Below are positions 1-64,000 of a DNA stretch of 64,000 bases, piece by piece (within the stretch, counting starts at the first letter, position 1; each line of letters opens with the position of its first letter). The position numbers and the translations under genes are program-made. Source of the DNA: Streptomyces neyagawaensis (GTDB lineage: Bacteria; Actinomycetota; Actinomycetes; Streptomycetales; Streptomycetaceae); contig NZ_JAMGBG010000053.1 in NCBI RefSeq assembly GCF_023516595.1, forward strand, positions 1 to 64,000, written 5' to 3'. The notes under the pieces were generated by a model. The model was not told where the DNA came from, did no database searches, and was given only the letters and a program-made list of their open reading frames with translations.

Positions 1-1109
1 TTCCCGGTGGTGCCCCGGGCGGCCGCGCCGGACGCGCTGCCGGACGTGCTCGGCGCGGCGGACGCGGCAGCGGCCGACCCCGTCGCGGGCGCGCCCTTGC
101 GCATGGACCAGCGAGGCGCGCGAGGCCGCTCCCCGGCCTCGTCGCCCCGCTTGGTCCCGAGCGCGCCGAACCCGCCCTTCTTGGGCCGCTCCTGAGGCAC
201 CACCGGCAGCGGCACGAGCTGTGTCGCGTCCAGCGGCGCGGCGTCCTTCGGGTCGGGCGCGTGGATGACCGTGTTGAGCATCGCCCGCGCGCCCGCGTCG
301 TCGAGGCGCCGCTCGGGGTCCTTGGTGAGCAGCCCGAAGATGACGTCCTTCAGGGGCCCGCCGCGCTTCGGCTCCGGGACCGGCTCGGTCATCACCGCGG
401 TCAGCGTCGCTATGGCCGACCCCTTGTCGTACGGCGGCACGCCCTCGACCGCCGCGTACAGCAGACCGCCGAGCGACCACAGGTCCGCCGCGGGGCCGGG
501 CTTGTGCCCGCGCGCCCGCTCCGGCGAGATGTACGAGGGGGCGCCCACGAGCATGCCGGTCGAGGTGATGGACGGGTCGCCCTCGACCTGCGCGATACCG
601 AAGTCGGTGAGGACGACCCGGCCGTCGTGCTTGTCGATCAGCACGTTCGACGGCTTCACGTCCCGGTGCAGGATGCCCTCGCGGTGCGCGGCGCGCAGCA
701 CGTCGAGGATCGCGAGCCCCACCTCGGCGGCGCGCCGCGGTTCGAGCACCCCGTCCTCACGGATGACCTCGGCGAGCGACTTGCCCTCGACGAGTTCCAT
801 CACGATCCACGGCCGGTCGTCCTCGTGGACGACGTCGAACACCGTCACCGCGCCGTTGTTGCGGATCCGTGCGATCGCCTTGGCCTCGCGCAGTGTGCGC
901 GTGATCAGCCGCCGCTTCTCGTCCGCGTCGATGCTCGACGGGAACCTCAGCTCCTTGACGGCGACCGTACGGCCCAGCGTCTCGTCCTTGGCACGCCACA
1001 CCGTGCCCATGCCGCCCCGACCGAGCACCCCTCCCAGCCGGTACCGCCCGGCGAGGAGACGTGCGTCCTTGTCCTGACGGGATTCCCCAGCCCGCTCCGC
1101 CTCCGACAT
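1..1109 (-). CDS. Serine/threonine protein kinase (C-terminus beyond window)
   Basis: Hanks-type (PknB-like) kinase that phosphorylates Ser/Thr of unknown targets. The visible protein shows the glycine-rich loop RGGMG (about residues 31-35), the ATP-binding Lys of AVKEL (about 52), the catalytic loop HRDVKPSN (from about 148), the metal-binding DFG (about 169) and the activation segment end ISPERARG. A Pro/Ala/Arg-rich stretch follows, and the frame is still open at base 1, so any membrane helix or sensor domain lies outside. I chose the ATG at 1109 because AGGGG sits 5-6 nt upstream; an in-frame ATG at 1121 has no such site. Neighbouring genes do not reveal its substrate. Confidence 0.9.
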   Translation of the reverse strand, partial: MSEAERAGESRQDKDARLLAGRYRLGGVLGRGGMGTVWRAKDETLGRTVAVKELRFPSSIDADEKRRLITRTLREAKAIARIRNNGAVTVFDVVHEDDRPWIVMELVEGKSLAEVIREDGVLEPRRAAEVGLAILDVLRAAHREGILHRDVKPSNVLIDKHDGRVVLTDFGIAQVEGDPSITSTGMLVGAPSYISPERARGHKPGPAADLWSLGGLLYAAVEGVPPYDKGSAIATLTAVMTEPVPEPKRGGPLKDVIFGLLTKDPERRLDDAGARAMLNTVIHAPDPKDAAPLDATQLVPLPVVPQERPKKGGFGALGTKRGDEAGERPRAPRWSMRKGAPATGSAAAASAAPSTSGSASGAAARGTTG

Positions 1110-1485
1110 GCGTCCCCTCATGCAACCCGCCCTGACAGAGCCTCCATTGTCACCCACCCGCCAAGCGCCCCTCGCCCAGGGTGCCCCTCAACCAGCCACC
1201 GCATCTCCCAAGACCCTCACTCCGCCCACCCACACTTCACAGCCGGGTCGGGCATAGTCGGCCCGTCGGCCCGGTTCACGCACCCCGTCCGGCGTGCGGG
1301 AAAGCGCTTCTGAGGCGTCGGACAGGGTTCCCGGGCACGCCCTCGGGAGGCGGGTCGGGACGGCACGGCGGGGACGACGAAAACCGGCCAGCGCAGGCGT
1401 GGCACGTCGGGCCGCCCCGGAGTCGGCCCCCGCCCCGGCGCCGCCCGGAGCCGTCCCGCATGATGTGCCGCGACAGGAAGAACCG

Positions 1486-2646
1486 ATGCCACCGACCAGG
1501 ACGCCCATGACACTCAGGAAGCCCATGGCGCACCTGGCCGTCCCCGTGGCCCTGTTCCTCCTGGCCGTGACCCCGACGGCCTCCCGGGCGCAGGTCGTTG
1601 CGGGCACGGACGCCGCCCTCCCCCTCCTGGTCACCCGGGGCCACGCCCCCGCCGCCGCCCTCCTCGCCGACGACCCGTCCGGCACCCGTTACGCCCACGC
1701 CGAAGCGGAGGCCCAGGACGAGGACGAGGGCGCGGCCGAAGTCGGCCGAGAAGGCACGCCCGAGCAGAGGCCCGAGCCGCTCCGCCGCGCCGACCGCTTC
1801 CGGGCGGGCAGCATCACCAAGACGTTCATCGCCACCGTCGTGCTCCAGCTGGCCGCGGAACACCGGCTGTCGCTGTCGGACTCGGTGGAGGACCACCTTC
1901 CGGGCCTGGTCCGAGGCGAGGGCGCGGCCCGGGCCGACGACGGCCGCCGCATCACGTTGCGCGCACTGCTCACGCACACCAGCGGCCTCGCCGACTTCAC
2001 GGCGGTCACCGGGGGAACCACCCCCGTGACCCCGCGTCAGGCCGTACGCCTCGCGCTCGCCCTCCCCCCGGCCGTCCCCGGCCGCTTCTTCTACTCGAAC
2101 ACCAACTACGTGCTGCTGGGCCTGGTCATCGAGCGGGTCACCGGCAACTCCTACGCCACCGAGGCCGAGCGCCGCGTCATCGCGCCCCTCCGTCTGACGG
2201 GGACGTCCTTCCCGGGTGCCCGCTCCTCGCTGCCGGAGCCGCACGGCCGCGCCTACTCCGCCGACGGCTCCGACGTCACCGACCTCGACCCGCGCGCCGC
2301 GGGGGCGGCGGGCGAACTCGTCACCACGCTGCCCGACGTGAACCGCTTCTACGGGGCGCTGCTCGGCGGCCGACTCCTGCCTCCCCGTCAGCTCCGCGAG
2401 ATGCTCGACACCGGGACGGCGCACGGCGCGTACGGCATGGGCCTCTACCCCGTGAGGCTGCGGTGCGGCACGACGGTGTGGGGGCACAACGGCAGGATCT
2501 CCGGCAGCTACGTACGCACCGCGGCGACCGTCGACGGCCGTCACGTCCTCACCTACCGCGTGAACACGGACGCGCCCGAGGACCCGGACCTGGAACCGGC
2601 GCTGCTCACCGTTGAGTTCTGCCCCCGCATCCTCAAAAGGCCTTAG
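1486..2646 (+). CDS. Secreted serine hydrolase, beta-lactamase class C / D-Ala-D-Ala carboxypeptidase family
   Basis: About 386 residues. A signal peptide (hydrophobic run AVPVALFLLAVTP, cut near SRAQ) indicates export. The S12-family triad motifs are present: SITK (SxxK, nucleophile and Lys) in RAGSITKTF, YSN (YxN) in FFYSNTNYV, and HNG in place of KTG in VWGHNGRISG. The fold fits a D-alanyl-D-alanine carboxypeptidase or esterase as well as a beta-lactamase; the sequence does not decide. An acidic insert of about 35 residues (QDEDEG...) lies before the SxxK motif. The frame opens upstream at 1294, but ATG 1486 has AGGAAG 7 nt upstream and puts the signal peptide at the N-terminus. Convergent with glpD. 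Confidence 0.85.
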   Translation: MPPTRTPMTLRKPMAHLAVPVALFLLAVTPTASRAQVVAGTDAALPLLVTRGHAPAAALLADDPSGTRYAHAEAEAQDEDEGAAEVGREGTPEQRPEPLRRADRFRAGSITKTFIATVVLQLAAEHRLSLSDSVEDHLPGLVRGEGAARADDGRRITLRALLTHTSGLADFTAVTGGTTPVTPRQAVRLALALPPAVPGRFFYSNTNYVLLGLVIERVTGNSYATEAERRVIAPLRLTGTSFPGARSSLPEPHGRAYSADGSDVTDLDPRAAGAAGELVTTLPDVNRFYGALLGGRLLPPRQLREMLDTGTAHGAYGMGLYPVRLRCGTTVWGHNGRISGSYVRTAATVDGRHVLTYRVNTDAPEDPDLEPALLTVEFCPRILKRP

Positions 2647-2650
2647 GTCG

Positions 2651-2698
2651 CCACAGCGGCACGCTGCTACAGGGGCACATTGCTACAGCGGCACGATG
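2651..2698. repeat. 3 x 16-bp tandem repeat across the glpD stop codon
   Basis: Units at 2651-2666, 2667-2682 and 2683-2698 share the pattern CTACAGNGGCACNNTG. The last unit encodes the final glpD codons and its TAG stop. The two extra units lie just downstream, and the period of 16 is out of frame. One of nine such stop-spanning duplications in the window. Confidence 0.85.
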
Positions 2699-4389
2699 TC
2701 CGGTGCGCCCAGCCGTGCCGCGTCGGCCGTCAGGTCGTCCGGCTGGCGCTGCGACTCCCGCTCGGCCTCCACCCTCTTCTCGTAGTGCTGGACCTCCCTC
2801 TCGATCTGGTCCTTGTCCCAGCCGAGCACCGGCGCCATCAGCTCCGCCGCCTCGCGCGCACTGCGCGTCCCCCGGTCGAAGGTCTCGATGGAGATCCGGG
2901 TGCGCCGGGTGAGCACGTCGTCGAGGTGGCGCGCGCCCTCGTGGGAGGCCGCATAGACGACCTCGGCCCGCAGGTAGTCGTCGGCGGCCTGGAGCGGCTC
3001 GGCCAGGGAGGGGTCGTCGGCGATGAGGTCGAGGAGTTCCTCGGTCGCGGACCCGTACCGGTTCAACAGGTGCTCCACGCGCACCACATGGAGCCCGGTG
3101 CCGGCCGCGATCCGCGCCCGCGCGTTCCACAGCGCCCGGTATCCCTCGGCCCCCAGCAGCGGCACGTCCTCGGTGACGCACTCGGCGACCCGCTGGTCGA
3201 GCCCGTGCACGGCGGCGTCCACCGCGTCCTTCGCCATCACCCGGTACGTCGTGTACTTGCCGCCGGCCACGACCACCAGCCCCGGTGCGGAGTGGGCGAC
3301 GGTGTGTTCGCGCGAGAGCTTGCTGGTCGCCTCCGACTCGCCGGCGAGGAGCGGTCGCAGCCCGGCGTACACGCCCTGCACGTCGTCACGGGTGAGCGGC
3401 ACCGCGAGGACGGAGTTCACCTGCTCCAGCAGGTAGTCGATGTCCGCGCTGGACGCGGCCGGATGGGCCTTGTCCAGGTCCCAGTCGGTGTCGGTGGTAC
3501 CCACGATCCAGTGCCGGCCCCAGGGGATGACGAACAGCACGGACTTCTCGGTCCGCAGGATGAGCCCGGTCGTGGAGTGGATCCGGTCCTTGGGTACGAC
3601 CAGATGGATGCCCTTGGACGCCCGCACATGGAACTGGCCGCGTTCCCCGACCATCGCCTGGGTGTCGTCGGTCCACACCCCGGTGGCGTTCACGATCTGC
3701 TTGGCGCGGATCTCGTACTCCCCGCCCCCTTCGACGTCCCGCACCTTGGCGCCGACGACCCGCTCGCCCTCGCGCAGGAACCCCGTCACGCGCGCGCGGT
3801 TGGCGACCTTCGCGCCGTAGGAGGCGGCCGTGCGCACCAGGGTGGCCACGTAGCGGGCGTCGTCCATCTGGGCGTCGTAGTACTGGAGGGCTCCGACCAG
3901 CGCGTCCTTCTTGAGGCAGGGCGCGATGCGCAGGGCGCGGCGGCGGCTGAGATGACGGTGCAGGGGCAGGCCCCGGCCGTGGCTGCGGGCCATCGACATC
4001 CCGTCGTACAGGGCGACGCCGGATCCCGCGTAGAACCGCTCCCAGCCCTTGTGCTGCAAGGGGTAGAGGAACGGCACGGGCTTCACCAGATGGGGTGCGA
4101 GGCGCTCCAGGAGGAGCCCGCGCTCCTTCAGGGCCTCCCTGACGAGGGCGAAGTCGAGCATCTCCAGATAGCGCAGGCCGCCGTGGATGAGCTTGCTCGA
4201 CCTGCTCGACGTGCCCGACGCCCAGTCACGCGCCTCGACGAGGCCCGTGGACAGGCCGCGTGTCACGGCGTCCAGGGCCGTACCCGCACCGACCACGCCA
4301 CCACCCACGACCAACACGTCCAGCTCGCGCTCGGCCATACCCGCCAGTGACTCGGCGCGCTGCGCCGGTCCCAGTGCCGCTGTCCTCAC
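2683..4389 (-). CDS. glpD: Aerobic glycerol-3-phosphate dehydrogenase
   Basis: FAD enzyme that oxidises sn-glycerol-3-phosphate to dihydroxyacetone phosphate and passes electrons to the respiratory chain; peripheral membrane protein. About 568 residues, normal for GlpD. The dinucleotide-binding motif VVGGGVVGAG is near the N-terminus, followed by the family signature SSKLIHGGLRYLE and, in the C-terminal half, GGKYTTYR. GTG 4389 was preferred because GGGAGG sits 5 nt upstream and the protein then begins VRTAALGPAQRAE; the frame also allows a start at 4440. No glpF or glpK is adjacent, so this is a stand-alone glpD. Its 3' end carries a tandem duplication covering the stop codon. Confidence 0.95.
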   Translation of the reverse strand: MRTAALGPAQRAESLAGMAERELDVLVVGGGVVGAGTALDAVTRGLSTGLVEARDWASGTSSRSSKLIHGGLRYLEMLDFALVREALKERGLLLERLAPHLVKPVPFLYPLQHKGWERFYAGSGVALYDGMSMARSHGRGLPLHRHLSRRRALRIAPCLKKDALVGALQYYDAQMDDARYVATLVRTAASYGAKVANRARVTGFLREGERVVGAKVRDVEGGGEYEIRAKQIVNATGVWTDDTQAMVGERGQFHVRASKGIHLVVPKDRIHSTTGLILRTEKSVLFVIPWGRHWIVGTTDTDWDLDKAHPAASSADIDYLLEQVNSVLAVPLTRDDVQGVYAGLRPLLAGESEATSKLSREHTVAHSAPGLVVVAGGKYTTYRVMAKDAVDAAVHGLDQRVAECVTEDVPLLGAEGYRALWNARARIAAGTGLHVVRVEHLLNRYGSATEELLDLIADDPSLAEPLQAADDYLRAEVVYAASHEGARHLDDVLTRRTRISIETFDRGTRSAREAAELMAPVLGWDKDQIEREVQHYEKRVEAERESQRQPDDLTADAARLGAPDIVPL

Positions 4390-4669
4390 CGCTGCCTCCC
4401 GCTGTTTGTCGCGCCGGTCCCACCTGTCGATGCCCGTCAAGCAAGACCCTGCTCACATCCCCCTGCCCAGAATTCTGACCGTGTTGCCTGACATCGGCCA
4501 CCACCCGCCCCCAGCCTGTGGACAACCCTCCGGGACGCGCGACGACATACCCCAACCAATCCAGCACATCGGTCATATTTACTCCTAGTCTGACATTGCG
4601 CTCGCTCATCCAGTCCACAGGGCTTGCGCGTCTGTCCCGCTTCGGTTATTGGGAAGGACGGCTCACGCC

Positions 4670-5878
4670 ATGCCCGCAGATCTCGCCGTCATCGGACTCG
4701 GCCAGCTCGGCCTGCCGCTGGCCCAGGCCGCCGTCGCCGCCGGCATCCCCACGCTCGGTTACCGCACCGGCCCCGAACGCGGCTCCCTCACCCCCGCCGA
4801 ACTGCGCCGCATGCTCGCCAGCGGCTTCAGGCCCGGCACCAGCCCCGCGGAACTCGGCCGGGTCCGTACGGCGGTCATCTGTGTCCCCGTGCCCATGGGC
4901 GCCGACGGAGCGCCGGACCTCACCCAGGTGGAGGAGGCCGCCCGGGTCCTGGCCGCCCGTCTGCGCCCGCACACCACGGTCATCCTGGAGTCACCGGTCC
5001 ACCCGGGCACCACCGAGGAGTTCCTGCGTCCGCTCCTCGAAGAGGGATCGGGTCTGCGCGCGGGCCGCGACTTCCACCTCGCCTATTCGCCCGCCCGTGT
5101 CGACCCGGGCAACCGCGACTTCGGTCCCGCGAACATCCCCAAGGTGATCGGCGGCGTCACCCCGGCCTGCACGGAGTCGGCGGCCGCCTTCTACGGCCGG
5201 CTCACCGACAAGGTGGTACGCGCGCGTGGACCGCGCGAGGCCGAGACGGTGCAGTTGCTGGAGACCAACTACCGGCACGTCAACATCGCCCTCGTCAACG
5301 AGATGGCCGTCCTCTGCCACGATCTCGGCGTCGACCTGTGGGACGTCATCCGCTGCGCCGAGACCAAGCCGTTCGGCTTCCAGGCGTTCCGCCCGGGACC
5401 CGGCGTGGGCGGCCACGCCCTCGCGCAGGACCTGTCGGGCCAGGCCCCCCACTCACTGCGCATGGTCGAACTGGCCCAGCGGGTCAACCACCGCATGCCC
5501 CAGTACATCGTCCAGCGCGCCGCCACCCTCCTCAACGAGCACGGCAAGTCGGCCCGCGGAGCCCGCGTCCTCCTCCTCGGCGTCACGTACAAGCCCGATA
5601 TCGCCGACCAACAGGGCACCCCTGCGGAGGAGATCGCCCGCCGGCTCCTCCAACTCGGCGCGCACGTCAGCTACCACGACCCGTACGTCCCCGCGTGGAG
5701 CGTCCTCGACCGCCCGGTCCCTCGTGCCGACTGCCTCTACGAGGCCACCGCCGACGCCGACCTGACGATCCTCCTCCAGCACCACCGCACCTACGACCTC
5801 CAGGGCCTGTCGGTGAAGGCCCAGCTCCTCCTGGACACCCGCGGAGCCACTCCGACGGGGGCGGCGCACAGGTTGTGA
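4670..5878 (+). CDS. Nucleotide-sugar dehydrogenase homologue lacking catalytic residues
   Basis: About 402 residues of the UDP-glucose / UDP-ManNAc 6-dehydrogenase family. The N-terminal Rossmann motif VIGLGQLGLPLA, the central helix (RHVNIALVNEMAVLC), TKPFGFQ, PGPGVGGH and the C-terminal domain (LLGVTYKPDIAD) are all present. Three residues expected for catalysis are replaced. The nucleophilic Cys of GGHC is Ala (GVGGHALAQD), the Lys before the central helix is Gln (TVQLLET), and the neighbouring Asn is Thr. The frame is intact, so I infer a pseudoenzyme (binding or regulatory role) rather than a decayed gene. ATG 4670 is the start that gives VIGLGQLG at the usual place; AAGGA lies about 12 nt upstream. 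Confidence 0.8.
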   Translation: MPADLAVIGLGQLGLPLAQAAVAAGIPTLGYRTGPERGSLTPAELRRMLASGFRPGTSPAELGRVRTAVICVPVPMGADGAPDLTQVEEAARVLAARLRPHTTVILESPVHPGTTEEFLRPLLEEGSGLRAGRDFHLAYSPARVDPGNRDFGPANIPKVIGGVTPACTESAAAFYGRLTDKVVRARGPREAETVQLLETNYRHVNIALVNEMAVLCHDLGVDLWDVIRCAETKPFGFQAFRPGPGVGGHALAQDLSGQAPHSLRMVELAQRVNHRMPQYIVQRAATLLNEHGKSARGARVLLLGVTYKPDIADQQGTPAEEIARRLLQLGAHVSYHDPYVPAWSVLDRPVPRADCLYEATADADLTILLQHHRTYDLQGLSVKAQLLLDTRGATPTGAAHRL

Positions 5879-5954
5879 ACGGGGCGCACGCCGCCGCCCG
5901 AACACTCCGGGGCCGGTGGCAGAGGTGCCCCCACGCCGGTACCGTACAGACCCA

Positions 5955-6044
5955 GGTGGAGCCCACCGCAGCGGCTACTGCGACAGGCTCCTGGATGGTT
6001 CACGGAGTGTCCGCCCCCAGTCTTCGTGGGGGCGGCCGCTCACC
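5955..6044 (+). ncRNA. Predicted four-helix structured RNA element, copy 1
   Basis: 90 nt that folds without leftover. P1 closes the element: GGTG(g)AGC 5955-5962 with GCTCACC 6038-6044. P2 is CGCAG 5967-5971 with CTGCG 5978-5982. P3 is ACA-GG-CTCC 5983-5991 with GGAG-TGT 6004-6010. P4 is nine perfect base pairs, CCGCCCCCA 6011-6019 with TGGGGGCGG 6027-6035. The shape recalls a cloverleaf, but there is no T-loop, D-loop or U8, so it is not a tRNA. I do not recognise it as a known riboswitch. The + strand is chosen because copy 2 keeps pairing only in that sense. Not followed by a gene on +; it lies 3' of the dehydrogenase homologue. Confidence 0.5.
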
Positions 6045-6056
6045 GCCTCACAAAAA

Positions 6057-6146
6057 GGTGGAGCCCACCGCAGTGGCTGCTGCGGCAGGCTCCTGGATGG
6101 TTCACGGAGTGTCCGCCCCTACTCTTCTTGGGGGCGGCCGCTCACC
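6057..6146 (+). ncRNA. Predicted four-helix structured RNA element, copy 2
   Basis: Tandem copy 102 bp downstream of the first, separated by a 12-nt A-rich spacer, with 84 of 90 positions identical. Of six differences, four lie in loops. The two in stems change A-U to G-U in P3 and C-G to U-G in P4, so pairing survives in a + strand transcript but would become A-C mismatches in a - strand one. P1 and P2 stems are invariant. Confidence 0.5.
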
Positions 6147-6472
6147 ATCCGTAAAGCCGCAAGACCCACCTCCTCCGGCACTGCACCATCCGAAGACGGA
6201 GTCGGTCCCAGCGGGTGGGCTTGCGGTGACGTCCCATGGGCGCCCCCTTCCACGACACCGCCCAGTAGCCCGGTGGACGGTTCGTCGGAATCGGGCCGGG
6301 CCCCGAGGGCGGGGTCCGGACCATGTCCTTGGAAGGGGGCCCCAGAAGAACTGGGGCGCCGATCACGAACGCTATCGGCCCACTTCGCCCGTTCGGCCCA
6401 CATTCGCCCCGAACGCAACCGCGCGCCCCGCCCGCAACTCACGCCCCCACCAGTCCCTTTGGGCACACGAAA

Positions 6473-6508
6473 AGGGGCCCGGTCGCCCCCGTGGGTGACC
6501 GGGCCCCT
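6473..6508 (-). terminator. Rho-independent terminator of guaB3
   Basis: Perfect 12-bp stem, AGGGGCCCGGTC (6473-6484) pairing with 6497-6508, followed on the minus strand by TTTTCG. It lies about 30 nt past the guaB3 stop. Confidence 0.85.
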
Positions 6509-6539
6509 CTCTCCGCTCAAATCGAGCGCGGTGTCATGT

Positions 6540-7664
6540 TCACCGCTTGTGCTGCGAGTCGGCGATCGTCACCTCGACGCGCTGGAACTCCTTCAGCTCG
6601 CTGTACCCGGTGGTGGCCATGGCCCTGCGCAGTGCGCCAAAGAGGTTCATCGAGCCGTCGGGCGTGTGCGAGGGTCCGGTCAGGACCTCCTCGATCGTGC
6701 CGACGGTGCCGAGGTCGACCTTCTTGCCGCGCGGCAGCTCCTCGTTCACCGCCTCCATGCCCCAGTGGTGCCCCTTGCCGGGCGCGTCCGTGGCGCGGGC
6801 CAGCGGGGAGCCCATCATCACCGCGTCGGCGCCGCAGGCGATCGCCTTGGGGAGGTCGCCGGACCAGCCGACACCGCCGTCGGCGATGACGTGCACATAC
6901 CGGCCGCCGGACTCGTCCATGTAGTCGCGGCGGGCCGCGGCCACGTCGGCCACCGCCGTCGCCATCGGGACCTGGATGCCCAGCACGTTCCGCGTGGTGT
7001 GGGCGGCGCCGCCGCCGAAGCCGACGAGGACGCCGGCCGCGCCGGTCCGCATCAGGTGCAGGGCCGCCGTGTACGTGGCGCAGCCGCCGACGATCACCGG
7101 GACGTCCAGCTCGTAGATGAACTGCTTCAGGTTCAGCGGCTCGTGCGAGCCCGAGACATGCTCCGCCGACACGGTCGTACCGCGGATGACGAAGATGTCG
7201 ACGCCCGCGTCCACGACGGCCTTGGAGAACTGGGCCGTGCGCTGCGGGGAGAGCGCCGCCGCGGTGACCACACCGGAGTCGCGCACCTCCTTGATGCGCT
7301 GCCCGATCAGCTCCTCCTTGATGGGAGCCGCGTAGATCTCCTGGAGGCGGCGCGTCGCGGCCTCGTCGGGCATGCCGGTGATCTCGTCGAGCAGCGGCTG
7401 CGGGTCCTCGTACCGCGTCCACAGACCTTCGAGGTTCAGTACGCCGAGGCCACCCATCTCGCCGATACGGATCGCGGTGGCCGGGGAGACGACCGAGTCC
7501 ATGGGGGCGGCCAGGAAGGGCAGCTCGAAGCGGTAGGCGTCGATCTGCCAGGCGATCGAGACCTCCTTCGGGTCGCGCGTACGACGGCTGGGGACGACGG
7601 CGATGTCGTCGAAGGCGTACGCCCGGCGGCCGCGCTTGCCGCGCCCGATCTCGATCTCAGTCAC
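6540..7664 (-). CDS. guaB3: GuaB3 family IMP dehydrogenase-related protein
   Basis: 374 residues, the usual length of the actinobacterial GuaB3 family. It has the TIM barrel of IMP dehydrogenase but lacks the CBS pair found in GuaB. Recognisable segments are the N-terminus EIEIGRGKRGRRAYAFDDIA, PFLAAPMDSVVSP, and the barrel segments VIADGGVGWSGDLPKAIACG and GADAVMMGSPLA. Its true reaction is less certain than that of GuaB; a role in purine metabolism is inferred from the family and from the tandem position downstream of guaB. GTG start at 7664 with AAAGG upstream. A hairpin separates it from guaB, and its own terminator follows. Confidence 0.9.
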   Translation of the reverse strand: MTEIEIGRGKRGRRAYAFDDIAVVPSRRTRDPKEVSIAWQIDAYRFELPFLAAPMDSVVSPATAIRIGEMGGLGVLNLEGLWTRYEDPQPLLDEITGMPDEAATRRLQEIYAAPIKEELIGQRIKEVRDSGVVTAAALSPQRTAQFSKAVVDAGVDIFVIRGTTVSAEHVSGSHEPLNLKQFIYELDVPVIVGGCATYTAALHLMRTGAAGVLVGFGGGAAHTTRNVLGIQVPMATAVADVAAARRDYMDESGGRYVHVIADGGVGWSGDLPKAIACGADAVMMGSPLARATDAPGKGHHWGMEAVNEELPRGKKVDLGTVGTIEEVLTGPSHTPDGSMNLFGALRRAMATTGYSELKEFQRVEVTIADSQHKR

Positions 7665-7724
7665 GTGTGTGGCCTTTCCCTGAAGCGTTCAGCGTCTTCC
7701 AGTATCGCCGACATGCACGACGAA

Positions 7725-7751
7725 GGCGGCCCCGGATGCACCGGGACCGCC
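7725..7751 (-). terminator. Hairpin between guaB and guaB3
   Basis: Stem GGCGGCCCCGG (7725-7735) pairs with CCGGGACCGCC (7741-7751) around a 5-nt loop with one mismatch. There is no T-run on the minus strand, so it may be a weak terminator or an mRNA-stabilising hairpin at the guaB 3' end. Confidence 0.5.
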
Positions 7752-7768
7752 CTCACCAGGTCCGTTGC

Positions 7769-9330
<1,562 letters not shown>

Positions 9331-9362
9331 CTAACGGGAAGCGCGGAGCACACATTCCACGG

Positions 9363-9386
9363 TACGAAGTCATCCCGGGCTTCGTA
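9363..9386. repeat. Inverted repeat upstream of guaB
   Basis: TACGAAG (9363-9369) and CTTCGTA (9380-9386) form a hairpin or operator-like palindrome 75 nt before the guaB start. Further TTCGTA and TTCATA half-sites follow to 9405. No promoter boxes could be placed with confidence. Confidence 0.4.
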
Positions 9387-9412
9387 TGTTCGTACGGACT
9401 TCATACGGAAAG

Positions 9413-9440
9413 GGCACCCCGCCTGTTCAGACGGGGTGCC
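9413..9440 (-). terminator. Terminator-like hairpin downstream of shbA
   Basis: GGCACCCCG (9413-9421) pairs with CGGGGTGCC (9432-9440), flanked by GGAA and TTCC that can extend the stem. It lies about 80 nt after the shbA stop, so it probably ends shbA transcription before the guaB promoter. Confidence 0.6.
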
Positions 9441-9484
9441 TTCCGGGCTACGACACGAACGTCGGCCCTCCTGCTCGACCGACG

Positions 9485-9524
9485 TGGTTCCTATTGGTTC
9501 CTGCTGGTTCTTGCTGGTTCCTAC
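9485..9524. repeat. 4 x 10-bp tandem repeat across the shbA stop codon
   Basis: Four units of TGGTTCCTRY (9485-9494, 9495-9504, 9505-9514, 9515-9524). The TAG stop (9521-9523) lies in the last unit, and three more units extend 3' of the gene. Confidence 0.85.
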
Positions 9525-10186
9525 TGTTCGGCGAGGGCCCTGAGCCTGCTCAGTGCCCGGTGCTGCGCCACCCGGACCGCGCCGGGCGACATGCCGAGCA
9601 TCTGTCCCGTCTCCTCGGCCGTGAGCCCGACGGCGATCCGCAGCAGCAGCAGTTCCCGCTGGTTCTCGGGCAGGTTGGCCAGGAGTTTCTTGGCCCACTC
9701 GGCGTCGCTGCTGAGCAGGGCGCGCTCCTCCGGGCCGAGGGAGTCGTCGGGGCGCTCGGGCATCTCCTCCGAGGGCACGGCCGTCGACCCGGGGTGACGC
9801 ATCGCGGCGCGCTGAAGGTCGGCGACCTTGTGGCCGGCGATGGCGAAGACGAAGGCTTCGAACGGCCGTCCGGTGTCCTTGTAGCGCGGCAGCGCGAGGA
9901 GGACGGCGACGCAGACCTCCTGCGCCAGGTCCTCCACGAAGTGCCGCGCGTCACCGGGCAGCCGGGACAGACGGGTGCGGCAATAGCGCAGGGCCAGGGG
10001 GTGGACATGGGCGAGCAGATCGTGGGTCGCCTGCTCGTCCCCGTCGACGGCGCGATGCACGAGCGCACCGATCACTGTCGTCTCGTCGTCGCGCATCGGT
10101 CCATGGTGCCTTGCGGCCGTCCGGTCCGTGGCGCCACGTCCATGGTTGTGCACCGAAGCGTTATGAGTAGGCGCGCCGGAACTCAT
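9521..10186 (-). CDS. shbA: ECF RNA polymerase sigma factor ShbA
   Basis: Extracytoplasmic-function-type sigma factor. In streptomycetes ShbA is known to transcribe hrdB, the principal sigma gene. Region 2 ([34 protein letters not shown]) binds core polymerase and the -10 element. Region 4 ([37 protein letters not shown]) is the -35-reading helix-turn-helix. The start is uncertain: ATG 10186 has GGGAGG 9 nt upstream, while the inner ATG 10096 ([12 protein letters not shown]) begins at the conserved part. The assignment rests on its place between bldM and guaB as well as on sequence. No anti-sigma gene is adjacent. The 3' end carries a 10-bp tandem repeat. Confidence 0.9.
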
Positions 10187-10353
10187 CTCCTGCGCCCTCC
10201 CCTCCCGCTCGTTCGACTGCTCCCCGAGGAACTCCACACCTCAAGGATGCGGCATCCGCGGCGAAACGAGCAGCGGGCATCCGGTGGACCGCTCGGCCAC
10301 CCCCGCCCACCTGGTGGTGAGCGGGGATTCTCCTACCCCCGTCACGGCTCAAC

Positions 10354-10965
10354 TCAGCGGACCAGACCCCAGCGGAAGCCGAGCGCAACGGCGTGCGCGC
10401 GGTCCGAGGCACCGAGCTTCTTGAACAGCCGCCGCGCGTGGGTCTTCACGGTGTCCTCGGAGAGGAACAGTTCGCGCCCGATCTCCGCGTTCGAGCGGCC
10501 GTGGCTCATGCCTTCCAGCACCTGGATCTCCCGCGCGGTGAGCGTCGGCGCGGCGCCCATCTCGGCGGACCGCAGCCGGCGCGGGGCAAGCCGCCAGGTG
10601 GGGTCGGCGAGCGCCTGCGTCACGGTGGCGCGCAGTTCCGCGCGGGAGGCGTCCTTGTGCAGATAGCCACGGGCACCGGCGGCGACGGCGAGCGCCACGC
10701 CGTCCAGGTCCTCGGCGACGGTGAGCATGATGATGCGCGCACCGGGGTCGGCGGACAGCAGCCGCCGAACGGTCTCGACGCCGCCCAGACCGGGCATGCG
10801 TACGTCCATCAGAATCAGGTCCGAGCGGTCGGCCCCCCAGCGGCGGAGGACTTCCTCGCCGTTGGCCGCCGTGGTCACGCGCTCGACGCCGGGCACGGTC
10901 GCCACCGCACGGCGCAGCGCCTCTCGGGCAAGCGGGGAGTCGTCGCAGACGAGGACGGATGTCAT
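10354..10965 (-). CDS. bldM: Developmental response regulator BldM
   Basis: 203 residues. An N-terminal receiver domain (VLVCDDSPLAREALRRA, phospho-site-like Asp of ILMDVRMPG, MLTVAEDLDG, YLHKDAS) precedes a C-terminal LuxR-type helix-turn-helix (LTAREIQVLEGMSHG, EIGRELFLSEDTVKTHARRL). BldM is known to control aerial growth and sporulation genes, alone or as a heterodimer with WhiI, and to act as an atypical regulator not needing phosphorylation. The upstream region holds a match to the sigma-BldN promoter consensus (11100-11127), as reported for this gene in S. coelicolor. Divergent from whiD. Confidence 0.95.
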   Translation of the reverse strand: MTSVLVCDDSPLAREALRRAVATVPGVERVTTAANGEEVLRRWGADRSDLILMDVRMPGLGGVETVRRLLSADPGARIIMLTVAEDLDGVALAVAAGARGYLHKDASRAELRATVTQALADPTWRLAPRRLRSAEMGAAPTLTAREIQVLEGMSHGRSNAEIGRELFLSEDTVKTHARRLFKKLGASDRAHAVALGFRWGLVR

Positions 10966-11356
10966 GGCCGTCCTCCGCAGCTGATGCGCGTCACCTTGAG
11001 CCTCCAGGCTGGTACGAAATCGTCACCTGTGCGGTCGATACTCACGAGCGGACACGAACGCCTGCCCGAGCGCTTGTTCCTTCAACCGCCTCCGACCTCT
11101 CAACGATGGTCACTCGAAAGAGTTACGGGATGGCTGGCCACCTTCGGCACTCTACGTGAGGGCACGGACACGGTGCAGACATGCGCAACAGACCCTCAAC
11201 GTTTCATCACAACCTATGCCCCATTCAGCCGTTTTTGTTCCTATTTGCTGGCGTCTGGAGCTAGATTCGCAATGAGTCATATTTTCATCTCCTTAGATAG
11301 TCCATGTACGGTCATGGGCACCATCTCCTCTCAGAACGGCAACAAGGGGACACGTA
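10966..11356. promoter_or_regulatory. bldM-whiD divergent regulatory region
   Basis: 391 bp without a gene between two divergently transcribed developmental regulators. It contains the sigma-BldN promoter of bldM. The whiD-proximal part (about 11200-11320) has markedly lower GC content than its surroundings and is where whiD promoters are expected; I could not assign individual boxes there. Confidence 0.7.
11100..11127 (-). promoter_or_regulatory. Sigma-BldN-type promoter of bldM
   Basis: On the minus strand CGTAAC (11127-11122), a 16-nt spacer, then CGTTGA (11105-11100). This matches the published sigma-BldN consensus CGTAAC-N16-CGTTGA exactly. The -10 box ends 134 nt before the bldM start codon. 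Confidence 0.85.
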
Positions 11357-11686
11357 ATGGCAGATTTCTCCCGCCTTCCCGGACCGAACGCTGATCTGTG
11401 GGACTGGCAGCTCCTCGCGGCCTGCCGAGGGGTGGACAGCTCGCTGTTCTTCCACCCCGAGGGAGAGCGCGGCGCGGCGCGGAGCGCTCGTGAGAACTCG
11501 GCCAAGGAGGTCTGCATGCGCTGCCCGGTACGCGCCCAGTGCGCGGCCCACGCCCTCGCGGTCCGTGAGCCGTACGGCGTGTGGGGCGGGCTGACCGAGG
11601 ACGAGCGCGAGGAGCTCATGGGGCGCGCCCGGCACCGCCTGGTGTCGGCGTCCACACCCGTCGGCGATGCCGGTTCGAACAACTGA
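11357..11686 (+). CDS. whiD: WhiB-family iron-sulfur regulator WhiD
   Basis: 109 residues. Four conserved cysteines (AACRG, VCMRC, QCAAH) ligate a [4Fe-4S] cluster. The GVWGG turn and basic C-terminal tail (GRARHR) are the family hallmarks. WhiD is required late in sporulation for spore-wall maturation and septum placement; WhiB-family proteins act by binding region 4 of the principal sigma factor. ATG 11357 has AAGGGG 8 nt upstream. Identity as WhiD rather than another Wbl protein comes from the adjacent divergent bldM. Confidence 0.93.
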   Translation: MADFSRLPGPNADLWDWQLLAACRGVDSSLFFHPEGERGAARSARENSAKEVCMRCPVRAQCAAHALAVREPYGVWGGLTEDEREELMGRARHRLVSASTPVGDAGSNN

Positions 11687-11892
11687 AGGAACGTTTCACC
11701 AGGCGCCGCCCTGCGGACGCCCACGACAGCGCGTACGACCGCTCCACGACCGGGCGGTCGCTCGGGGGGAGACTCCAGCTCCGGAGAGGCCCGGCCCCAG
11801 CCCGGCACCAGCACCAGCACCAGCACCAACTCTGGCTTCAGCCGGCTCGAGCCTGGTCGGCCGGGAGCGACCAAGGCGGCCGGAAGCCGCGG

Positions 11893-12789
11893 CTAGCGGG
11901 TCGCCGCCTTCGTCAGTTGGTCCAGGGTCGCGGCGACCGTGGGGACCTGGGCCAGGTCCGGGAGGGTGAGCGCCACGATCTCGCGGTGCACCACCGGCTC
12001 CACCGTGATCATCCGTACTCCCTTGGGCCGCACGGACTCGATGGCCAGTTCCGGCAGGACCGCGACGCCGAGGCCCGCGCCCACCAGGCCGACCACCGCC
12101 GGGTAGTCGTCGGTGGCGAAGTCGATACGCGGGGTGAAGCCCGCACTCTCGCAGACCCGCACCAGCTGGCCCCGACAACGGGGGCAGCCGGCGATCCAGG
12201 GTTCCCCGGCGAGTTCCCCGATGCCGATGGACCGCGTGCTGGCCAGCCGGTGCCCCTGCGGGACGAGGCCGACGAGACGGTCGGTGAGCAGGGGGCGTAC
12301 GACCAGGTCCTCCCACTCCTCGGCGTTCGCCGCGCCCTCGTAGCGGAAGGCGAGCGCGATGTCGCAGTCGCCCTCGCGGAGCAGTTCGACGGAGCGGGGC
12401 GGTTCGGCCTCCTCCAGGGAGACCCGGGTGCCGGGGTGGGCGGCGCGGAGCGCGGCGAGGGCGGTGGGGACGAGCGTGGAGCTGCCGCTGGGGAAGGAGA
12501 CCAGCCGGACCCGGCCGGCGCGCAGACCCGCGATCGCGGCGACCTCCTCCTCTGCCGCCGTGAGACCGGCGAGGATTCCGGCGGCGTGCCGCACGAGCGC
12601 CTCGCCCGCCTGGGTCAGCCGCATCTCGCGGCCGCCGCGGACCAGCAGGGGCGTGCCGACGGACGATTCGAGCGCCTTCATCTGCTGGCTCACGGCGGGC
12701 TGGGTGCAGCCGAGTTCTCGGCCGGCCGCCGAGAAGGAGCCGGTGGCGGCGACGGCGCGCAGGACGCGGAGATGACGGGCCTCGATCAC
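11893..12789 (-). CDS. LysR-family transcriptional regulator
   Basis: 298 residues. The N-terminal winged helix-turn-helix (HLRVLRAVAATGSFSAAG, TQPAVSQQMKALE) is followed by a LysR substrate-binding domain from about residue 90. GTG 12789 starts directly at the HTH with no clear ribosome site, suggesting a short leader; the frame is open to 12885 but those residues look non-coding. Divergent from the MOSC gene 80 bp away, which is the likeliest target by the usual LysR arrangement. The spacer contains AATATT, but no convincing T-N11-A box. Confidence 0.85.
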   Translation of the reverse strand: MIEARHLRVLRAVAATGSFSAAGRELGCTQPAVSQQMKALESSVGTPLLVRGGREMRLTQAGEALVRHAAGILAGLTAAEEEVAAIAGLRAGRVRLVSFPSGSSTLVPTALAALRAAHPGTRVSLEEAEPPRSVELLREGDCDIALAFRYEGAANAEEWEDLVVRPLLTDRLVGLVPQGHRLASTRSIGIGELAGEPWIAGCPRCRGQLVRVCESAGFTPRIDFATDDYPAVVGLVGAGLGVAVLPELAIESVRPKGVRMITVEPVVHREIVALTLPDLAQVPTVAATLDQLTKAATR

Positions 12790-12869
12790 GGGTCGAGCAT
12801 AAGGGTGGCTTGGAAGGGACGGCGAATATTGCGTCGACGCTTTGACCGGTGCTCGCCTAGCGTGCCGGT

Positions 12870-13562
12870 ATGAAGCTTTTGTCACTGAACCTCGGGCAGG
12901 CCGCCGCGGTCGACGTTCCCGAGGAGTCGAAGAGCGTGACAGGGATCGACAAGCGGCCGGTGGCCGGGCCGGTGCGGGTGGCCGCGCCCGGGCCGAAGGG
13001 GGTGGGCGGCAGCGGGCTGGCCGGGGACGCGGTGTGCAACAGACGGCATCACGGCGGGAACGACCAGGCGGTCTACGCGTTCGCCCGCGAGGACCTCGAC
13101 GCGTGGGAGCGGGAGCTCGGCCGCGACCTGCCCAACGGGTCCTTCGGGGAGAACCTGACGACCGAGGGCCTCGACATCTCCGGAGCGCTCATCGGGGAGC
13201 GTTGGCGGATCGGCGCGGAGGTCGTGCTGGAGGTCACCGCCGGTCGCGTCCCCTGTCTGACTTTCCAGCGGCACCTCGGGGAGCGCGGCTGGGTCAAGCG
13301 TTTCGCGGGGAAGGCCGAGCCGGGGGCGTATCTGCGGGTGGTGCGGCCGGGCGAGATCCGGGCGGGCGACCCGATCGAGATCGTCCACCGCCCGGACCAT
13401 GACGTCACCGTCGCCCTCACCTTCCGCGCCACGATGAACGAGCGGGCGCTGCTGCCGCGTCTGCTGGCCGCGGGCGAGGCACTCCACCCGGAGATCCTGG
13501 AGTCGGCCCGGACGTACGCGGCCCAACTGGACGGAAACACCGACTCCGCAACTCGAGGATGA
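12870..13562 (+). CDS. MOSC domain protein (YiiM-like)
   Basis: 230 residues. The MOSC domain (molybdenum cofactor sulfurase C-terminal fold) shows the FGENLTTEGLDI signature and the conserved Cys in AGRVPCLTFQ, followed by a 3-alpha helical tail as in YiiM proteins. Family members reduce N-hydroxylated compounds or bind molybdopterin; the natural substrate here is unknown. The LysR gene is divergent and may regulate it. Confidence 0.85.
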   Translation: MKLLSLNLGQAAAVDVPEESKSVTGIDKRPVAGPVRVAAPGPKGVGGSGLAGDAVCNRRHHGGNDQAVYAFAREDLDAWERELGRDLPNGSFGENLTTEGLDISGALIGERWRIGAEVVLEVTAGRVPCLTFQRHLGERGWVKRFAGKAEPGAYLRVVRPGEIRAGDPIEIVHRPDHDVTVALTFRATMNERALLPRLLAAGEALHPEILESARTYAAQLDGNTDSATRG

Positions 13563-13616
13563 CGCCGGACATCTGAGACACCGTGACCCGTGAAGGCCTT
13601 GCGCCGCACGGCTCTC

Positions 13617-13770
13617 AGGGGGCACGTCGAGGAGACGGTCACCCGGAGGACGACGGAGGTGTGGACGGTCCGCGACGGCAACGGGATGCCGCACAACTTC
13701 CATGTGCACGACGTGCAGTTCCGGGTGCTGGAGGTCGACGGGGAGAAACCACCGTCCGCGCTTCGAGGGG
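13617..13770 (+). pseudogene. Remnant of a multicopper oxidase C-terminus
   Basis: About 50 codons in frame with ATG/GTG 13590 read TEVWTVRDGNGMPHNFHVHD followed by VQFRVLEVDGEKPP. This matches the penultimate copper-binding block of CotA/laccase-type multicopper oxidases (HxxHxH). Both sides diverge: there is no upstream cupredoxin domain and no final HCHxxxH motif. The reading frame continues to 13913 as low-complexity sequence. I read it as a deletion remnant between the MOSC and SDR genes. Confidence 0.65.
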
Positions 13771-13909
13771 TTGGAGAGGGGACGGCGGGCCCGCATACCG
13801 GCGCCGCACCCGACGCACGCGCGGCACGCCCACGGGCGGGGATGATCGGGGAGGGTTCCCGCCGCCGTGGGCAGCGGATCAGCGCAGTCCGGGTCACTAC
13901 CCTTGCGCC

Positions 13910-14683
13910 ATGACAACGGCTCTGATTACGGGATCGACCGCGGGCATCGGCGCAGCCTTCGCGCGGCGGCTGGCGGCGGACGGGCACAACCTGGTGCTGG
14001 TGGCGCGGGACACGAAGCGGCTGCGGGAGCAGGCCACGGAGTTGCACGACCGGCATGGCATCGAGGCGGAGGTCCTGACGGCGGATCTGGCGACGGACGA
14101 CGGCATCGAGGCGGTGGCGAAGCGGCTGTCCGACCGTAAGAACCCGGTCGACCTGCTGGTCAACAACGCGGGGTTCGGCAACAAGGGCCGCTATCTCGAC
14201 GTCGCGATGGCCGACGAGTTGAAGATGCTCAAGGTGCACTGCGAGGCGGTGCTCCGGCTGACCTCGGCGGCGACCGAGGCCATGCGGGAGCGCGGCCGGG
14301 GCGGTGTCGTGAATGTGGCGTCGGTGGCGGCGTTCGTGCCGCGGGGGACGTACGGCGCGTCGAAGGCGTGGGTGGTGCAGTTCACCCAGGGCGCGGCGCG
14401 GGACCTGGCCGGCAGCGGTGTCCGTCTGATGGCGCTGTGCCCGGGCTTCGTCCGTACGGAGTTCCACGAGCGGGCGGGCATGGGCACGGACAACATCCCG
14501 GGCTGGATGTGGCTCGACGCGGACAAGCTGGTCACGGCGGCCCTGGCCGACCTGTCCCGCGGCAGGACGGTCTCGATCCCCGACCCGCGCTACAAGGCCC
14601 TGATGGGTGTGGTGAAGGTGATGCCGCGGGGGCTGCTGGGTGGGGTCAGCTCGAAGACGGGACGGAAGTACGGCCCCCAGTAG
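13910..14683 (+). CDS. SDR-family oxidoreductase
   Basis: 258 residues, a classical short-chain dehydrogenase/reductase. TGSTAGIG (residues 8-15) binds NAD(P), with NNAG at about 86. The catalytic Ser is in NVASVAAF and the Tyr/Lys pair in YGASK. Substrate unknown. ATG 13910 places the Rossmann strand at the N-terminus; the open frame upstream is a continuation with no homology. Confidence 0.9.
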   Translation: MTTALITGSTAGIGAAFARRLAADGHNLVLVARDTKRLREQATELHDRHGIEAEVLTADLATDDGIEAVAKRLSDRKNPVDLLVNNAGFGNKGRYLDVAMADELKMLKVHCEAVLRLTSAATEAMRERGRGGVVNVASVAAFVPRGTYGASKAWVVQFTQGAARDLAGSGVRLMALCPGFVRTEFHERAGMGTDNIPGWMWLDADKLVTAALADLSRGRTVSIPDPRYKALMGVVKVMPRGLLGGVSSKTGRKYGPQ

Positions 14684-14787
14684 CGGGGCGGGCCGGGGCG
14701 GCCTCGCGGCGCAGCGGGTGAGAGGGAGGCGGCGCGGGGTGAGAATGGAGCTGTCCGACCGGACCCAGGGGGGCCGGAGGTGGTCTT

Positions 14788-15495
14788 GTGACGTTTGTGC
14801 AGCTCATCGACTGTAGGACAAGCCGGTTCGACGAGATGGACCGGCTGATGGACAGGTGGGTCGAGCAGACCAAGGGAAAGCGGACGGCGACGCACAACAT
14901 GATCGGGAAGGACCGGTCCGACGAGGCGCACTTCGTCGAGATCGTGGAGTTCCCGTCGTACGAGGAGGCCATGCGGAACTCCCAGCTGCCGGAGACGGAC
15001 CGGATCTTCAACGAGATGGTGGCGCTCTGCGACGAGATGCCGACCTTCACGGATCTGGACGTGGTGCGGGACGAGCAGCTGAACGCGGACACCGTGCGGA
15101 TGTTCTTCGAGACGCTGGGGACGCGCGGCGAGCTGCCGCCGATGAACGATCTGCTGGTGGAGGACTATCACGACCACGATCCGGCCAACCCGCAGGACGT
15201 GATCGGCATGGACGCGGCCCGGCGTGAGTTCGCGATGTGGCGGGCGGGCTTCGACTTCTCGTTCATCATCGAGGACCAGATGGCCCAGGGTGACCGGGTG
15301 TGCACGCGATGGACGTGGAACGCCACGCACAAGGGCGAGTTCCTCGGTATCGCGCCCACCGGGAGGAAGGTCTCCATGACCGGGACGACCATCCACCGCT
15401 GCTCGCCGGACGGGAAGCTCGCCGAGGGGTGGTGGCAGTACGACCGGCTCGCGCTGATGGCGCAGCTGGGGGCCCTGGAAGCGCTGGAGCGCTGA
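14788..15495 (+). CDS. SnoaL-like polyketide-cyclase-fold protein with ABM-like N-terminus
   Basis: 235 residues. The N-terminal ~90 residues (VQLIDCRTSRFDEMD ... HFVEIVEFPSYEEAM) look like an alpha/beta-barrel dimeric (ABM-type) module. The C-terminal ~130 residues (FFETLGTRGELPPM, DYHDHDPANPQ, EGWWQYDRLALMAQL) match the SnoaL/ester-cyclase family with a lipocalin-like cavity. No catalytic chemistry can be assigned. GTG 14788 is preceded by GGAGGTGG. Follows the SDR gene in the same direction after about 100 bp. Confidence 0.75.
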   Translation: MTFVQLIDCRTSRFDEMDRLMDRWVEQTKGKRTATHNMIGKDRSDEAHFVEIVEFPSYEEAMRNSQLPETDRIFNEMVALCDEMPTFTDLDVVRDEQLNADTVRMFFETLGTRGELPPMNDLLVEDYHDHDPANPQDVIGMDAARREFAMWRAGFDFSFIIEDQMAQGDRVCTRWTWNATHKGEFLGIAPTGRKVSMTGTTIHRCSPDGKLAEGWWQYDRLALMAQLGALEALER

Positions 15496-15577
15496 GCGAG
15501 CGGTAGGCGAGCGCTGGGCAGGGCGGCGGCCGGGGTTTTCCGAGGGCCGCGGTAGGGCGCACGTGCACCGTGCACGG

Positions 15578-15616
15578 GAGAAGCCCCCGTTCCGGCGGGC
15601 GGAACGGGGGCTTCTC
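15578..15616. terminator. Bidirectional terminator between the SnoaL-like gene and groEL1
   Basis: Perfect 16-bp stem GAGAAGCCCCCGTTCC (15578-15593) with 15601-15616 and a 7-nt loop. It sits between convergent genes and can serve both. Confidence 0.8.
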
Positions 15617-15676
15617 TCAGGCTTCCGGGCGGTGTCCGGCCTCAAGGGGCGACGTCGCCTCGGAGGGCGGCTTGCC

Positions 15677-17370
<1,694 letters not shown>

Positions 17371-17462
17371 AGTGGTCGCGGGGGCCAGGGGCGCAGCTCA
17401 AAGCAATGTGTTTCGCGAAGTGACGCGCCGCTGTGGGCGGCGGCTGCCTCGCGAGAGGTGAA

Positions 17463-17774
17463 CTACTTCTTGTCGATGATCGCGAGGACGTCGCGAGCCG
17501 ACAGGACGAGGTACTCCTCGCCGTTGTACTTCACCTCGGTGCCGCCGTACTTGCTGTACAGCACGATGTCGCCGGTCTGGACGTCGAGCGGCAGGCGCTC
17601 GCCGTTCTCGAAGCGGCCCGGGCCCACGGCCAGGACGACGCCCTCCTGGGGCTTCTCCTTGGCGGTGTCCGGGATGACCAGGCCAGAGGCGGTGGTCTGC
17701 TCGGCGTCGAGCGGCTGGACCACGATGCGGTCCTCGAGCGGCTTGATGGCAACCTTGGAGCTGGTGGTCGTCAC
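17463..17774 (-). CDS. groES: Co-chaperonin GroES
   Basis: 103 residues. Heptameric lid of the GroEL chamber. [13 protein letters not shown], the mobile loop ([16 protein letters not shown]), [17 protein letters not shown] and the C-terminus VLAIIDKK are typical. First gene of the groES-groEL1 operon; two CIRCE sites upstream. Confidence 0.97.
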
Positions 17775-17873
17775 GATCCGACCTCCCCCTTCGGAGATCT
17801 CACGGGGTTAACTGTCTGAGGTGGCGACCAGGTGGATCCGTCGTCGCGGGTGCCGGACCTGCCCGTCGCTTAG

Positions 17874-17900
17874 TTGGCACTCTCCAGGGGGGAGTGCCAG
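17874..17900. promoter_or_regulatory. CIRCE operator 1 of groESL
   Basis: TTGGCACTC-N9-GAGTGCCAG, a complete inverted repeat matching the HrcA-binding CIRCE consensus TTAGCACTC-N9-GAGTGCTAA with one substitution per arm. Centre about 113 nt before the groES start. Confidence 0.93.
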
Positions 17901-17920
17901 ACCTGAGACTATGACCGTGG

Positions 17921-17947
17921 TTAGCACTCGGTCAAGCGGACTGCTAA
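17921..17947. promoter_or_regulatory. CIRCE operator 2 of groESL
   Basis: TTAGCACTC-N9-GACTGCTAA. The left arm is identical to the CIRCE consensus and the right arm has one mismatch. It lies 47 bp upstream of operator 1. Confidence 0.92.
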
Positions 17948-18013
17948 TTGCGGCCGCGTGGCGTGGTGCGGGACCCCGGGTTGCCGCGAGGTTCCGCCCC
18001 GCGGAGGCGGCCC

Positions 18014-19237
18014 TCAGAGGTAATCCTCCAAACGACCCACCGTCAGGCCTTGTTCCTGGATGCGGCGCAGGAGATCGGTCGTCATGCGGGTGAGCGCGGC
18101 GCCGTCCGGCCGGCCCGGCCCCTGGCCCCGGACATGGACACGGACATCGACGTGGACGTGGACGATGTCGCCGGGCCGGAGCCGGTCGCCGGGGGCGGCG
18201 GTCGCGGAGCCAGTGGCGGTGTCAACGGTGGCGGTCGCGGTGCCAGCGGGGCGGAAGCCGTCGGCGCTCATGGACACGCGCCACAGGACGACGGCGGCGA
18301 TGCCGCAGTCGGCGGCGGCGCGGAGCGTGGTGGTGTCGTAGACGCCGTACGGCGGGCGGAACAGGGTGGGGCGGACACCGAAGCGCTGCTTCAGCTTGTC
18401 CTGCTGGCCGCAGATCTCGGCCCGCTGCCCGGCGTACGGCAGGCCGCGCAGGGCGGTGTGGTCGAGGGTGTGGTTCTGCACGGTGGCGCCGACCTCGCGG
18501 AGCCGGGCGAGACGGCCGTAGCCCGGCCCGACGACGCTGTCCGTGAGGAACATGCTGACCGGCAGCCGCAACTCCCGCACCATCCACACGAATCCCGGGT
18601 CCTTCTCCGCCCCGTCGTCGAACGTCAGGAACACGACGTTGTCGCGCGTCGCGACGCGATCGACGACAGGGGCCAGACCGGGGCGCACGGCTCGGGGCAC
18701 GGGTGGCCGGTCGGGCTTCTCGGGAGCGGGGACGAGCGGCCTGACGAGCCCCCAACGACGGTACGCGGGCGGACGGGCGGGGGCGTGGGGCGAGTCGGTG
18801 TGACGACGGGGCGGGTCGGTGCGGTGATCGGACAGATCGGCGCGGTGCCCTGGCGCGTCGCCATGGTGACCGGACGGGCCATCCCGGTGACCTGGCGCGC
18901 CAGCGCGGGGCCCTGGCTGGTCGGCGCGGGGCCCTGGCTGGTCGGCGCGCTGACCCGGCGACGGGGCCGCGCGACCATGGGCCGGGGCCGCCGTCTGCCG
19001 CCCTCTCTCCATGGATCGTCGCGTCGCGGGGGCGCCGTCCTCCGAGGTGCTTCCGCCAGTGCCGCCGACCCCGGCACCCCCGGCGGCACCCCCGGCGCAC
19101 CCGGACACGACGATCGCCACGATCACCACGGCGAGCGTCAGCGCAGACATGGCACATGTGCGCCGGAGGCCGCCGGCCGGTCTCCGACAACTCGTCCGCT
19201 TCACCCTCGTTTCATCATTTTGTCGCACGAGCCGCAT
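18014..19237 (-). CDS. Lipoprotein polysaccharide deacetylase
   Basis: About 407 residues. The N-terminal hydrophobic segment ends in VVSGC (lipobox), so the protein is likely anchored outside. A disordered linker of about 130 residues contains ADQPGPR repeats. The NodB domain follows: TFDDG (metal-binding Asp pair), HTLDH (HxxxH) and RPPYG. Likely acts on peptidoglycan, chitin-type or other N-acetylated glycans. Oddities are the repetitive linker and a low-complexity insertion (TATATVDTATGSATA ... VHVHVDVRVHV) late in the catalytic domain. ATG 19237 has GAGGA 10 nt upstream. Divergent from the methyltransferase gene. Confidence 0.82.
   Translation of the reverse strand: MRLVRQNDETRVKRTSCRRPAGGLRRTCAMSALTLAVVIVAIVVSGCAGGAAGGAGVGGTGGSTSEDGAPATRRSMERGRQTAAPAHGRAAPSPGQRADQPGPRADQPGPRAGAPGHRDGPSGHHGDAPGHRADLSDHRTDPPRRHTDSPHAPARPPAYRRWGLVRPLVPAPEKPDRPPVPRAVRPGLAPVVDRVATRDNVVFLTFDDGAEKDPGFVWMVRELRLPVSMFLTDSVVGPGYGRLARLREVGATVQNHTLDHTALRGLPYAGQRAEICGQQDKLKQRFGVRPTLFRPPYGVYDTTTLRAAADCGIAAVVLWRVSMSADGFRPAGTATATVDTATGSATAAPGDRLRPGDIVHVHVDVRVHVRGQGPGRPDGAALTRMTTDLLRRIQEQGLTVGRLEDYL
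18906..18958. repeat. In-frame 21-bp tandem repeat in the deacetylase linker
   Basis: Two and a half copies of a 21-bp unit (GCGCGGGGCCCTGGCTGGTCG on +) encode ADQPGPR repeats. The length is a multiple of three, so copy-number change would only alter linker length. Confidence 0.75.
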
Positions 19238-19327
19238 GGCGCCGCATCCTCGCAGGGCACGTCCAGCGCCCCGGCCCGACACCGCCGCCACCGGCGCGCC
19301 GTCCACCGAGTGGCCCACAATGGCCCG

Positions 19328-20530
19328 GTGAACGACCTCTCCCCCGACTCCTTCCTCGCGCCTCTGCTGACCCCCGAGGGCCGTGCCCTCCTCGACGAGG
19401 TGCGCGGTGTGGAGCCGGCACGGGAGCTGGCCGTGGCGACCCGGCTGCGCCGCACGCACCCGGCGGAACTCGTCTCGGCGGCCATCGCCCAGGCGCGGCT
19501 GCGGCAGCGGGCCGTGGCGAAGTTCGGGGCCGAGGACGCGGCGCGGATGTTCTTCACGCCGAACGGGGTCGAGCAGTCGACGCGGACGAGCGTGGCGACG
19601 TACCGCGCGGAGTGCTTCCAGGCGCTCGGCGTGCGGTCGGTCGCCGATCTGTGCTGCGGGATCGGCGGGGACGCGATCGCGTTCGCGCGGGCCGGCATCC
19701 GCGTCCTGGCCGTCGACCGCGACCCGCTGACCGCGGCGGCGGCCCGTGCCAACGCGGACGCGCTCGGGCTCGCCGATCTGATCGAGGTGTGCGAGGCGGA
19801 TGTGACGGAGGTGGACACGGCCGGGTACGACGCCGTGTTCGTGGACCCGGCCCGGCGTTCCTCCAAGCGCGGCCGGATCTTCGATCCGGAGGCCTACTCA
19901 CCGCCCCTGTCGTGGGCCGTGTCGGCCGCGCTGAAGGCACCGCTCGGCGCGCTCAAGATCGCACCGGGCATCCCGCACGAGGCGATTCCGCCCGAGGCCG
20001 AGGCCGAGTGGATCTCGGACGGCGGGGACGTGAAGGAGGCCGTGCTGTGGTTCCGCGCGAGCGGGACGCCGGGGGCGCGGCGGGCGGTGCTGCTCCCCTC
20101 GGAGTCGGCGATCCACGCCGCCCCCGACACGATGCTGCCCGACCCGCCGGTCCGGCCGGTCGGGCGGTACCTGTACGAGCCGGACGGCGCCGTCATCCGC
20201 GCCCATCTGGTCGCCGAGGTCGCCGACGATCTGGAGGGCGGGCTGATCGACCCGACGATCGCGTACATCACCGCCGACGAGCACCACGTCACCCCGTACG
20301 CGACCGCGTATGAGATCACCGACGTGCTGCCCTTCAACGTGAAGAAGCTCAAGGCGCTGCTGCGGGAGCGCGGGATCGGCATCCTGACGGTGAAGAAGCG
20401 CGGGTCGGCCGTCGAGCCGGAGGAACTGCGCCGCAAGGCCCTGCCGAAGCCGCACGGCACCGCCTCGACGACGGTCTTCCTGACACGGGTGGCAGGCGCG
20501 CCGACGATGCTGCTCGGCCGCCCGGCCTGA
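19328..20530 (+). CDS. Class I SAM-dependent methyltransferase, THUMP-like domain
   Basis: About 400 residues. The SAM motif DLCCGIGGDAIAFA lies at about residues 104-117, followed by AVDRDPLTAAAARAN and the motif FVDPARRSSKRGR. The C-terminal ~75 residues (ITDVLPFNVKKLKALLRERG, LTVKKRGSAVEPEELRRK) form a THUMP-like module, pointing to an RNA substrate (inference from the family). GTG 19328 chosen because the protein then begins with the family N-terminus NDLSPDSFLAPLLTPEG. Confidence 0.85.
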   Translation: MNDLSPDSFLAPLLTPEGRALLDEVRGVEPARELAVATRLRRTHPAELVSAAIAQARLRQRAVAKFGAEDAARMFFTPNGVEQSTRTSVATYRAECFQALGVRSVADLCCGIGGDAIAFARAGIRVLAVDRDPLTAAAARANADALGLADLIEVCEADVTEVDTAGYDAVFVDPARRSSKRGRIFDPEAYSPPLSWAVSAALKAPLGALKIAPGIPHEAIPPEAEAEWISDGGDVKEAVLWFRASGTPGARRAVLLPSESAIHAAPDTMLPDPPVRPVGRYLYEPDGAVIRAHLVAEVADDLEGGLIDPTIAYITADEHHVTPYATAYEITDVLPFNVKKLKALLRERGIGILTVKKRGSAVEPEELRRKALPKPHGTASTTVFLTRVAGAPTMLLGRPA

Positions 20531-20856
20531 GCCGACCGGGTCGGAGCGACGCCCGCGCGGCGCAGGGCCGAGGACGACCCTCTTCGACGCGCCGCCCGCA
20601 GGGGTGGCCGGCCGGGTTGACCGGCAGGGCCAGGCACACGCGCCGAGCCCTCTGCGGGGGCCGATCCGGTCTAAGGGGGGCGCCCCGGTCTACGGGGGCG
20701 CCGGTCTACGGGGGCGCCGGTCTACAGGGGCGCCGACCGGTCTGCGGGGGGCCGATCCGGCCCAGGGCTCACGCGCCGGGCCGCGTCAAAGGCGGCCGGC
20801 TCTCCGGCCTCCTGCGCCCTCACCCGCCTTCTCCGCCCTCCCCGCCTCCTTCGCCC
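20531..20856. other. Gene-free spacer with 16-bp tandem repeats
   Basis: 326 bp between convergent genes. The middle carries about five 16-bp repeats (20666-20752). The right part is pyrimidine-rich (CCCTCACCCGCC-like) and contains the second copy of the ECF gene 3' end. No gene seen. Confidence 0.6.
20666..20752. repeat. About five 16-bp tandem repeats
   Basis: Units CCGGTCTACGGGGGCG begin at 20666 (variant, 19 bp), 20685, 20701, 20717 and 20737 (variant). The middle three are nearly identical. The array lies 136 bp past the methyltransferase stop. Confidence 0.85.
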
Positions 20857-20865
20857 TCACCCGCC
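20808..20865. repeat. Duplicated 21-bp segment across the ECF sigma stop codon
   Basis: 20808-20828 and 20845-20865 match at 20 of 21 positions (core CGCCCTCACCCGCC, 37-bp period). The right copy contains the real TGA stop (20857-20859) and the left copy lies 3' of the gene. The sequence is low in complexity, so the case is weaker than the others. Confidence 0.6.
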
Positions 20866-22242
20866 CTCTCCACCCTTCCCAACCCCCGGCTCCGCCCGCT
20901 CCCCCGGCTCCCCCATCTCCGCCCCCTCCCCCGCCGCCCGCTCCCCCACCCGCTCCGCCCGTGCCAGCAGCAGCCGGCGTTCTCGTTCGTTGCGGGCGAG
21001 GGTGGCCGCTCGTGCGAACTCCTCTCGGGCCTCGTCCGGGCGGTCCAGGCGGGCGAGGAGGTCGCCTCGTACGCTCGGCAGCAGGTGGTAGTCGCTCAGG
21101 GCCGGTTCCGAGGCCAGGCGGTCGACGATCTCCAGGGCGGCGGCCGGGCCCTCGGCCATCGAGACGGCGACCGCGCGGTTCAACTCGACCACCGGCGAAG
21201 GGGAACGGGCGGCCAGCAGGGCGTACAGGGTCGCGATGCGCGGCCAGTCGGTCTCCTCGTAGGTGTACGCCTGGGCGTGGCACGCCGCGATCGCGGCCTG
21301 GAGCGCGTACGGGCCGGGGCTGCCCTGGGCCGCGGAGGTGGCCCGGCCCAGCGCGGTGAAGCCGCGGGCGATGAGGAGGCGGTTCCAGCGGCGGCGGTCC
21401 TGGTCCTTGAGGAGCACCGGCTCACCGGTCGGGCCCGTGCGGGCGGCGGCCCGTGACTCCTGGAGTTCCAGCAGTGCCACCAGCCCGTGCACCTCGGGTT
21501 CCTTCGGCATCAGCTCCGCGAGGACGCGGGCGAGCCGCAGCGCGTCCTCGCACAGCGCGGGGCGCAGCAGGTCGTCGCCGGCGGTGGCCGCGTACCCCTC
21601 GTTGAAGATGAGGTAGATGACCTCCAGGACGGAGTCGAGGCGGGCCTCGCGGTCGGGGCCGTAGGGCACCTCGAAGGGGACGCCCTTCTTCGCGAGGGTC
21701 CGTTTGGCGCGGACGATGCGCTGGGCGACGGTGGCCTCCGCGGAGAGGAAGGCGCGCGCGATCTCCGTGGTGGTGAGGCCGCCGAGGAGGCGGAGGGTGA
21801 GAGCGATGCGGGCCTCGGCGGAGAGCACGGGATGGCAGGCCGTGAAGACGAGGCGCAGGAGGTCGTCGTCGATGTCGTCGGGGTCGGACGGCGTGTCCTG
21901 GTACTGCCCCGCCGGGTTCGCCGCCTCCAGGTCCCGGCCGACCTCCGCCAGCTTGCGCGCGTAGCGTTCCCGGCGGCGCACCAGGTCGATCGCCCGGTGC
22001 TTGGCGGCGGTCATGAGCCAGGCGCCCGGGTTGTCGGGGACGCCGTCGCGCGGCCACTGCTCCAGCGCGGCGACCAGCGCGTCCTGCGCCAGTTCCTCGG
22101 CGATCCCGACGTCCCGCACGATCCGGGCGACCCCGGCGATGACGCGGGGCGCCTCGATACGGAAGACCGTCTCGATGGCCTTCCGGGGGTCCGCCGGGGC
22201 ACGCCCCGCACGGTCGGCGTCGGTGGTGGGCTGTGCTGTCAC
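20857..22242 (-). CDS. ECF42-type RNA polymerase sigma factor
   Basis: 461 residues. Sigma-2 (APRVIAGVARIVRDVGIAEE, AWLMTAAKHRAIDLVRR) and sigma-4 (LRLLGGLTTTEIARAFLSA, ATVAQRIVRAKRTL) lie in the first ~190 residues. A ~250-residue C-terminal extension (EVIYLIFNEGYAATAGDDL, YALQAAIAACHAQAYTYEETDW, SPSPVVELNRAVAVSMAEGP) follows. This extension and an adjacent DGPF/YCII gene define the ECF42 group, in which no classical anti-sigma factor is known. GTG 22242. The C-terminal ~30 residues are Gly/Glu-rich low complexity. Confidence 0.9.
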   Translation of the reverse strand: MTAQPTTDADRAGRAPADPRKAIETVFRIEAPRVIAGVARIVRDVGIAEELAQDALVAALEQWPRDGVPDNPGAWLMTAAKHRAIDLVRRRERYARKLAEVGRDLEAANPAGQYQDTPSDPDDIDDDLLRLVFTACHPVLSAEARIALTLRLLGGLTTTEIARAFLSAEATVAQRIVRAKRTLAKKGVPFEVPYGPDREARLDSVLEVIYLIFNEGYAATAGDDLLRPALCEDALRLARVLAELMPKEPEVHGLVALLELQESRAAARTGPTGEPVLLKDQDRRRWNRLLIARGFTALGRATSAAQGSPGPYALQAAIAACHAQAYTYEETDWPRIATLYALLAARSPSPVVELNRAVAVSMAEGPAAALEIVDRLASEPALSDYHLLPSVRGDLLARLDRPDEAREEFARAATLARNERERRLLLARAERVGERAAGEGAEMGEPGERAEPGVGKGGEGG

Positions 22243-22296
22243 AACCCACCATCAGACACCCGCGGGGCGCCCCGGCCAAGCGGGTTCAAGGACCCC

Positions 22297-22653
22297 TCAG
22301 CCCTCCGCGATCTCCCGCACCTCGCAGGTCACCGTCCAGTGCTCCTCGTGAACCTTCAGGAACCGCGAGGCCCACTCGACGGCCTCGTCCATGTCCTTGC
22401 ACTGCATGAGGGCGTAGCCGCCGACGACCTCCTTGGTCTCGGTGAACGGCCCGTCGGTGACGGACAGCTCGCCGCCCGCCCAGTGGACCCGCTTGCCCTG
22501 GGCGCTCGGCAGCAGTCCGGCGGTGTCGAGCATGACGCCGGCCTTGGTGATCTCCTCCAGCAGGTCGCCCATCCGCTGCATCAGCTCGGGGCTCGGGCCC
22601 TCGGCGGGGGCGGTGGACTCGTCGATCCGGACCATCGACAGATAGCGCGGCAT
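22297..22653 (-). CDS. YCII-related DGPF-domain protein
   Basis: 118 residues with the ferredoxin-like YCII fold and the signature DGPFTETKE at about residues 72-80. Members are encoded next to ECF42 sigma factors and are thought to belong to their regulon; their biochemical role is unknown. It lies just upstream of the sigma gene on the same strand (54 bp spacing). Confidence 0.88.
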   Translation of the reverse strand: MPRYLSMVRIDESTAPAEGPSPELMQRMGDLLEEITKAGVMLDTAGLLPSAQGKRVHWAGGELSVTDGPFTETKEVVGGYALMQCKDMDEAVEWASRFLKVHEEHWTVTCEVREIAEG

Positions 22654-22789
22654 GGTGGCTCCTTCGGTAGGGGAGGCGGGGTCTCTCCCCGCCTCTCACC
22701 CCTTGCGTCGAACGAGGAGACACCGGATCGACACGCGAGCCGAACTTCTTCGAAGAATTTTCGCGACGGGTCCTCCGCGCCGGTCACCT

Positions 22790-22873
22790 CACCTCAGTGA
22801 CTTCACCTCAGTGACTTCACCTCAGTGACTTCACCTCAGTGACTTCACCTCAGTGACTTCACCTCAGCGACTC
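22790..22873. repeat. 6 x 14-bp tandem repeat across the LCP gene stop codon
   Basis: Five identical units CACCTCAGTGACTT (22790-22859) and one diverged unit (22860-22873) inside the gene. The TGA stop (22859-22861) falls at the boundary between fifth and sixth units. The perfect 3' units suggest recent expansion. Confidence 0.95.
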
Positions 22874-23911
22874 CCACAGTTCCTTCGCCTCCGGCTCGTC
22901 CGCCACGACGCGGTTGGGGTCGTAGGGGGCGGGGACGACCGGCATCATCACCGTCCTCGTCGCGTCGGACGACAGTCCCTTCAGGCTCTGGCCCAGTCGC
23001 ACCAGATCGTCGAGGGAGTCGAGGCCGGTGTCGGTGGTGAGACTGCGGGTGACCGCGTCGGCGGCCCGGTACAGCTCGGCGGGGTCGGTCAGGAGGCTGG
23101 TGGCGGCGATCTGGTCGAGCAGGGCCTTCACGAGCTTCTGCTGGAGCCCGATGCGGCCGAGGTCGCTGCCGTCGCCGATGCCGTGGCGGGTGCGGGCAAG
23201 GGCCAGGGCCTGCTCTCCGTCGAGGTGATGGGTGCCCGCCGCCAGTTTCAGGTGGCTGTCCTCGTCGTCGATGTCCTCGTCCGTGGTGACGGTGACGCCG
23301 CCGAGCGCGTCGACCAGTTCGGCGAAGCCCGCGAAGTCGATCTCGATGTAGTGGTCCATGCGGACGTTCGTCAGGGACTCGACGGTCTTCACGGCGCAGA
23401 CGGGGCCGCCGACCGCGTAGGCGCTGTTGAACATCGCGTTGTACGCGACCGCCGTCGAACCGCCCGACTCCCGCGGGCAGGACGGGCGGGTGACCAGGGT
23501 GTCGCGGGGGATGCTGACGACCGTCGCCGCGGTGCGGCCCTCGTCGATGTGGACGACCATCGCCGTGTCGGACCGGGCGCCCGAGGTCTCGCCGCCCCCG
23601 CCCAACTCGGCGTTCTCCTTGCCGCTGCGCGAGTCGGAGCCGAGGACCAGGATGTTCAGGGCGCCGCTCGGCAGCGGTTCGGCGGCGGTGGACGCCGAAG
23701 GGCTCGCGGTCGGCGGGGCCTTCGGCGGGCGGTCGTCGCCGAGCGCGGTGTTGATGTCGACGCTTCTGATGTTGTGGTTGAGCCGCCAGAACGCCCAGCC
23801 CGCCCCGCAGGCGCCGAGTACGAGGACGCCGGCGAGCGCGCCCCCGGCGATTTTCAGCCAACGCGGCCGTCTGCCCGCGCCCTCGTACTCCTCGTCTTCT
23901 TCACCCTTCAC
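22859..23911 (-). CDS. LytR-CpsA-Psr (LCP) family protein
   Basis: About 350 residues. A basic cytoplasmic N-terminus, one membrane helix (IAGGALAGVLVLGACGAG) and an extracellular LCP domain (ILVLGSDSRSGKE, SDTAMVVHID, VSIPRDTLV, DHYIEIDFAGFAELVDALGGV, ALALARTRH) are seen. LCP proteins attach teichoic-acid-like or other glycopolymers to peptidoglycan from polyprenyl carriers. Start uncertain: GTG 23911 chosen, TTG 23917 is two codons earlier; neither has a clear ribosome site. Its 3' end sits in a 14-bp tandem array. Confidence 0.88.
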   Translation of the reverse strand: MKGEEDEEYEGAGRRPRWLKIAGGALAGVLVLGACGAGWAFWRLNHNIRSVDINTALGDDRPPKAPPTASPSASTAAEPLPSGALNILVLGSDSRSGKENAELGGGGETSGARSDTAMVVHIDEGRTAATVVSIPRDTLVTRPSCPRESGGSTAVAYNAMFNSAYAVGGPVCAVKTVESLTNVRMDHYIEIDFAGFAELVDALGGVTVTTDEDIDDEDSHLKLAAGTHHLDGEQALALARTRHGIGDGSDLGRIGLQQKLVKALLDQIAATSLLTDPAELYRAADAVTRSLTTDTGLDSLDDLVRLGQSLKGLSSDATRTVMMPVVPAPYDPNRVVADEPEAKELWESLR

Positions 23912-24005
23912 ACACAAGAACGTACGTCCGAATTATTACGAGCACGCACTCCCGCGGCCGTCCCTGCGGAAATTCTCATACTTTTCGAAGCGACCCTCGC
24001 GTGAC

Positions 24006-24059
24006 CACTCAACCCAGCGTCACCGCTCAGCCCAGCGCCGCCACTCAACCCAGCGTCAC
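24006..24059. repeat. 3 x 18-bp in-frame tandem repeat across the xylanase stop codon
   Basis: Units 24006-24023, 24024-24041 and 24042-24059 follow the pattern CACTCAACCCAGCGTCAC; the outer two are identical. Because the period is 18, the TGA stop recurs in frame in each unit, giving two reserve stops downstream of the real one (24045-24047). Confidence 0.9.
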
Positions 24060-25448
24060 CGTCGGAACCGGATTGCTGCCGCTCCAGGACGCGTTGAAGC
24101 CGAACATCACCGAACCTCCGCTCGGCACGCTCCCGTTCCACGACGCGTTCGAACAACTGACCGTCGCCCCGGTCTGGGTGCAGACCGCGTTCCACGCCTG
24201 GCTGATGCGCTGACCGGCCCCGAACGTCCAGTTCGCCCGCCAGGAGGAGAGCGAGGACCCGGCGGCGCAACTGATCGTCACATAGCCCGTGAAGCCGGTG
24301 TTCCACTGGCTCTGGACGCTGTACGCGGCCGAGCAGCCGGTCGGCGGCGGGGGCTCGGTGACCGTGCCGCCGAGCGCGGTCACGATGCCGTAGTACGCCG
24401 GTTTCGGCTGGAAGTTCGCGTCGTACGGGGTGGCCGCGCCCTCGCCCGGGAAGGTGTCCGGGATCCAGGAGTCGGAGTCGGTGAAGCCCCAGACGGTCAC
24501 TCCGGTGCAGCGGGGCACGGCCACGCACGCCTTGAACACGGCCTCGTACTCGGTGCGCTGCTGCGCCAGCTTGGCGTCGGTGGCGGGCGTCTGCATCCGG
24601 ATGTCGAGTTCCGTGATGGCGACGTCCAGGCCCAGGTCGGCGAAGCGCTGGATGTTCTGCTGGAAGGTCGAGGGGACCTGACCGAGGATCAGATGGGCCT
24701 GGAGGCCGACCCCGTCGATCGGGACGCCGCGCGCCTTGAGGTCCTTGACCAGGTTGTACAGGGCCGTGGACTTCGCGTTGACGCCCTCGACGTTGTAGTC
24801 GTTGATGTAGAGCTTCGCGGCCGGGTCGGCGGCGCGGGCGGCCGTCAGGGCCTGGGCGATGTAGTCGGCGCCGAGGCCGTTGTACCAGAGGGTCGGGCGG
24901 AAGGTGCCGTCCTCGTTGAACGGCTCGTTCACCACGTCCCAGGCGGCGAGGCGGCCCTTGTAGCGGCCCACTTCGAGCGCGATGTGGTCGGTCATCAGCT
25001 GACGCAGCTGGGCGGGCGTCCAGGTGCCGTTGTCCAGCCAGCTCGGGTTCTGGCTGTGCCAGACGAGGGTGTGGCCGCGTACGTCCTGGTCGTGGGCCTC
25101 GGCGAAGTCGACGATCTGGTCCGCCTCGGTCCAGTTGAAGTTGCCGCGGCTCGGCTCGACGGAGCCCCACTTCATGGCGTTGCCGGGGGTGAGCCAGTTG
25201 AACTCCCGGCCGGCGAGGTCGCCGTAGGTGCCGGTGAGCTTGGAGCCGGTCACGGCGGTGCCGATCGCCTTGCCCTTGGCGGCGGCGAGGTCGCGCAGCG
25301 GGGTGTCGGCGGCCTGGGCGGCGGGCGCGGCGACGAGCAGGGCGGTGATCGCGGACACGCCGGTGAACAGGGCGGCGAGGCGGGCCCCTGAAGACGGGCG
25401 CCGGGTTCCGGGGGACGTCCCGGGGGATGTTCTCAGGGAGGTTCTCAT
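24045..25448 (-). CDS. Secreted endo-1,4-beta-xylanase, GH10 with CBM2
   Basis: 467 residues. A signal peptide (LAALFTGVSAITALLVAAPAAQA) precedes a GH10 catalytic domain of about 300 residues with acid/base Glu in WDVVNEPF and nucleophile Glu in ITELDIRM. A Pro-rich linker (EPPPPTG) leads to a C-terminal CBM2 of about 100 residues (CSAAYSVQSQWNTGF ... VTLG) that binds cellulose or xylan surfaces. It cuts xylan outside the cell. ATG 25448 has GGAGG 8 nt upstream. A palindrome at 25460-25472, just before the start codon, matches the operator type in front of the ABC importer operon. Confidence 0.95.
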   Translation of the reverse strand: MRTSLRTSPGTSPGTRRPSSGARLAALFTGVSAITALLVAAPAAQAADTPLRDLAAAKGKAIGTAVTGSKLTGTYGDLAGREFNWLTPGNAMKWGSVEPSRGNFNWTEADQIVDFAEAHDQDVRGHTLVWHSQNPSWLDNGTWTPAQLRQLMTDHIALEVGRYKGRLAAWDVVNEPFNEDGTFRPTLWYNGLGADYIAQALTAARAADPAAKLYINDYNVEGVNAKSTALYNLVKDLKARGVPIDGVGLQAHLILGQVPSTFQQNIQRFADLGLDVAITELDIRMQTPATDAKLAQQRTEYEAVFKACVAVPRCTGVTVWGFTDSDSWIPDTFPGEGAATPYDANFQPKPAYYGIVTALGGTVTEPPPPTGCSAAYSVQSQWNTGFTGYVTISCAAGSSLSSWRANWTFGAGQRISQAWNAVCTQTGATVSCSNASWNGSVPSGGSVMFGFNASWSGSNPVPTVTLG

Positions 25449-25459
25449 TGCGGGTGCCT

Positions 25460-25472
25460 CCGAAAGTTTCGG
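25460..25472. promoter_or_regulatory. LacI-type operator before the xylanase gene
   Basis: CCGAAAGTTTCGG, a perfect palindrome around one central base. CGAAA-N-TTTCG-like sites are typical of xylan/cello-oligosaccharide LacI repressors of streptomycetes. It overlaps the expected 5' UTR, a position suited to repression by the adjacent LacI protein. Confidence 0.7.
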
Positions 25473-25617
25473 CCGTGCATCCGATTGACTGCGGAGCAGT
25501 GTGGGGGCGCCCGGAACCCACGTCAATACGCACGGAACACCACGTCAATACACACGGAACACACGGAACAGGCGGAACACCGGCCCATACGGCACCACGA
25601 GGCGACCCGGCGCCGCC

Positions 25618-26679
25618 CTACGCCTCCGGCGGCGGCGCCGTACTGCTGCGGACGACCAGGCTCGTGGCCAGCTCCACCCGGGTCGCCGACGAGGCGCCGT
25701 CCTGTCGCCCGAGGTCCAGCACCAGCCGGGCCGCCGCCTCCGCCATCTCCATCAGCGGCTGCCGTACGGTCGTCAGCGGCGGCCCCACCCAGCGGGCCAC
25801 CGGCAGATCGTCGAACCCGACCACGCTCAGGTCCTCCGGGATGCGCAGCCCCAGCTCCCGGGCGGCCTCGTACAGGCCGAGCGCCTGGAGGTCGTTCCCG
25901 GCGAAGACGGCGGTGGGCCGGCCGGGGCGGCGCAGCAGCTCCAGGCCCAGCCGGTAGCCCGTCTCGTGGTGGAAGTCCCCGGCCCTGATCAGCCCCGGGT
26001 CGACGGGCAGCTCGGCGGTCTCCAGCGCGGCCCGGTAGCCGTCCACACGGGCCCGGCTGCACATCATCCGGGAGGGCCCGGTGATCGCGCCGATGCGGCG
26101 GTGGCCCAGCTCGACGAGGTGCCGGGTGGCGGCAAGGCCACCCTGCCAGTTGGTGGCGCCGATCGACGGCACGTCGGCGCCGGGGTCGCCCGCCGGGTCC
26201 ATCACCACGAAGGGGATGGAGCGGCTGGTCAGCAGGGCGCGCTGGGACTCGTCGAGCCCGGACAGGACGAGGACGACGCCGTGCGGGCGGCGGGCGGCGA
26301 CCTGGTCGGCCCAGGTCCGGCCGGGGGTGAGCCGGCCCGCGCTCTCGGAGAGCACGACGCTCAGGCCCTCCTCGCGGGCGACGTTCTCGACGCCCCGGAT
26401 GACCTCCATGGCCCAGGCGCTCTCCAGCTCGTGGAAGACGAGGTCGATGAGCGGGGACCGGGTCGCCTCGGCACGCCGGCGCCGGTAGCCGTACTCGCGC
26501 AGGAGCTCCTCGACCCGGGTGCGAGTGGCGGGGGCGACGTCCGCACGGCCGTTGAGCACCTTCGAAACAGTCGGAGCGGAGACGCCGGCCTGACGGGCGA
26601 TCTCGGCGAGCGTCGCGGTCTGCGTGGACTGCGACACGCGCGCTCTTGTCTGGGTTTCCTCTGGCTTCGCGGAGTTCAT
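25618..26679 (-). CDS. bxlR: LacI-family repressor of the xylan utilisation module
   Basis: 353 residues. The N-terminal HTH and hinge (TLAEIARQAGVSAPTVSKVLNG) precede a periplasmic-binding-protein-like effector domain (PLIDLVFHELESAWAMEVIRGV ... VVGFDDLPVARWVGPPLTTV). It probably represses the divergent importer operon and the xylanase until a xylo-oligosaccharide binds. ATG 26679 chosen: it starts close to the HTH, while the longer frame to 26850 encodes unlikely residues. The name follows the known bxlR-bxlEFGA arrangement; the effector is inferred. Confidence 0.85.
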   Translation of the reverse strand: MNSAKPEETQTRARVSQSTQTATLAEIARQAGVSAPTVSKVLNGRADVAPATRTRVEELLREYGYRRRRAEATRSPLIDLVFHELESAWAMEVIRGVENVAREEGLSVVLSESAGRLTPGRTWADQVAARRPHGVVLVLSGLDESQRALLTSRSIPFVVMDPAGDPGADVPSIGATNWQGGLAATRHLVELGHRRIGAITGPSRMMCSRARVDGYRAALETAELPVDPGLIRAGDFHHETGYRLGLELLRRPGRPTAVFAGNDLQALGLYEAARELGLRIPEDLSVVGFDDLPVARWVGPPLTTVRQPLMEMAEAAARLVLDLGRQDGASSATRVELATSLVVRSSTAPPPEA

Positions 26680-26758
26680 GAGCCGGATCGTATCCCTGCG
26701 CGACCTCTTGACGAACCCTTTCGACGGCCATACGTTCCCGGAACATTCGAAGAGGCAC

Positions 26759-26771
26759 GCGAAACATTCGC
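26759..26771. promoter_or_regulatory. LacI-type operator in the bxlR-importer spacer
   Basis: GCGAAACATTCGC, perfect arms of five bases around ACA. It is centred between the divergent repressor and importer genes. A weaker related site, GGAACATTCGA, lies at about 26740-26750. Confidence 0.65.
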
Positions 26772-26851
26772 ACCACCGCGTGGCCACAGGACCCTGTGGA
26801 CGCGCGTCCCGCACCGCCGTACCACCCGCACAACCGCACGGCCGATACATC

Positions 26852-26862
26852 CGAAACGTTCG
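26852..26862. promoter_or_regulatory. LacI-type operator next to the importer start
   Basis: CGAAACGTTCG, 16 nt before the start codon of the substrate-binding protein gene. Together with the site at 26759-26771 it would allow cooperative repression of the operon. Confidence 0.65.
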
Positions 26863-26877
26863 TGAGAGGTGCTGTCA

Positions 26878-28212
26878 ATGGAGTCGAACAGAGGGCGGAC
26901 GTTCAGCAGGCGCTGGTTCCTCGGCGCCGGTACCGCCTCCTTGGCCACCGCGGGACTCGGCGCCGGCCTCACGGCCTGCGGCTCCGGCGGCTCCGGGGCC
27001 GGCGACGGCAAGACGGTCACCGCGTTCGTCTACGGCGACGACGCGGTGAAGGTCCAGCAGGCGGCCGTCGACCGCTACAACAAGTCGGCCGCCGCCAAGA
27101 AGGCCGGCGGCACGATCAAGCTCCAGAAGGTCCCCGGCTCCGACTACTCCCCGAAGCTCCGCACGGCCATGGGCTCCCCGAGCGCCCCCGACGTGTTCTT
27201 CAACTGGGGCGGCGGCTCCATCAGGACGTACGAGGAGGCCGGCAAGCTCGTCGACCTCACCGACATCATTGCGGACGACCCGGTCCTCAAGAGCGGCTTC
27301 CTGCCGTCCGTGCTGTCGGCCGGCGACCTCAAGGGCCGCCACTACGGCATCCCGATGCGCGGTATGCAGCCGGTGATCCTCTTCTACAACAAGTCCGTGT
27401 TCGCCGAGCACAAGCTCCAGCCGCCCACCACCTGGGACCAGCTCCTCGACATCAACGCCAAGCTGAAGAAGGCGAAGATCACCCCGTTCGCCCTCGGCGG
27501 CTCCGACCTCTGGCCCAACCTGATGTGGCTGGAGTACCTCGTCGACCGTCTCGGCGGCCCCGAGGTCTTCAAGCGCATCCAGGACGGCGACTCCGAGGGC
27601 TGGGGCGACCCTGCCGTCCTCAAGGCCGCCGAACTGGTCAAGCAGCTCGTGGACGACGGGGCGTTCGGCTCCAAGTTCACCTCGGTGTCGTACGTCAACG
27701 GCGGCGCCCCCGCGGTCTTCGCCAAGGGCAAGGCGGCCATGCACCTGATGGGTTCCTGGGAGTACTCCACGCAGCTCGGCAAGTTCCCGGACTTCGCCAA
27801 GAGCAACCTGGGCTGGGCCGCGTTCCCGACCGTCGAGGGCGGCACGGGCGACGTCCGCAACGTCGTCGGCAACCCCACCAACTACTGGTCGATCAACGCC
27901 CGTACCAAGAACAAGGACCTGGCCGTCGGCTTCCTGAAGGAGTGCGCGTCGGAGGCGTACGCCAAGGACCTGGTCGCCAACGGTGACGTCCCGACCACCT
28001 CGAACGCGAAGAAGCTGCTGGCGTCCGCGCCGAACCCCGAGTACGCCACGTTCCAGTACGACCTGGTCGAGAAGGCGCCCGCGTTCACGCTCTCCTGGGA
28101 CCAGGCGCTCGGTGACGCGCTCGGCACCAAGATGCACACGGAGATAGGCAAGCTGTTCGCGGGGAAGTCGTCGCCGAGCGAGTTCGTGACGGCCTGCAAG
28201 GGGCTGAAGTGA
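26878..28212 (+). CDS. bxlE: ABC sugar transporter, substrate-binding lipoprotein
   Basis: 444 residues, extracellular solute-binding family 1. The N-terminus SRRWFLGAG with lipobox LTAC suggests a Tat-exported lipoprotein. The body shows [20 protein letters not shown] and [20 protein letters not shown] typical of oligosaccharide binders. By context (GH10 xylanase, GH3 glycosidase, LacI repressor) the ligand is probably xylobiose or another xylo-oligosaccharide; this is inference. ATG 26878 has GAGAGG 7 nt upstream. Its stop overlaps the next start by 4 bp (GTGA). Confidence 0.9.
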
Positions 28213-29111
28213 CCTCGACGGTCCAGAAGACCCCCGCGGTCGAGCAGGGGTCCCGGAAGGCGTCGCGGGTGGGCCGCCCGCACGCCGTCTGGGCCCTGCC
28301 CGCCGTGCTCTTCTTCACCTTCTTCGCCGTCGTGCCGATGGGCCTCGCGCTCTATCTGTCCTTCACCAGCTGGGACGGCCTCGGCGACCCCCGGCCGGTG
28401 GGCCTCGACAACTGGAAGAAGCTGCTCGACGACCCCCGCCTCACCCAGTCGCTGACGCTGACGGTGGTGCTGACCGTGGCCAGCTGGGCGTTCCAGACGG
28501 TCGTGGCGCTGCTGCTCGGCGTGTGGGCGGCGGGACGGCAGCGCAACCGGGCGGTGCTGTCCGCGATCTTCTTCGTGCCGTTCCTGCTGTCGTCCACGGC
28601 CATCGCGATCCTGTTCTACGCGCTGCTCGACCCGAACTTCGGCATCATCCAGGCGGACACCCTGGGCTCGCAGAGCGGCGCGTTCCTCGCGATCGTCTTC
28701 GTCGGCGGCTGGCAGTTCATGCCGTTCCACACACTGATCTACCAGGGCGGCGCCCGGCAGATCCCCGAGGTCCTCTACCAGGCCGCCGCGATCGACGGCG
28801 CCGGCCGCTACCGCCAGTTCTTCTCGATCACGCTGCCGCAGCTGCGGCACACGATCACCACGTCCACGGTCCTGATCGTCGTCGGCTCGCTGACGTACTT
28901 CGAGACGGTCCTCATCCTCACCAAGGGCGGCCCGGGCACGGACACCGCGGTCCTGCCGTACCTGATGTACGAGGCGGGCTTCAAGCAGTACGACTTCGGC
29001 TACGCGAGCGCCATCGCGACAACCCTGGTCGTCGCCGCGACGGGCCTCTCGCTCGTCCTCGTGCGGCTGACCGGGTTCGGCTCCATGCGCAGCACCCGCG
29101 AAGGGATGTGA
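28209..29111 (+). CDS. bxlF: ABC sugar transporter permease (MalF type)
   Basis: 300 residues, about six membrane helices ([44 protein letters not shown]). The EAA loop ([22 protein letters not shown]) docks to the ATPase. GTG start overlaps the upstream stop. No ATPase gene is in the operon, so a shared MsiK-type ATPase encoded elsewhere is expected, as for other Streptomyces sugar importers. Confidence 0.9.
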
Positions 29112-29115
29112 CGGC

Positions 29116-30021
29116 ATGTCACACGACACGTTGGCGCGCCCCGCGAAGACCCGGCGGCCGGACGGGGGAGAACCGCCGACGGCCGCCCGGCGACGGCGCC
29201 ACTGGACGCGGCGGGCCAACCCCGTCGCGGGCCTCGGCGCGTTCGTCTGGCTGGTCATCGTCCTGATCCCGATCTACGCGATGCTGTCGGCCTCCCTCAC
29301 GAGCGCGGACAAGGCCCTGACGGGCAATCCGCTCAAGCCGCCCACGGACCCGACGCTCGACAACTACAACACCGTCCTCAGCAGCGGCTTCGGCCATCTG
29401 CTGACCAACACGGCGATCGTCGCCGTGGCGGTCGTCGGTATCGTCCTCGCCCTGTCCGTCCCGCTCGCGTACGTGGCCGTCCGCACCCGGAACCGCTGGT
29501 CGAACGCCGCGTTCCGGCTGTTCCTCCTCGGCGTGGCGATCCCGGCCCAGGCGGTCGTCGTCCCGCTGTACCTGCTGATCGCGAAGCTCGATCTGTACGA
29601 CACCCTCCTCGCGGTCATCCTGCCGACGGCGGCCTTCGCGATGCCGGTGTCCGTGCTGGTGCTGGTCGGCAGCCTGCGGGACGTCTCGGAGGACCTGTAC
29701 GAGGCGATGGCCCTGGACGGCGCCTCACCCTCACGGATGCTCTTCCAGCTGACGATCCCGCTGGCGAAGGGCGGCATCAGCACCGTGGTGATCTACTCGG
29801 CGCTCCAGGCGTGGAACGGTTTCCTGTTCCCGCTGATCTTCACCCAGTCCGACGGGCCGCGGGTCCTCACCCTCGGCCTCTTCAACTTCGTCAGCCAGTT
29901 CGGCGTCAACATCCCCGCCGTGCTCGCCTCGGTCGTCCTCTCCGGCATCCCGATCTTCGCCGTCTACCTGGTGGCGCGACGGGCCCTGGTGGGCGGGCTG
30001 ATGGGCGTGGGCGGCAAGTGA
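29116..30021 (+). CDS. bxlG: ABC sugar transporter permease (MalG type)
   Basis: 301 residues with six predicted membrane helices (VWLVIVLIPIYAMLSASLTS, IVAVAVVGIVLALSVPLAYV and others). The EAA loop YEAMALDGASPSRMLFQLTIPL is present, and the protein ends in the usual short cytoplasmic tail. Starts 4 nt after the bxlF stop, so translation is coupled. Pairs with BxlF to form the channel. Confidence 0.9.
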   Translation: MSHDTLARPAKTRRPDGGEPPTAARRRRHWTRRANPVAGLGAFVWLVIVLIPIYAMLSASLTSADKALTGNPLKPPTDPTLDNYNTVLSSGFGHLLTNTAIVAVAVVGIVLALSVPLAYVAVRTRNRWSNAAFRLFLLGVAIPAQAVVVPLYLLIAKLDLYDTLLAVILPTAAFAMPVSVLVLVGSLRDVSEDLYEAMALDGASPSRMLFQLTIPLAKGGISTVVIYSALQAWNGFLFPLIFTQSDGPRVLTLGLFNFVSQFGVNIPAVLASVVLSGIPIFAVYLVARRALVGGLMGVGGK

Positions 30022-30117
30022 GCGCGCCCACCGCCCCCGAACCCCTCCCGCTCCGTGAGCACCCCCGCTCGAACCCTTTCCGCACCCCTGAAACTCACCA
30101 CCACCGACAGGAGTTTC

Positions 30118-32439
30118 ATGACCACCCCTTGGCGTGACCGCGCCCTGCCCGCCGCCGAGCGGGTCGAGGACCTGCTGTCCCGGATGACCCTCGAAGAGAA
30201 GACCGCGCAGTTGTACGGCGTGTGGGTGAAGAACGACGCGAACGGCGAGGACATCGCCCCCGACGAGGCGGGCATGACGGAGGCGTTCGACTTCGACGAG
30301 CTGATCACCCGGGGTCTCGGCCAGCTCACCCGTGTCTTCGGCACGGCGCCCCTCGACCCCGAGGAGGGCGCGCGGGTCCTGGCCCGTTTCCAGCGCCGCA
30401 TCATGGCCGCGAGCCGTTTCGGCATCCCGGCCGTCGCCCACGAGGAGTGCCTGGCCGGCTTCACGAGCTGGCGGGCGACGGCGTACCCGGTGCCCCTCGC
30501 CTGGGGCGCGACCTTCGACCCGCCCCTGGTCGAGGAGATGGCCCGGAGCATCGGCCGGGACATGGCGTCGGTCGGCGTCCACCAGGGCCTGTCCCCCGTT
30601 CTCGACGTCGTCCGCGACCCGCGCTGGGGACGGGTCGAGGAGACCGTGGGCGAGGACCCGTACCTGGTCGGCACGATCGGCTCGGCGTACGTCCGGGGCC
30701 TGGAGTCCGCCGGGATCGTGGCCACCCTGAAGCACTTCGCCGGGTACGCGGCGTCCGTGGGCGCCCGCAACCACGCACCCGTACGCGCGGGCGTACGCGA
30801 GTTCGCGGACGTGGTCCTGCCGCCGTTCGAGATGGCGCTGCGGGAGGGCGGAGCCCGCTCGGTGATGGCGGCCTACACGGAGACCGACGGCATCCCCGTG
30901 TCGGCCGACCGGGCCCTGCTCACAGAACTCCTCCGCGGCGACTGGGGCTTCACCGGCACGGTCGTCTCCGACTACTTCGGCATCGGCTTCCTGGAGACCA
31001 ACCACCGCGTGGCGAACAGCCGAGCGGAGGCCGCGCACGCCGCGCTGGCCGCCGGGATCGACGTGGAACTCCCGAGCCTGCGCTGCTACGGCGAGCCCCT
31101 GATCGAGGCCGTGAAGGCGGGCGAGATCCCCGAGTCCCTGGTGGACGTCGCCGCCCGCCGGGTCCTGCTCCAGAAGTGCGAACTGGGCCTCCTGGACGAG
31201 GACTGGAGCCCCGAGCCCGCCACCGCGTCGGTCGACCTGGACCCGCCCCGCAACCGCGACCTGGCCCGCCGCCTGGCCGAGGAGTCGGTGGTGCTGCTGG
31301 ACAACCCCGACGCCGTCCTGCCGCTCGCCCCCGACCTCAGGATCGCCGTCGTCGGCCCCCGCGCCGACGACCCCCTCGCCATGCTGGGCTGCTACTCCTT
31401 CCCCTCCCACGTCCTGCCCGCCCACCCCGGCACCGCCCTCGGCATCGAGATCCCGACCGTCCTGGAGTCCCTGCGCACGGAACTCCCCGACGCGAAGATC
31501 ACGTACGCCGCCGGCAGCGCGGTCGACGGCGACGACACGGAAGGGTTCCCGGAGGCGGTCGCCCGCGCGTCCGAGGCCGACATCTGCGTGGCGGTCCTCG
31601 GCGACCGCGCGGGACTGTTCGGCCGGGGCACCTCCGGTGAGGGCTGCGACGCGGAGGACCTCCGGCTGCCCGGCGTCCAGGCGAAGCTGCTGGACGCGCT
31701 GGTCGCCACGGGCACACCGGTCGTGCTGGTCCTCCTCACCGGCCGCCCCTACGCGCTGGGCCGCTGGCACGGCGGGCTCGCGGCCTCCGTCCAGGCGTTC
31801 TTCCCCGGGGAGGAGGGCGGCCCGTCGGTGGCGGGAGTGCTGTCGGGCCGCATCTCCCCCTCCGGCCGCCTCCCGGTCAGCGTCCCGAACCGCCCCGGCG
31901 GCCAGCCGTGGACGTACCTCCAGCCGCCGATGGGCCTGTTCGGCGGCGCGAGCAACATCGACCCCACCCCGCTGTACCCGTTCGGGCACGGCCTCTCGTA
32001 CACGACGTTCGAGTGGACCGACTTCGAGGGCGGGGGTGACGGCGACCGGGTCCCGGAGATCGGCACGGACGGCGAGCACGACATCGCGGTGACCGTCCGC
32101 AACACCGGGGACCGCGCGGGCGCGGAGGTCGTACAGCTCTACCTCCACGACCCGGTGGCCACGGTGACCCGCCCCGACATCCGCCTGATCGCCTACCAGC
32201 GCGTCGAGTTGGCCCCCGGCGAGGCCCGCCGGGTGCGGTTCCGCTTCCACGCCGACGTGTCGTGCTTCGCCGACCGCACGGGGCGCCGCGTGGTGGAACC
32301 GGGCGAGCTGGAACTGCGTATGGCCGCGTCCAGCACGGACGTACGCCACGGGGTGCGCGTCGCGCTGACGGGCCCGGTACGCGAGGTGGGCCCGGACCGC
32401 CGCCTGCACTGCGAGACGGAGGTCCGGGAGGCCTTCTGA
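30118..32439 (+). CDS. bxlA: Glycoside hydrolase family 3, beta-xylosidase/beta-glucosidase
   Basis: 773 residues without a signal peptide, so cytoplasmic. The GH3 N-terminal barrel has KHFAGYAAS and the nucleophile Asp in TVVSDYFGIGF. The alpha/beta sandwich (ARRLAEESVVLLDN ... PFGHGLSYT) and a C-terminal fibronectin-III-like domain (VTVRNTGDRAGAEVVQLYL) follow. It would hydrolyse imported xylobiose to xylose; specificity versus cellobiose cannot be read from sequence. ATG 30118 with ACAGGAG 5 nt upstream. Last gene of the importer operon, 96 bp after bxlG. Confidence 0.88.
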   Translation: MTTPWRDRALPAAERVEDLLSRMTLEEKTAQLYGVWVKNDANGEDIAPDEAGMTEAFDFDELITRGLGQLTRVFGTAPLDPEEGARVLARFQRRIMAASRFGIPAVAHEECLAGFTSWRATAYPVPLAWGATFDPPLVEEMARSIGRDMASVGVHQGLSPVLDVVRDPRWGRVEETVGEDPYLVGTIGSAYVRGLESAGIVATLKHFAGYAASVGARNHAPVRAGVREFADVVLPPFEMALREGGARSVMAAYTETDGIPVSADRALLTELLRGDWGFTGTVVSDYFGIGFLETNHRVANSRAEAAHAALAAGIDVELPSLRCYGEPLIEAVKAGEIPESLVDVAARRVLLQKCELGLLDEDWSPEPATASVDLDPPRNRDLARRLAEESVVLLDNPDAVLPLAPDLRIAVVGPRADDPLAMLGCYSFPSHVLPAHPGTALGIEIPTVLESLRTELPDAKITYAAGSAVDGDDTEGFPEAVARASEADICVAVLGDRAGLFGRGTSGEGCDAEDLRLPGVQAKLLDALVATGTPVVLVLLTGRPYALGRWHGGLAASVQAFFPGEEGGPSVAGVLSGRISPSGRLPVSVPNRPGGQPWTYLQPPMGLFGGASNIDPTPLYPFGHGLSYTTFEWTDFEGGGDGDRVPEIGTDGEHDIAVTVRNTGDRAGAEVVQLYLHDPVATVTRPDIRLIAYQRVELAPGEARRVRFRFHADVSCFADRTGRRVVEPGELELRMAASSTDVRHGVRVALTGPVREVGPDRRLHCETEVREAF

Positions 32440-32444
32440 CGCGC

Positions 32445-32693
32445 TCAGTCCGCCTGGGCCGCCGCGAACGGAACGAAGGCGGCCCAGGCGGAGGGGTGGA
32501 GGCCGAGGGGGGTGCGGGTGGTGTCCTTGGAGTCACGGACGTGGATGGTGGCGGGGGTGGCGGCAACCTCGACGCAGCTGTCGGCCTGGGGGCTGCTGTA
32601 GGTCGACTTGCGCCAGTCCAGGGAGACTTCGACGCAGTCGTCGCCCTGCGGGCTGCTGTAGGTGCTCGTGAACCACGTGAGGTCGTTGCTCAT
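32445..32693 (-). CDS. DUF397 protein with internally duplicated motif
   Basis: 82 residues. Two tandem DUF397 cores are visible, WFTSTYSSPQGDDCVEV and WRKSTYSSPQADSCVEV, followed by HVRDSKD and LHPSAWAAFV. DUF397 proteins are the small partners of XRE/DUF5753 regulators in streptomycetes (the WhiJ/AbaA-type pairs). Translationally coupled to the regulator gene (4-bp ATGA overlap). Usual members carry one core, so the duplication is unusual. Confidence 0.88.
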   Translation of the reverse strand: MSNDLTWFTSTYSSPQGDDCVEVSLDWRKSTYSSPQADSCVEVAATPATIHVRDSKDTTRTPLGLHPSAWAAFVPFAAAQAD

Positions 32694-33541
32694 AGCGCTC
32701 CTCGGATGTGCCTGAGCAGGTCCTTGGAGTCACCCGGCGGGAGGGCCTGCGAACGCAGTGTCGCATACCGCTGGCCAAGGGTAACGACCTCTTTTACGTC
32801 CGCGATCAGCCGACCGTGCTGCTGGCCCTCGGCGTACGCGTACCGTCGGCCGTCCTCCGTTTCCAGGAGTTGCAGCGGCCCCGCCAGACAGGCGTGCGCC
32901 TCGAAGGCCATCGGCATGATCTGCACCTGCACGTTCCGCGTCTCCGCGCAGGCGAGTACGTGGGCCAGCGCGTCGCTCATGACCGCCGGGCCGCCGAGCC
33001 GACTCCGCAGCACCGCCTCGTCGATGATGAAGCTGAACGACGTGGCGGGGCGCTCACGCAGAAGCTGCTGCCGCTGCACGCGCGCGCGTACCTGCGTCTC
33101 CAACTCCTCCTCGTCGACCAGCGGGATGTTGTTGGCGAAAGCGGCCCGCACGTATGCCTCCGACTGCAACAGCCCCGGCAGGATGCGGCACTCATAGGTG
33201 TCAAGGCTCACCGCCTCCCGCTCAAGCCTCGCCCACGTTCTGAACCAAGCCGCCAGACCCGGCTGTCGGCTCATGTGTCTGAACGCCCCCCGCACCGCCC
33301 CCGTCGCTCCCGTCGCCCCCTCCGCCAGCTCCACGAACCGCTGGTCCGCCAACCGGCGCCCCAACTCGATCGAAGCCACCGAGTGCTTGGACAGATGGAC
33401 GCGCGTCCCGAACTCCTCCCGGCTCAACCCGGCGTGCTCCCGCAGCGCCTGCACCACCGCACCGAACGCCTTCATGCTGTCCGACGACTCGGGCTCACCA
33501 CCCGGCCCCTGTGACGCCCACTCAACACCGTGCACCATCAA
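32690..33541 (-). CDS. XRE-family regulator with DUF5753 domain
   Basis: 283 residues. The N-terminal helix-turn-helix (AGLSREEFGTRVHLSKHSVA) precedes the DUF5753 sensor domain (EREAVSLDTYECRILPGLLQ, PATSFSFIIDEAVLRSRLGG, VQIMPMAFEAHACLAGPLQL). These proteins pair with a DUF397 partner and affect development or antibiotic production in some cases; the target here is unknown. The start is probably ATG 33541 or 33538. Encoded directly upstream of its partner. Confidence 0.88.
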   Translation of the reverse strand: MMVHGVEWASQGPGGEPESSDSMKAFGAVVQALREHAGLSREEFGTRVHLSKHSVASIELGRRLADQRFVELAEGATGATGAVRGAFRHMSRQPGLAAWFRTWARLEREAVSLDTYECRILPGLLQSEAYVRAAFANNIPLVDEEELETQVRARVQRQQLLRERPATSFSFIIDEAVLRSRLGGPAVMSDALAHVLACAETRNVQVQIMPMAFEAHACLAGPLQLLETEDGRRYAYAEGQQHGRLIADVKEVVTLGQRYATLRSQALPPGDSKDLLRHIRGAL

Positions 33542-33626
33542 CCCAGCGTGACCGGACGATCACCGTACTGTCCATCGAACGCCACGTACTCTCCTCCCAG
33601 TACGCGCGTACGTGAACGGAGTGGCG

Positions 33627-34340
33627 ATGAGCGAGCAGGACAGCGGCGGCATAGCGCGGGAGTACCGCAGGACCCGGCGCATGCCACCCCAGGCGGCCCT
33701 GACGATGATCGCCGCCGCACTGGTCGGCACCGTCTCCGTGCTGTCGATGACGGTGTCCTCCCGCGAGTCGGCCTGGAACGGCTTCGCCCTCGCGACCTGG
33801 ACGGTCGTCGTCGCCCGGACCGCGCTTGAGCAGTGGCGGGCGCGGACGTCCGTCACCGCCGACGGCGTCACCGTACGCGGAGCGCTGCGCACCCGTACCT
33901 GGCCCTGGTCCGACGTGTACGGCCTCCGCGTCGAGGACAACAGGCACGGCTTCCCTCGCTGGTCGGGGTATCTGTACGCCGTTGACGGGCGCCGGGCCCG
34001 CCTCCCGCAGATCGACGAGTACCAGCTGGCCGACCCGATCGCCGAGGTCGCCGACCTGTACGCCACCGCCGTAGGGCTCGGGCTCATGTCGCCGGAGGCG
34101 CGGCCCGACGTGGAGGCGCGGATCGAGCGCGGGGCGCGGCGGCGCAAGGCGTGGCAGCGGTCGGCCATCACCGTCGTGGTGGTCGCGGCCGTCATGTTCG
34201 TCCTCGACAGCTGGCTCCTCTTCACCGACCGGCCGTCAAACACGTTCCTGCTGGTCCTGTGCGTCCCGCTGCTCTGCCTCCCGCTCGCCTTCCTCGTCCT
34301 GGACCGCGTCGGCGAGGCACGGGCCGCCCGCGCCTCGTGA
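33627..34340 (+). CDS. PH-like-domain membrane protein
   Basis: 237 residues. Two N-terminal membrane helices (ALTMIAAALVGTVSVLSM, GFALATWTVVVARTAL) are followed by a small PH-like beta domain (VTADGVTVRGALRTRTWPWSDVYGLRVED, RLPQIDEYQL) and two C-terminal helices (ITVVVVAAVMFVLDSWLLF, FLLVLCVPLLCLPLAFLVL). Function unknown. ATG 33627 has GGAGTGG 5 nt upstream. Confidence 0.75.
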   Translation: MSEQDSGGIAREYRRTRRMPPQAALTMIAAALVGTVSVLSMTVSSRESAWNGFALATWTVVVARTALEQWRARTSVTADGVTVRGALRTRTWPWSDVYGLRVEDNRHGFPRWSGYLYAVDGRRARLPQIDEYQLADPIAEVADLYATAVGLGLMSPEARPDVEARIERGARRRKAWQRSAITVVVVAAVMFVLDSWLLFTDRPSNTFLLVLCVPLLCLPLAFLVLDRVGEARAARAS

Positions 34341-34397
34341 CACCGGATCCTCAGTCCTCGTCCTCCTCATCGGGCAGCTCGAACACGAAGTACACGC

Positions 34398-35053
34398 TCA
34401 GACACAGCGGCTCGTCCTCTCCTTAGAGGTGGTCCCACGACACGTCGGTGACGAGATGTGCCACCGGTCCGCGACGTGAATCACGTCCGGGGCGCCGAGT
34501 CGTCCGGCCTCGGCGTATGCGGTGGCCCTGTCACGACAGATCACCTCGACGCCGGGATGGTCGGCGAGCCAGGCGGCCACCGTCGCCGTGGCCCGGTCGG
34601 GCAGCAGATCGATGGGACGGCGCGTGTCGACATCCAGCAGGATCGTGCCGTAGTTGTGTCCCTTGCGCAGGGCGAACTCATCCACCCCGAGCACCCGCGG
34701 CGTGTGCACTTTGGCTCCGACAGACGGCGTATCAGCCGCAGGAGCGTCGACCGGCTCGCCCGGACCGCGAGCGTGTTCGCCAAGCGGACCCCCGGCCCGG
34801 CCGGCCGGCGCCACCCCCACCTGTTGCAGCACCTTCTGCAGCCCGGTGCTTCGCCTCCCGTGCCGGAGCGTGAGTCCGTCGACCTGCTCGACGAACACGG
34901 CCCGCCGGCAGGCGCGGTCACGACAGCGGAACCGCCGGACCTGTCACATGCACGGGCCCGCACTGCCACCAACTCGCCGTCGGCCACTGCGTTTTCGATC
35001 ATTACGCCATCGACCTGGTGGAACCACAGGCCCTGGAGGAACGCATCACCCAC
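34398..35053 (-). pseudogene. Degenerate ISL3-family transposase
   Basis: Fragments in different minus frames add up to part of an ISL3 transposase. One frame from 35053 gives an upstream piece (GLWFHQVDGVMIENAVADGE). Another frame gives [14 protein letters not shown], then [21 protein letters not shown] (catalytic-domain start), [40 protein letters not shown] and VIHVADRWH, after which it is cut off. Frameshifts and the missing C-terminal third mean it cannot be active. I found no terminal inverted repeats. Confidence 0.8.
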
Positions 35054-35116
35054 GGCCGTTCATGATCGCGCTTGTGGTGACCCTCCGTGGCCCCGGCACG
35101 CCCCGACCTGTGGGCT

Positions 35117-35145
35117 TTGACAGGTTCGCGATCTGTGCTCCATCA
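35117..35145 (+). promoter_or_regulatory. Putative promoter of the GntR-ABC operon
   Basis: TTGACA (35117-35122) is a perfect -35 hexamer; CATCAT-like sequence 17-18 nt downstream is a weak -10. Transcription would start inside or just before the palindrome at 35151-35168. Confidence 0.45.
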
Positions 35146-35150
35146 TCAAA

Positions 35151-35168
35151 TCACTAGTCGACTAGTGA
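35151..35168. promoter_or_regulatory. 18-bp palindromic operator at the gntR start
   Basis: TCACTAGTCGACTAGTGA is a perfect palindrome ending one base before the ATG of the GntR gene. It occupies the place where a ribosome site would be. Autoregulation by the GntR protein is the likeliest reading. Confidence 0.7.
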
Positions 35169-35169
35169 A

Positions 35170-35634
35170 ATGGTGGTGAAGGGGTTGGAGTTCCGCATCG
35201 ACAGGCGGAGCGGGGTCGCCGCCTATCAGCAGATCGTTCAGCAGACCAAGCAGGCGCTGCGGCTCGGCGTACTCGGGCCCGGCGACCAGTTGCCCACGGC
35301 CAAGTCGGTGGCGCAGACCTCCGCGGTCAACCCCAACACCACGCTCAAGGCGTACCGCGAGCTGGAGCGGGAGGGGCTGGTGGAAGCGCGGCCGGGGCTG
35401 GGGACGTTCGTGCGTCAGTCGCTGGCCCGTCCGCAGGCGCCGGTGGATTCGCTGCTGCGCGGCGAGTTGGAGAGCTGGATGGACCGGGCCCGCGAGGCGG
35501 GTCTTGAACAGGACGACGTGACCGCTCTGGTCACGTCGGTGATGGAGGAGCGGTACGCCGGGACCGGGCCTGCCGCCGACCACGCGGGACCGACGGGCCC
35601 AGTGGAACCAGCTGGACCGCAGCACCAGCAATAA
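35170..35634 (+). CDS. GntR-family (YtrA subfamily) regulator
   Basis: 154 residues. The winged HTH (YQQIVQQTKQALRLGVLGPG, LPTAKSVAQTSAVNPNTTLKAYRELEREGLV) is followed by a short helical tail typical of YtrA regulators, which control their own ABC exporter operons. ATG 35170 follows the palindrome directly, so the mRNA is probably leaderless or nearly so. The C-terminus (TGPVEPAGPQHQQ) ends in an 18-bp unit that is duplicated downstream. Confidence 0.88.
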   Translation: MVVKGLEFRIDRRSGVAAYQQIVQQTKQALRLGVLGPGDQLPTAKSVAQTSAVNPNTTLKAYRELEREGLVEARPGLGTFVRQSLARPQAPVDSLLRGELESWMDRAREAGLEQDDVTALVTSVMEERYAGTGPAADHAGPTGPVEPAGPQHQQ

Positions 35635-35652
35635 CCGCAGCACCAGCAATAA
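35617..35652. repeat. 2 x 18-bp perfect repeat across the gntR stop codon
   Basis: CCGCAGCACCAGCAATAA occurs at 35617-35634 and 35635-35652 without mismatch. Each copy ends in TAA, in frame, so a second stop lies 18 nt behind the first. Confidence 0.95.
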
Positions 35653-35683
35653 CCACAGGAACGACGGGGACAAGGGGACACGC

Positions 35684-36631
35684 ATGATGAGTTACGAAAC
35701 GGGCTACGGGGGCCCGGCCGAAACGTCCGCGATAGAAGCCCGCGGGGTGGGCCGGAAGTACCGCCGTGGCTGGGCGCTGCGGGACTGCTCCTTCCGGCTG
35801 CCGGCCGGGCGGATCTGCGGTCTGGTGGGTCCCAACGGGGCCGGCAAGACCACGCTGATGGCCATCGCCGCCAACCTGCTGGCGCCGACCACCGGCACCC
35901 TGCGCGTGTTCGGCGCGGCCCCGGAGTCGGCGGAGGCAACCCGGCGTACCGCGTTCCTCGCCCAGGAGAAACCCCTGTTCCGGCGCTTCACCGTCGCCGA
36001 GACCCTGCGGATGGGGCGGGAACTGAACCCCGGCTGGGACCAGCGGGCCGCCGAGGACATCGTCCGCGCGGGCAATGTGCCCCTCGACGCGAAGATCGGC
36101 ACCCTCTCCGGCGGCCAGCGCACCCGGGTGGCCTTCGCCGTCTCCTTCGGCAAGCGTCCCGACCTGCTGCTCCTCGACGAGCCGATGTCCGACCTCGACC
36201 CGCTGGTGCGCCACGAGCTGATGGGCACCCTGCTGGCCGAGGCGGCCGAGCGCGGCACCACCGTGCTGATGTCCACCCACATGCTCGCCGAGCTGGAGAA
36301 CACCTGCGACTACCTGCTGGTCATCGCGGGCGGCCGACTGCGTATGGCCGGTGAGGTCGACGAACTGCGCACCTCCCACGCCGTGCTGACCGGGGTCCAC
36401 TCCGACGGGCGGACGCCCCCGGAGCTGGCCTACCACACCGTGGTCGAGACCCGCACCAGCGGACGGCAGTTCACCTCACTGATACGCCCCGACGGGCCGG
36501 TCGCCGGCGGCCCCTGGGAGGCGAGCACCCCGAACCTGGAGGAGCTCCTGCTCGCCTATCTGCGCTCGCCCGAGGCCCCGCCGCTGATCAGTCCCAGTTC
36601 CTACGTCGCCCCGCAGGCGGTGGCGGCATGA
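35684..36631 (+). CDS. ABC transporter ATP-binding protein
   Basis: 315 residues. Walker A GPNGAGKTT, Q-loop AQEKPLF, signature LSGGQ, Walker B LLLLDEP and H-loop STHM are all present. A ~90-residue C-terminal extension follows. Likely drives an exporter with the ABC-2 permease encoded next (4-bp ATGA overlap); GntR controls both. Two adjacent ATGs (35684, 35687); AAGGGG lies upstream. Substrate unknown. Confidence 0.92.
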   Translation: MMSYETGYGGPAETSAIEARGVGRKYRRGWALRDCSFRLPAGRICGLVGPNGAGKTTLMAIAANLLAPTTGTLRVFGAAPESAEATRRTAFLAQEKPLFRRFTVAETLRMGRELNPGWDQRAAEDIVRAGNVPLDAKIGTLSGGQRTRVAFAVSFGKRPDLLLLDEPMSDLDPLVRHELMGTLLAEAAERGTTVLMSTHMLAELENTCDYLLVIAGGRLRMAGEVDELRTSHAVLTGVHSDGRTPPELAYHTVVETRTSGRQFTSLIRPDGPVAGGPWEASTPNLEELLLAYLRSPEAPPLISPSSYVAPQAVAA

Positions 36632-37647
36632 GCACGATGACCGGCACCGGCAGCACCGGCAGCACCTCCTACGACTCCGCCGCGGCGGAAGCCGGCCGTG
36701 GCCGCGGCCTCCGGCTCAGCGGCATGAACTGGCTCGTCTGGCGTCAGCACCGCGCCGCCTACTGGACGCTGCTGGCCGCCGCCGCGGTCACCGTCGCGGT
36801 GCTCGTGTACCAACGCCAGCAGATGATCACGTACCTCGACGGGTACGGCTATCCCCACCTCAAGTCCGGCTGGGAGGAGAAGTTCGACCAGAAGCCGCTC
36901 AACGCGGCCGCCGGTCTGCTCGGGCTCCTGCCCGTCGTGATCGGCGTGCTCCTCGGTCCGCCCCTGCTCGCCGGCGACCTGGAGACCGGCACCGCCAAGC
37001 TGGTCAACGCGCAGTCCGTGAGCCGTGTCCGCTGGCTCGCCACCAAGCTCGGTATGACCACGCTCGTGGTCGTGGTGTGCGCCACGGCGGTCTCCGCCGC
37101 GTTCACCTGGTGGTGGTCGCCGGTCAAGTCGACGTCGTACGTCCTGACGTGGGCCGAACCCGGCGCCTTCGACAACAGCGGACCCGTGCCCGTGGCGCTC
37201 ACCCTGCTCACCGTCGTCGGTGGCGTGGCCATCGGCATGCTGCTGCGCAGGACCCTGCTGGCCATGGTCGTCACCCTGGGCTTCGCCGTCGCGCTGCAGG
37301 TGGCGTGGTCGTACGTCAGGACGTCCCTCGGGAACGTCATCACGGTCACCAGCCACAACGGTGTGGGTGACAACAGCCAGCCGAACCTGCCCGACAACGC
37401 CTACGTCCTGGACGAGTTCTACCTCACGGCCTCCGGCGACCTCATGGGCTGGGGCAGCTGCGCCGAGGCCACGGAGAAGGCCCGCAACGCCTGCCTGGAC
37501 GAGGCGCAGGTCGTCGGCTGGTCGGTCGACTACATCCCGTTCTCCCAGATGGCGTCCATGCAGTGGCTCGGCGCCTCGATCCTGCTGGCCCTGACCGCCG
37601 GCATCGCGGCGTTCGTCATCCTCTGGGGTCGCAAGCGCCTCGTCTGA
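36628..37647 (+). CDS. ABC-2 type permease
   Basis: 339 residues. About six membrane helices can be seen (AYWTLLAAAAVTVAVLVY, AAGLLGLLPVVIGVLLGPPL, LGMTTLVVVVCATAVSAAF, VALTLLTVVGGVAIGMLL, MVVTLGFAVALQVAWSY, ASILLALTAGIAAFVILWG), with a large loop before the last. It overlaps the ATPase gene and completes the exporter. A 14-bp segment containing the stop recurs 24 bp downstream. Confidence 0.88.
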   Translation: MSTMTGTGSTGSTSYDSAAAEAGRGRGLRLSGMNWLVWRQHRAAYWTLLAAAAVTVAVLVYQRQQMITYLDGYGYPHLKSGWEEKFDQKPLNAAAGLLGLLPVVIGVLLGPPLLAGDLETGTAKLVNAQSVSRVRWLATKLGMTTLVVVVCATAVSAAFTWWWSPVKSTSYVLTWAEPGAFDNSGPVPVALTLLTVVGGVAIGMLLRRTLLAMVVTLGFAVALQVAWSYVRTSLGNVITVTSHNGVGDNSQPNLPDNAYVLDEFYLTASGDLMGWGSCAEATEKARNACLDEAQVVGWSVDYIPFSQMASMQWLGASILLALTAGIAAFVILWGRKRLV

Positions 37648-37672
37648 CATCTGTCCGAGCGCCTCGTCCGAC
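37635..37672. repeat. Duplicated 14-bp segment across the permease stop codon
   Basis: GCGCCTCGTCTGAC (37635-37648) contains the TGA stop. A near copy, GCGCCTCGTCCGAC, lies at 37659-37672 (13 of 14 identical, period 24). Confidence 0.65.
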
Positions 37673-37770
37673 CCGATCCTCCTCGCAGTTCTCTCTCTGT
37701 ACGCGGCCGAGCGGCCACAGTGCCGCTCGGCCGCGCCCTGATGCTGCCCCGATTCGGCGAGTGAATCGCC

Positions 37771-40700
37771 ATGAACCATGTCGAAAGGCCTGAGTTGAAG
37801 TCGCACAAACGCAGGAAACGAATGGTCACCACCGTCCCGTCGGCGGCCGTGCTGGCGGCGGCGCTCGGCGCCGGACTGCTGATGAGCACGTCCGACAGTG
37901 CCGAGGCCGCCCGGTCGGGGCCCCCGGCCGGCGCCCCCGCGAGGACCGTCACCCTCGTCACCGGCGACAGAGTGACCCTCGACGCCGAGGGCAAGGTCAC
38001 CGGCGTGGTGGCCGCCGAGGGCCGCGAGGGGATGGCCTTCCGCGTCCAGCAGGCCGAGGGCCACGCGTACGTCCTGCCGCGCGACGCCGAACCGCTGATC
38101 GCGAACGGGACCGCCGACCGGCGGCTGTTCGACGTGACGCGGCTGGTGAGTTCGCGCTACGACGACGCCCGCCGCTCCGACCTGCCGCTGATCGTCACCT
38201 ACGACAAGGGCACGTCCCTGTCGGCGAGCACGTTCCGCGGCGCGGGCGCGACCGTCCGGCGGGATCTGCCGAGCATCAACGGCGACGCCGTACGCGCCCG
38301 AAAGTCCGAGGGCTCGGACCTGTGGGAGACCCTCACCAGCGGCACCGGCTCCGCGAAGGTCAGAAAGATCTGGCTGGACGGGAAGGTGAAGGCGACCCTG
38401 GACAGGAGCGTGCCGCAGATCGGCGCGCCCGCGGCGCACACGGCGGGATACGACGGCAAGGGCGTCGAGGTCGCCGTCCTCGACACCGGCATCGATGCCA
38501 CGCATCCGGACCTCAAGGACCGTATCGAGGCGGTGAAGAACTTCTCCGCGTCCGCGGACACCGTCGACCGCGCGGGCCACGGCACCCATGTGGCCTCGAC
38601 GATCGCGGGTTCCGGGGCGGCCTCTCCCTCGGGCGCGAAGTACGCGGGCGTCGCGCCCGGCGCCCGGCTCCTCGTCGGCAAGGTGCTCGACGACTCCGGC
38701 GAGGGCGACGACTCCGGCGTCATCGCCGGCATGCAGTGGGCCGTGGCGCAGGGCGCCAAGGTCGTCAACATGAGCCTGGGAGGGGAGGACCGCCCCGGCA
38801 TCGACCCCGTCGAGCAGGCCGTCAACGACCTGTCGGCCGACTCCGGCGCCCTGTTCGTCATAGCCGCCGGCAACGAGGGCCCGGGCGAAGGCACCATCGG
38901 TACCCCCGGCAGCGCGGCCGCCGCGCTCACCGTCGGCGCGGTCGACCGCCGGGACGCCATCGCCGAGTTCTCCAGCCGAGGCCCCACGGCCGACGGCTTC
39001 CTCAAGCCCGACGTCACCGCACCGGGCGTGGACATCGTCGCCGCCAAGGCCGCCGAAGGCGACATGGGCGACCCCGCCGCCGACGGCTATGTCTCCATGA
39101 GCGGTACGTCGATGGCGACCCCGCACGTGGCGGGCGCCGCGGCGATCCTGGCCCAGGAGCACCCGGACTGGACCGGCCCGCAGATCAAGGCCGCCCTCAC
39201 CGCCTCCGCGAAACCGGCCGCCGCCACCTCCGCGTACACGCAGGGCACCGGCCGGGTGGACGTCGCCAGGGCGATCGCCCAGCAGCTCACCAGCAGTCCG
39301 ACCTCGCTGGGCTTCGGGACACAGGCGTACCCCCACACCGACGACCGGCCGGTCACCAAGGACGTCACCTACCGCAACGCGGGCACCGAGCCGGTCACGC
39401 TCGACCTGGCCACCGAGGCCTACGGCAACGACGGAAAGCCTGCCGCCGAGGGCCTGTTCACCGTCTCGCCGCAGCGGCTCACCGTCCCGGCGGGCGGTGA
39501 GGCGAGCGCCACCGTGACCACCGACACCCGCGTGGGAACGGCCGAAGGCAGCTTCGGCGGCTCGCTGACCGCCACCACCGCCGACGGCACGACGACCGCG
39601 CGCACCTCCCTGGGCGTGGTCCGCGAGGTGGAGTCGTACGACCTGACCCTCAAGCACCTCGACCTCAAGGGCAAGGCCCTCGGCGACGCCTCGACGAGTG
39701 TCTACGGCCTGGACAACGACATCTGGACGGAGGCCTTCGACGAGAAGGACGGCGAGGTCACCATCCGTCTGCCGAAGGGGCGTTACGCCCTGGAAGGCCT
39801 GCTCCGCACCGGTGGCGACGGAGGGTCCGTGCTGCTGCACCCGAAGTTCGCGCTGACCAAGGACACGACCCTGGTCATGGACGCCCGGAAGACGAAGCCC
39901 GTCAGGATCACCGTGCCGGACGGTGCGGCCAGGCCCGCGGGCGCGATGTTCTTCTTCCACGTCGACGTCAACGACAACGACAAGCCGTACACCTCCATCT
40001 ACGACGGCCCCTCCTTCGGCAGCATCCGCGTCGGACAGCTCGGCGCCCCGGCGCCGGCCGCCGAGGTGTCGGCGATGTACCACGGCATCTGGAGCCACAA
40101 GGCCGTCAACTATCGGCTGGCCTGGAACCGTACGGGTGACCTGTCCGGCTTCACCAAGAACGTCGAGCGGGCCCAGCTCACCAAGGTCAAGGTCGTCGTC
40201 GGTGCGCCCGTCAAGGGCAAGACCACGACGATCGCCGCCGCACCACTGATGTACGGCGGCTTCTACAACCTGCACTCGACCACGGGCCGTCTGCCGCTGA
40301 CCGGCACCGACTACGTGCTGCCCAACGGAATCAAGTGGTTCTACCAGGCCAGCCAGTACGGCGCCCCCGACGCCGAGGGCGAGCCGACGTGGGAGAGCAC
40401 GCAGGCCGGCATTCCCCGGGCGTACGCGGCGGGCAAGGTCCACACCCAGCGGTTCAACGTCGGCGTCTTCGGTCCGTCCCTCCCCTCGGGCCCCCTCTCG
40501 GCCGTCCTCGACCGGCCCGAAGCGGTACGCGTCGGCGACACCTTCACGGCGTACGTCCCGCTGTTCTCCGACGGCGTCGGCAACCTGGGGACCTCCGACC
40601 ACACCAAGGCCAGGAGCTCGCTCCACGCCGACGGCAAGAAGATCTTCGCCGTGAACGCCCCGCTGAACGGCGACTCGTACACGGTCCCCGCGGGCAAGCG

Positions 40701-41130
40701 CACCTACAAGCTCGCCGTGGACGTCTCCCGCGCCCCGGCACGGTTCGCGGTCAGCACCCGTACGACCGCCACCTGGACCTTCACCTCGGCCCATGTCCCC
40801 GGCGACACCCCCGAGCGGCTCCCGCTGACGGTCGTCCGCTACACGCCCAAGCTGTCGACGGCCAGTACAGCGAAGGCCGGTACGACCCTCACCGTGCCCT
40901 TCAGCCTCCAGGGCGCGGCCACCAAGGCCACCACGCTGCGCAAGCTGGCCTTCACCGTCTCCTACGACGACGGCAGGACCTGGAAGAAGGCCCCCGTGGT
41001 GAACGGCAAGCTGCTCAAGCTGCGCAGCCCCGCCGAGCCCGGCCCCGTCTCTCTTCGGGTCGCCCTCACCGACGCCGACGGCAACACCCTGACCCAGACC
41101 ATCCACCGCGCGTACCGCACCACCAAGTAG
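37771..41130 (+). CDS. Large secreted subtilisin-like protease (S8)
   Basis: 1119 residues. A long signal peptide (VTTVPSAAVLAAALGAGLLM) and a propeptide of about 170 residues precede the S8 catalytic domain: Asp in VAVLDTGIDATHPDL, His in GHGTHVASTIAG and Ser in SGTSMATPHVAG. About 600 further residues of beta-rich domains follow (LGFGTQAYPHTDDRPVTKDV ... TLTQTIHRAYRTTK), with no cell-wall anchor seen. It probably degrades extracellular protein. ATG 37771; no strong ribosome site. Transcribed alone; a strong terminator follows. Confidence 0.92.
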   Translation: MNHVERPELKSHKRRKRMVTTVPSAAVLAAALGAGLLMSTSDSAEAARSGPPAGAPARTVTLVTGDRVTLDAEGKVTGVVAAEGREGMAFRVQQAEGHAYVLPRDAEPLIANGTADRRLFDVTRLVSSRYDDARRSDLPLIVTYDKGTSLSASTFRGAGATVRRDLPSINGDAVRARKSEGSDLWETLTSGTGSAKVRKIWLDGKVKATLDRSVPQIGAPAAHTAGYDGKGVEVAVLDTGIDATHPDLKDRIEAVKNFSASADTVDRAGHGTHVASTIAGSGAASPSGAKYAGVAPGARLLVGKVLDDSGEGDDSGVIAGMQWAVAQGAKVVNMSLGGEDRPGIDPVEQAVNDLSADSGALFVIAAGNEGPGEGTIGTPGSAAAALTVGAVDRRDAIAEFSSRGPTADGFLKPDVTAPGVDIVAAKAAEGDMGDPAADGYVSMSGTSMATPHVAGAAAILAQEHPDWTGPQIKAALTASAKPAAATSAYTQGTGRVDVARAIAQQLTSSPTSLGFGTQAYPHTDDRPVTKDVTYRNAGTEPVTLDLATEAYGNDGKPAAEGLFTVSPQRLTVPAGGEASATVTTDTRVGTAEGSFGGSLTATTADGTTTARTSLGVVREVESYDLTLKHLDLKGKALGDASTSVYGLDNDIWTEAFDEKDGEVTIRLPKGRYALEGLLRTGGDGGSVLLHPKFALTKDTTLVMDARKTKPVRITVPDGAARPAGAMFFFHVDVNDNDKPYTSIYDGPSFGSIRVGQLGAPAPAAEVSAMYHGIWSHKAVNYRLAWNRTGDLSGFTKNVERAQLTKVKVVVGAPVKGKTTTIAAAPLMYGGFYNLHSTTGRLPLTGTDYVLPNGIKWFYQASQYGAPDAEGEPTWESTQAGIPRAYAAGKVHTQRFNVGVFGPSLPSGPLSAVLDRPEAVRVGDTFTAYVPLFSDGVGNLGTSDHTKARSSLHADGKKIFAVNAPLNGDSYTVPAGKRTYKLAVDVSRAPARFAVSTRTTATWTFTSAHVPGDTPERLPLTVVRYTPKLSTASTAKAGTTLTVPFSLQGAATKATTLRKLAFTVSYDDGRTWKKAPVVNGKLLKLRSPAEPGPVSLRVALTDADGNTLTQTIHRAYRTTK

Positions 41131-41138
41131 ACGACAAC

Positions 41139-41184
41139 GACGCAGTCGGCCCCTGCCGGGCGCCCGGCGGGGGCCCACTGCGTC
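41139..41184 (+). terminator. Terminator of the S8 protease gene
   Basis: GACGCAGT ... ACTGCGTC flanks an inner stem GGCCCC-GCCGGGC/GCCCGGC-GGGGCC with small bulges, starting 9 nt after the stop codon. Very stable; no T-run, as is common in streptomycetes. Confidence 0.75.
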
Positions 41185-41466
41185 GCCGCCGGGCAGCGAA
41201 GCCCCACCGCGCACCGCACCAGCTCGCTGGTCAGGTGCCGGAAGTCCGCGGCCGCAGTGCTGTGCATCCCCGCGTTGGCCCGCTCGTGTTCGGGGACGGC
41301 CTGGAGGCCGCGGTGCAGAAGGCGTTCACCCGCCCGGCGCCGAGGTCGGCCGGCGCGCAGAAGCGGTACCTGGTCAAGGGTCGCGGCAATCGGCTCGCGT
41401 TCCCTCTTGCGTGCGCGCCCGACGAGACCCCATCATCAGGAATCCTGTTGGTTTAACTTTGCAGTG
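41185..41466. other. Gene-free spacer with a possible coding remnant
   Basis: An open + frame from about 41235 to 41456 reads VFGDGLEAAVQKAF and QKRYLVKGRGNRLA. It could be a decayed gene end, but I cannot assign it to a family. GC content drops at 41430-41465 before the esterase start. Confidence 0.35.
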
Positions 41467-42372
41467 ATGGGACTCACCGTGCCACTCAAGTCGCAGATGC
41501 AGGCCAGAGGCGTCCAGTTGCTCTTCGGCCGGATCATGAGCCGCGTACACGAGGACCTGCGCTTCGCCGACATCCCGAAGCACACGGAAACCCTCCAGGT
41601 GGAGACCGGCGCGGGGGCGGTGACCTGCACCGTCTACCGTCCGCCTGCCACGACCCCCGACCCCGCCCCGGTGTACGTGAACTTCCACGGCGGCGGTTTC
41701 GTGGTCGCCCGCCCCGAGCAGGACGACCATCTGTGCCGCTACATAGCCGCCACCGCCGGCTGTGTGGTGATCAACGTGGACTACGGCGTCGCCCCGCAAC
41801 AGCCGTACCCCGCACCCGTCGTCCAGGCGTACGACGTCACCGCCTGGGTGGCCGAGAACGGTTCCGCCCACAACTGGGACGGCTCGCGGCTCGCCGTGGG
41901 CGGACACAGCGCCGGGGCCAACCTGACCGCCGCGGTGTGCCGCACGGCCCGGGACCGCGGCACCTTCACGCCCCGCCTCCAGATCATCGACTCGGCGCCG
42001 CTCGACCAGCTCGTCGACCCGGCCACCAAGCAGTCACCCATCGCCAAGCCGCTGCTCGCGCCGGGGCTCCTGCGGATCTTCACCGCCGCCTACGTCCCGG
42101 ACCCCGCCGACCTGTCGCATCCGCTGGTGTCGCCCGGCCTGGCCGACGACCTGGCCGGACTGCCGCCCGCGCTGGTCATCACCGCGGAGCACGACCGGCT
42201 GCGCGACGAGGGCGACGCCTACGCCAAGGCCCTGGAGGCCGCGGGCGTCCCGGTCACCCACCGTTGCTTCGAGGGCGTCGACCACTACTTCACGCACACC
42301 GGCCCGGTGGAGGCCGGGAAGGAGGCCATCGACCTGATGGCCACCACCCTGCGCACGGCACTCAGCGCCTGA
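41467..42372 (+). CDS. Alpha/beta hydrolase, HSL-type esterase
   Basis: 301 residues. Oxyanion motif HGGGF, nucleophile Ser in GHSAG (usual form GDSAG), Asp in TAEHDRLRDEG and His in GVDHYFTH make a complete triad of the hormone-sensitive-lipase family. Substrate is probably a short-chain ester. ATG 41467 chosen; the frame is open upstream but shows no homology there. Confidence 0.9.
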   Translation: MGLTVPLKSQMQARGVQLLFGRIMSRVHEDLRFADIPKHTETLQVETGAGAVTCTVYRPPATTPDPAPVYVNFHGGGFVVARPEQDDHLCRYIAATAGCVVINVDYGVAPQQPYPAPVVQAYDVTAWVAENGSAHNWDGSRLAVGGHSAGANLTAAVCRTARDRGTFTPRLQIIDSAPLDQLVDPATKQSPIAKPLLAPGLLRIFTAAYVPDPADLSHPLVSPGLADDLAGLPPALVITAEHDRLRDEGDAYAKALEAAGVPVTHRCFEGVDHYFTHTGPVEAGKEAIDLMATTLRTALSA

Positions 42373-42419
42373 CACGGCTGATCAAGCCGCCGGACCGAGC
42401 CGCGTCAACAACAGGCCAG

Positions 42420-42686
42420 TCACTCGCCCGGTGACGCGCCCAGTGACTCGAACCGCCACCGGTGGACCGCCCGGCCGACCAACCCGGCGTCGGGCTCCGG
42501 AAGTTCCGGCAGCTCGGCGTCGAACTCCGCGTCCCACCAGGTGATGACGAGCACCCGGTCCTGCGGCGCCCGGAACGTCTCGCGCCGCAGCGGCCGTACC
42601 GGGAGCCGCTGGTCCCGGGCCCAGGCGAGCAGGTCCTCGCCCCGGCCGGGGACCGCCCGGGCCTCCCACATCAGGGCGACGGTCAC
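42420..42686 (-). CDS. Small ABM-fold protein, translationally coupled to tsaD
   Basis: 88 residues ([48 protein letters not shown]), resembling dimeric alpha/beta-barrel monooxygenase-like proteins. GTG 42686 overlaps the tsaD stop by 4 bp (GTGA), so it is co-translated. Function unknown. Confidence 0.7.
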
Positions 42687-43780
42687 GAGTACAGGTTCTC
42701 CTTGCTGACCTCGTGGACGTGGTCGTGCGTGTGCGAGGCGCCCGGCACGTGCGGGTCGGTGACGGGCAGGGAGGAGTCGGCGGACAGGTCCCAGTCGGAG
42801 GCGGCGCGGTTCCGCGCGACCATCTCCGCGCCGAGGGCGGCCACCATCGCGCCGTTGTCCGTGCACAGCTTGGGGCGCGGCACCCGCAGCCGGATACCGG
42901 CCGCCTCGCACCGCTCCTGGGCGAGCGCCCGCAGCCGGGAGTTGGCGGCGACGCCCCCACCGATCATCAGATGGTCGACACCCTGGTCCTTGCAGGCCCG
43001 TACGGCCTTGCGGGTGAGGACGTCCACCACCGCCTCCTGGAAGGAGGCCGCCACGTCCCGCACCGGCACGTCCTCGCCGGCCGCGCGCTTGGCCTCGATC
43101 CAGCGGGCCACGGCGGTCTTCAGGCCGGAGAAGGAGAAGTCGTAGATGGGGTCGCGGGGGCCGGTGAGCCCGCGCGGGAAGGCGATCGCGTCCGGGTCGC
43201 CCTCCTTGGCGTAGCGGTCGATGACCGGGCCGCCGGGGAACCCGAGGTTCAGCACGCGGGCGATCTTGTCGAAGGCCTCGCCGGCCGCGTCGTCGATGGT
43301 CGACCCCATCGGCCGGACGTCCGAGGTGATGTCCGTCGACAGCAGCAGCGACGAGTGGCCGCCGCTGACGAGCAGCGCCATCGTCGGCTCGGGCAGCGCC
43401 CCGTGCTCCAGCTGGTCCACACAGATGTGGGACGCCAGGTGGTTGACGCCGTAGAGCGGCTTGCCGAGCGCGTACGCGTACGCCTTCGCCGCGGAGACGC
43501 CGACGAGCAGCGCGCCCGCGAGTCCGGGACCGGCGGTGACGGCGATGCCGTCGAGGTCCTTCGCGCTGACACCCGCCTCCTTCAGCGCGCGGTCGATGGT
43601 CGGGACCATCGCCTCCAGATGGGCGCGGGAGGCCACCTCGGGCACCACGCCGCCGAATCGGGCGTGCTCGTCGACACTGGACGCGATCGCGTCCGCGAGG
43701 AGGGTGTGGCCGCGGACGATGCCCACGCCGGTCTCGTCGCAGGAGGTCTCGATCCCCAGGACCAGGGGTTCGTCAGCCAT
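42683..43780 (-). CDS. tsaD: tRNA t6A synthesis protein TsaD
   Basis: 365 residues. It transfers the threonylcarbamoyl group to A37 of ANN-decoding tRNAs. [16 protein letters not shown] at the N-terminus, the metal-binding NHLASH motif and VSGGHSSLL (nucleotide site) are conserved. Works with TsaB and TsaE, encoded upstream. ATG 43780 overlaps the rimI stop by 8 bp. Confidence 0.96.
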
Positions 43781-44276
43781 TGATCTCGGTTCCTTGTACG
43801 GATGTGGAGGGGTCGTTGAGGCGCATGACGAGGGCGTCGACGTTCCCCGGCTGGTAGTAGCCGCGGCGGAAGCCGATCGCCTCGAAGCCGAAGCGCTCGT
43901 ACAGCTTCTGGGCGCGGACGTTGTCGACCCGGCATTCGAGCATCACCTGGGCGCACTCGAACGCGGTCGCGGCCCGCAGCAGCTCGGTCAGGAGCACCGC
44001 GCCGAGTCCGGTGCCCCAGTGGTCGCGGGCGACGGCGATGGTCTGGACGTCGGCGACGTCACCGGCGGCCGCGAGGCCCCCGTAGCCGACGATCCGCCCG
44101 TCCTCGGGGGACTCGGCCACGTAGTACCGCCGGGTCGCCTCGGGCCCGCGCGCGTGGGCCAGGTCGGACCAGAACATGCCGCGGGACCAGGCGTCCTCGG
44201 GGAAGAGGTCCTTCTCCAGCTCCAGGACGGGCTCGATGTCCCACCAGCGCATCTCGCGCAGCACCGGGGTCGTCAC
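43773..44276 (-). CDS. rimI: Ribosomal protein S18 alanine N-acetyltransferase
   Basis: 167 residues, GNAT fold. [26 protein letters not shown] is typical of RimI, followed by the acetyl-CoA loop region [16 protein letters not shown] and the C-terminal [25 protein letters not shown]. It acetylates the N-terminus of S18 in other bacteria. Overlaps tsaB by 4 bp and tsaD by 8 bp in one operon. Confidence 0.92.
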
Positions 44277-44926
44277 TTGGGCGTGACCACCTTGTAGTTC
44301 TTGGGCACCTGGGCGTCCGGGCGGCGCAGGTAGAGCGGCCGGGGGGCCTCCAGTTCCTCGCCCTTGGCGAGCCGCTCCGCCGCGAGGGACGCGAGCGCGG
44401 CCGCCGAGACATGCTCGGGGGCGCGGGCGTCGGGGAAGGTGTCGGGGTAGAGCAGCGCCCCCGCGCCCACGGCCGGGAGTCCGGCCACGGCCTCGGCGAT
44501 CTCGGCGGGCCGGTCGACGGCCGGGTCCGTGACCCGGGTGCGCGGGTCCTCGTACCGCGCCCAGTACACCTCCTTGCGCCGGGCGTCGGTGGCCGCCACG
44601 AACGGCCCCTCGACCTCGGCCGCGTACGCGAGCGCGTCAAGGGTGCACAGGCCGTGGACGGGGACCCCGAGGGCGAGGCCGAAGGTGTCGGCGGTCATCA
44701 GGCCGACGCGGAGCCCGGTGTAGGGGCCGGGCCCGGTGCCCACGACGATCGCGGTGACGGCGTCGAGGCGGGCGCCCGCCTCGGCGAGGACCCGGTCGAC
44801 GGCGGGCAGCAGCAGTTCCCCATGGCGACGGGCGTCCACCTGGCTCGACGCGGCGACGACATCCGTCCCGTCGTGCAGCGCGACGGTGACGGCGGGGGTG
44901 GCGGTATCCAGAGCGAGCAAGAGCAC
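44273..44926 (-). CDS. tsaB: tRNA t6A synthesis protein TsaB
   Basis: 217 residues, catalytically inactive paralogue of TsaD that scaffolds the complex. VLLLALDTATPAVTVAL, HGELLLPAVDRVL and GTGPGPYTGLRVGL are diagnostic. GTG 44926. First gene of the tsaB-rimI-tsaD operon; tsaE is further upstream on the same strand. Confidence 0.94.
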   Translation of the reverse strand: MLLLALDTATPAVTVALHDGTDVVAASSQVDARRHGELLLPAVDRVLAEAGARLDAVTAIVVGTGPGPYTGLRVGLMTADTFGLALGVPVHGLCTLDALAYAAEVEGPFVAATDARRKEVYWARYEDPRTRVTDPAVDRPAEIAEAVAGLPAVGAGALLYPDTFPDARAPEHVSAAALASLAAERLAKGEELEAPRPLYLRRPDAQVPKNYKVVTPK

Positions 44927-45050
44927 GCAAACAGCCTACGGCGCTTCGGCCCGGGCCACGGCCGACCCGGTGCACCGTCCCTCTGCTGCTACCGTCACAG
45001 CACAGACGTACATCAAGGGCGTACGTGCGTACGAGAGGTGGGCGCAGAAG

Positions 45051-45611
45051 GTGGCCAGCAGCAGCTCGGGATTCGTGGCCGGGCTCACGGCGGTGGCGAT
45101 CGCCGCAGTCGGTTTCCTCACCTACCAGGCGTCGGCCAGCGTGCCGGACGACCTCGGCAAGCCGTCCCCCTCCGAGACACCGGCGGCCAAGAAGTCCAAG
45201 GCCCCCGCCGGCAAGGAGAAGGACGACGACCTCGTCCTGCCCAAGGGTTCGGGCACCGGCGAGCGTGTCGTCTACTCCCTGGACGAGGACCGCGTCTGGC
45301 TGGTCGGCGCGAACGAGAAGGTCACCCGCACCTTCGAGGTCACGCCCAGCACGGTGGACCCCACCCCCGCCACCTACACGGTGACGTCCCGCTCCGCCGC
45401 CATCACCGGCTCCGACGGCACCCCCATCGAGCACGTCGTCCGCTTCGCCTCGATCGACGGCGTGGTGATCGGCTTCAGCGCGGCGGTGGACGGCTCCACC
45501 CCCCAGCCCGACCCCGGCGTCAAGACGGGCGGCATCCGGGAGTCCCGCAAGGACGGCAAGGCGATGTGGCAGTTCGCAGGCATCGGCACGAAGGTGGTCG
45601 TGGTCAAGTAG
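45051..45611 (+). CDS. Hypothetical protein with one N-terminal membrane segment
   Basis: 186 residues. One N-terminal hydrophobic segment (FVAGLTAVAIAAVGFLTYQA) is followed by a Lys/Pro-rich linker and an extracellular-type domain of about 110 residues (RVVYSLDEDRVWLVG, TRTFEVTPSTVDPTPATYTV, VVRFASIDGVVIGFSAAV). No family recognised. GTG 45051 is the only in-frame start near the coding signal; GAGGTGG lies 11 nt upstream. Divergent from tsaB. Confidence 0.7.
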   Translation: MASSSSGFVAGLTAVAIAAVGFLTYQASASVPDDLGKPSPSETPAAKKSKAPAGKEKDDDLVLPKGSGTGERVVYSLDEDRVWLVGANEKVTRTFEVTPSTVDPTPATYTVTSRSAAITGSDGTPIEHVVRFASIDGVVIGFSAAVDGSTPQPDPGVKTGGIRESRKDGKAMWQFAGIGTKVVVVK

Positions 45612-45662
45612 CGGGAGAGGGTGTCCGCATAGTCACCGGCAAGGGGAACCGCCGGCCATTTG

Positions 45663-45711
45663 GGGGCGCGGGGAACTGCGCGCCAAGCCCCCACCCACCC
45701 GCAGCCGCGCC
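45663..45711 (+). repeat. Dispersed intergenic repeat, copy 1
   Basis: Core GGGGCGCGGGGAACTGCGCG followed by a C/A-rich tail ending CCCGCAGCCGCG. One of six copies in the window, all in 3'-side spacers right of 45.6 kb. Confidence 0.85.
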
Positions 45712-45743
45712 ACGACCGAGCCACCCCTCCGAGAGCGCGACCT

Positions 45744-45932
45744 CTACGCCGCCCGAGGGTGCCGCCCCTCCACCGCCCGCCGTTCCTCCCCCTGAACCGG
45801 CGGAGCCGCCGGCGTGGAGACCGCCTTCGCCGCCGCACAGCTGGCCAACAGGTCCCGCATCGACACCCCGGCCACCCCGGAGGCAGAGGCCACCCCGGAC
45901 GGCCGCCCATCCCGTCGCTCCGAACCCTGCAT
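45744..45932 (-). CDS. Small conserved-looking protein with metal-box-like operator
   Basis: 62 residues (MQGSERRDGRPSGVASASGV, then AGVSMRDLLASCAAAKAVST). ATG 45932 has a strong GGAGG 6 nt upstream, which supports expression. The motif MRDLLASCAAA-AVSTP recalls small proteins I have seen in other streptomycetes, but I know no function. A 16-bp palindrome 31 nt upstream of the start looks like a DtxR-family site. Confidence 0.55.
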   Translation of the reverse strand: MQGSERRDGRPSGVASASGVAGVSMRDLLASCAAAKAVSTPAAPPVQGEERRAVEGRHPRAA

Positions 45933-45962
45933 GGACGCCTCCTGATGCCACCGGCGAACCAA

Positions 45963-45978
45963 GTTAGGTAGACCTAAC
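45963..45978. promoter_or_regulatory. DtxR-family-like palindromic operator
   Basis: GTTAGGTAGACCTAAC has perfect 7-bp arms around AG. It contains the TTAGG/CCTAA half-sites of DmdR/IdeR iron boxes, but with shorter spacing than the 19-bp iron box, so another DtxR-family metalloregulator (for example a manganese sensor) is possible. Confidence 0.55.
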
Positions 45979-46116
45979 CAAGGACTGGTTACCATGTGAC
46001 CACGCCGGCAGCGCCAAAGCAACATTTTGCCGACACCTTGTCGGAACCGACACAAGAGGCGACCGCCCGACGACGGAGCCACCCACTCGGCCGCGGCCCC
46101 ACCAGGCGCCGCCCCG

Positions 46117-46185
46117 CTCAGGCGGGCAGCACTCCCGGCCTCAGGCGAGCAGCACTCCCGGCCTCAGGCCGACAGCACTCCCAGC
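46117..46185. repeat. 3 x 23-bp tandem repeat across the tsaE stop codon
   Basis: Units 46117-46139, 46140-46162 and 46163-46185 share the pattern CTCAGGCNNNCAGCACTCCC. The last unit encodes the final tsaE codons and TGA (46164-46166). The period of 23 shifts frame. Confidence 0.93.
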
Positions 46186-46745
46186 TCGACGGAGGCCCAC
46201 CGCTCCCCGAGCCCGGTGACGGTCACATGCCGCACCTCGTCGGTGGTGTCACCGACCGCTCGGTGGATGACGACATGGAGCCGGTCGTCGGTCAGCTCCT
46301 CGACCTTCCCCTCGCCCCACTCCACCACGATCACCGAATCCGGCAGCGAGACGTCGAGATCGAGGTCCTCCATCTCGTCCAGCCCGCCGCCCAGGCGATA
46401 CGCGTCGACATGGACGAGCGGCGGCCCCTCCACCAGCGAGGGATGCACGCGCGCGATGACGAACGTCGGCGAGGTGACGGCCCCGCGCACCCCGAGCCCT
46501 TCCCCGAGCCCCCGGGTCAGGGTCGTCTTCCCGGCGCCCAGCTCCCCGTTGAGCATGACGAGATCACCCGGACGCAGCAGTTTGGCCAGCCGACGGCCCA
46601 ACTCCAGCATCTGCTCGGGAGACTGCACGACGGCCTCGAAGGGCGTCACGGACGACGAAGGCGACGAAGGTGAAGAGGACGAGGTGGGCGAAGTGGGGAC
46701 GGCCCCGGGCTCACCCGGGACGTACCGTGCTGCTGGCGCTTCCAT
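46164..46745 (-). CDS. tsaE: tRNA t6A synthesis ATPase TsaE
   Basis: 193 residues. Walker A GELGAGKTTLTRGL, then VTSPTFVIARVH, HVDAYRLGG and VIVVEWGEGKVEEL are the family blocks. A ~35-residue Ser/Pro-rich N-terminal tail is unusual. ATG 46745 overlaps the end of the upstream hydrolase gene (35 bp). Provides ATP hydrolysis for the TsaBD complex. Confidence 0.93.
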   Translation of the reverse strand: MEAPAARYVPGEPGAVPTSPTSSSSPSSPSSSVTPFEAVVQSPEQMLELGRRLAKLLRPGDLVMLNGELGAGKTTLTRGLGEGLGVRGAVTSPTFVIARVHPSLVEGPPLVHVDAYRLGGGLDEMEDLDLDVSLPDSVIVVEWGEGKVEELTDDRLHVVIHRAVGDTTDEVRHVTVTGLGERWASVELGVLSA

Positions 46746-47955
46746 AACCACTTACGGTAGCCCCCGTCGGCACGGCACCGGCCCGGGTCAGCAGGTCGGC
46801 GAGCCGGTCGGTGACCACCTCGGGGTGCTCCAGCATCACCAGGTGCCCGGCGTCCGGCACGAGCACCAGCTCCGCGTCCGGCAGCAGATCGGCGATCGCC
46901 TCGCTGTGCTCGCTCGGCGTGACGAGGTCCTTGACCCCGGCCAGCACGAGCACCGACAGCTCGGCGAACGCCGAGAGCGCCTCCGTCTTGTCGTGCTCGG
47001 TGAACGCCGGGTAGAACTCGGCGACGACGTCGATCGGTGTGCCCTCGATCATCCGCTCGGCGAACCGCGCGATCGCCGGGTCGACGTCCCGCGACGCGAA
47101 CGAGTACCGCTTGATGATCCCGGCGAACAGATCGGCGGTAGCCCGCCGCCCCCGCTCCACCAGCGCGGCCTGCTGCCCGAGCGCCCTGAGCACCCCCGGC
47201 AGCACCCGCCGCACCGCGTTGACGCCCGCGACGGGCAGCCCGAAGTTGACCTCGCCGAGCCGCCCCGACGACGTACCGACCAGGGCGACGGCGACGACCC
47301 GCTCGCGGATCAGCTCGGGGTAGTGGGCGGCGAGGGCCATGACGGTCATGCCGCCCATGGAGTGCCCGACGAGCACGATGGGCCCCTCGGGCACGGCCGC
47401 GTCGATCACGGCCTTGAGGTCGCGCCCGAGCTGGTCGATGGTGACCGGCGACCCGTCGACGGCCTGGGCCCGCCCGGAGCGGCCGTGGCTGCGCTGGTCC
47501 CAGTGCACGGTCCGTACGACACCGCGCAGCGCGGCCCGCTGGAAGTGCCAGGAGTCCTGGTTGAGGCAGTAGCCGTGGCTGAAGACGACGGTGACGGGGG
47601 CCGGGGACTTGCGGCCGAAGAGGCGGCGTCTGCGGGGCGCGAGGCCGGCCTCGGGCTCGATGTCGTCGACCTCGTAGTACAGCTCGGTGCCGTCGTCCGC
47701 GTACGCCTTGCCGGGGGTGCCGCGCAGCGTCCCGTAGGGGCCCGTGGAGTCGAGCGCGAGCCGGGCCTTCCTGCGCATGCCGCGGCCCACGGTGAGCCGC
47801 TCTATGGCGACACCGGCGGCCGCGCCCGCGGCGACCACACCTATCGCCGCCCCCGCGACACCGGCCCTGCGCCAGGTCCCCCCGGCGGCGGCGGACGCGG
47901 CTGTGGCGGCCGCGCTCGCGACGGCCTCCACGGCCTCCGCGCTGCTCTCGCTCAC
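46711..47955 (-). CDS. Alpha/beta hydrolase with N-terminal membrane segment
   Basis: 414 residues. After an Ala-rich N-terminus and a hydrophobic stretch (VAGAAIGVVAAGAAAGVA), an alpha/beta hydrolase domain carries oxyanion HGYCL, nucleophile Ser in GHSMGG, Asp in VKDLVTPS and His in DAGHLVMLEHPE. It sits between alr and tsaE on the same strand and overlaps tsaE. Substrate unknown. Confidence 0.85.
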   Translation of the reverse strand: MSESSAEAVEAVASAAATAASAAAGGTWRRAGVAGAAIGVVAAGAAAGVAIERLTVGRGMRRKARLALDSTGPYGTLRGTPGKAYADDGTELYYEVDDIEPEAGLAPRRRRLFGRKSPAPVTVVFSHGYCLNQDSWHFQRAALRGVVRTVHWDQRSHGRSGRAQAVDGSPVTIDQLGRDLKAVIDAAVPEGPIVLVGHSMGGMTVMALAAHYPELIRERVVAVALVGTSSGRLGEVNFGLPVAGVNAVRRVLPGVLRALGQQAALVERGRRATADLFAGIIKRYSFASRDVDPAIARFAERMIEGTPIDVVAEFYPAFTEHDKTEALSAFAELSVLVLAGVKDLVTPSEHSEAIADLLPDAELVLVPDAGHLVMLEHPEVVTDRLADLLTRAGAVPTGATVSGYGSASSTVRPG

Positions 47956-48146
47956 ATCCCGCTCCTCTTCGCCGGCCCTCGGGCCCTAGCCGCTCCGCAC
48001 ACCCGTACGGAGTTTCCTGTCTCGTTCGTCTTTCACTTACCCGTGGTGTGTACTCGCACTTACTCGTGTTGTACTCGCGTCGACGCGGGCGCGTTCACAG
48101 CTGCGGGGCAGCTCACACGCTCACCCGTTCGGGGGTACCGGATTCC

Positions 48147-49313
48147 TCACGCCTGCTCACCCGTGTCGACGTAGACGCGCGGTACGCGGGTTCCGATGCG
48201 GGTCACGATCTCGTAGGCGATGGTTCCGGCCGCCTTCGCCCAGTCCTCGGCGGTCGGTTCGCCGTCGTCGCCGGAGCCGAACAGCACCACCTCGTCGCCC
48301 ACCGCGGGTTCGTCCCCGCCGAGGTCGACGACGAACTGGTCCATCGCTACCCGGCCCGCGACCGTCCGCCACTTCCCGCCGACGAGCACGGGCCCGGTGC
48401 CGGAGGCGTGCCGGGGGATGCCGTCCGCGTAGCCGACGGGGACGAGGCCGAGGGTCGTGGCGCCCGGGGTGAGGTAGTGGTGCCCGTAGCTGACGCCGTG
48501 CCCCCCGGGGACGTGCTTGACCAGGGCGAGCGAGGCGCTGAGCCGCATCACGGGACGCAGCCCGAGGTCGGCCGAACTGCCCAGCTCCGGGCTGGGCGAG
48601 ATGCCGTAGAGGGCGATGCCCGCCCGGACGAGGTCGAAGTGGCTCTCCGGGAGGGTGAGCGTGGCGGGCGAGTTGGCGATGTGCCGCACCTCGGGCCGTA
48701 CGCCCTGGTCCTCCGCGTACGTCACCATCTCGCGGAACAGACCGAGCTGCACGGCGATGGACGGGTGCCCCGGCTCGTCGGCGCACGCGAGGTGCGACCA
48801 GATCCCGGTGACGGTGACGAGTCCCTCGGCCTCGGCGGCCAGCGCCTCGGTGACCAGCTCCGCCCAGTCCTCCGGCTGGCAGCCGTTCCGCCCGAGCCCC
48901 GTGTCGGCCTTGAGCTGCACACGCGCGCGTGCCCCCGCCGCACGGGCGGCGTCGGTGACCTCCCGCAGCGCCCACAGCCCGCTGACCGACACGTCGAGGT
49001 CGGCCTCGATCGCCTCTCGCCACGGTCCGCCCGGCGCCCAGAGCCAGCACATGATGCGCCCCGGCAGCCCCGCCGCGCGGAGCGCCAGCGCCTCCTCGGG
49101 CGTGGCCGTACCCAGCCAGGCGGCCCCCGCCTCGACCGCGGCCCGCGCACACCGCACCGCCCCGTGGCCGTACGCGTCGGACTTGACGACGGCCATCAGG
49201 GCGGCATCCGGCGCCAGCGCGCGCAGGGTCCGCACGTTGGCCCGCAGGGCATCCAGATCGATCTCGGCGCGGGCCCGCAGGGGCGCGGTCCGCGAAGGCG
49301 CTGTCTCACTCAT
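48147..49313 (-). CDS. alr: Alanine racemase
   Basis: 388 residues. PLP enzyme interconverting L- and D-alanine for peptidoglycan. The PLP Lys lies in VVKSDAYGHG; the N-terminus ARAEIDLDALRANVRTL and segments VQLKADTGLGRNG and ALYGISPS are typical. ATG 49313. Other cell-wall precursor genes in the window are glmS and glmM. Confidence 0.95.
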   Translation of the reverse strand: MSETAPSRTAPLRARAEIDLDALRANVRTLRALAPDAALMAVVKSDAYGHGAVRCARAAVEAGAAWLGTATPEEALALRAAGLPGRIMCWLWAPGGPWREAIEADLDVSVSGLWALREVTDAARAAGARARVQLKADTGLGRNGCQPEDWAELVTEALAAEAEGLVTVTGIWSHLACADEPGHPSIAVQLGLFREMVTYAEDQGVRPEVRHIANSPATLTLPESHFDLVRAGIALYGISPSPELGSSADLGLRPVMRLSASLALVKHVPGGHGVSYGHHYLTPGATTLGLVPVGYADGIPRHASGTGPVLVGGKWRTVAGRVAMDQFVVDLGGDEPAVGDEVVLFGSGDDGEPTAEDWAKAAGTIAYEIVTRIGTRVPRVYVDTGEQA

Positions 49314-49371
49314 GTCAGCCCCAGTGTCTCAGAGCCCGGGGACACCCCTCCGGCGCCCCATGCACGGGGGC

Positions 49372-50337
49372 TCACTTGCCCGCCCGCCGCCCCCACACGA
49401 ACACCCGGTCCTTGGTCTTCAGCACCCCCCACAGGGTCCGCGCGTCCGCCAGCCGCAGATTCACACACCCCATGGACCCGATCTCCGTGTAGATGGACCC
49501 GTACACGGCGTGGAACGCCTGCCCGCCGCTGAAGAACTGCGCGTACGGCATCGGCTGGTGATACAGCGTCGACCAGTGGTTCTTGTGCTTCCAGTACACC
49601 GTGTGCCAGCCCGCGCGGGTCGGGTACTGCCGCCGCCCGCTGCGGATCGGCGCCGGCCCGAAGACCACCTTCTTGCCCTTCTGCACCCAGGTCACCTGCC
49701 GCGTCAGGTCCACGCAGGCCACCCGGTAGGTGCGGACCGGGCACTTCCCCGCCGCGTTGGGGTTCTTGCGGGCCGAGAGGAACTGCATCCGCGCCCAGGT
49801 CACCGGCCCGGCGAAGCCGATCGCCGGCTTGATGCCCTCCTTGATCTGGAACGCGCGGATGGCGAGGCAGTCCGCCTTCGACTGCTTGGCGTTCGCGTTC
49901 TTCAGCTTGAGCCACCGCTCGACCTGCTTCTGGTACGGCCCCGTCGCCGTCGTACAGGTGACCTTCGCGTCGGCGACCGCCTCGGCCTCACTGAGCGGCA
50001 CGTACTCGATGAGGTCGTACGTCCCCGCCGCCGCGCTCCTGGGCTCCACCGCCTCCTCCAGGGCGCTCGGCCGATACACCCGGGGCGGCAGCACCTGGTC
50101 GGGCGTGTCGAGGTGCCAGGGCTGATGGGGGCCGGGCGGCACACCGGGGACGAGTTGCTCGTCGACCGGTGCGGGGGCGGGCGGCGGTGCCTCGGCCAGG
50201 GCGCTGTCCAGGGGCAGGACGCTCACCAGGGCGAGGAGTACGGCGACACACCGGAAGGTCATGCGCCGGCCGCGGTTCTCGGGGCGTCGCGCGACATGGT
50301 GGGGGGTGGTTTGTCCGCTCGTCATGTGATCAGCCAT
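49372..50337 (-). CDS. Secreted L,D-transpeptidase (YkuD) with peptidoglycan-binding-like region
   Basis: 321 residues. A signal peptide ([23 protein letters not shown]) begins about 25 residues in. A central region has WLKLKNANAKQSKADCLAIRAFQ, resembling a peptidoglycan-binding module. The C-terminal YkuD domain has HAVYGS and GSMGCVNL (catalytic Cys). It would form 3-3 peptidoglycan crosslinks. The start is uncertain: ATG 50337, ATG 50325 or ATG 50262 (at the signal peptide). Divergent from glmS. Confidence 0.85.
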   Translation of the reverse strand: MADHMTSGQTTPHHVARRPENRGRRMTFRCVAVLLALVSVLPLDSALAEAPPPAPAPVDEQLVPGVPPGPHQPWHLDTPDQVLPPRVYRPSALEEAVEPRSAAAGTYDLIEYVPLSEAEAVADAKVTCTTATGPYQKQVERWLKLKNANAKQSKADCLAIRAFQIKEGIKPAIGFAGPVTWARMQFLSARKNPNAAGKCPVRTYRVACVDLTRQVTWVQKGKKVVFGPAPIRSGRRQYPTRAGWHTVYWKHKNHWSTLYHQPMPYAQFFSGGQAFHAVYGSIYTEIGSMGCVNLRLADARTLWGVLKTKDRVFVWGRRAGK

Positions 50338-50500
50338 ACGTGGCGCCCACCTGCGCGGGAGTGCGCCGCGCGCGCCGGGTCACCCGAATATCGCGCGCCA
50401 GGTCACCCGATGTGAGGGCTCACCCAGGACCCGATCGTCACGTACAGTCACAGAGGGCACACAGTATGTCGCGTTCGACGGCATCACCGGAAGACGACAG

Positions 50501-50572
50501 CACCATCAGGACCACAGGCACCGCCAGGACCACAGGCACCACCAGGACGACAGGCACCACCAGGACGACAGC
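50501..50572. repeat. 4 x 18-bp tandem repeat upstream of glmS
   Basis: Units of CACCACCAGGACGACAGG at 50501, 50519, 50537 and 50555, with few differences. The array ends 29 nt before the glmS start and so probably lies in its 5' UTR or promoter region. Confidence 0.9.
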
Positions 50573-50601
50573 ACCGGACACCATCGGACACAGGGGTTGA
50601 T

Positions 50602-52449
50602 ATGTGCGGAATCGTGGGATACGTCGGATCACAGTCCGCGCTCGACGTGGTCCTGGCCGGGCTGAAGCGGCTGGAGTACCGGGGGTACGACTCGGCGGGC
50701 GTGGCGGTGCCGGCCGACGGGGGCCTGGCCGCCGCCAAGAAGGCCGGGAAGCTGGTGAACCTGGAGAAGGAACTGGTCGGCCGGCCGCTGCCCAGCGGCT
50801 CCACCGCCATCGGCCACACCCGCTGGGCCACCCACGGCGGCCCCACCGACGTCAACGCCCACCCGCACCTGGACAACGCGGGCCGGGTCGCCGTCGTCCA
50901 CAACGGCATCATCGAGAACTTCGCGGGCCTGCGCGCCGAACTGACCGAGCGGGGCCACGAGCTGGCTTCCGAGACGGACACCGAGGTCGTCGCCCATCTC
51001 CTCGCCGAGGAGTACTCGTCCTGCGACGACCTCGCCGAGTCGATGAGGCTGGTCTGCCGCCGTCTGGAGGGCGCGTTCACCCTTGTCGCGGTGCACGCGG
51101 ACGCGCCTGACGTGGTCGTGGGCGCCCGCCGCAACTCCCCTCTGGTGGTCGGGGTCGGCGAGGGCGAGGCGTTCCTCGCGTCGGACGTCGCCGCGTTCAT
51201 CGACCACACCCGCTCGGCCATCGAGCTGGGCCAGGACCAGGTGGTGGAGCTGCGCCGCGACGGCGTGACGGTGACGGCGTTCGACGGCCGCCCCGCCGAG
51301 GTCCGTTCGTACCACGTCGACTGGGACGCGTCGGCCGCCGAGAAGGGCGGCTACGACTACTTCATGCTCAAGGAGATCGCCGAGCAGCCGAAGGCGGTCG
51401 CGGACACCCTGCTGGGCCGTATCGACACATCGGGCTCACTGACCCTGGACGAGGTCCGCATCTCCGACCAGGAACTGCGCGAGCTGGACAAGGTGGTCAT
51501 CGTCGCGTGCGGTACGGCCTTCCACGCCGGCCTCATCGCCAAGTACGCCATCGAGCACTGGACGCGGGTGCCCTGCGAGGTGGAGCTGGCCAGCGAGTTC
51601 CGCTACCGGGACCCCATCCTCGACCACCAGACGCTCGTCGTCGCGATCTCCCAGTCCGGCGAGACCATGGACACGCTGATGGCCGTGCGCCACGCGCGCG
51701 AACAGGGCGCCCGGGTCCTCGCGATCTGCAACACCAACGGCTCGACGATCCCCCGCGAGTCGGACGCCGTCCTCTACACCCACGCGGGCCCGGAGGTCGC
51801 CGTCGCCTCCACGAAGGCGTTCCTGACCCAGTTGGTCGCCTGCTACCTGGTCGCCCTGTATCTGGGGCAGATCCGCGGCACCAAGTGGGGCGACGAGATC
51901 CGGGCGGTGATCCGCGACCTGTCCCGTATCTCCCGCGAGGTCGAGCGGGTCCTCGAAACGATGGAGCCGGTACGGGAGTTGGCGCGCACCCTCGCCACGA
52001 AGAACACGGTGCTGTTCCTCGGCCGCCACGTGGGCTACCCGGTGGCCCTGGAAGGCGCCCTGAAACTGAAGGAACTGGCCTACATGCACGCGGAGGGCTT
52101 CGCCGCGGGCGAACTGAAACACGGCCCGATCGCCCTGATCGAGGAGGACCTCCCGGTGGTCGTCGTGGTCCCCTCCCCCGCGGGCCGCTCCCTCCTCCAC
52201 GACAAGATCGTCTCCAACATCCAGGAGATCCGCGCCCGCGGCGCCCGCACGATCGTCATCGCCGAGGAAGGCGACGAGACGGTCGCCCCCTACGCCGACC
52301 ACCTCATCCGCATCCCCGCGACCCCCACGCTCCTCCAACCCCTCGTCTCCACGGTCCCCCTCCAGGTCTTCGCCTGCGAACTGGCCACGGCCCGAGGCAA
52401 CGAGGTCGACCAACCGCGCAACTTGGCGAAGTCGGTGACGGTGGAGTGA
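50602..52449 (+). CDS. glmS: Glutamine-fructose-6-phosphate aminotransferase
   Basis: 615 residues. Makes glucosamine-6-phosphate for cell-wall precursors. The N-terminal Cys of MCGIVGYVG is the glutaminase nucleophile. GYDSAGVAV and GHTRWATHG follow, then two SIS domains (IVACGTAFHAGLIAKYAIE, AISQSGETMDTL, GLRPLLAGE-free C-terminal SIS with KELAYMHAEGFAAGELKHGP). ATG 50602 has AGGGG 7 nt upstream. No glmS ribozyme seen upstream. Confidence 0.97.
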   Translation: MCGIVGYVGSQSALDVVLAGLKRLEYRGYDSAGVAVPADGGLAAAKKAGKLVNLEKELVGRPLPSGSTAIGHTRWATHGGPTDVNAHPHLDNAGRVAVVHNGIIENFAGLRAELTERGHELASETDTEVVAHLLAEEYSSCDDLAESMRLVCRRLEGAFTLVAVHADAPDVVVGARRNSPLVVGVGEGEAFLASDVAAFIDHTRSAIELGQDQVVELRRDGVTVTAFDGRPAEVRSYHVDWDASAAEKGGYDYFMLKEIAEQPKAVADTLLGRIDTSGSLTLDEVRISDQELRELDKVVIVACGTAFHAGLIAKYAIEHWTRVPCEVELASEFRYRDPILDHQTLVVAISQSGETMDTLMAVRHAREQGARVLAICNTNGSTIPRESDAVLYTHAGPEVAVASTKAFLTQLVACYLVALYLGQIRGTKWGDEIRAVIRDLSRISREVERVLETMEPVRELARTLATKNTVLFLGRHVGYPVALEGALKLKELAYMHAEGFAAGELKHGPIALIEEDLPVVVVVPSPAGRSLLHDKIVSNIQEIRARGARTIVIAEEGDETVAPYADHLIRIPATPTLLQPLVSTVPLQVFACELATARGNEVDQPRNLAKSVTVE

Positions 52450-52685
52450 CCGGAGCGGGGGGCTACCGCCTCAGCGACCCTGGTTCGGGTCCGGGTTCGC
52501 CCTGATCCGCAGGACGAGCGAGATGGCGCCACGCAGTGCCGTGTTCGCCGTGATGACGTCGGCGCGGCCGGGCCGGCCGATAACAGGGCGTGGCGCGAAG
52601 GGATTTGGCCGTCGGCGCCGCACGCGGGCGGGGCGGGCCCGGTGTGGTGCCCCTGGCGGGGGCGGCGCGCCGTAAGGTGCAGATC

Positions 52686-53057
52686 ATGCCCATCATCGGA
52701 GTCGGCATCGACGTCGCCGAGATCGACCGTTTCCGCGCGGCCCTGGAACGGACCCCCTCCATGGCCGAACGCCTCTTCGTGCCCGACGAACTGCTCCTCC
52801 CGAGCGGCGAACGCCGCGGCATCGCCTCCCTCGCGGCCCGCTTCGCCGCGAAGGAGGCCCTCGCCAAGGCCCTCGGCGCCCCGGCGGGCCTCCACTGGAC
52901 CGACGCGGAGGTCTTCGTCGAGCCCTCCGGCCAGCCCCGCCTCCGGGTGAGGGGCACGGTGGCGGCCCGCGCGGCCGACCTCGGCGTCAAGTCCTGGCAC
53001 ATCTCGCTGAGCCATGACGCGGGGGTGGCCTCAGCGGTGGTGATCGCCGAGGGCTGA
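52686..53057 (+). CDS. acpS: Holo-acyl-carrier-protein synthase
   Basis: 123 residues. Transfers 4'-phosphopantetheine from CoA to acyl carrier protein. Mg-binding Asp in GVGIDVAEI and Glu in [28 protein letters not shown] at the C-terminus. ATG 52686 has AAGGTG 7 nt upstream. Works downstream of coaA (pantothenate kinase) encoded at 55.3 kb. Confidence 0.95.
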
Positions 53058-53097
53058 GGCCGGAGTGCCCAGTAGCTCGGGGGTACGTGTGGTTCTG

Positions 53098-53145
53098 GCG
53101 GGTGCGGGCGCATCGTGGTTTCTCGCGCAGTTCCCCGCGCCCCTG
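53098..53145 (-). repeat. Dispersed intergenic repeat, copy 2 (inverted)
   Basis: Reverse complement of the core: CGCGCAGTTCCCCGCGCCCC. Forms a 48-bp arm with copy 3. Confidence 0.9.
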
Positions 53146-53244
53146 GAGGGACGGGCCTACGGCCCCGGAAGGCGTGGGCCTGACGGCCCGGCCTTCACCC
53201 GATGGCGCCGGTGAAAAGCACGGGACGTGGCCCCGGTCGCTTTT

Positions 53245-53292
53245 CAGGGGCGCGGGGAACTGCGCGAGAAACCCCCACCCGCCCGCACCCGC
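53245..53292 (+). repeat. Dispersed intergenic repeat, copy 3
   Basis: Contains GGGGCGCGGGGAACTGCGCG with tail GAGAAACCCCCACCCGCCCG. Complementary to copy 2 over almost its whole length. Confidence 0.9.
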
Positions 53293-53404
53293 CAACGAAC
53301 CGCGCACCCCCGAGCTACCAGGCGCCCAACCCCAACCCCGCGCACCCAACACTCCCAAGGCCCCCTCCTCCCCCGGCCAAAAAGAGAAGGGCACACTCGA
53401 CCCC

Positions 53405-54844
53405 ATGCGCTCAGCCCACCGCGTAGAAACCGTCCGCTCAGCCGAACGCACCCTCATGGCCCAACTCCCCCCGGGCGCCCTGATGCAACGCGCCGCCGCC
53501 GGTCTCGCCGCGGCGTGCGCGGACGCGCTCCGCCGGGTCTACGGCAGCCGCGTCGTCCTCCTCACCGGCAGCGGGGACAACGGCGGCGACACCCTGTACG
53601 CCGGCGCCCGCCTCGCGAGGCGCGGCGCGGGAGTGACGGCCGTCCTCCTCAACCCCGACCGCACCCACCCGGACGCCCTCAAGGCCCTCCTCCGAGCCGG
53701 CGGCACCACCACCACCCCGTCCGCCGCGGCGCAGCCCATCGCCCGCGCCGACCTCGTCCTGGACGGCATCGTCGGCATCGGCGGCAAGGGCGGTCTCCGC
53801 CCCGACGCCGCCCACCTCGCCGAACTCGTCACCGCCTCCCGCGCCACGGTCGTCGCCGTGGACCTCCCGAGCGGCATCGAACCGGACACGGGCGAAATCC
53901 ACGGCACAGCCCTCCGCGCCGACCTCACCGTCACGTTCGGCACCCACAAGCCGGGCCTGCTCATCGACCCGGCCCGCGCGTACGCCGGCTCCGTACGCCT
54001 GATCGACATCGGCCTGGGGAGCACCCTCCCCGCCAGCCCGGACGTGGAGTCCCTCCAGCACGCCGACCTGGCCGCCCTCCTCCCCCACCCGGCCGCGGAG
54101 AGCGACAAGTACCGCCGGGGAGTCGTGGGCATCGCCGCCGGTTCGGCCCGCTACCCGGGGGCCGCGGTCCTCGCGGTCGCCGGCGCCCTGCGCTCCGGCG
54201 CCGGCGCCGTCCGCTACGTGGGCCCGGCCGCCGACGCCGTCCTCGCCCGTTTCCCGGAGACCCTGGTGTCGGACAGCGGCCCGAAGAAGGCCGGCCGGGT
54301 CCAGGCCTGGGTGACCGGCCCCGGCGCGGGCGACGACGCGGCCCCGGTCGCCGAGGCCCTCTCCACCGACGTGCCCGTCCTCCTGGACGCCGACGGTCTG
54401 CGCCTCGCGGACGTGGCCGCCGTACGGGCCCGTACCGCCCCCACCGTCATGACCCCGCACGCGGGCGAGGCCGCGGCGCTGCTGGGCGTCGCCCGCGAGG
54501 AGGTCGAGTCGGCCCGGCTGACCGCCGTTCGGGAGCTGGCCCGCCGCTACGCCGCCACGGTCCTCCTCAAGGGGTCCACGACCCTGATCGCCGGGCCCGA
54601 CGACGCCACCCCGGCCCGGGTGAACCCCACCGGCACCCCGTGGCTGGCCACCGCCGGCAGCGGCGACGTCCTGTCCGGCCTCACCGGCTCCCTGCTGGCC
54701 GCGGGCCTCGCCCCCCTGGACGCGGCGAGCGCGGCGGCGTACCTCCACGGCCTGGCGGGCCGCTACGCTGCGAACGGCGCCCCCACAGCCGCCCAGGACG
54801 TCGCGGACGCCCTCCCGCAGGCATGGCGGGACATCAGGGCCTGA
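53405..54844 (+). CDS. nnr: Bifunctional NAD(P)H-hydrate epimerase / dehydratase
   Basis: 479 residues. Repairs hydrated NAD(P)H. The N-terminal YjeF_N epimerase half has GSGDNGGDTLYAGARLARRG and VAVDLPSGIEPDTGE. The C-terminal dehydratase half (ribokinase-like) has GPGAGDD, VMTPHAGEAAALLG and TAGSGDVLSGLTGSLLAAG. ATG 53405. Its place after acpS is common in actinobacteria. Confidence 0.94.
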   Translation: MRSAHRVETVRSAERTLMAQLPPGALMQRAAAGLAAACADALRRVYGSRVVLLTGSGDNGGDTLYAGARLARRGAGVTAVLLNPDRTHPDALKALLRAGGTTTTPSAAAQPIARADLVLDGIVGIGGKGGLRPDAAHLAELVTASRATVVAVDLPSGIEPDTGEIHGTALRADLTVTFGTHKPGLLIDPARAYAGSVRLIDIGLGSTLPASPDVESLQHADLAALLPHPAAESDKYRRGVVGIAAGSARYPGAAVLAVAGALRSGAGAVRYVGPAADAVLARFPETLVSDSGPKKAGRVQAWVTGPGAGDDAAPVAEALSTDVPVLLDADGLRLADVAAVRARTAPTVMTPHAGEAAALLGVAREEVESARLTAVRELARRYAATVLLKGSTTLIAGPDDATPARVNPTGTPWLATAGSGDVLSGLTGSLLAAGLAPLDAASAAAYLHGLAGRYAANGAPTAAQDVADALPQAWRDIRA

Positions 54845-54885
54845 CCGTCGTCACCACCTACGGCGAGGACGCGAGGCGGGGGCCG

Positions 54886-55095
54886 TCACTCCCCCTCCTC
54901 GATCCGGTCGATGGCGTCCCGCACCATCCCCAGATACTCGACCTCCTCGCACCGCGGCTTGCTGCCCATCCGATACATGTCCATGGCGTCGTCGAGGCAC
55001 TCACCCAGATCCTCGTCCGGCAGATCGTCCGCCAGCTCACTGCAGACCTGCCCGGCGAACTCCTGGTCAGCGCGCGTAGACCATACGGAAGCCAC
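54886..55095 (-). CDS. Small acidic hypothetical protein
   Basis: 69 residues, strongly acidic (LADDLPDEDLGECLDDAMDM, VRDAIDRIEEGE). GTG 55095 has GAGGGG 6 nt upstream, so the start is supported; GTG 55110 is a less likely alternative. No family recognised. Lies between nnr and coaA on the opposite strand. Confidence 0.6.
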   Translation of the reverse strand: MASVWSTRADQEFAGQVCSELADDLPDEDLGECLDDAMDMYRMGSKPRCEEVEYLGMVRDAIDRIEEGE

Positions 55096-55309
55096 CCGAT
55101 CGCCCCTCACATAAGTCAGGAGGCGGCTCCCTCCCGACTGCCGGGGACGCTAGTCCTCCCCACACCCCAGGTCCATACCTTCACCACAGTTCACCCACAG
55201 TGAGGAACCGATCCACAGCCGGTCCGCACCCCGGTCCCCACCGTGCCCCGGCCGGGAGGGTGACGGACCCCACCCCGCCACCCCGTTCAAACTCCGTTAA
55301 CAATGGACT

Positions 55310-56299
55310 GTGATCTCACCGGTCTCCTCGTTGCCGCGGAGCGCCAACCGGCCCAGGCCGGAGGCGACTCCCTACGTCGACCTCACCCGTACCGAGTGGA
55401 GCGCGCTGCGTGACAAGACGCCGCTGCCACTGACCGCCGAGGAGGTCGAGAAGCTGCGTGGCCTGGGCGACGTCATCGACCTCGACGAGGTACGGGACAT
55501 CTACCTGCCGCTGTCCCGGCTCCTCAACCTCTACGTGGGCGCCACCGACGGCCTGCGCGGCGCCCTGAACACGTTCCTCGGCGAGCAGGGCTCCCAGTCG
55601 GGCACTCCGTTCGTCATAGGCGTCGCCGGCTCCGTGGCCGTCGGCAAGTCCACCGTCGCCCGTCTCCTCCAGGCCCTCCTCGCCCGCTGGCCCGAGCACC
55701 CGCGTGTGGAGCGGGTCACCACGGACGGCTTCCTGCTTCCCATGAAGGACCTCCGCGAACGCGGCCTGGTCTCCCGCAAGGGCTTCCCCGAGTCGTACGA
55801 CCGCCGTACGCTCACCCGCTTCGTCGCCGACATCAAGGCCGGCAAGGACGAGGTGACGGCCCCCGTCTACTCCCACCTCATCTACGACATCGTCCCCGAC
55901 AAGCGGCTCACGGTCCGCCGCCCCGACATCCTGATCGTCGAGGGCCTGAACGTCCTCCAGCCGGCCCTCCCTGGCAAGGACGGCCGCACCCGCGTCGGTC
56001 TCGCCGACTACTTCGACTTCAGTGTGTACGTCGACGCCCACGCCGACGACATCGAGCGCTGGTACCTCAACCGCTTCCGGAAGCTGCGGGAGACCGCCTT
56101 CCAGGACCCGTCCTCGTACTTCCGCAAGTACACCCAGGTCTCCGAGGAGGAGGCCCTCGACTACGCCCGCACCCAGTGGCGCACCATCAACAAGCCCAAC
56201 CTGATCGAGAACATCGCCCCCACCCGGGGCCGCGCCACCCTGATCATCCGCAAGGGCTCCGACCACAAGGTGAAGCGCCTCAGCCTGCGCAAACTGTGA
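55310..56299 (+). CDS. coaA: Type I pantothenate kinase
   Basis: 329 residues. First step of CoA synthesis. P-loop [18 protein letters not shown] at about residue 105, then [36 protein letters not shown] and [11 protein letters not shown] 55310 appears to follow a very short leader. It supplies CoA for AcpS. Confidence 0.96.
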
Positions 56300-56361
56300 G
56301 GCCCGGCCGAGTGCCGCACCGTGACGGCGGGCCGTTCGACGGGTGCTGTTAAAAAGGCACC

Positions 56362-57303
56362 ATGCTGCATCTGCGCCTGATCACCCCGGCCGACCGGACC
56401 GACGAGGTGGTGCGCCTGATCGAGAACACGGTCGGCGCCACCCATCTCGTCGTGGTGCCGGGCGCCGCCCGCAACCCCGTCGGCGACGTCGTCATGTGCG
56501 ACGTCGCTCGCGAGGCGGGCGACGAACTGATCGGCGCGCTCCGCGAGCTGGGCCTCGACAGGACCGGCTCGATCGCCGTCGAGAACATCGACCTGTCGCT
56601 CTCCGAGCGCGCCGACGAGGCGGAGAAGGAGGCACCGGGCGAGGGTGCCGACGCCGTGCTGTGGGAGCACCTGGCGGACGCGACGCACGAGGAGTCGACG
56701 CTCTCCGTCACCTACGTCGCCTTCATCACCCTCGCCACGATGATCGCCGCGTGCGGTGTGGTCCTCGACAACGCGATCCTCATCGTCGGCGCGATGGCCG
56801 TCGGCCCCGAGTTCGGCCCCCTGGCCGGCTTGAGCACGGCCATCGTGCAACGGCATCCGCGGCTGGCGCTCCGCTCCCTGATCGCCCTGCTCGTGGGCTT
56901 CGCGATGGCGATGGCGGTGACGGTCGGCTTCACCGTCTTCATGGACACGCTCGGCTACTTCACCGAGGCCAAACTGGAGGCCGACCGCCCCAACACCGCG
57001 TTCGTCTACGCCCCCGACGCGTTCTCCTTCATCGTCGCCGTCCTCGCCGGCATCGCGGGCACGCTCTCCCTGACATCAGCGAAGTCGGGCGCCCTGGTGG
57101 GCGTGGCCATCTCGGTCACCACGGTCCCCGCCGCGGCCAACGCCGCGGTGGCCCTGGCCTACGGCGACACGAAACAAACCATCGGCTCGACCAACCAGCT
57201 CCTGCTCAACCTGGCGGGAATCATCCTGGCGGCCACCCTGACCCTGATCCTCCAGAAGTGGCTCTGGTCAAGGCAACGAGCGGTGACGAAGGGCGCCCGG
57301 TAA
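56362..57303 (+). CDS. DUF389 family membrane protein
   Basis: 313 residues. A cytoplasmic ferredoxin-like N-terminal domain (LHLRLITPADRTDEVVRLIE) precedes five to six membrane helices with the DUF389 motif (AILIVGAMAVGPEFGPLAGLST, LSLTSAKSGALVGVAISVTTVPAAANAAVA). Transport or stress role unknown. ATG 56362 with AAAAAGG upstream. Confidence 0.85.
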   Translation: MLHLRLITPADRTDEVVRLIENTVGATHLVVVPGAARNPVGDVVMCDVAREAGDELIGALRELGLDRTGSIAVENIDLSLSERADEAEKEAPGEGADAVLWEHLADATHEESTLSVTYVAFITLATMIAACGVVLDNAILIVGAMAVGPEFGPLAGLSTAIVQRHPRLALRSLIALLVGFAMAMAVTVGFTVFMDTLGYFTEAKLEADRPNTAFVYAPDAFSFIVAVLAGIAGTLSLTSAKSGALVGVAISVTTVPAAANAAVALAYGDTKQTIGSTNQLLLNLAGIILAATLTLILQKWLWSRQRAVTKGAR

Positions 57304-57314
57304 CTCCCGGGTAC

Positions 57315-57370
57315 CAGGGGGCGCGAGGAACTGCGCGCCAAGCCACGAAGAACCCGCAGCCCGCACACCA
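57315..57370 (+). repeat. Dispersed intergenic repeat, copy 4
   Basis: GGGGGCGCGAGGAACTGCGCG (one core mismatch) with tail CCAAGCCACGAAGAACCCGC, in the 100-bp spacer between the convergent DUF389 and glmM genes. Confidence 0.85.
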
Positions 57371-57404
57371 CAGAACCCCCCACCCCGAACCCGGAACCGA
57401 CGCC

Positions 57405-58763
57405 CTACCCGAGCGCCGACTTCACCGCATCAGCCAACCGCCCCGCCACGGACCGAGCCTGCTCGATATCGGCGGCCTCCACCATCACCCGCACCAACGG
57501 CTCGGTCCCCGACGGCCGCAGCAGCACCCGCCCGGTCGACCCAAGCTCTCGCTCCGCGTCGTCCACCGCGGCGGCCAGCTCCGCGGACGTCCCCACCCGC
57601 GTCCGGTCCACGTCCGGCACATTGATGAGCACCTGCGGCAGCCGCTCCATGACCCCCGCGAGGTCCTTGAGCGTGCGCCCGGTCCGCGCGATCCGCGCCG
57701 CCAGCAGCAGCCCGGTCAGCGTGCCGTCCCCGGTGGTCGCGTGGTCGAGGACGATGACGTGCCCGGACTGCTCGCCACCGAGGGCGTACCCGTGCTCCTT
57801 CATCTCCTCCAGCACGTACCGGTCCCCGACCGCCGTCTGGACGAGCCGCAGCCCCTCCCGCTCCAGCGCCAGCTTGAAGCCGAGGTTGGACATGACGGTG
57901 GCGACGACGGTGTCCGAGCGGAGCGCCCCCCGCTCCCGCATGTCGAGGGCGAGCACGGCGAGGATCTGGTCGCCGTCGACCTCATTGCCCTCGTGGTCGA
58001 CGGCGAGGCACCGGTCGGCGTCCCCGTCGTGCGCGATGCCGAGGTGCGCCCCGTGCTCGACGACGGCGGCGCGCACCTTCCCGAGGTGCGTGGACCCGCA
58101 CCCGTCGTTGATGTTGAGCCCGTCCGGCTCGGCCCCGATCGTGACGACCTCGGCCCCGGCGCGGGTGAACGCCTCCGGGGAGACGCCGGCGGCCGCGCCG
58201 TGCGCCTCGTCGAGGACGATCTTCAGCCCGTCGAGGCGGTTCGGCAGCACGGACAGCAGGTGCTCGACGTACCGCCCGAACCCCTCGTCGTAGGAGCGGA
58301 CACGTCCTACGCCCGCGCCGGTCGGCCGGTCCCAGGGCGCCCCGGTCCGGTGCTCCTCGTACACGGCCTCGATCTTGTCCTCCAGCTCGTCGGCGAGCTT
58401 GTGCCCGCCGCGCGCGAAGAACTTGATGCCGTTGTCGGGCATGGCGTTGTGGCTGGCGGAGAGCATCACGCCGAGGTCGGCGCCCAGCTCGCCGGTGAGG
58501 AACGCCACCGCGGGGGTGGGCAGCACACCGACGCGCAGCACGTCGACGCCCGCGCTGGCGAGGCCGGCCACGACGGCCGCCTCCAGGAACTCCCCGGACG
58601 CTCGCGGGTCCCGCCCGACCACCGCCACCGGCTTGTGGCCTTCGAACGTGCCCGCCTCGGCGAGTACGTGTGCCGCCGCGACGGAGAGTCCGAGCGCGAG
58701 CTCGGCCGTCAGATCCGCGTTGGCGACACCGCGCACGCCGTCCGTGCCGAAGAGTCGTCCCAC
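57405..58763 (-). CDS. glmM: Phosphoglucosamine mutase
   Basis: 452 residues. Converts GlcN-6-P to GlcN-1-P, the step after Glm[15 protein letters not shown] at the start; the phosphoserine is in [13 protein letters not shown]; metal-binding DGDADRC and sugar-binding GEQSGH follow; the C-terminus has [19 protein letters not shown] 58763 has GGAGG 8 nt upstream; the open frame beyond is not coding. Confidence 0.97.
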
Positions 58764-58962
58764 TGTGGTGTCCTCCGAATTGCTGAGAATGTGCGGCTCG
58801 TACCAGGTGGTCCCGTACCGGGCGTCCCTCACCGGTTGTCCCCCGAGTGTCCCGGTACTCCCCGGACCAAGTACATCCCCTGAGACCGTCCTCCCCCGTT
58901 CGGGGTTGTACCGGCAGTCTGTGTGTAGTCGTGCGGGAACAGAAGCGGCCCTGCTACGCAAA

Positions 58963-58996
58963 CCGCCCCGGCGGCACAGGTACGTGCCACCGGGGC
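58963..58996 (-). terminator. Terminator of rplM-rpsI
   Basis: CGCCCCGGCGGCAC (58963-58976) pairs with GTGCCACCGGGGCG (58983-58996) with one mismatch, about 30 nt after the rpsI stop, followed on the minus strand by GGTTTG. Confidence 0.75.
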
Positions 58997-59023
58997 GTTG
59001 CGTGCGGTGCAGCGGAGCGGTGT

Positions 59024-59536
59024 TTAGCGCTTGCTGTACTGCGGAGCCTTGCGGGCCTTCTTCAGACCGGCCTTCTTGCGCTCGACCGCACGGTCGTCGC
59101 GGCGGAGGAAGCCGGCCTTCTTGAGGGCGCCACGGTTGTTGTCGACGTCGGCCTCGTTCAGGGCGCGGGCGACACCGAGACGGAGCGCACCGGCCTGGCC
59201 GGAGACGCCGCCACCGGCGATGCGGGCGATGACGTCGTAGCGGCCCTCGAGCTCAAGAACCTTGAACGGCTCGTTGACCTCCTGCTGGTGCACCTTGTTC
59301 GGGAAGTAGTCCTCGAGCGTCCGCCCGTTGATCTTCCACTTGCCGGTGCCCGGCACGATGCGAACGCGCGCGATGGCGTTCTTGCGGCGGCCCAGGCCGG
59401 CGGCCGGCTGGGGCTCGCCGAAGCGGGAGGCCATGGACTCGGTGGTGTACTCGCCCTCGACGGGGACGTCCGACTCCGTGGTGTAGCTGTCGATGTCAAG
59501 CTCTTCGAGCGGCTGCTCGGCAGTGGTCTCGGCCAC
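59024..59536 (-). CDS. rpsI: 30S ribosomal protein S9
   Basis: 170 residues. The conserved core [17 protein letters not shown] ... [32 protein letters not shown] is complete; the last residues SKR contact P-site tRNA. An acidic N-terminal extension of about 45 residues is usual in actinobacteria. Operon with rplM (42-bp spacing). Confidence 0.97.
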
Positions 59537-59578
59537 GATTCTCCTCAGATTCTCTTCAGGCTTAGGGGGCGGCCGGAC

Positions 59579-60022
59579 TTACTGCGCGACCTGGGTGATC
59601 TCGAACGGCACCGGCTGCTGGGCAGCGTGCGGGTGCTGGTCGCCCGAGTAGACCTTCAGCTTGGAGAGCATCTGACGGCCCAGGGAGTTCTTGGGAAGCA
59701 TGCCCTTGACGGCCTTCTCGACGGCCTTCTCGGGGTTCTTCGCCAGCAGCTCGTCGTAACGGACGGAGCGCAGACCACCCGGGTAGCCGGAGTGGCGGTA
59801 GGCCATCTTCTGGGTCCGCTTGTTGCCGGACAGGTGCACCTTGTCCGCGTTGATGATGATGACGAAGTCACCAGCGTCGACGTGGGGCGCGTAGATCGGC
59901 TTGTGCTTGCCGCGGAGCAGGGTCGCGGCGGTGGTGGCGAGACGGCCCAGGACAACGTCCTGAGCGTCGATGACGAGCCACTGACGCGTCACATCGCCGG
60001 GCTTGGGGCTGTACGTACGCAC
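59579..60022 (-). CDS. rplM: 50S ribosomal protein L13
   Basis: 147 residues, the normal length. [39 protein letters not shown] and [19 protein letters not shown] are conserved. GTG 60022 chosen: it gives the family N-terminus with GAAGG upstream, whereas the frame allows 60067. First gene of the L13-S9 operon. Confidence 0.97.
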
Positions 60023-60387
60023 GGTTCGTAGCCTTCGCTTCTTCAGTGAGGTTCCTGACAAGGTCACCGAAGACGATCACGACAGCCCTGACCGCACAGC
60101 GGTGACGCAAACCGCGTGCTGGTCGCTGGTCATCGGCCCGGTGGACCGGTGTAAGGGCGTCTCACGTGAGAATGAGCAAGCCAATACACATAACGAACCT
60201 GAAGAATAGCCGTGCGGCCCCGGACGGGTCAAAACGGCCCCGGCGGACGACCTCCCGGCGCTGTGAGGACGATCGTCCCGACCGCCCATGGTTGGCGGCT
60301 TTTGCCCCCGCCCTCCAGATCACGCTAGGGGCTCAACTCCCTCTGGACACTGACCATCGGCCCTCTTCCGCCGTCTAAAATGCGGCC
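60023..60387. other. Divergent promoter region of rplM and the adjacent membrane protein gene
   Basis: 365 bp without a gene. The part at 60160-60215 is comparatively A/T-rich and is where the rplM promoter is expected. On the + side TAAAAT at 60375-60380 is a good -10 hexamer only 7 nt before the downstream ATG, suggesting a leaderless transcript. No r-protein leader fold was recognised. Confidence 0.5.
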
Positions 60388-61275
60388 ATGAGCTTTGGGC
60401 AGGGGGGGTCCCAGTGGAGCCCCGGGGGTTCCCACAATCCGTGGGGCGATCAGTGGGGTTCCTCTAACCAGACCCCGGACTGGGCCGCGCTGGCCGAGCA
60501 GTCCGAGACACGTAACAAGCGCCGCAGACTGCTGCTGATCGTCGGCGGCGCGATAGCCACCGTCGGGATCGGCGCCGCCGTGGCCGTCGCCGTCGTGAGC
60601 GCCGACAGCGGCGGGGGCAGGAACACCACGGCGAACCAGCCGGGCGATCGGCCGGGCACCGCGGACATCCCGAGTGCGAGCACGAAGACGGACCCGTCGT
60701 TCGAGCCCACGACCGCGCCGCCGCCGCTGGACCCGAAGGAGTTCATCTCCAGCTCGGGCAAGGACAAGGCGCCGATCAGCCCGGACATCCTGTTCCCGGG
60801 GTCCCAGCTGACCATGGGCGACAACGTTTACCGCAAGGGCCCGACCGCCGACACCAAGGACTGCGCCTCCGCCGTCCAGGGCACCCTCGACAAGGTCCTG
60901 AACGACAACGACTGCACCCGCTTCATGCGGGTCACGTACTACAAGGGCAAGGTCGCCGTCACGGCCGGCGTCGCCCTCTTCGACACCAAGGCCAAGGCGA
61001 GCGACGCCAAGGCGGACGCGGACAAGAAGAGCGTGATCACCTCGCTCTCCGGCGAGGGCGTCCCCGCCTTCTGCCGCACCACGATCTGCTACACGTCCAC
61101 GAACTCCTACGGCCGCTACGCCTACTTCACCGTGGCCGGCTACACGGACGGCAAGGACGTCACGGAGAAGGACAAGGCCGTCTTCGCCGCCGGCGAGGAC
61201 CTGGCCGAGTTCACCTTCCGCCAGATCCACCGCCGCGGCGAGGCCCAGGCGTCGGCCGCGGCCAACGGCCAGTAG
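60388..61275 (+). CDS. Hypothetical secreted/membrane protein
   Basis: 295 residues. A Gly/Ser/Trp-rich cytoplasmic N-terminus (SFGQGGSQWSPGGSHNPWGD), one membrane helix (LLLIVGGAIATVGIGAAVAVA), a Pro/Thr-rich linker and an extracellular domain (DCASAVQGTLDKVLNDNDCT, VTYYKGKVAVTAGVALFDTK) with paired cysteines. No family recognised. ATG 60388 has no ribosome site and may be leaderless. Confidence 0.78.
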   Translation: MSFGQGGSQWSPGGSHNPWGDQWGSSNQTPDWAALAEQSETRNKRRRLLLIVGGAIATVGIGAAVAVAVVSADSGGGRNTTANQPGDRPGTADIPSASTKTDPSFEPTTAPPPLDPKEFISSSGKDKAPISPDILFPGSQLTMGDNVYRKGPTADTKDCASAVQGTLDKVLNDNDCTRFMRVTYYKGKVAVTAGVALFDTKAKASDAKADADKKSVITSLSGEGVPAFCRTTICYTSTNSYGRYAYFTVAGYTDGKDVTEKDKAVFAAGEDLAEFTFRQIHRRGEAQASAAANGQ

Positions 61276-61302
61276 GCGCCCGCCGTACACGGCAGCCCGG
61301 GG

Positions 61303-62166
61303 TCAGCAGCAGCCGCCCCCGGGCGCACCCGGCAGGGTCCGCCGGTTCCGCGCCTCCTTGTTCCGCGCGGCGAGCAGCTCGTCGGCGGGGTACCCGACCT
61401 CCTCCAGGGTCAGCCCGTGCGGCCGTACGACGTGCACGGCGGAGTCCCGGACCCCGGCGGCCAGTACCTTGCCGGGCCACTCGGCGCCCCGGTGCCCGTC
61501 CCCCACGAAGAGCAGCGCCCCGATGAGGGAGCGCACCATGTTGTGGCAGAACGCGTCGGCCCGCACGGTCGCCGTGATGATCCCGTCGTCGCCCCGCACG
61601 AGGCTCAGCTCCTGGAGCGTGCGGATGGTGGTCGCCCCCTCGCGCCGCTTGCAGTAGGCCGCGAAGTCGTGCTCCCCCAGCAGCGCCCGGGCCGCCTCGT
61701 TCATGGCATCCACGTCGAGCGGCCAGTCGTGCCACAGCACATGGTTGCGCAGCAGTGGATCGACACCGCCGGGGTTGTCGGTGACGCGATAGGCGTACCG
61801 CCGCCAGACGGCCGAGAACCGCGCGTTGAAGCCGCTCGGCGCCTCCCGGAGCGCCCACACCCGCACGTCCCTCGACAGCCGCCCCGCGAGCCGCTTGAGC
61901 AGCTTCCCGTGGTGCTCGTCCCACACCTCCCGCGGCAGGTCGACATGGGCCACCTGCCCCCGGGCGTGCACCCCGGCATCGGTCCGCCCGGCAACGGTCA
62001 GCTCATACGTCGTCGCCGACCGCGTCACGGTCCGCAGCGCGTCCTCGATCTCCCCCTGCACGGTCCGCCGCCCCGCGGCCTGCTTGGCCCACCCGGAGAA
62101 CTCGGTCCCGTCGTAGGACAGGTCCAGCCGCACACGGACATGGCCGGGCTGTACTTCGTCACTCAC
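61303..62166 (-). CDS. truA: tRNA pseudouridine synthase A
   Basis: 287 residues. Makes pseudouridine at tRNA positions 38-40. [18 protein letters not shown], the catalytic Asp in [16 protein letters not shown], and [19 protein letters not shown] are conserved. Cys-Cys at the C-terminus (APGGGCC) is unusual. Downstream of rplQ, as in other actinobacteria. Confidence 0.95.
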
Positions 62167-62191
62167 CCCTGGATCCTCTCAGGTACGGAAA

Positions 62192-62223
62192 AGCGGGCCC
62201 GCTCCCGTAGGAACAGGCCCGCT
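62192..62223 (-). terminator. Terminator between rplQ and truA
   Basis: AGCGGGCC (62192-62199) pairs with GGCCCGCT (62216-62223); the minus strand continues TTTTCC. About 85 nt past the rplQ stop and 22 nt before the truA start. Confidence 0.65.
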
Positions 62224-62241
62224 CAAACGCGCCCCGTTTTT

Positions 62242-62290
62242 CAGGGGCGCGGGGAACTGCGCGAACAACCACGACGAACCGGCAGCCGCA
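62242..62290 (+). repeat. Dispersed intergenic repeat, copy 5
   Basis: Perfect core GGGGCGCGGGGAACTGCGCG and tail AACAACCACGACGAACCGGC, in the truA-rplQ spacer. Confidence 0.9.
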
Positions 62291-62309
62291 AACGCAGCCC
62301 CCAGAACGC

Positions 62310-62816
62310 TTACGCGTCCTTCGACTCCTCGGCAGCCTCATCGGCGGCGTCGTCAGCCTTGGTGGTGTCCACCTTGGCCTCAGCGGCCGGCGCCTCCGCG
62401 TCCTTGGCGGCACGCTTGGTGGCGGCCTCGGCCTCACCGGTGGCCTGCTGCGCGACCGTCAGCGCCTCGACCAGCTCGATGACAGCCATGGGCGCGTTGT
62501 CGCCACGGCGGTTACCGATCTTGGTGATACGGGTGTAGCCACCCGGACGGTTCTCGTACCGCGGGCCGATCTCGGTGAAGAGCGTGTGCACGACGCTCTT
62601 GTCCGTGATGACCGAGAGCACCTGACGGCGGTTGTGAAGGTCGCCCTTCTTCGCCTTGGTGACCAGACGCTCGGCGTACGGCCGCAGACGGCGGGCCTTC
62701 GCCTCGGTGGTGGTGATGCGGCCGTGCTCGAAGAGCGACTTCGCGAGGTTCGCGAGGAGCAGCTTCTCGTGCGCGGCGCTGCCGCCCAGACGGGCACCCT
62801 TGGTGGGCTTCGGCAT
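62310..62816 (-). CDS. rplQ: 50S ribosomal protein L17
   Basis: 168 residues. The L17 core ([67 protein letters not shown]) spans about 120 residues. An Ala/Glu-rich acidic tail of about 45 residues is an actinobacterial extension. Follows rpoA. Confidence 0.97.
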
Positions 62817-62894
62817 GGTGTTTCTCCTAGGTGTCTGCCCCGGCCGTATCAGGTACCGGGGTCAGTATCCGAGCGGGCGGATGCCCGTCGAAGA

Positions 62895-62926
62895 TCCGGG
62901 AGCAGTCCCGAAGGGACGCTCCCGGA
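62895..62926 (-). terminator. Strong hairpin between rpoA and rplQ
   Basis: TCCGGGAGC (62895-62903) pairs with GCTCCCGGA (62918-62926), enclosing GTCCC-GAA-GGGAC with one bulged A. It may terminate part of the rpoA transcripts or stabilise them; no T-run follows. Confidence 0.6.
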
Positions 62927-62927
62927 A

Positions 62928-62975
62928 GGGGCGCGGGGAACTGCGCGACAAGCCACAGCGCACCCGCACCCGAGT
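62928..62975 (+). repeat. Dispersed intergenic repeat, copy 6
   Basis: Perfect core GGGGCGCGGGGAACTGCGCG and tail ACAAGCCACAGCGCACCCGC, directly next to the rpoA-rplQ hairpin. Confidence 0.9.
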
Positions 62976-62997
62976 ACGGACCGAATGGCCCGAGCTC

Positions 62998-64000
62998 TTA
63001 GTACTGCTCGGTCTCGACGAACCCGGCGTCCGCGTCGTCGTCCGCGCCGAACGCGTCCGCCGCAGCGGTGGGGTCGAACCCGGGAGGCGAGTCCTTGAGC
63101 GCCAGGCCCATACCCGCCAGCTTCGCCTTGACCTCGTCGATCGACTTCGCACCGAAGTTGCGGATGTCGAGCAGGTCGGCCTCGGAACGCGCCACGAGCT
63201 CACCCACGGAGTGGATGCCCTCGCGCTTGAGGCAGTTGTAGGAGCGGACCGTGAGCTCCAGCTCCTCGATCGGCAGCGCCAGGTCCGCGGCGAGCGCGGC
63301 GTCCGTCGGGGACGGACCCATGTCGATGCCCTCGGCGTCGATGTTGAGCTCGCGCGCCAGACCGAACAGCTCCACCAGGGTCTTACCGGCGGACGCCATC
63401 GCGTCACGGGGACGCATGGCCTGCTTGGTCTCGACGTCGACGATCAGCTTGTCGAAGTCGGTGCGCTGCTCGACACGAGTCGCCTCGACCTTGTACGTGA
63501 CCTTGAGAACCGGCGAGTAGATGGAGTCGACCGGGATACGGCCGATCTCCTGGCCCACCTGCTTGTTCTGCACGGCGGAGACATAACCGCGGCCACGCTC
63601 GACCGTCAGCTCCATCTCCAGCTTGCCCTTGCCGTTGAGCGTGGCGAGGACCAGGTCGGGGTTGTGCACCTCGACACCGGCCGGGGGCGCGATGTCGGCG
63701 GCGGTGACCAGACCCGGGCCCTGCTTGCGCAGGTACATCACGACCGGCTCGTCGTGCTCCGAGGAGACGACCAGCTGCTTGATGTTGAGGATCAGGTCGG
63801 TGACGTCCTCCTTGACGCCCGGCACGGTGGTGAACTCGTGCAGGACACCGTCGATACGGATGGACGTGACCGCCGCACCCGGGATCGACGACAGGAGCGT
63901 ACGGCGGAGGGAGTTGCCGAGGGTGTAACCGAAGCCCGGCTCCAGCGGCTCGATCACGAACCGGGAGCGGAACTCGTCGACGACCTCTTCGGTCAACGAG
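62998..64000 (-). CDS. rpoA: RNA polymerase alpha subunit (5' end beyond window)
   Basis: About 334 of an expected ~340 residues. The N-terminal domain ([40 protein letters not shown]) assembles the polymerase. The C-terminal domain ([37 protein letters not shown]) binds UP elements and activators. The window ends within the first ~8 codons: the TTG at 63996 is an internal Leu ([10 protein letters not shown]), not the start. Confidence 0.97.

Follow-up and report, generated by a model that had tools for sequence, protein, structure and literature searches.

The 64,000-nt window analysed here (the whole stretch from position 1 to 64,000 of contig NZ_JAMGBG010000053.1 of Streptomyces neyagawaensis) holds a small locus in which tandem two-hairpin units abut a short open reading frame (ORF) read from the opposite strand. 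We propose, giving the idea about an even chance, that this locus is a convergent small RNA (sRNA) and small-protein pair built like the type I toxin-antitoxin loci of Gram-positive bacteria. A promoter located shortly before the first unit would drive a plus-strand sRNA beginning with the tandem units, and a minus-strand promoter at about position 6370 would drive an mRNA made of a folded leader, a 31-codon Arg/Trp-rich ORF and a 3' end running into the units. As the 3' end of this message would run into the same units as the plus-strand sRNA, the two RNAs would be complementary over them.

The element consists of two direct copies of 91 nt each, at 5954-6044 and 6056-6146 on the plus strand, which are 93% identical and spaced by 102 nt, so the tandem repeat reported in the preliminary description of this DNA is real. 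Each copy is made of a hairpin A (5958-5991 in unit 1, 6060-6093 in unit 2) followed by a hairpin B (6006-6040 and 6108-6142, respectively), and the 3' end of unit 2 overlaps the stop codon of the small ORF. In its own genome, the unit is found at a single locus only. Across the genus, the 193-nt stretch was matched in 89 of 392 genomes at E<=1e-3, and the other 303 gave no match at this threshold; one of the genomes counted among the 89 (L120) nevertheless yielded a fetched stretch without any unit by nhmmer, and its row was dropped. A scan with exact 27-mers returned 24 stretches, all of them from Streptomyces records, including S. scabiei, S. canus, S. coacervatus and S. torulosus. According to a profile search of the fetched loci, the number of tandem units per locus varies from 1 to 5: among 105 distinct loci, 55 carry one unit, 46 carry two, two carry three, one carries four and one carries five. 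With the stricter filters of the phylum-wide search, a covariance model of the unit matched 1 of 246 genomes, which is the own genome, and the few other Streptomyces shown in that draw were without a match to the model. Plasmids and phages gave no match to either the units or the peptide, and an origin from one of them was rejected on this ground. The element is thus a conserved Streptomyces element that occupies one chromosomal place in the fetched loci.

The structure of the unit was assessed on an alignment of 51 units (174 unit hits were reduced to 54 representatives, four with insertions were left out, and the first copy of the window was added). Hairpin A consists of the pairing GGAGCC..GGCTCC together with CCGCAG..CTGCGG, and hairpin B of the pairing AGTGTCCGCCCC..GGGGCGGCCGCT. 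In this two-hairpin structure, 94.9% of the cells are paired, and 8 pairs and 30 cells are changed on both sides. Its covariation score was equalled by none of 500 shuffles, its number of pairs changed on both sides by 12 of 500 and its number of pair types by 34 of 500, and all these values are far above those of slid controls; the scored structure also included a 3-bp outer helix (2-4/90-92), which varies on one side only. Hairpins A and B are therefore supported by paired changes across the 51 units, and the homologues with covariation that were sought in other genomes as a check on the RNA do exist. The pairing-preserving changes announced earlier hold for these two hairpins, but not for the closing helix called P1, whose percentage of pairing is equalled by 154 of 500 shuffles and whose covariation score is equalled by 184 of 500. 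P1 is moreover absent from the single-sequence folds of the plus strand and competes with both hairpins. Because P1 is not supported, the four-helix junction first proposed for each copy is not supported either. Conservation is also high at the level of the sequence, with 17 invariant and 35 nearly invariant positions among the 92 columns of the unit.

The two hairpins differ in the strand on which they fold best. The preliminary description listed two differences between the copies within stems, and the change from C-G to U-G is indeed seen on the plus strand, in hairpin B, but the claimed change from A-U to G-U is not; the stem difference in hairpin A turns a C.A mismatch into C-G on the plus strand and G.U into G-C on the minus strand. 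The statement that such differences are tolerated only in a plus-strand RNA thus breaks down for hairpin A, as this hairpin folds better on the minus strand. Across the 51 units, wobble pairs in hairpin A favour the minus strand in 41 and the plus strand in 8 (a count that includes two inner positions, which are mostly C.A or A.C on the plus strand and G.U or U.G on the minus strand), and those in hairpin B favour the plus strand in 41 and the minus strand in none; these counts are of related rows and not of phylogenetically independent events. The mean energies go the same way, hairpin A having -24.6 on the minus strand versus -21.3 on the plus strand, and hairpin B -20.3 on the plus strand versus -15.8 on the minus strand, with a consensus energy of the whole unit that is about equal for both (-73.4 plus, -74.5 minus). 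A single strand for the whole unit, the plus strand, had been considered from pairs 56-86 and 66-76; this was dropped, since the count per hairpin shows that A prefers the minus strand. The hairpin on the 3' side of the unit is B for a plus-strand transcript and A for a minus-strand transcript, so that each transcript would carry its best hairpin at its 3' side. On neither side of the array in the window does a long U-run come after the outermost hairpin, as it would in a classical terminator.

Several known classes of RNA were considered for the unit. It is not a tRNA, as had been stated, ARAGORN finding none in the repeat. Nor is it a recognised riboswitch or ribozyme: no Rfam family reaches its gathering score in the region 5850-6540, and the matches obtained at E up to 10 are all far below it, the best one among ribozymes being Twister-sister with 15.2 bits against a gathering score of 34. 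A riboswitch or another cis-regulatory leader was rejected on the basis of position, the plus-strand units lying 3' of a gene of the UDP-glucose dehydrogenase type (UGD-like) and tail to tail with guaB1 in 98 of the 105 loci. The suggestion of a structured sRNA or an undescribed RNA motif fits what we see, namely a conserved and folded element, absent from Rfam, with a promoter-like box before its first unit. The alternative suggestion of a tandem 3'-UTR element of the dehydrogenase is right as to the position, 3' of the UGD-like gene, and fits less well as to the nature of the element, because a conserved promoter-like box of its own precedes the first unit.

The plus-strand promoter would be made of a -35-like GTGGCA (5916-5921) and, 18 nt further, of a -10-like TACCGT (5940-5945), from which transcription is predicted to begin at the first base of unit 1 or right beside it. 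This -10-like box follows the pattern TANNNT. In 127 of 135 loci, the 22 nt that precede the first unit contain this pattern (versus 0 to 3 in eight control windows), and it ends 3-9 nt before the unit. Of these 127 loci, 83 have a GGTGG-like motif whose start is 25 nt ahead of the box, and in another 25 the distance is 26 nt; the base table of this promoter was drawn from the 51 of the 127 windows that are of full length. On the other strand, the candidate promoter of the small ORF carries a -10-like TAGCGT (6369-6374, minus strand) before the leader. A TANNNT box is found on the minus strand 37-40 nt before the CCTTCC arm of the leader in 108 of 118 loci, as compared with none in four control windows, and no clear -35 was seen on this strand. 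We consider it highly probable that two convergent transcripts are made.

The earlier reading of the locus was incomplete in that it overlooked this convergent minus-strand ORF, with its own Shine-Dalgarno (SD), leader and -10-like box. The ORF (6142-6237, minus strand) encodes a putative peptide of 31 aa, MGRHRKPTRWDRLRLRMVQCRRRWVLRLYGW, which was identified from its translation, from codon analysis and from HMM matches elsewhere in the genus, and it ends with a TGA that falls within the CTCACC end of the last unit. The DNA downstream of the units (6147-6390) is also conserved, with matches in 118 of 384 genomes, weak chance matches included. In 85 ORF copies of equal length, selected because their frame is open and begins with [MVI]GRH, the bases that depart from the majority number 200, 119 and 325 at codon positions 1, 2 and 3. 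The excess at third positions gives p=0.014 in a permutation over columns (81 distinct ORF copies), which is a moderate coding signal. The ratio of silent to replacing single-step codon changes is 58:83 in the true frame, the highest of the six frames (the next being 49:106). The mirror frame on the plus strand is interrupted by a single stop in the 81 rows, and its replacing changes are a little milder, with a mean BLOSUM of -0.32 versus -0.42 in the true frame. The start is ATG in 82 and the stop TGA in 83 of the 85 copies, in a set preselected for intact frames. In-frame insertions had been thought of as evidence for coding and were dropped, given this preselection and the occurrence of frameshifted copies. 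We regard translation of the 31 codons as probable, and the codon pattern of 6142-6237 weakens another candidate, a single large non-coding RNA running into 6147-6375.

The peptide is rich in Arg and Trp, with a net charge of +10 (K/R minus D/E) and a GRAVY of -1.17, and its helical moment is not above that of shuffled sequences, 29% of which equal it. It has no match in Pfam, NCBIfam or PADLOC. Its profile was matched in 66 of 293 genomes of the order (E<=0.01, remnants included), belonging to 1 of 9 genera; five weak matches in the phylum (E 7e-4 to 5e-3, over 15-21 residues) were judged to be due to chance. The SD of the ORF, GGAAGGGGG (6243-6251, minus strand), was located by sequence; of the 92 loci with an intact frame, 90 have GGAAGG no more than 25 nt from the start. 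The SD is complementary to a leader arm, GCCCCCTTCCA (6330-6340, minus strand), so that the leader of the message is predicted to hold its SD in a stem. At least 13 of the 15 pairs of this stem can form in 72 of 74 leaders, these being representatives of the 110 sequences, out of 129, that were chosen for holding both SD arms. As the arms are nearly invariant, the stem rests on complementarity and not on covariation.

The surroundings of the element are conserved, too. Upstream lies the UGD-like gene (4649-5878, plus strand; Pfam PF03721/PF00984/PF03720) of the UDP-glucose/GDP-mannose dehydrogenase family, and the gene that comes next on the same strand as the small ORF is a guaB1-like one of the IMPDH family (6540-7664, minus strand; Pfam PF00478). 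The UGD-like gene precedes the units, in the same orientation, in 102 of the 105 distinct unit loci; guaB1 follows them in the opposite orientation in 101, and both genes are found in 98. The three loci without a UGD-like match have just 17, 24 and 446 nt of upstream DNA, and three of the four without guaB1 have less than 280 nt downstream. The fourth (L036) truly departs from the pattern, guaB1 being unmatched in its 1500 nt of downstream DNA; there, by eye, another plus-strand gene is seen further downstream of the units, an ORF beginning MSQQFQPPVPD in place of guaB1. Just past the guaB1 stop of the window, a strong hairpin (6470-6512) followed by TTTT on the minus strand is likely the terminator of that gene. 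SCO4771 of S. coelicolor, a putative guaB1, is listed in the HrdB regulon (PMC6344877). Elsewhere in the window, at 62835-62891 on the minus strand, Rfam recognises an L17-Actino-Proteobacteria ribosomal protein leader with 69 bits.

In 82 of 102 loci, 70-85 nt separate the first unit from the end of the UGD match. In 10 of the 102 distinct loci this distance is 779-850 nt, a wide spacing that was noted in L013, L015, L018, L022, L032, L034, L035, L045, L055, L060 and L114 and that suggests an insertion or partial duplication; in these loci, the stretch directly preceding the promoter is nevertheless still similar to the end of the UGD gene. Other wide-spaced loci (L080, L082, L089, L103 and L104) show, by eye, remnants of an earlier unit before the last one or, in some of them (L080, L103), of the 3' end of the small ORF, and a GGTACCGTAC-like box shortly before the unit, such that the duplicated module may include the promoter. 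In L091, the leader breaks off and continues, again by eye, as an apparent inverted tail of the region, which suggests an inversion. As for the UGD-like protein itself, it carries GVGGHA at what we take to be the site of the catalytic-cysteine motif of the family. The motif is present in 105 of 107 homologues, with A in 50, G in 27, S in 23 and T in 5 at the variable residue and C in none. The gene is also present in all 30 genomes in which it was searched for, some of which were picked for lacking the element and some for weak or full matches to it; in several of them, the spacer is shorter or a remnant of the element is left. Judging by its sequence, the UGD-like gene is a probable conserved non-dehydrogenase.

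The units and the small ORF are closely linked. Forty loci were fetched by the peptide alone, several of them from species that are also represented in the unit set. Units are found on the opposite strand in 37 of the forty, and the last one ends 1-6 nt past the end of the ORF in all 37 and exactly 4 nt past it in 32. The three loci without units all have a broken ORF. In total, the ORF is broken in 10 of the 40 (L208, L219, L238, L240 and L242-L247; L208, which has lost its stop, is counted as broken by our own reading), and 7 of these 10 keep the units and 3 do not, as compared with 30 of 30 intact ORFs that have them (Fisher p about 0.012, computed by hand on related rows). In the set found by units, the ORF counts as intact by rule in 89 of 105 loci. 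The 16 that fail include a locus with no DNA past the unit (L055), four that have lost the stop codon (L066, L024, L038 and L106, the first of which is altered elsewhere too), one with ATA as the start (L063) and one with the start missing (L040). In the rest, the ORF is truncated, frameshifted, stopped or replaced (L079, L085, L104, L109, L118, L017, L035, L043 and L090, where the break is possibly just the end of a contig, the downstream domain of this genome being on another one). Two loci speak against a strict rule that the ORF is kept only where units are: in L157 and L163, the letters of the ORF are kept with only a remnant of a unit and without the plus-strand promoter, although the SD/leader and the minus-strand -10 box are damaged or gone as well. 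On a tree of the UGD-like gene with 104 rows (77 with the element and 27 without it, the latter being hand-chosen genomes, remnants included), presence or absence changes 13 times, and at least 11 of these changes are forced by starred branches. The remnants point to losses as the nature of these changes.

How would such a locus work? In the explanation that we favour, the SD of the small ORF would be locked in the leader stem, and the plus-strand RNA would pair with the 3' part of the peptide message, which would then be silenced by RNase III or by refolding. The units would serve as a 3'-end and pairing module for both transcripts, a double use that would account for the better folding of hairpin B on the plus strand and of hairpin A on the minus strand, and their number (1-5) would set the length of the complementarity. 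We find it somewhat more probable than its opposite that the plus-strand RNA represses the peptide, and toxicity of the peptide we hold to be conceivable and a little less than even. Altogether we infer four things, namely that the RNAs are made, that they pair, that the peptide is repressed and that it is harmful; what can be read directly from the DNA is the coordinates, the conservation, the strand preference of the hairpins, the facing boxes, the conservation of the ORF, its linkage to the units and the repeated change of presence with remnants. Since the peptide is very basic and not hydrophobic, we do not claim that it belongs to a known family of toxins.

Because the peptide is unlike the hydrophobic membrane toxins, a harmless regulated peptide stays a serious rival. 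A non-toxin small protein (for example a stress or regulatory peptide) would be tuned by a cis-antisense RNA, with the same anatomy and no addiction logic. All the anatomical evidence applies equally to it, and it accords with the very basic peptide as well as with the constancy of the place in the fetched loci and the absence of matches on plasmids or phages. The repeated changes of presence with remnants and the decay of the ORF with units kept (7 of 10 broken ORFs) are, however, what is expected of a toxin-antitoxin locus, and all 30 intact ORFs of the peptide-found set have units, though none of these observations is specific to toxins; we rank this rival as possible, on the unlikely side. 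Another rival holds that the minus-strand frame is untranslated and that the whole of 6147-6375 is an RNA conserved for its structure. This region does fold better than shuffles on both strands, the third-position excess is just p=0.014 by columns and the mirror frame is nearly stop-free, but the SD in 90 of 92 loci, the excess of silent changes in the true frame and the constancy of ATG (82/85) and TGA (83/85), even if intact frames were preselected, make it improbable.

The remaining rivals concern the units. They could belong to a trans-acting tandem plus-strand sRNA that binds other mRNAs or a protein, the minus-strand ORF being a separate gene that abuts it, and the promoter-like box, the conserved two-hairpin units with their near-invariant stretches and the variable copy number (1-5) would all agree with this. 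Such an sRNA would, however, leave aside both the fact that the last unit reaches 1-6 nt beyond the ORF in 37 of the 37 unit-bearing peptide-found loci and the better folding of hairpin A on the opposite strand, and we give it a low probability. The units could also be an array of bidirectional terminators with no regulatory RNA, B stopping plus-strand and A stopping minus-strand transcripts, as their place between convergent transcription units and the preference of each hairpin for the strand on which it lies at the 3' side would have it. This we consider lower still, in view of the promoter-like box conserved immediately before the first unit (127/135), of a conservation that exceeds the needs of hairpins (17 invariant and 35 nearly invariant columns of 92), of the lack of a clear U-run and of the 303 of 392 genus genomes without a match. 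Finally, tandem palindromic hairpins may bring to mind a dispersed repeat or MITE, a candidate that we rejected as having a negligible probability, given the single locus in the own genome and the one place across the fetched loci.

The convergent pair that we propose has its closest counterparts in known type I loci. The par locus of pAD1 (RNA I/Fst with RNA II) and the Fst family have convergent promoters, RNAs that overlap at their 3' ends and a shared bidirectional hairpin region, which in par is a terminator (PMC7472228); convergent promoters, 3' overlap and shared hairpins are predicted here as well. In par, as is predicted here, direct repeats lie in the complementary region and the SD, which is that of a 33-aa ORF, is sequestered by a leader stem (PMC7472228); this sequestration is a feature of par and not a general one of type I loci. 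Unlike in par, the repeat here is the whole two-hairpin module, in 1-5 copies and lying past the stop codon, there is no clear U-run terminator, and the locus is on a Streptomyces chromosome. The peptide also differs, being rich in Arg and Trp (GRAVY -1.17, charge +10) in place of the hydrophobic transmembrane helix that characterises the Fst/Ldr family, the Fst-like members of which share a PXXXG(C) motif (PMC7472228). Indeed, most type I toxins are hydrophobic membrane peptides (PMC8309996). In size, the predicted translation product, with its 31 conserved codons, lies within the range of type I ORFs (<60 aa). Overlap at the 3' ends is common to all the Gram-positive type I pairs described as of PMC4147584. 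Among them, txpA/ratA and bsrG/SR4 of Bacillus subtilis are convergent, with overlaps of about 75 and 120 nt, and act by degradation of the mRNA or induced sequestration of the ribosome binding site (PMC4147584). They differ from our locus by their toxins and by being located on integrated mobile elements, and no tandem units are mentioned where PMC4147584 describes them. Within Streptomyces, cutoRNAs also result from the 3' overlap of convergent transcripts, but they involve the long 3' UTRs of two convergent genes, whereas the small ORF of our locus is faced by conserved RNA units with a promoter-like box (PMC3765725 for cutoRNAs); the main text of that paper contains no 'guaB', '4771' or '4772'. 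Our literature search, which covered mostly titles and the beginnings of abstracts, found no report of the locus.

Before the cyanobacterial case of a 2025 paper, type I systems had been known only from Proteobacteria, Firmicutes and Tenericutes, and the small number of phyla is partly due to the difficulty of finding short toxins and antisense RNAs by sequence (PMC12390103). This cyanobacterial case, the type I-like msoT1/msoA1 of Microcystis, is likewise a pair of small ORF and antisense outside the classical phyla; it is from another phylum and was tested experimentally (PMC12390103). If our proposal is true, it would extend the type I kind to the antibiotic-producing actinomycetes, with a new sort of peptide, through a locus that is present in 89 of 392 Streptomyces genomes and matched by no model of Rfam, Pfam, NCBIfam or PADLOC. 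Even with a harmless peptide, this would be a conserved small protein with likely antisense control, and the tuning of one hairpin to each strand makes the units a clean object in which to study how overlapping transcripts share a 3' end.
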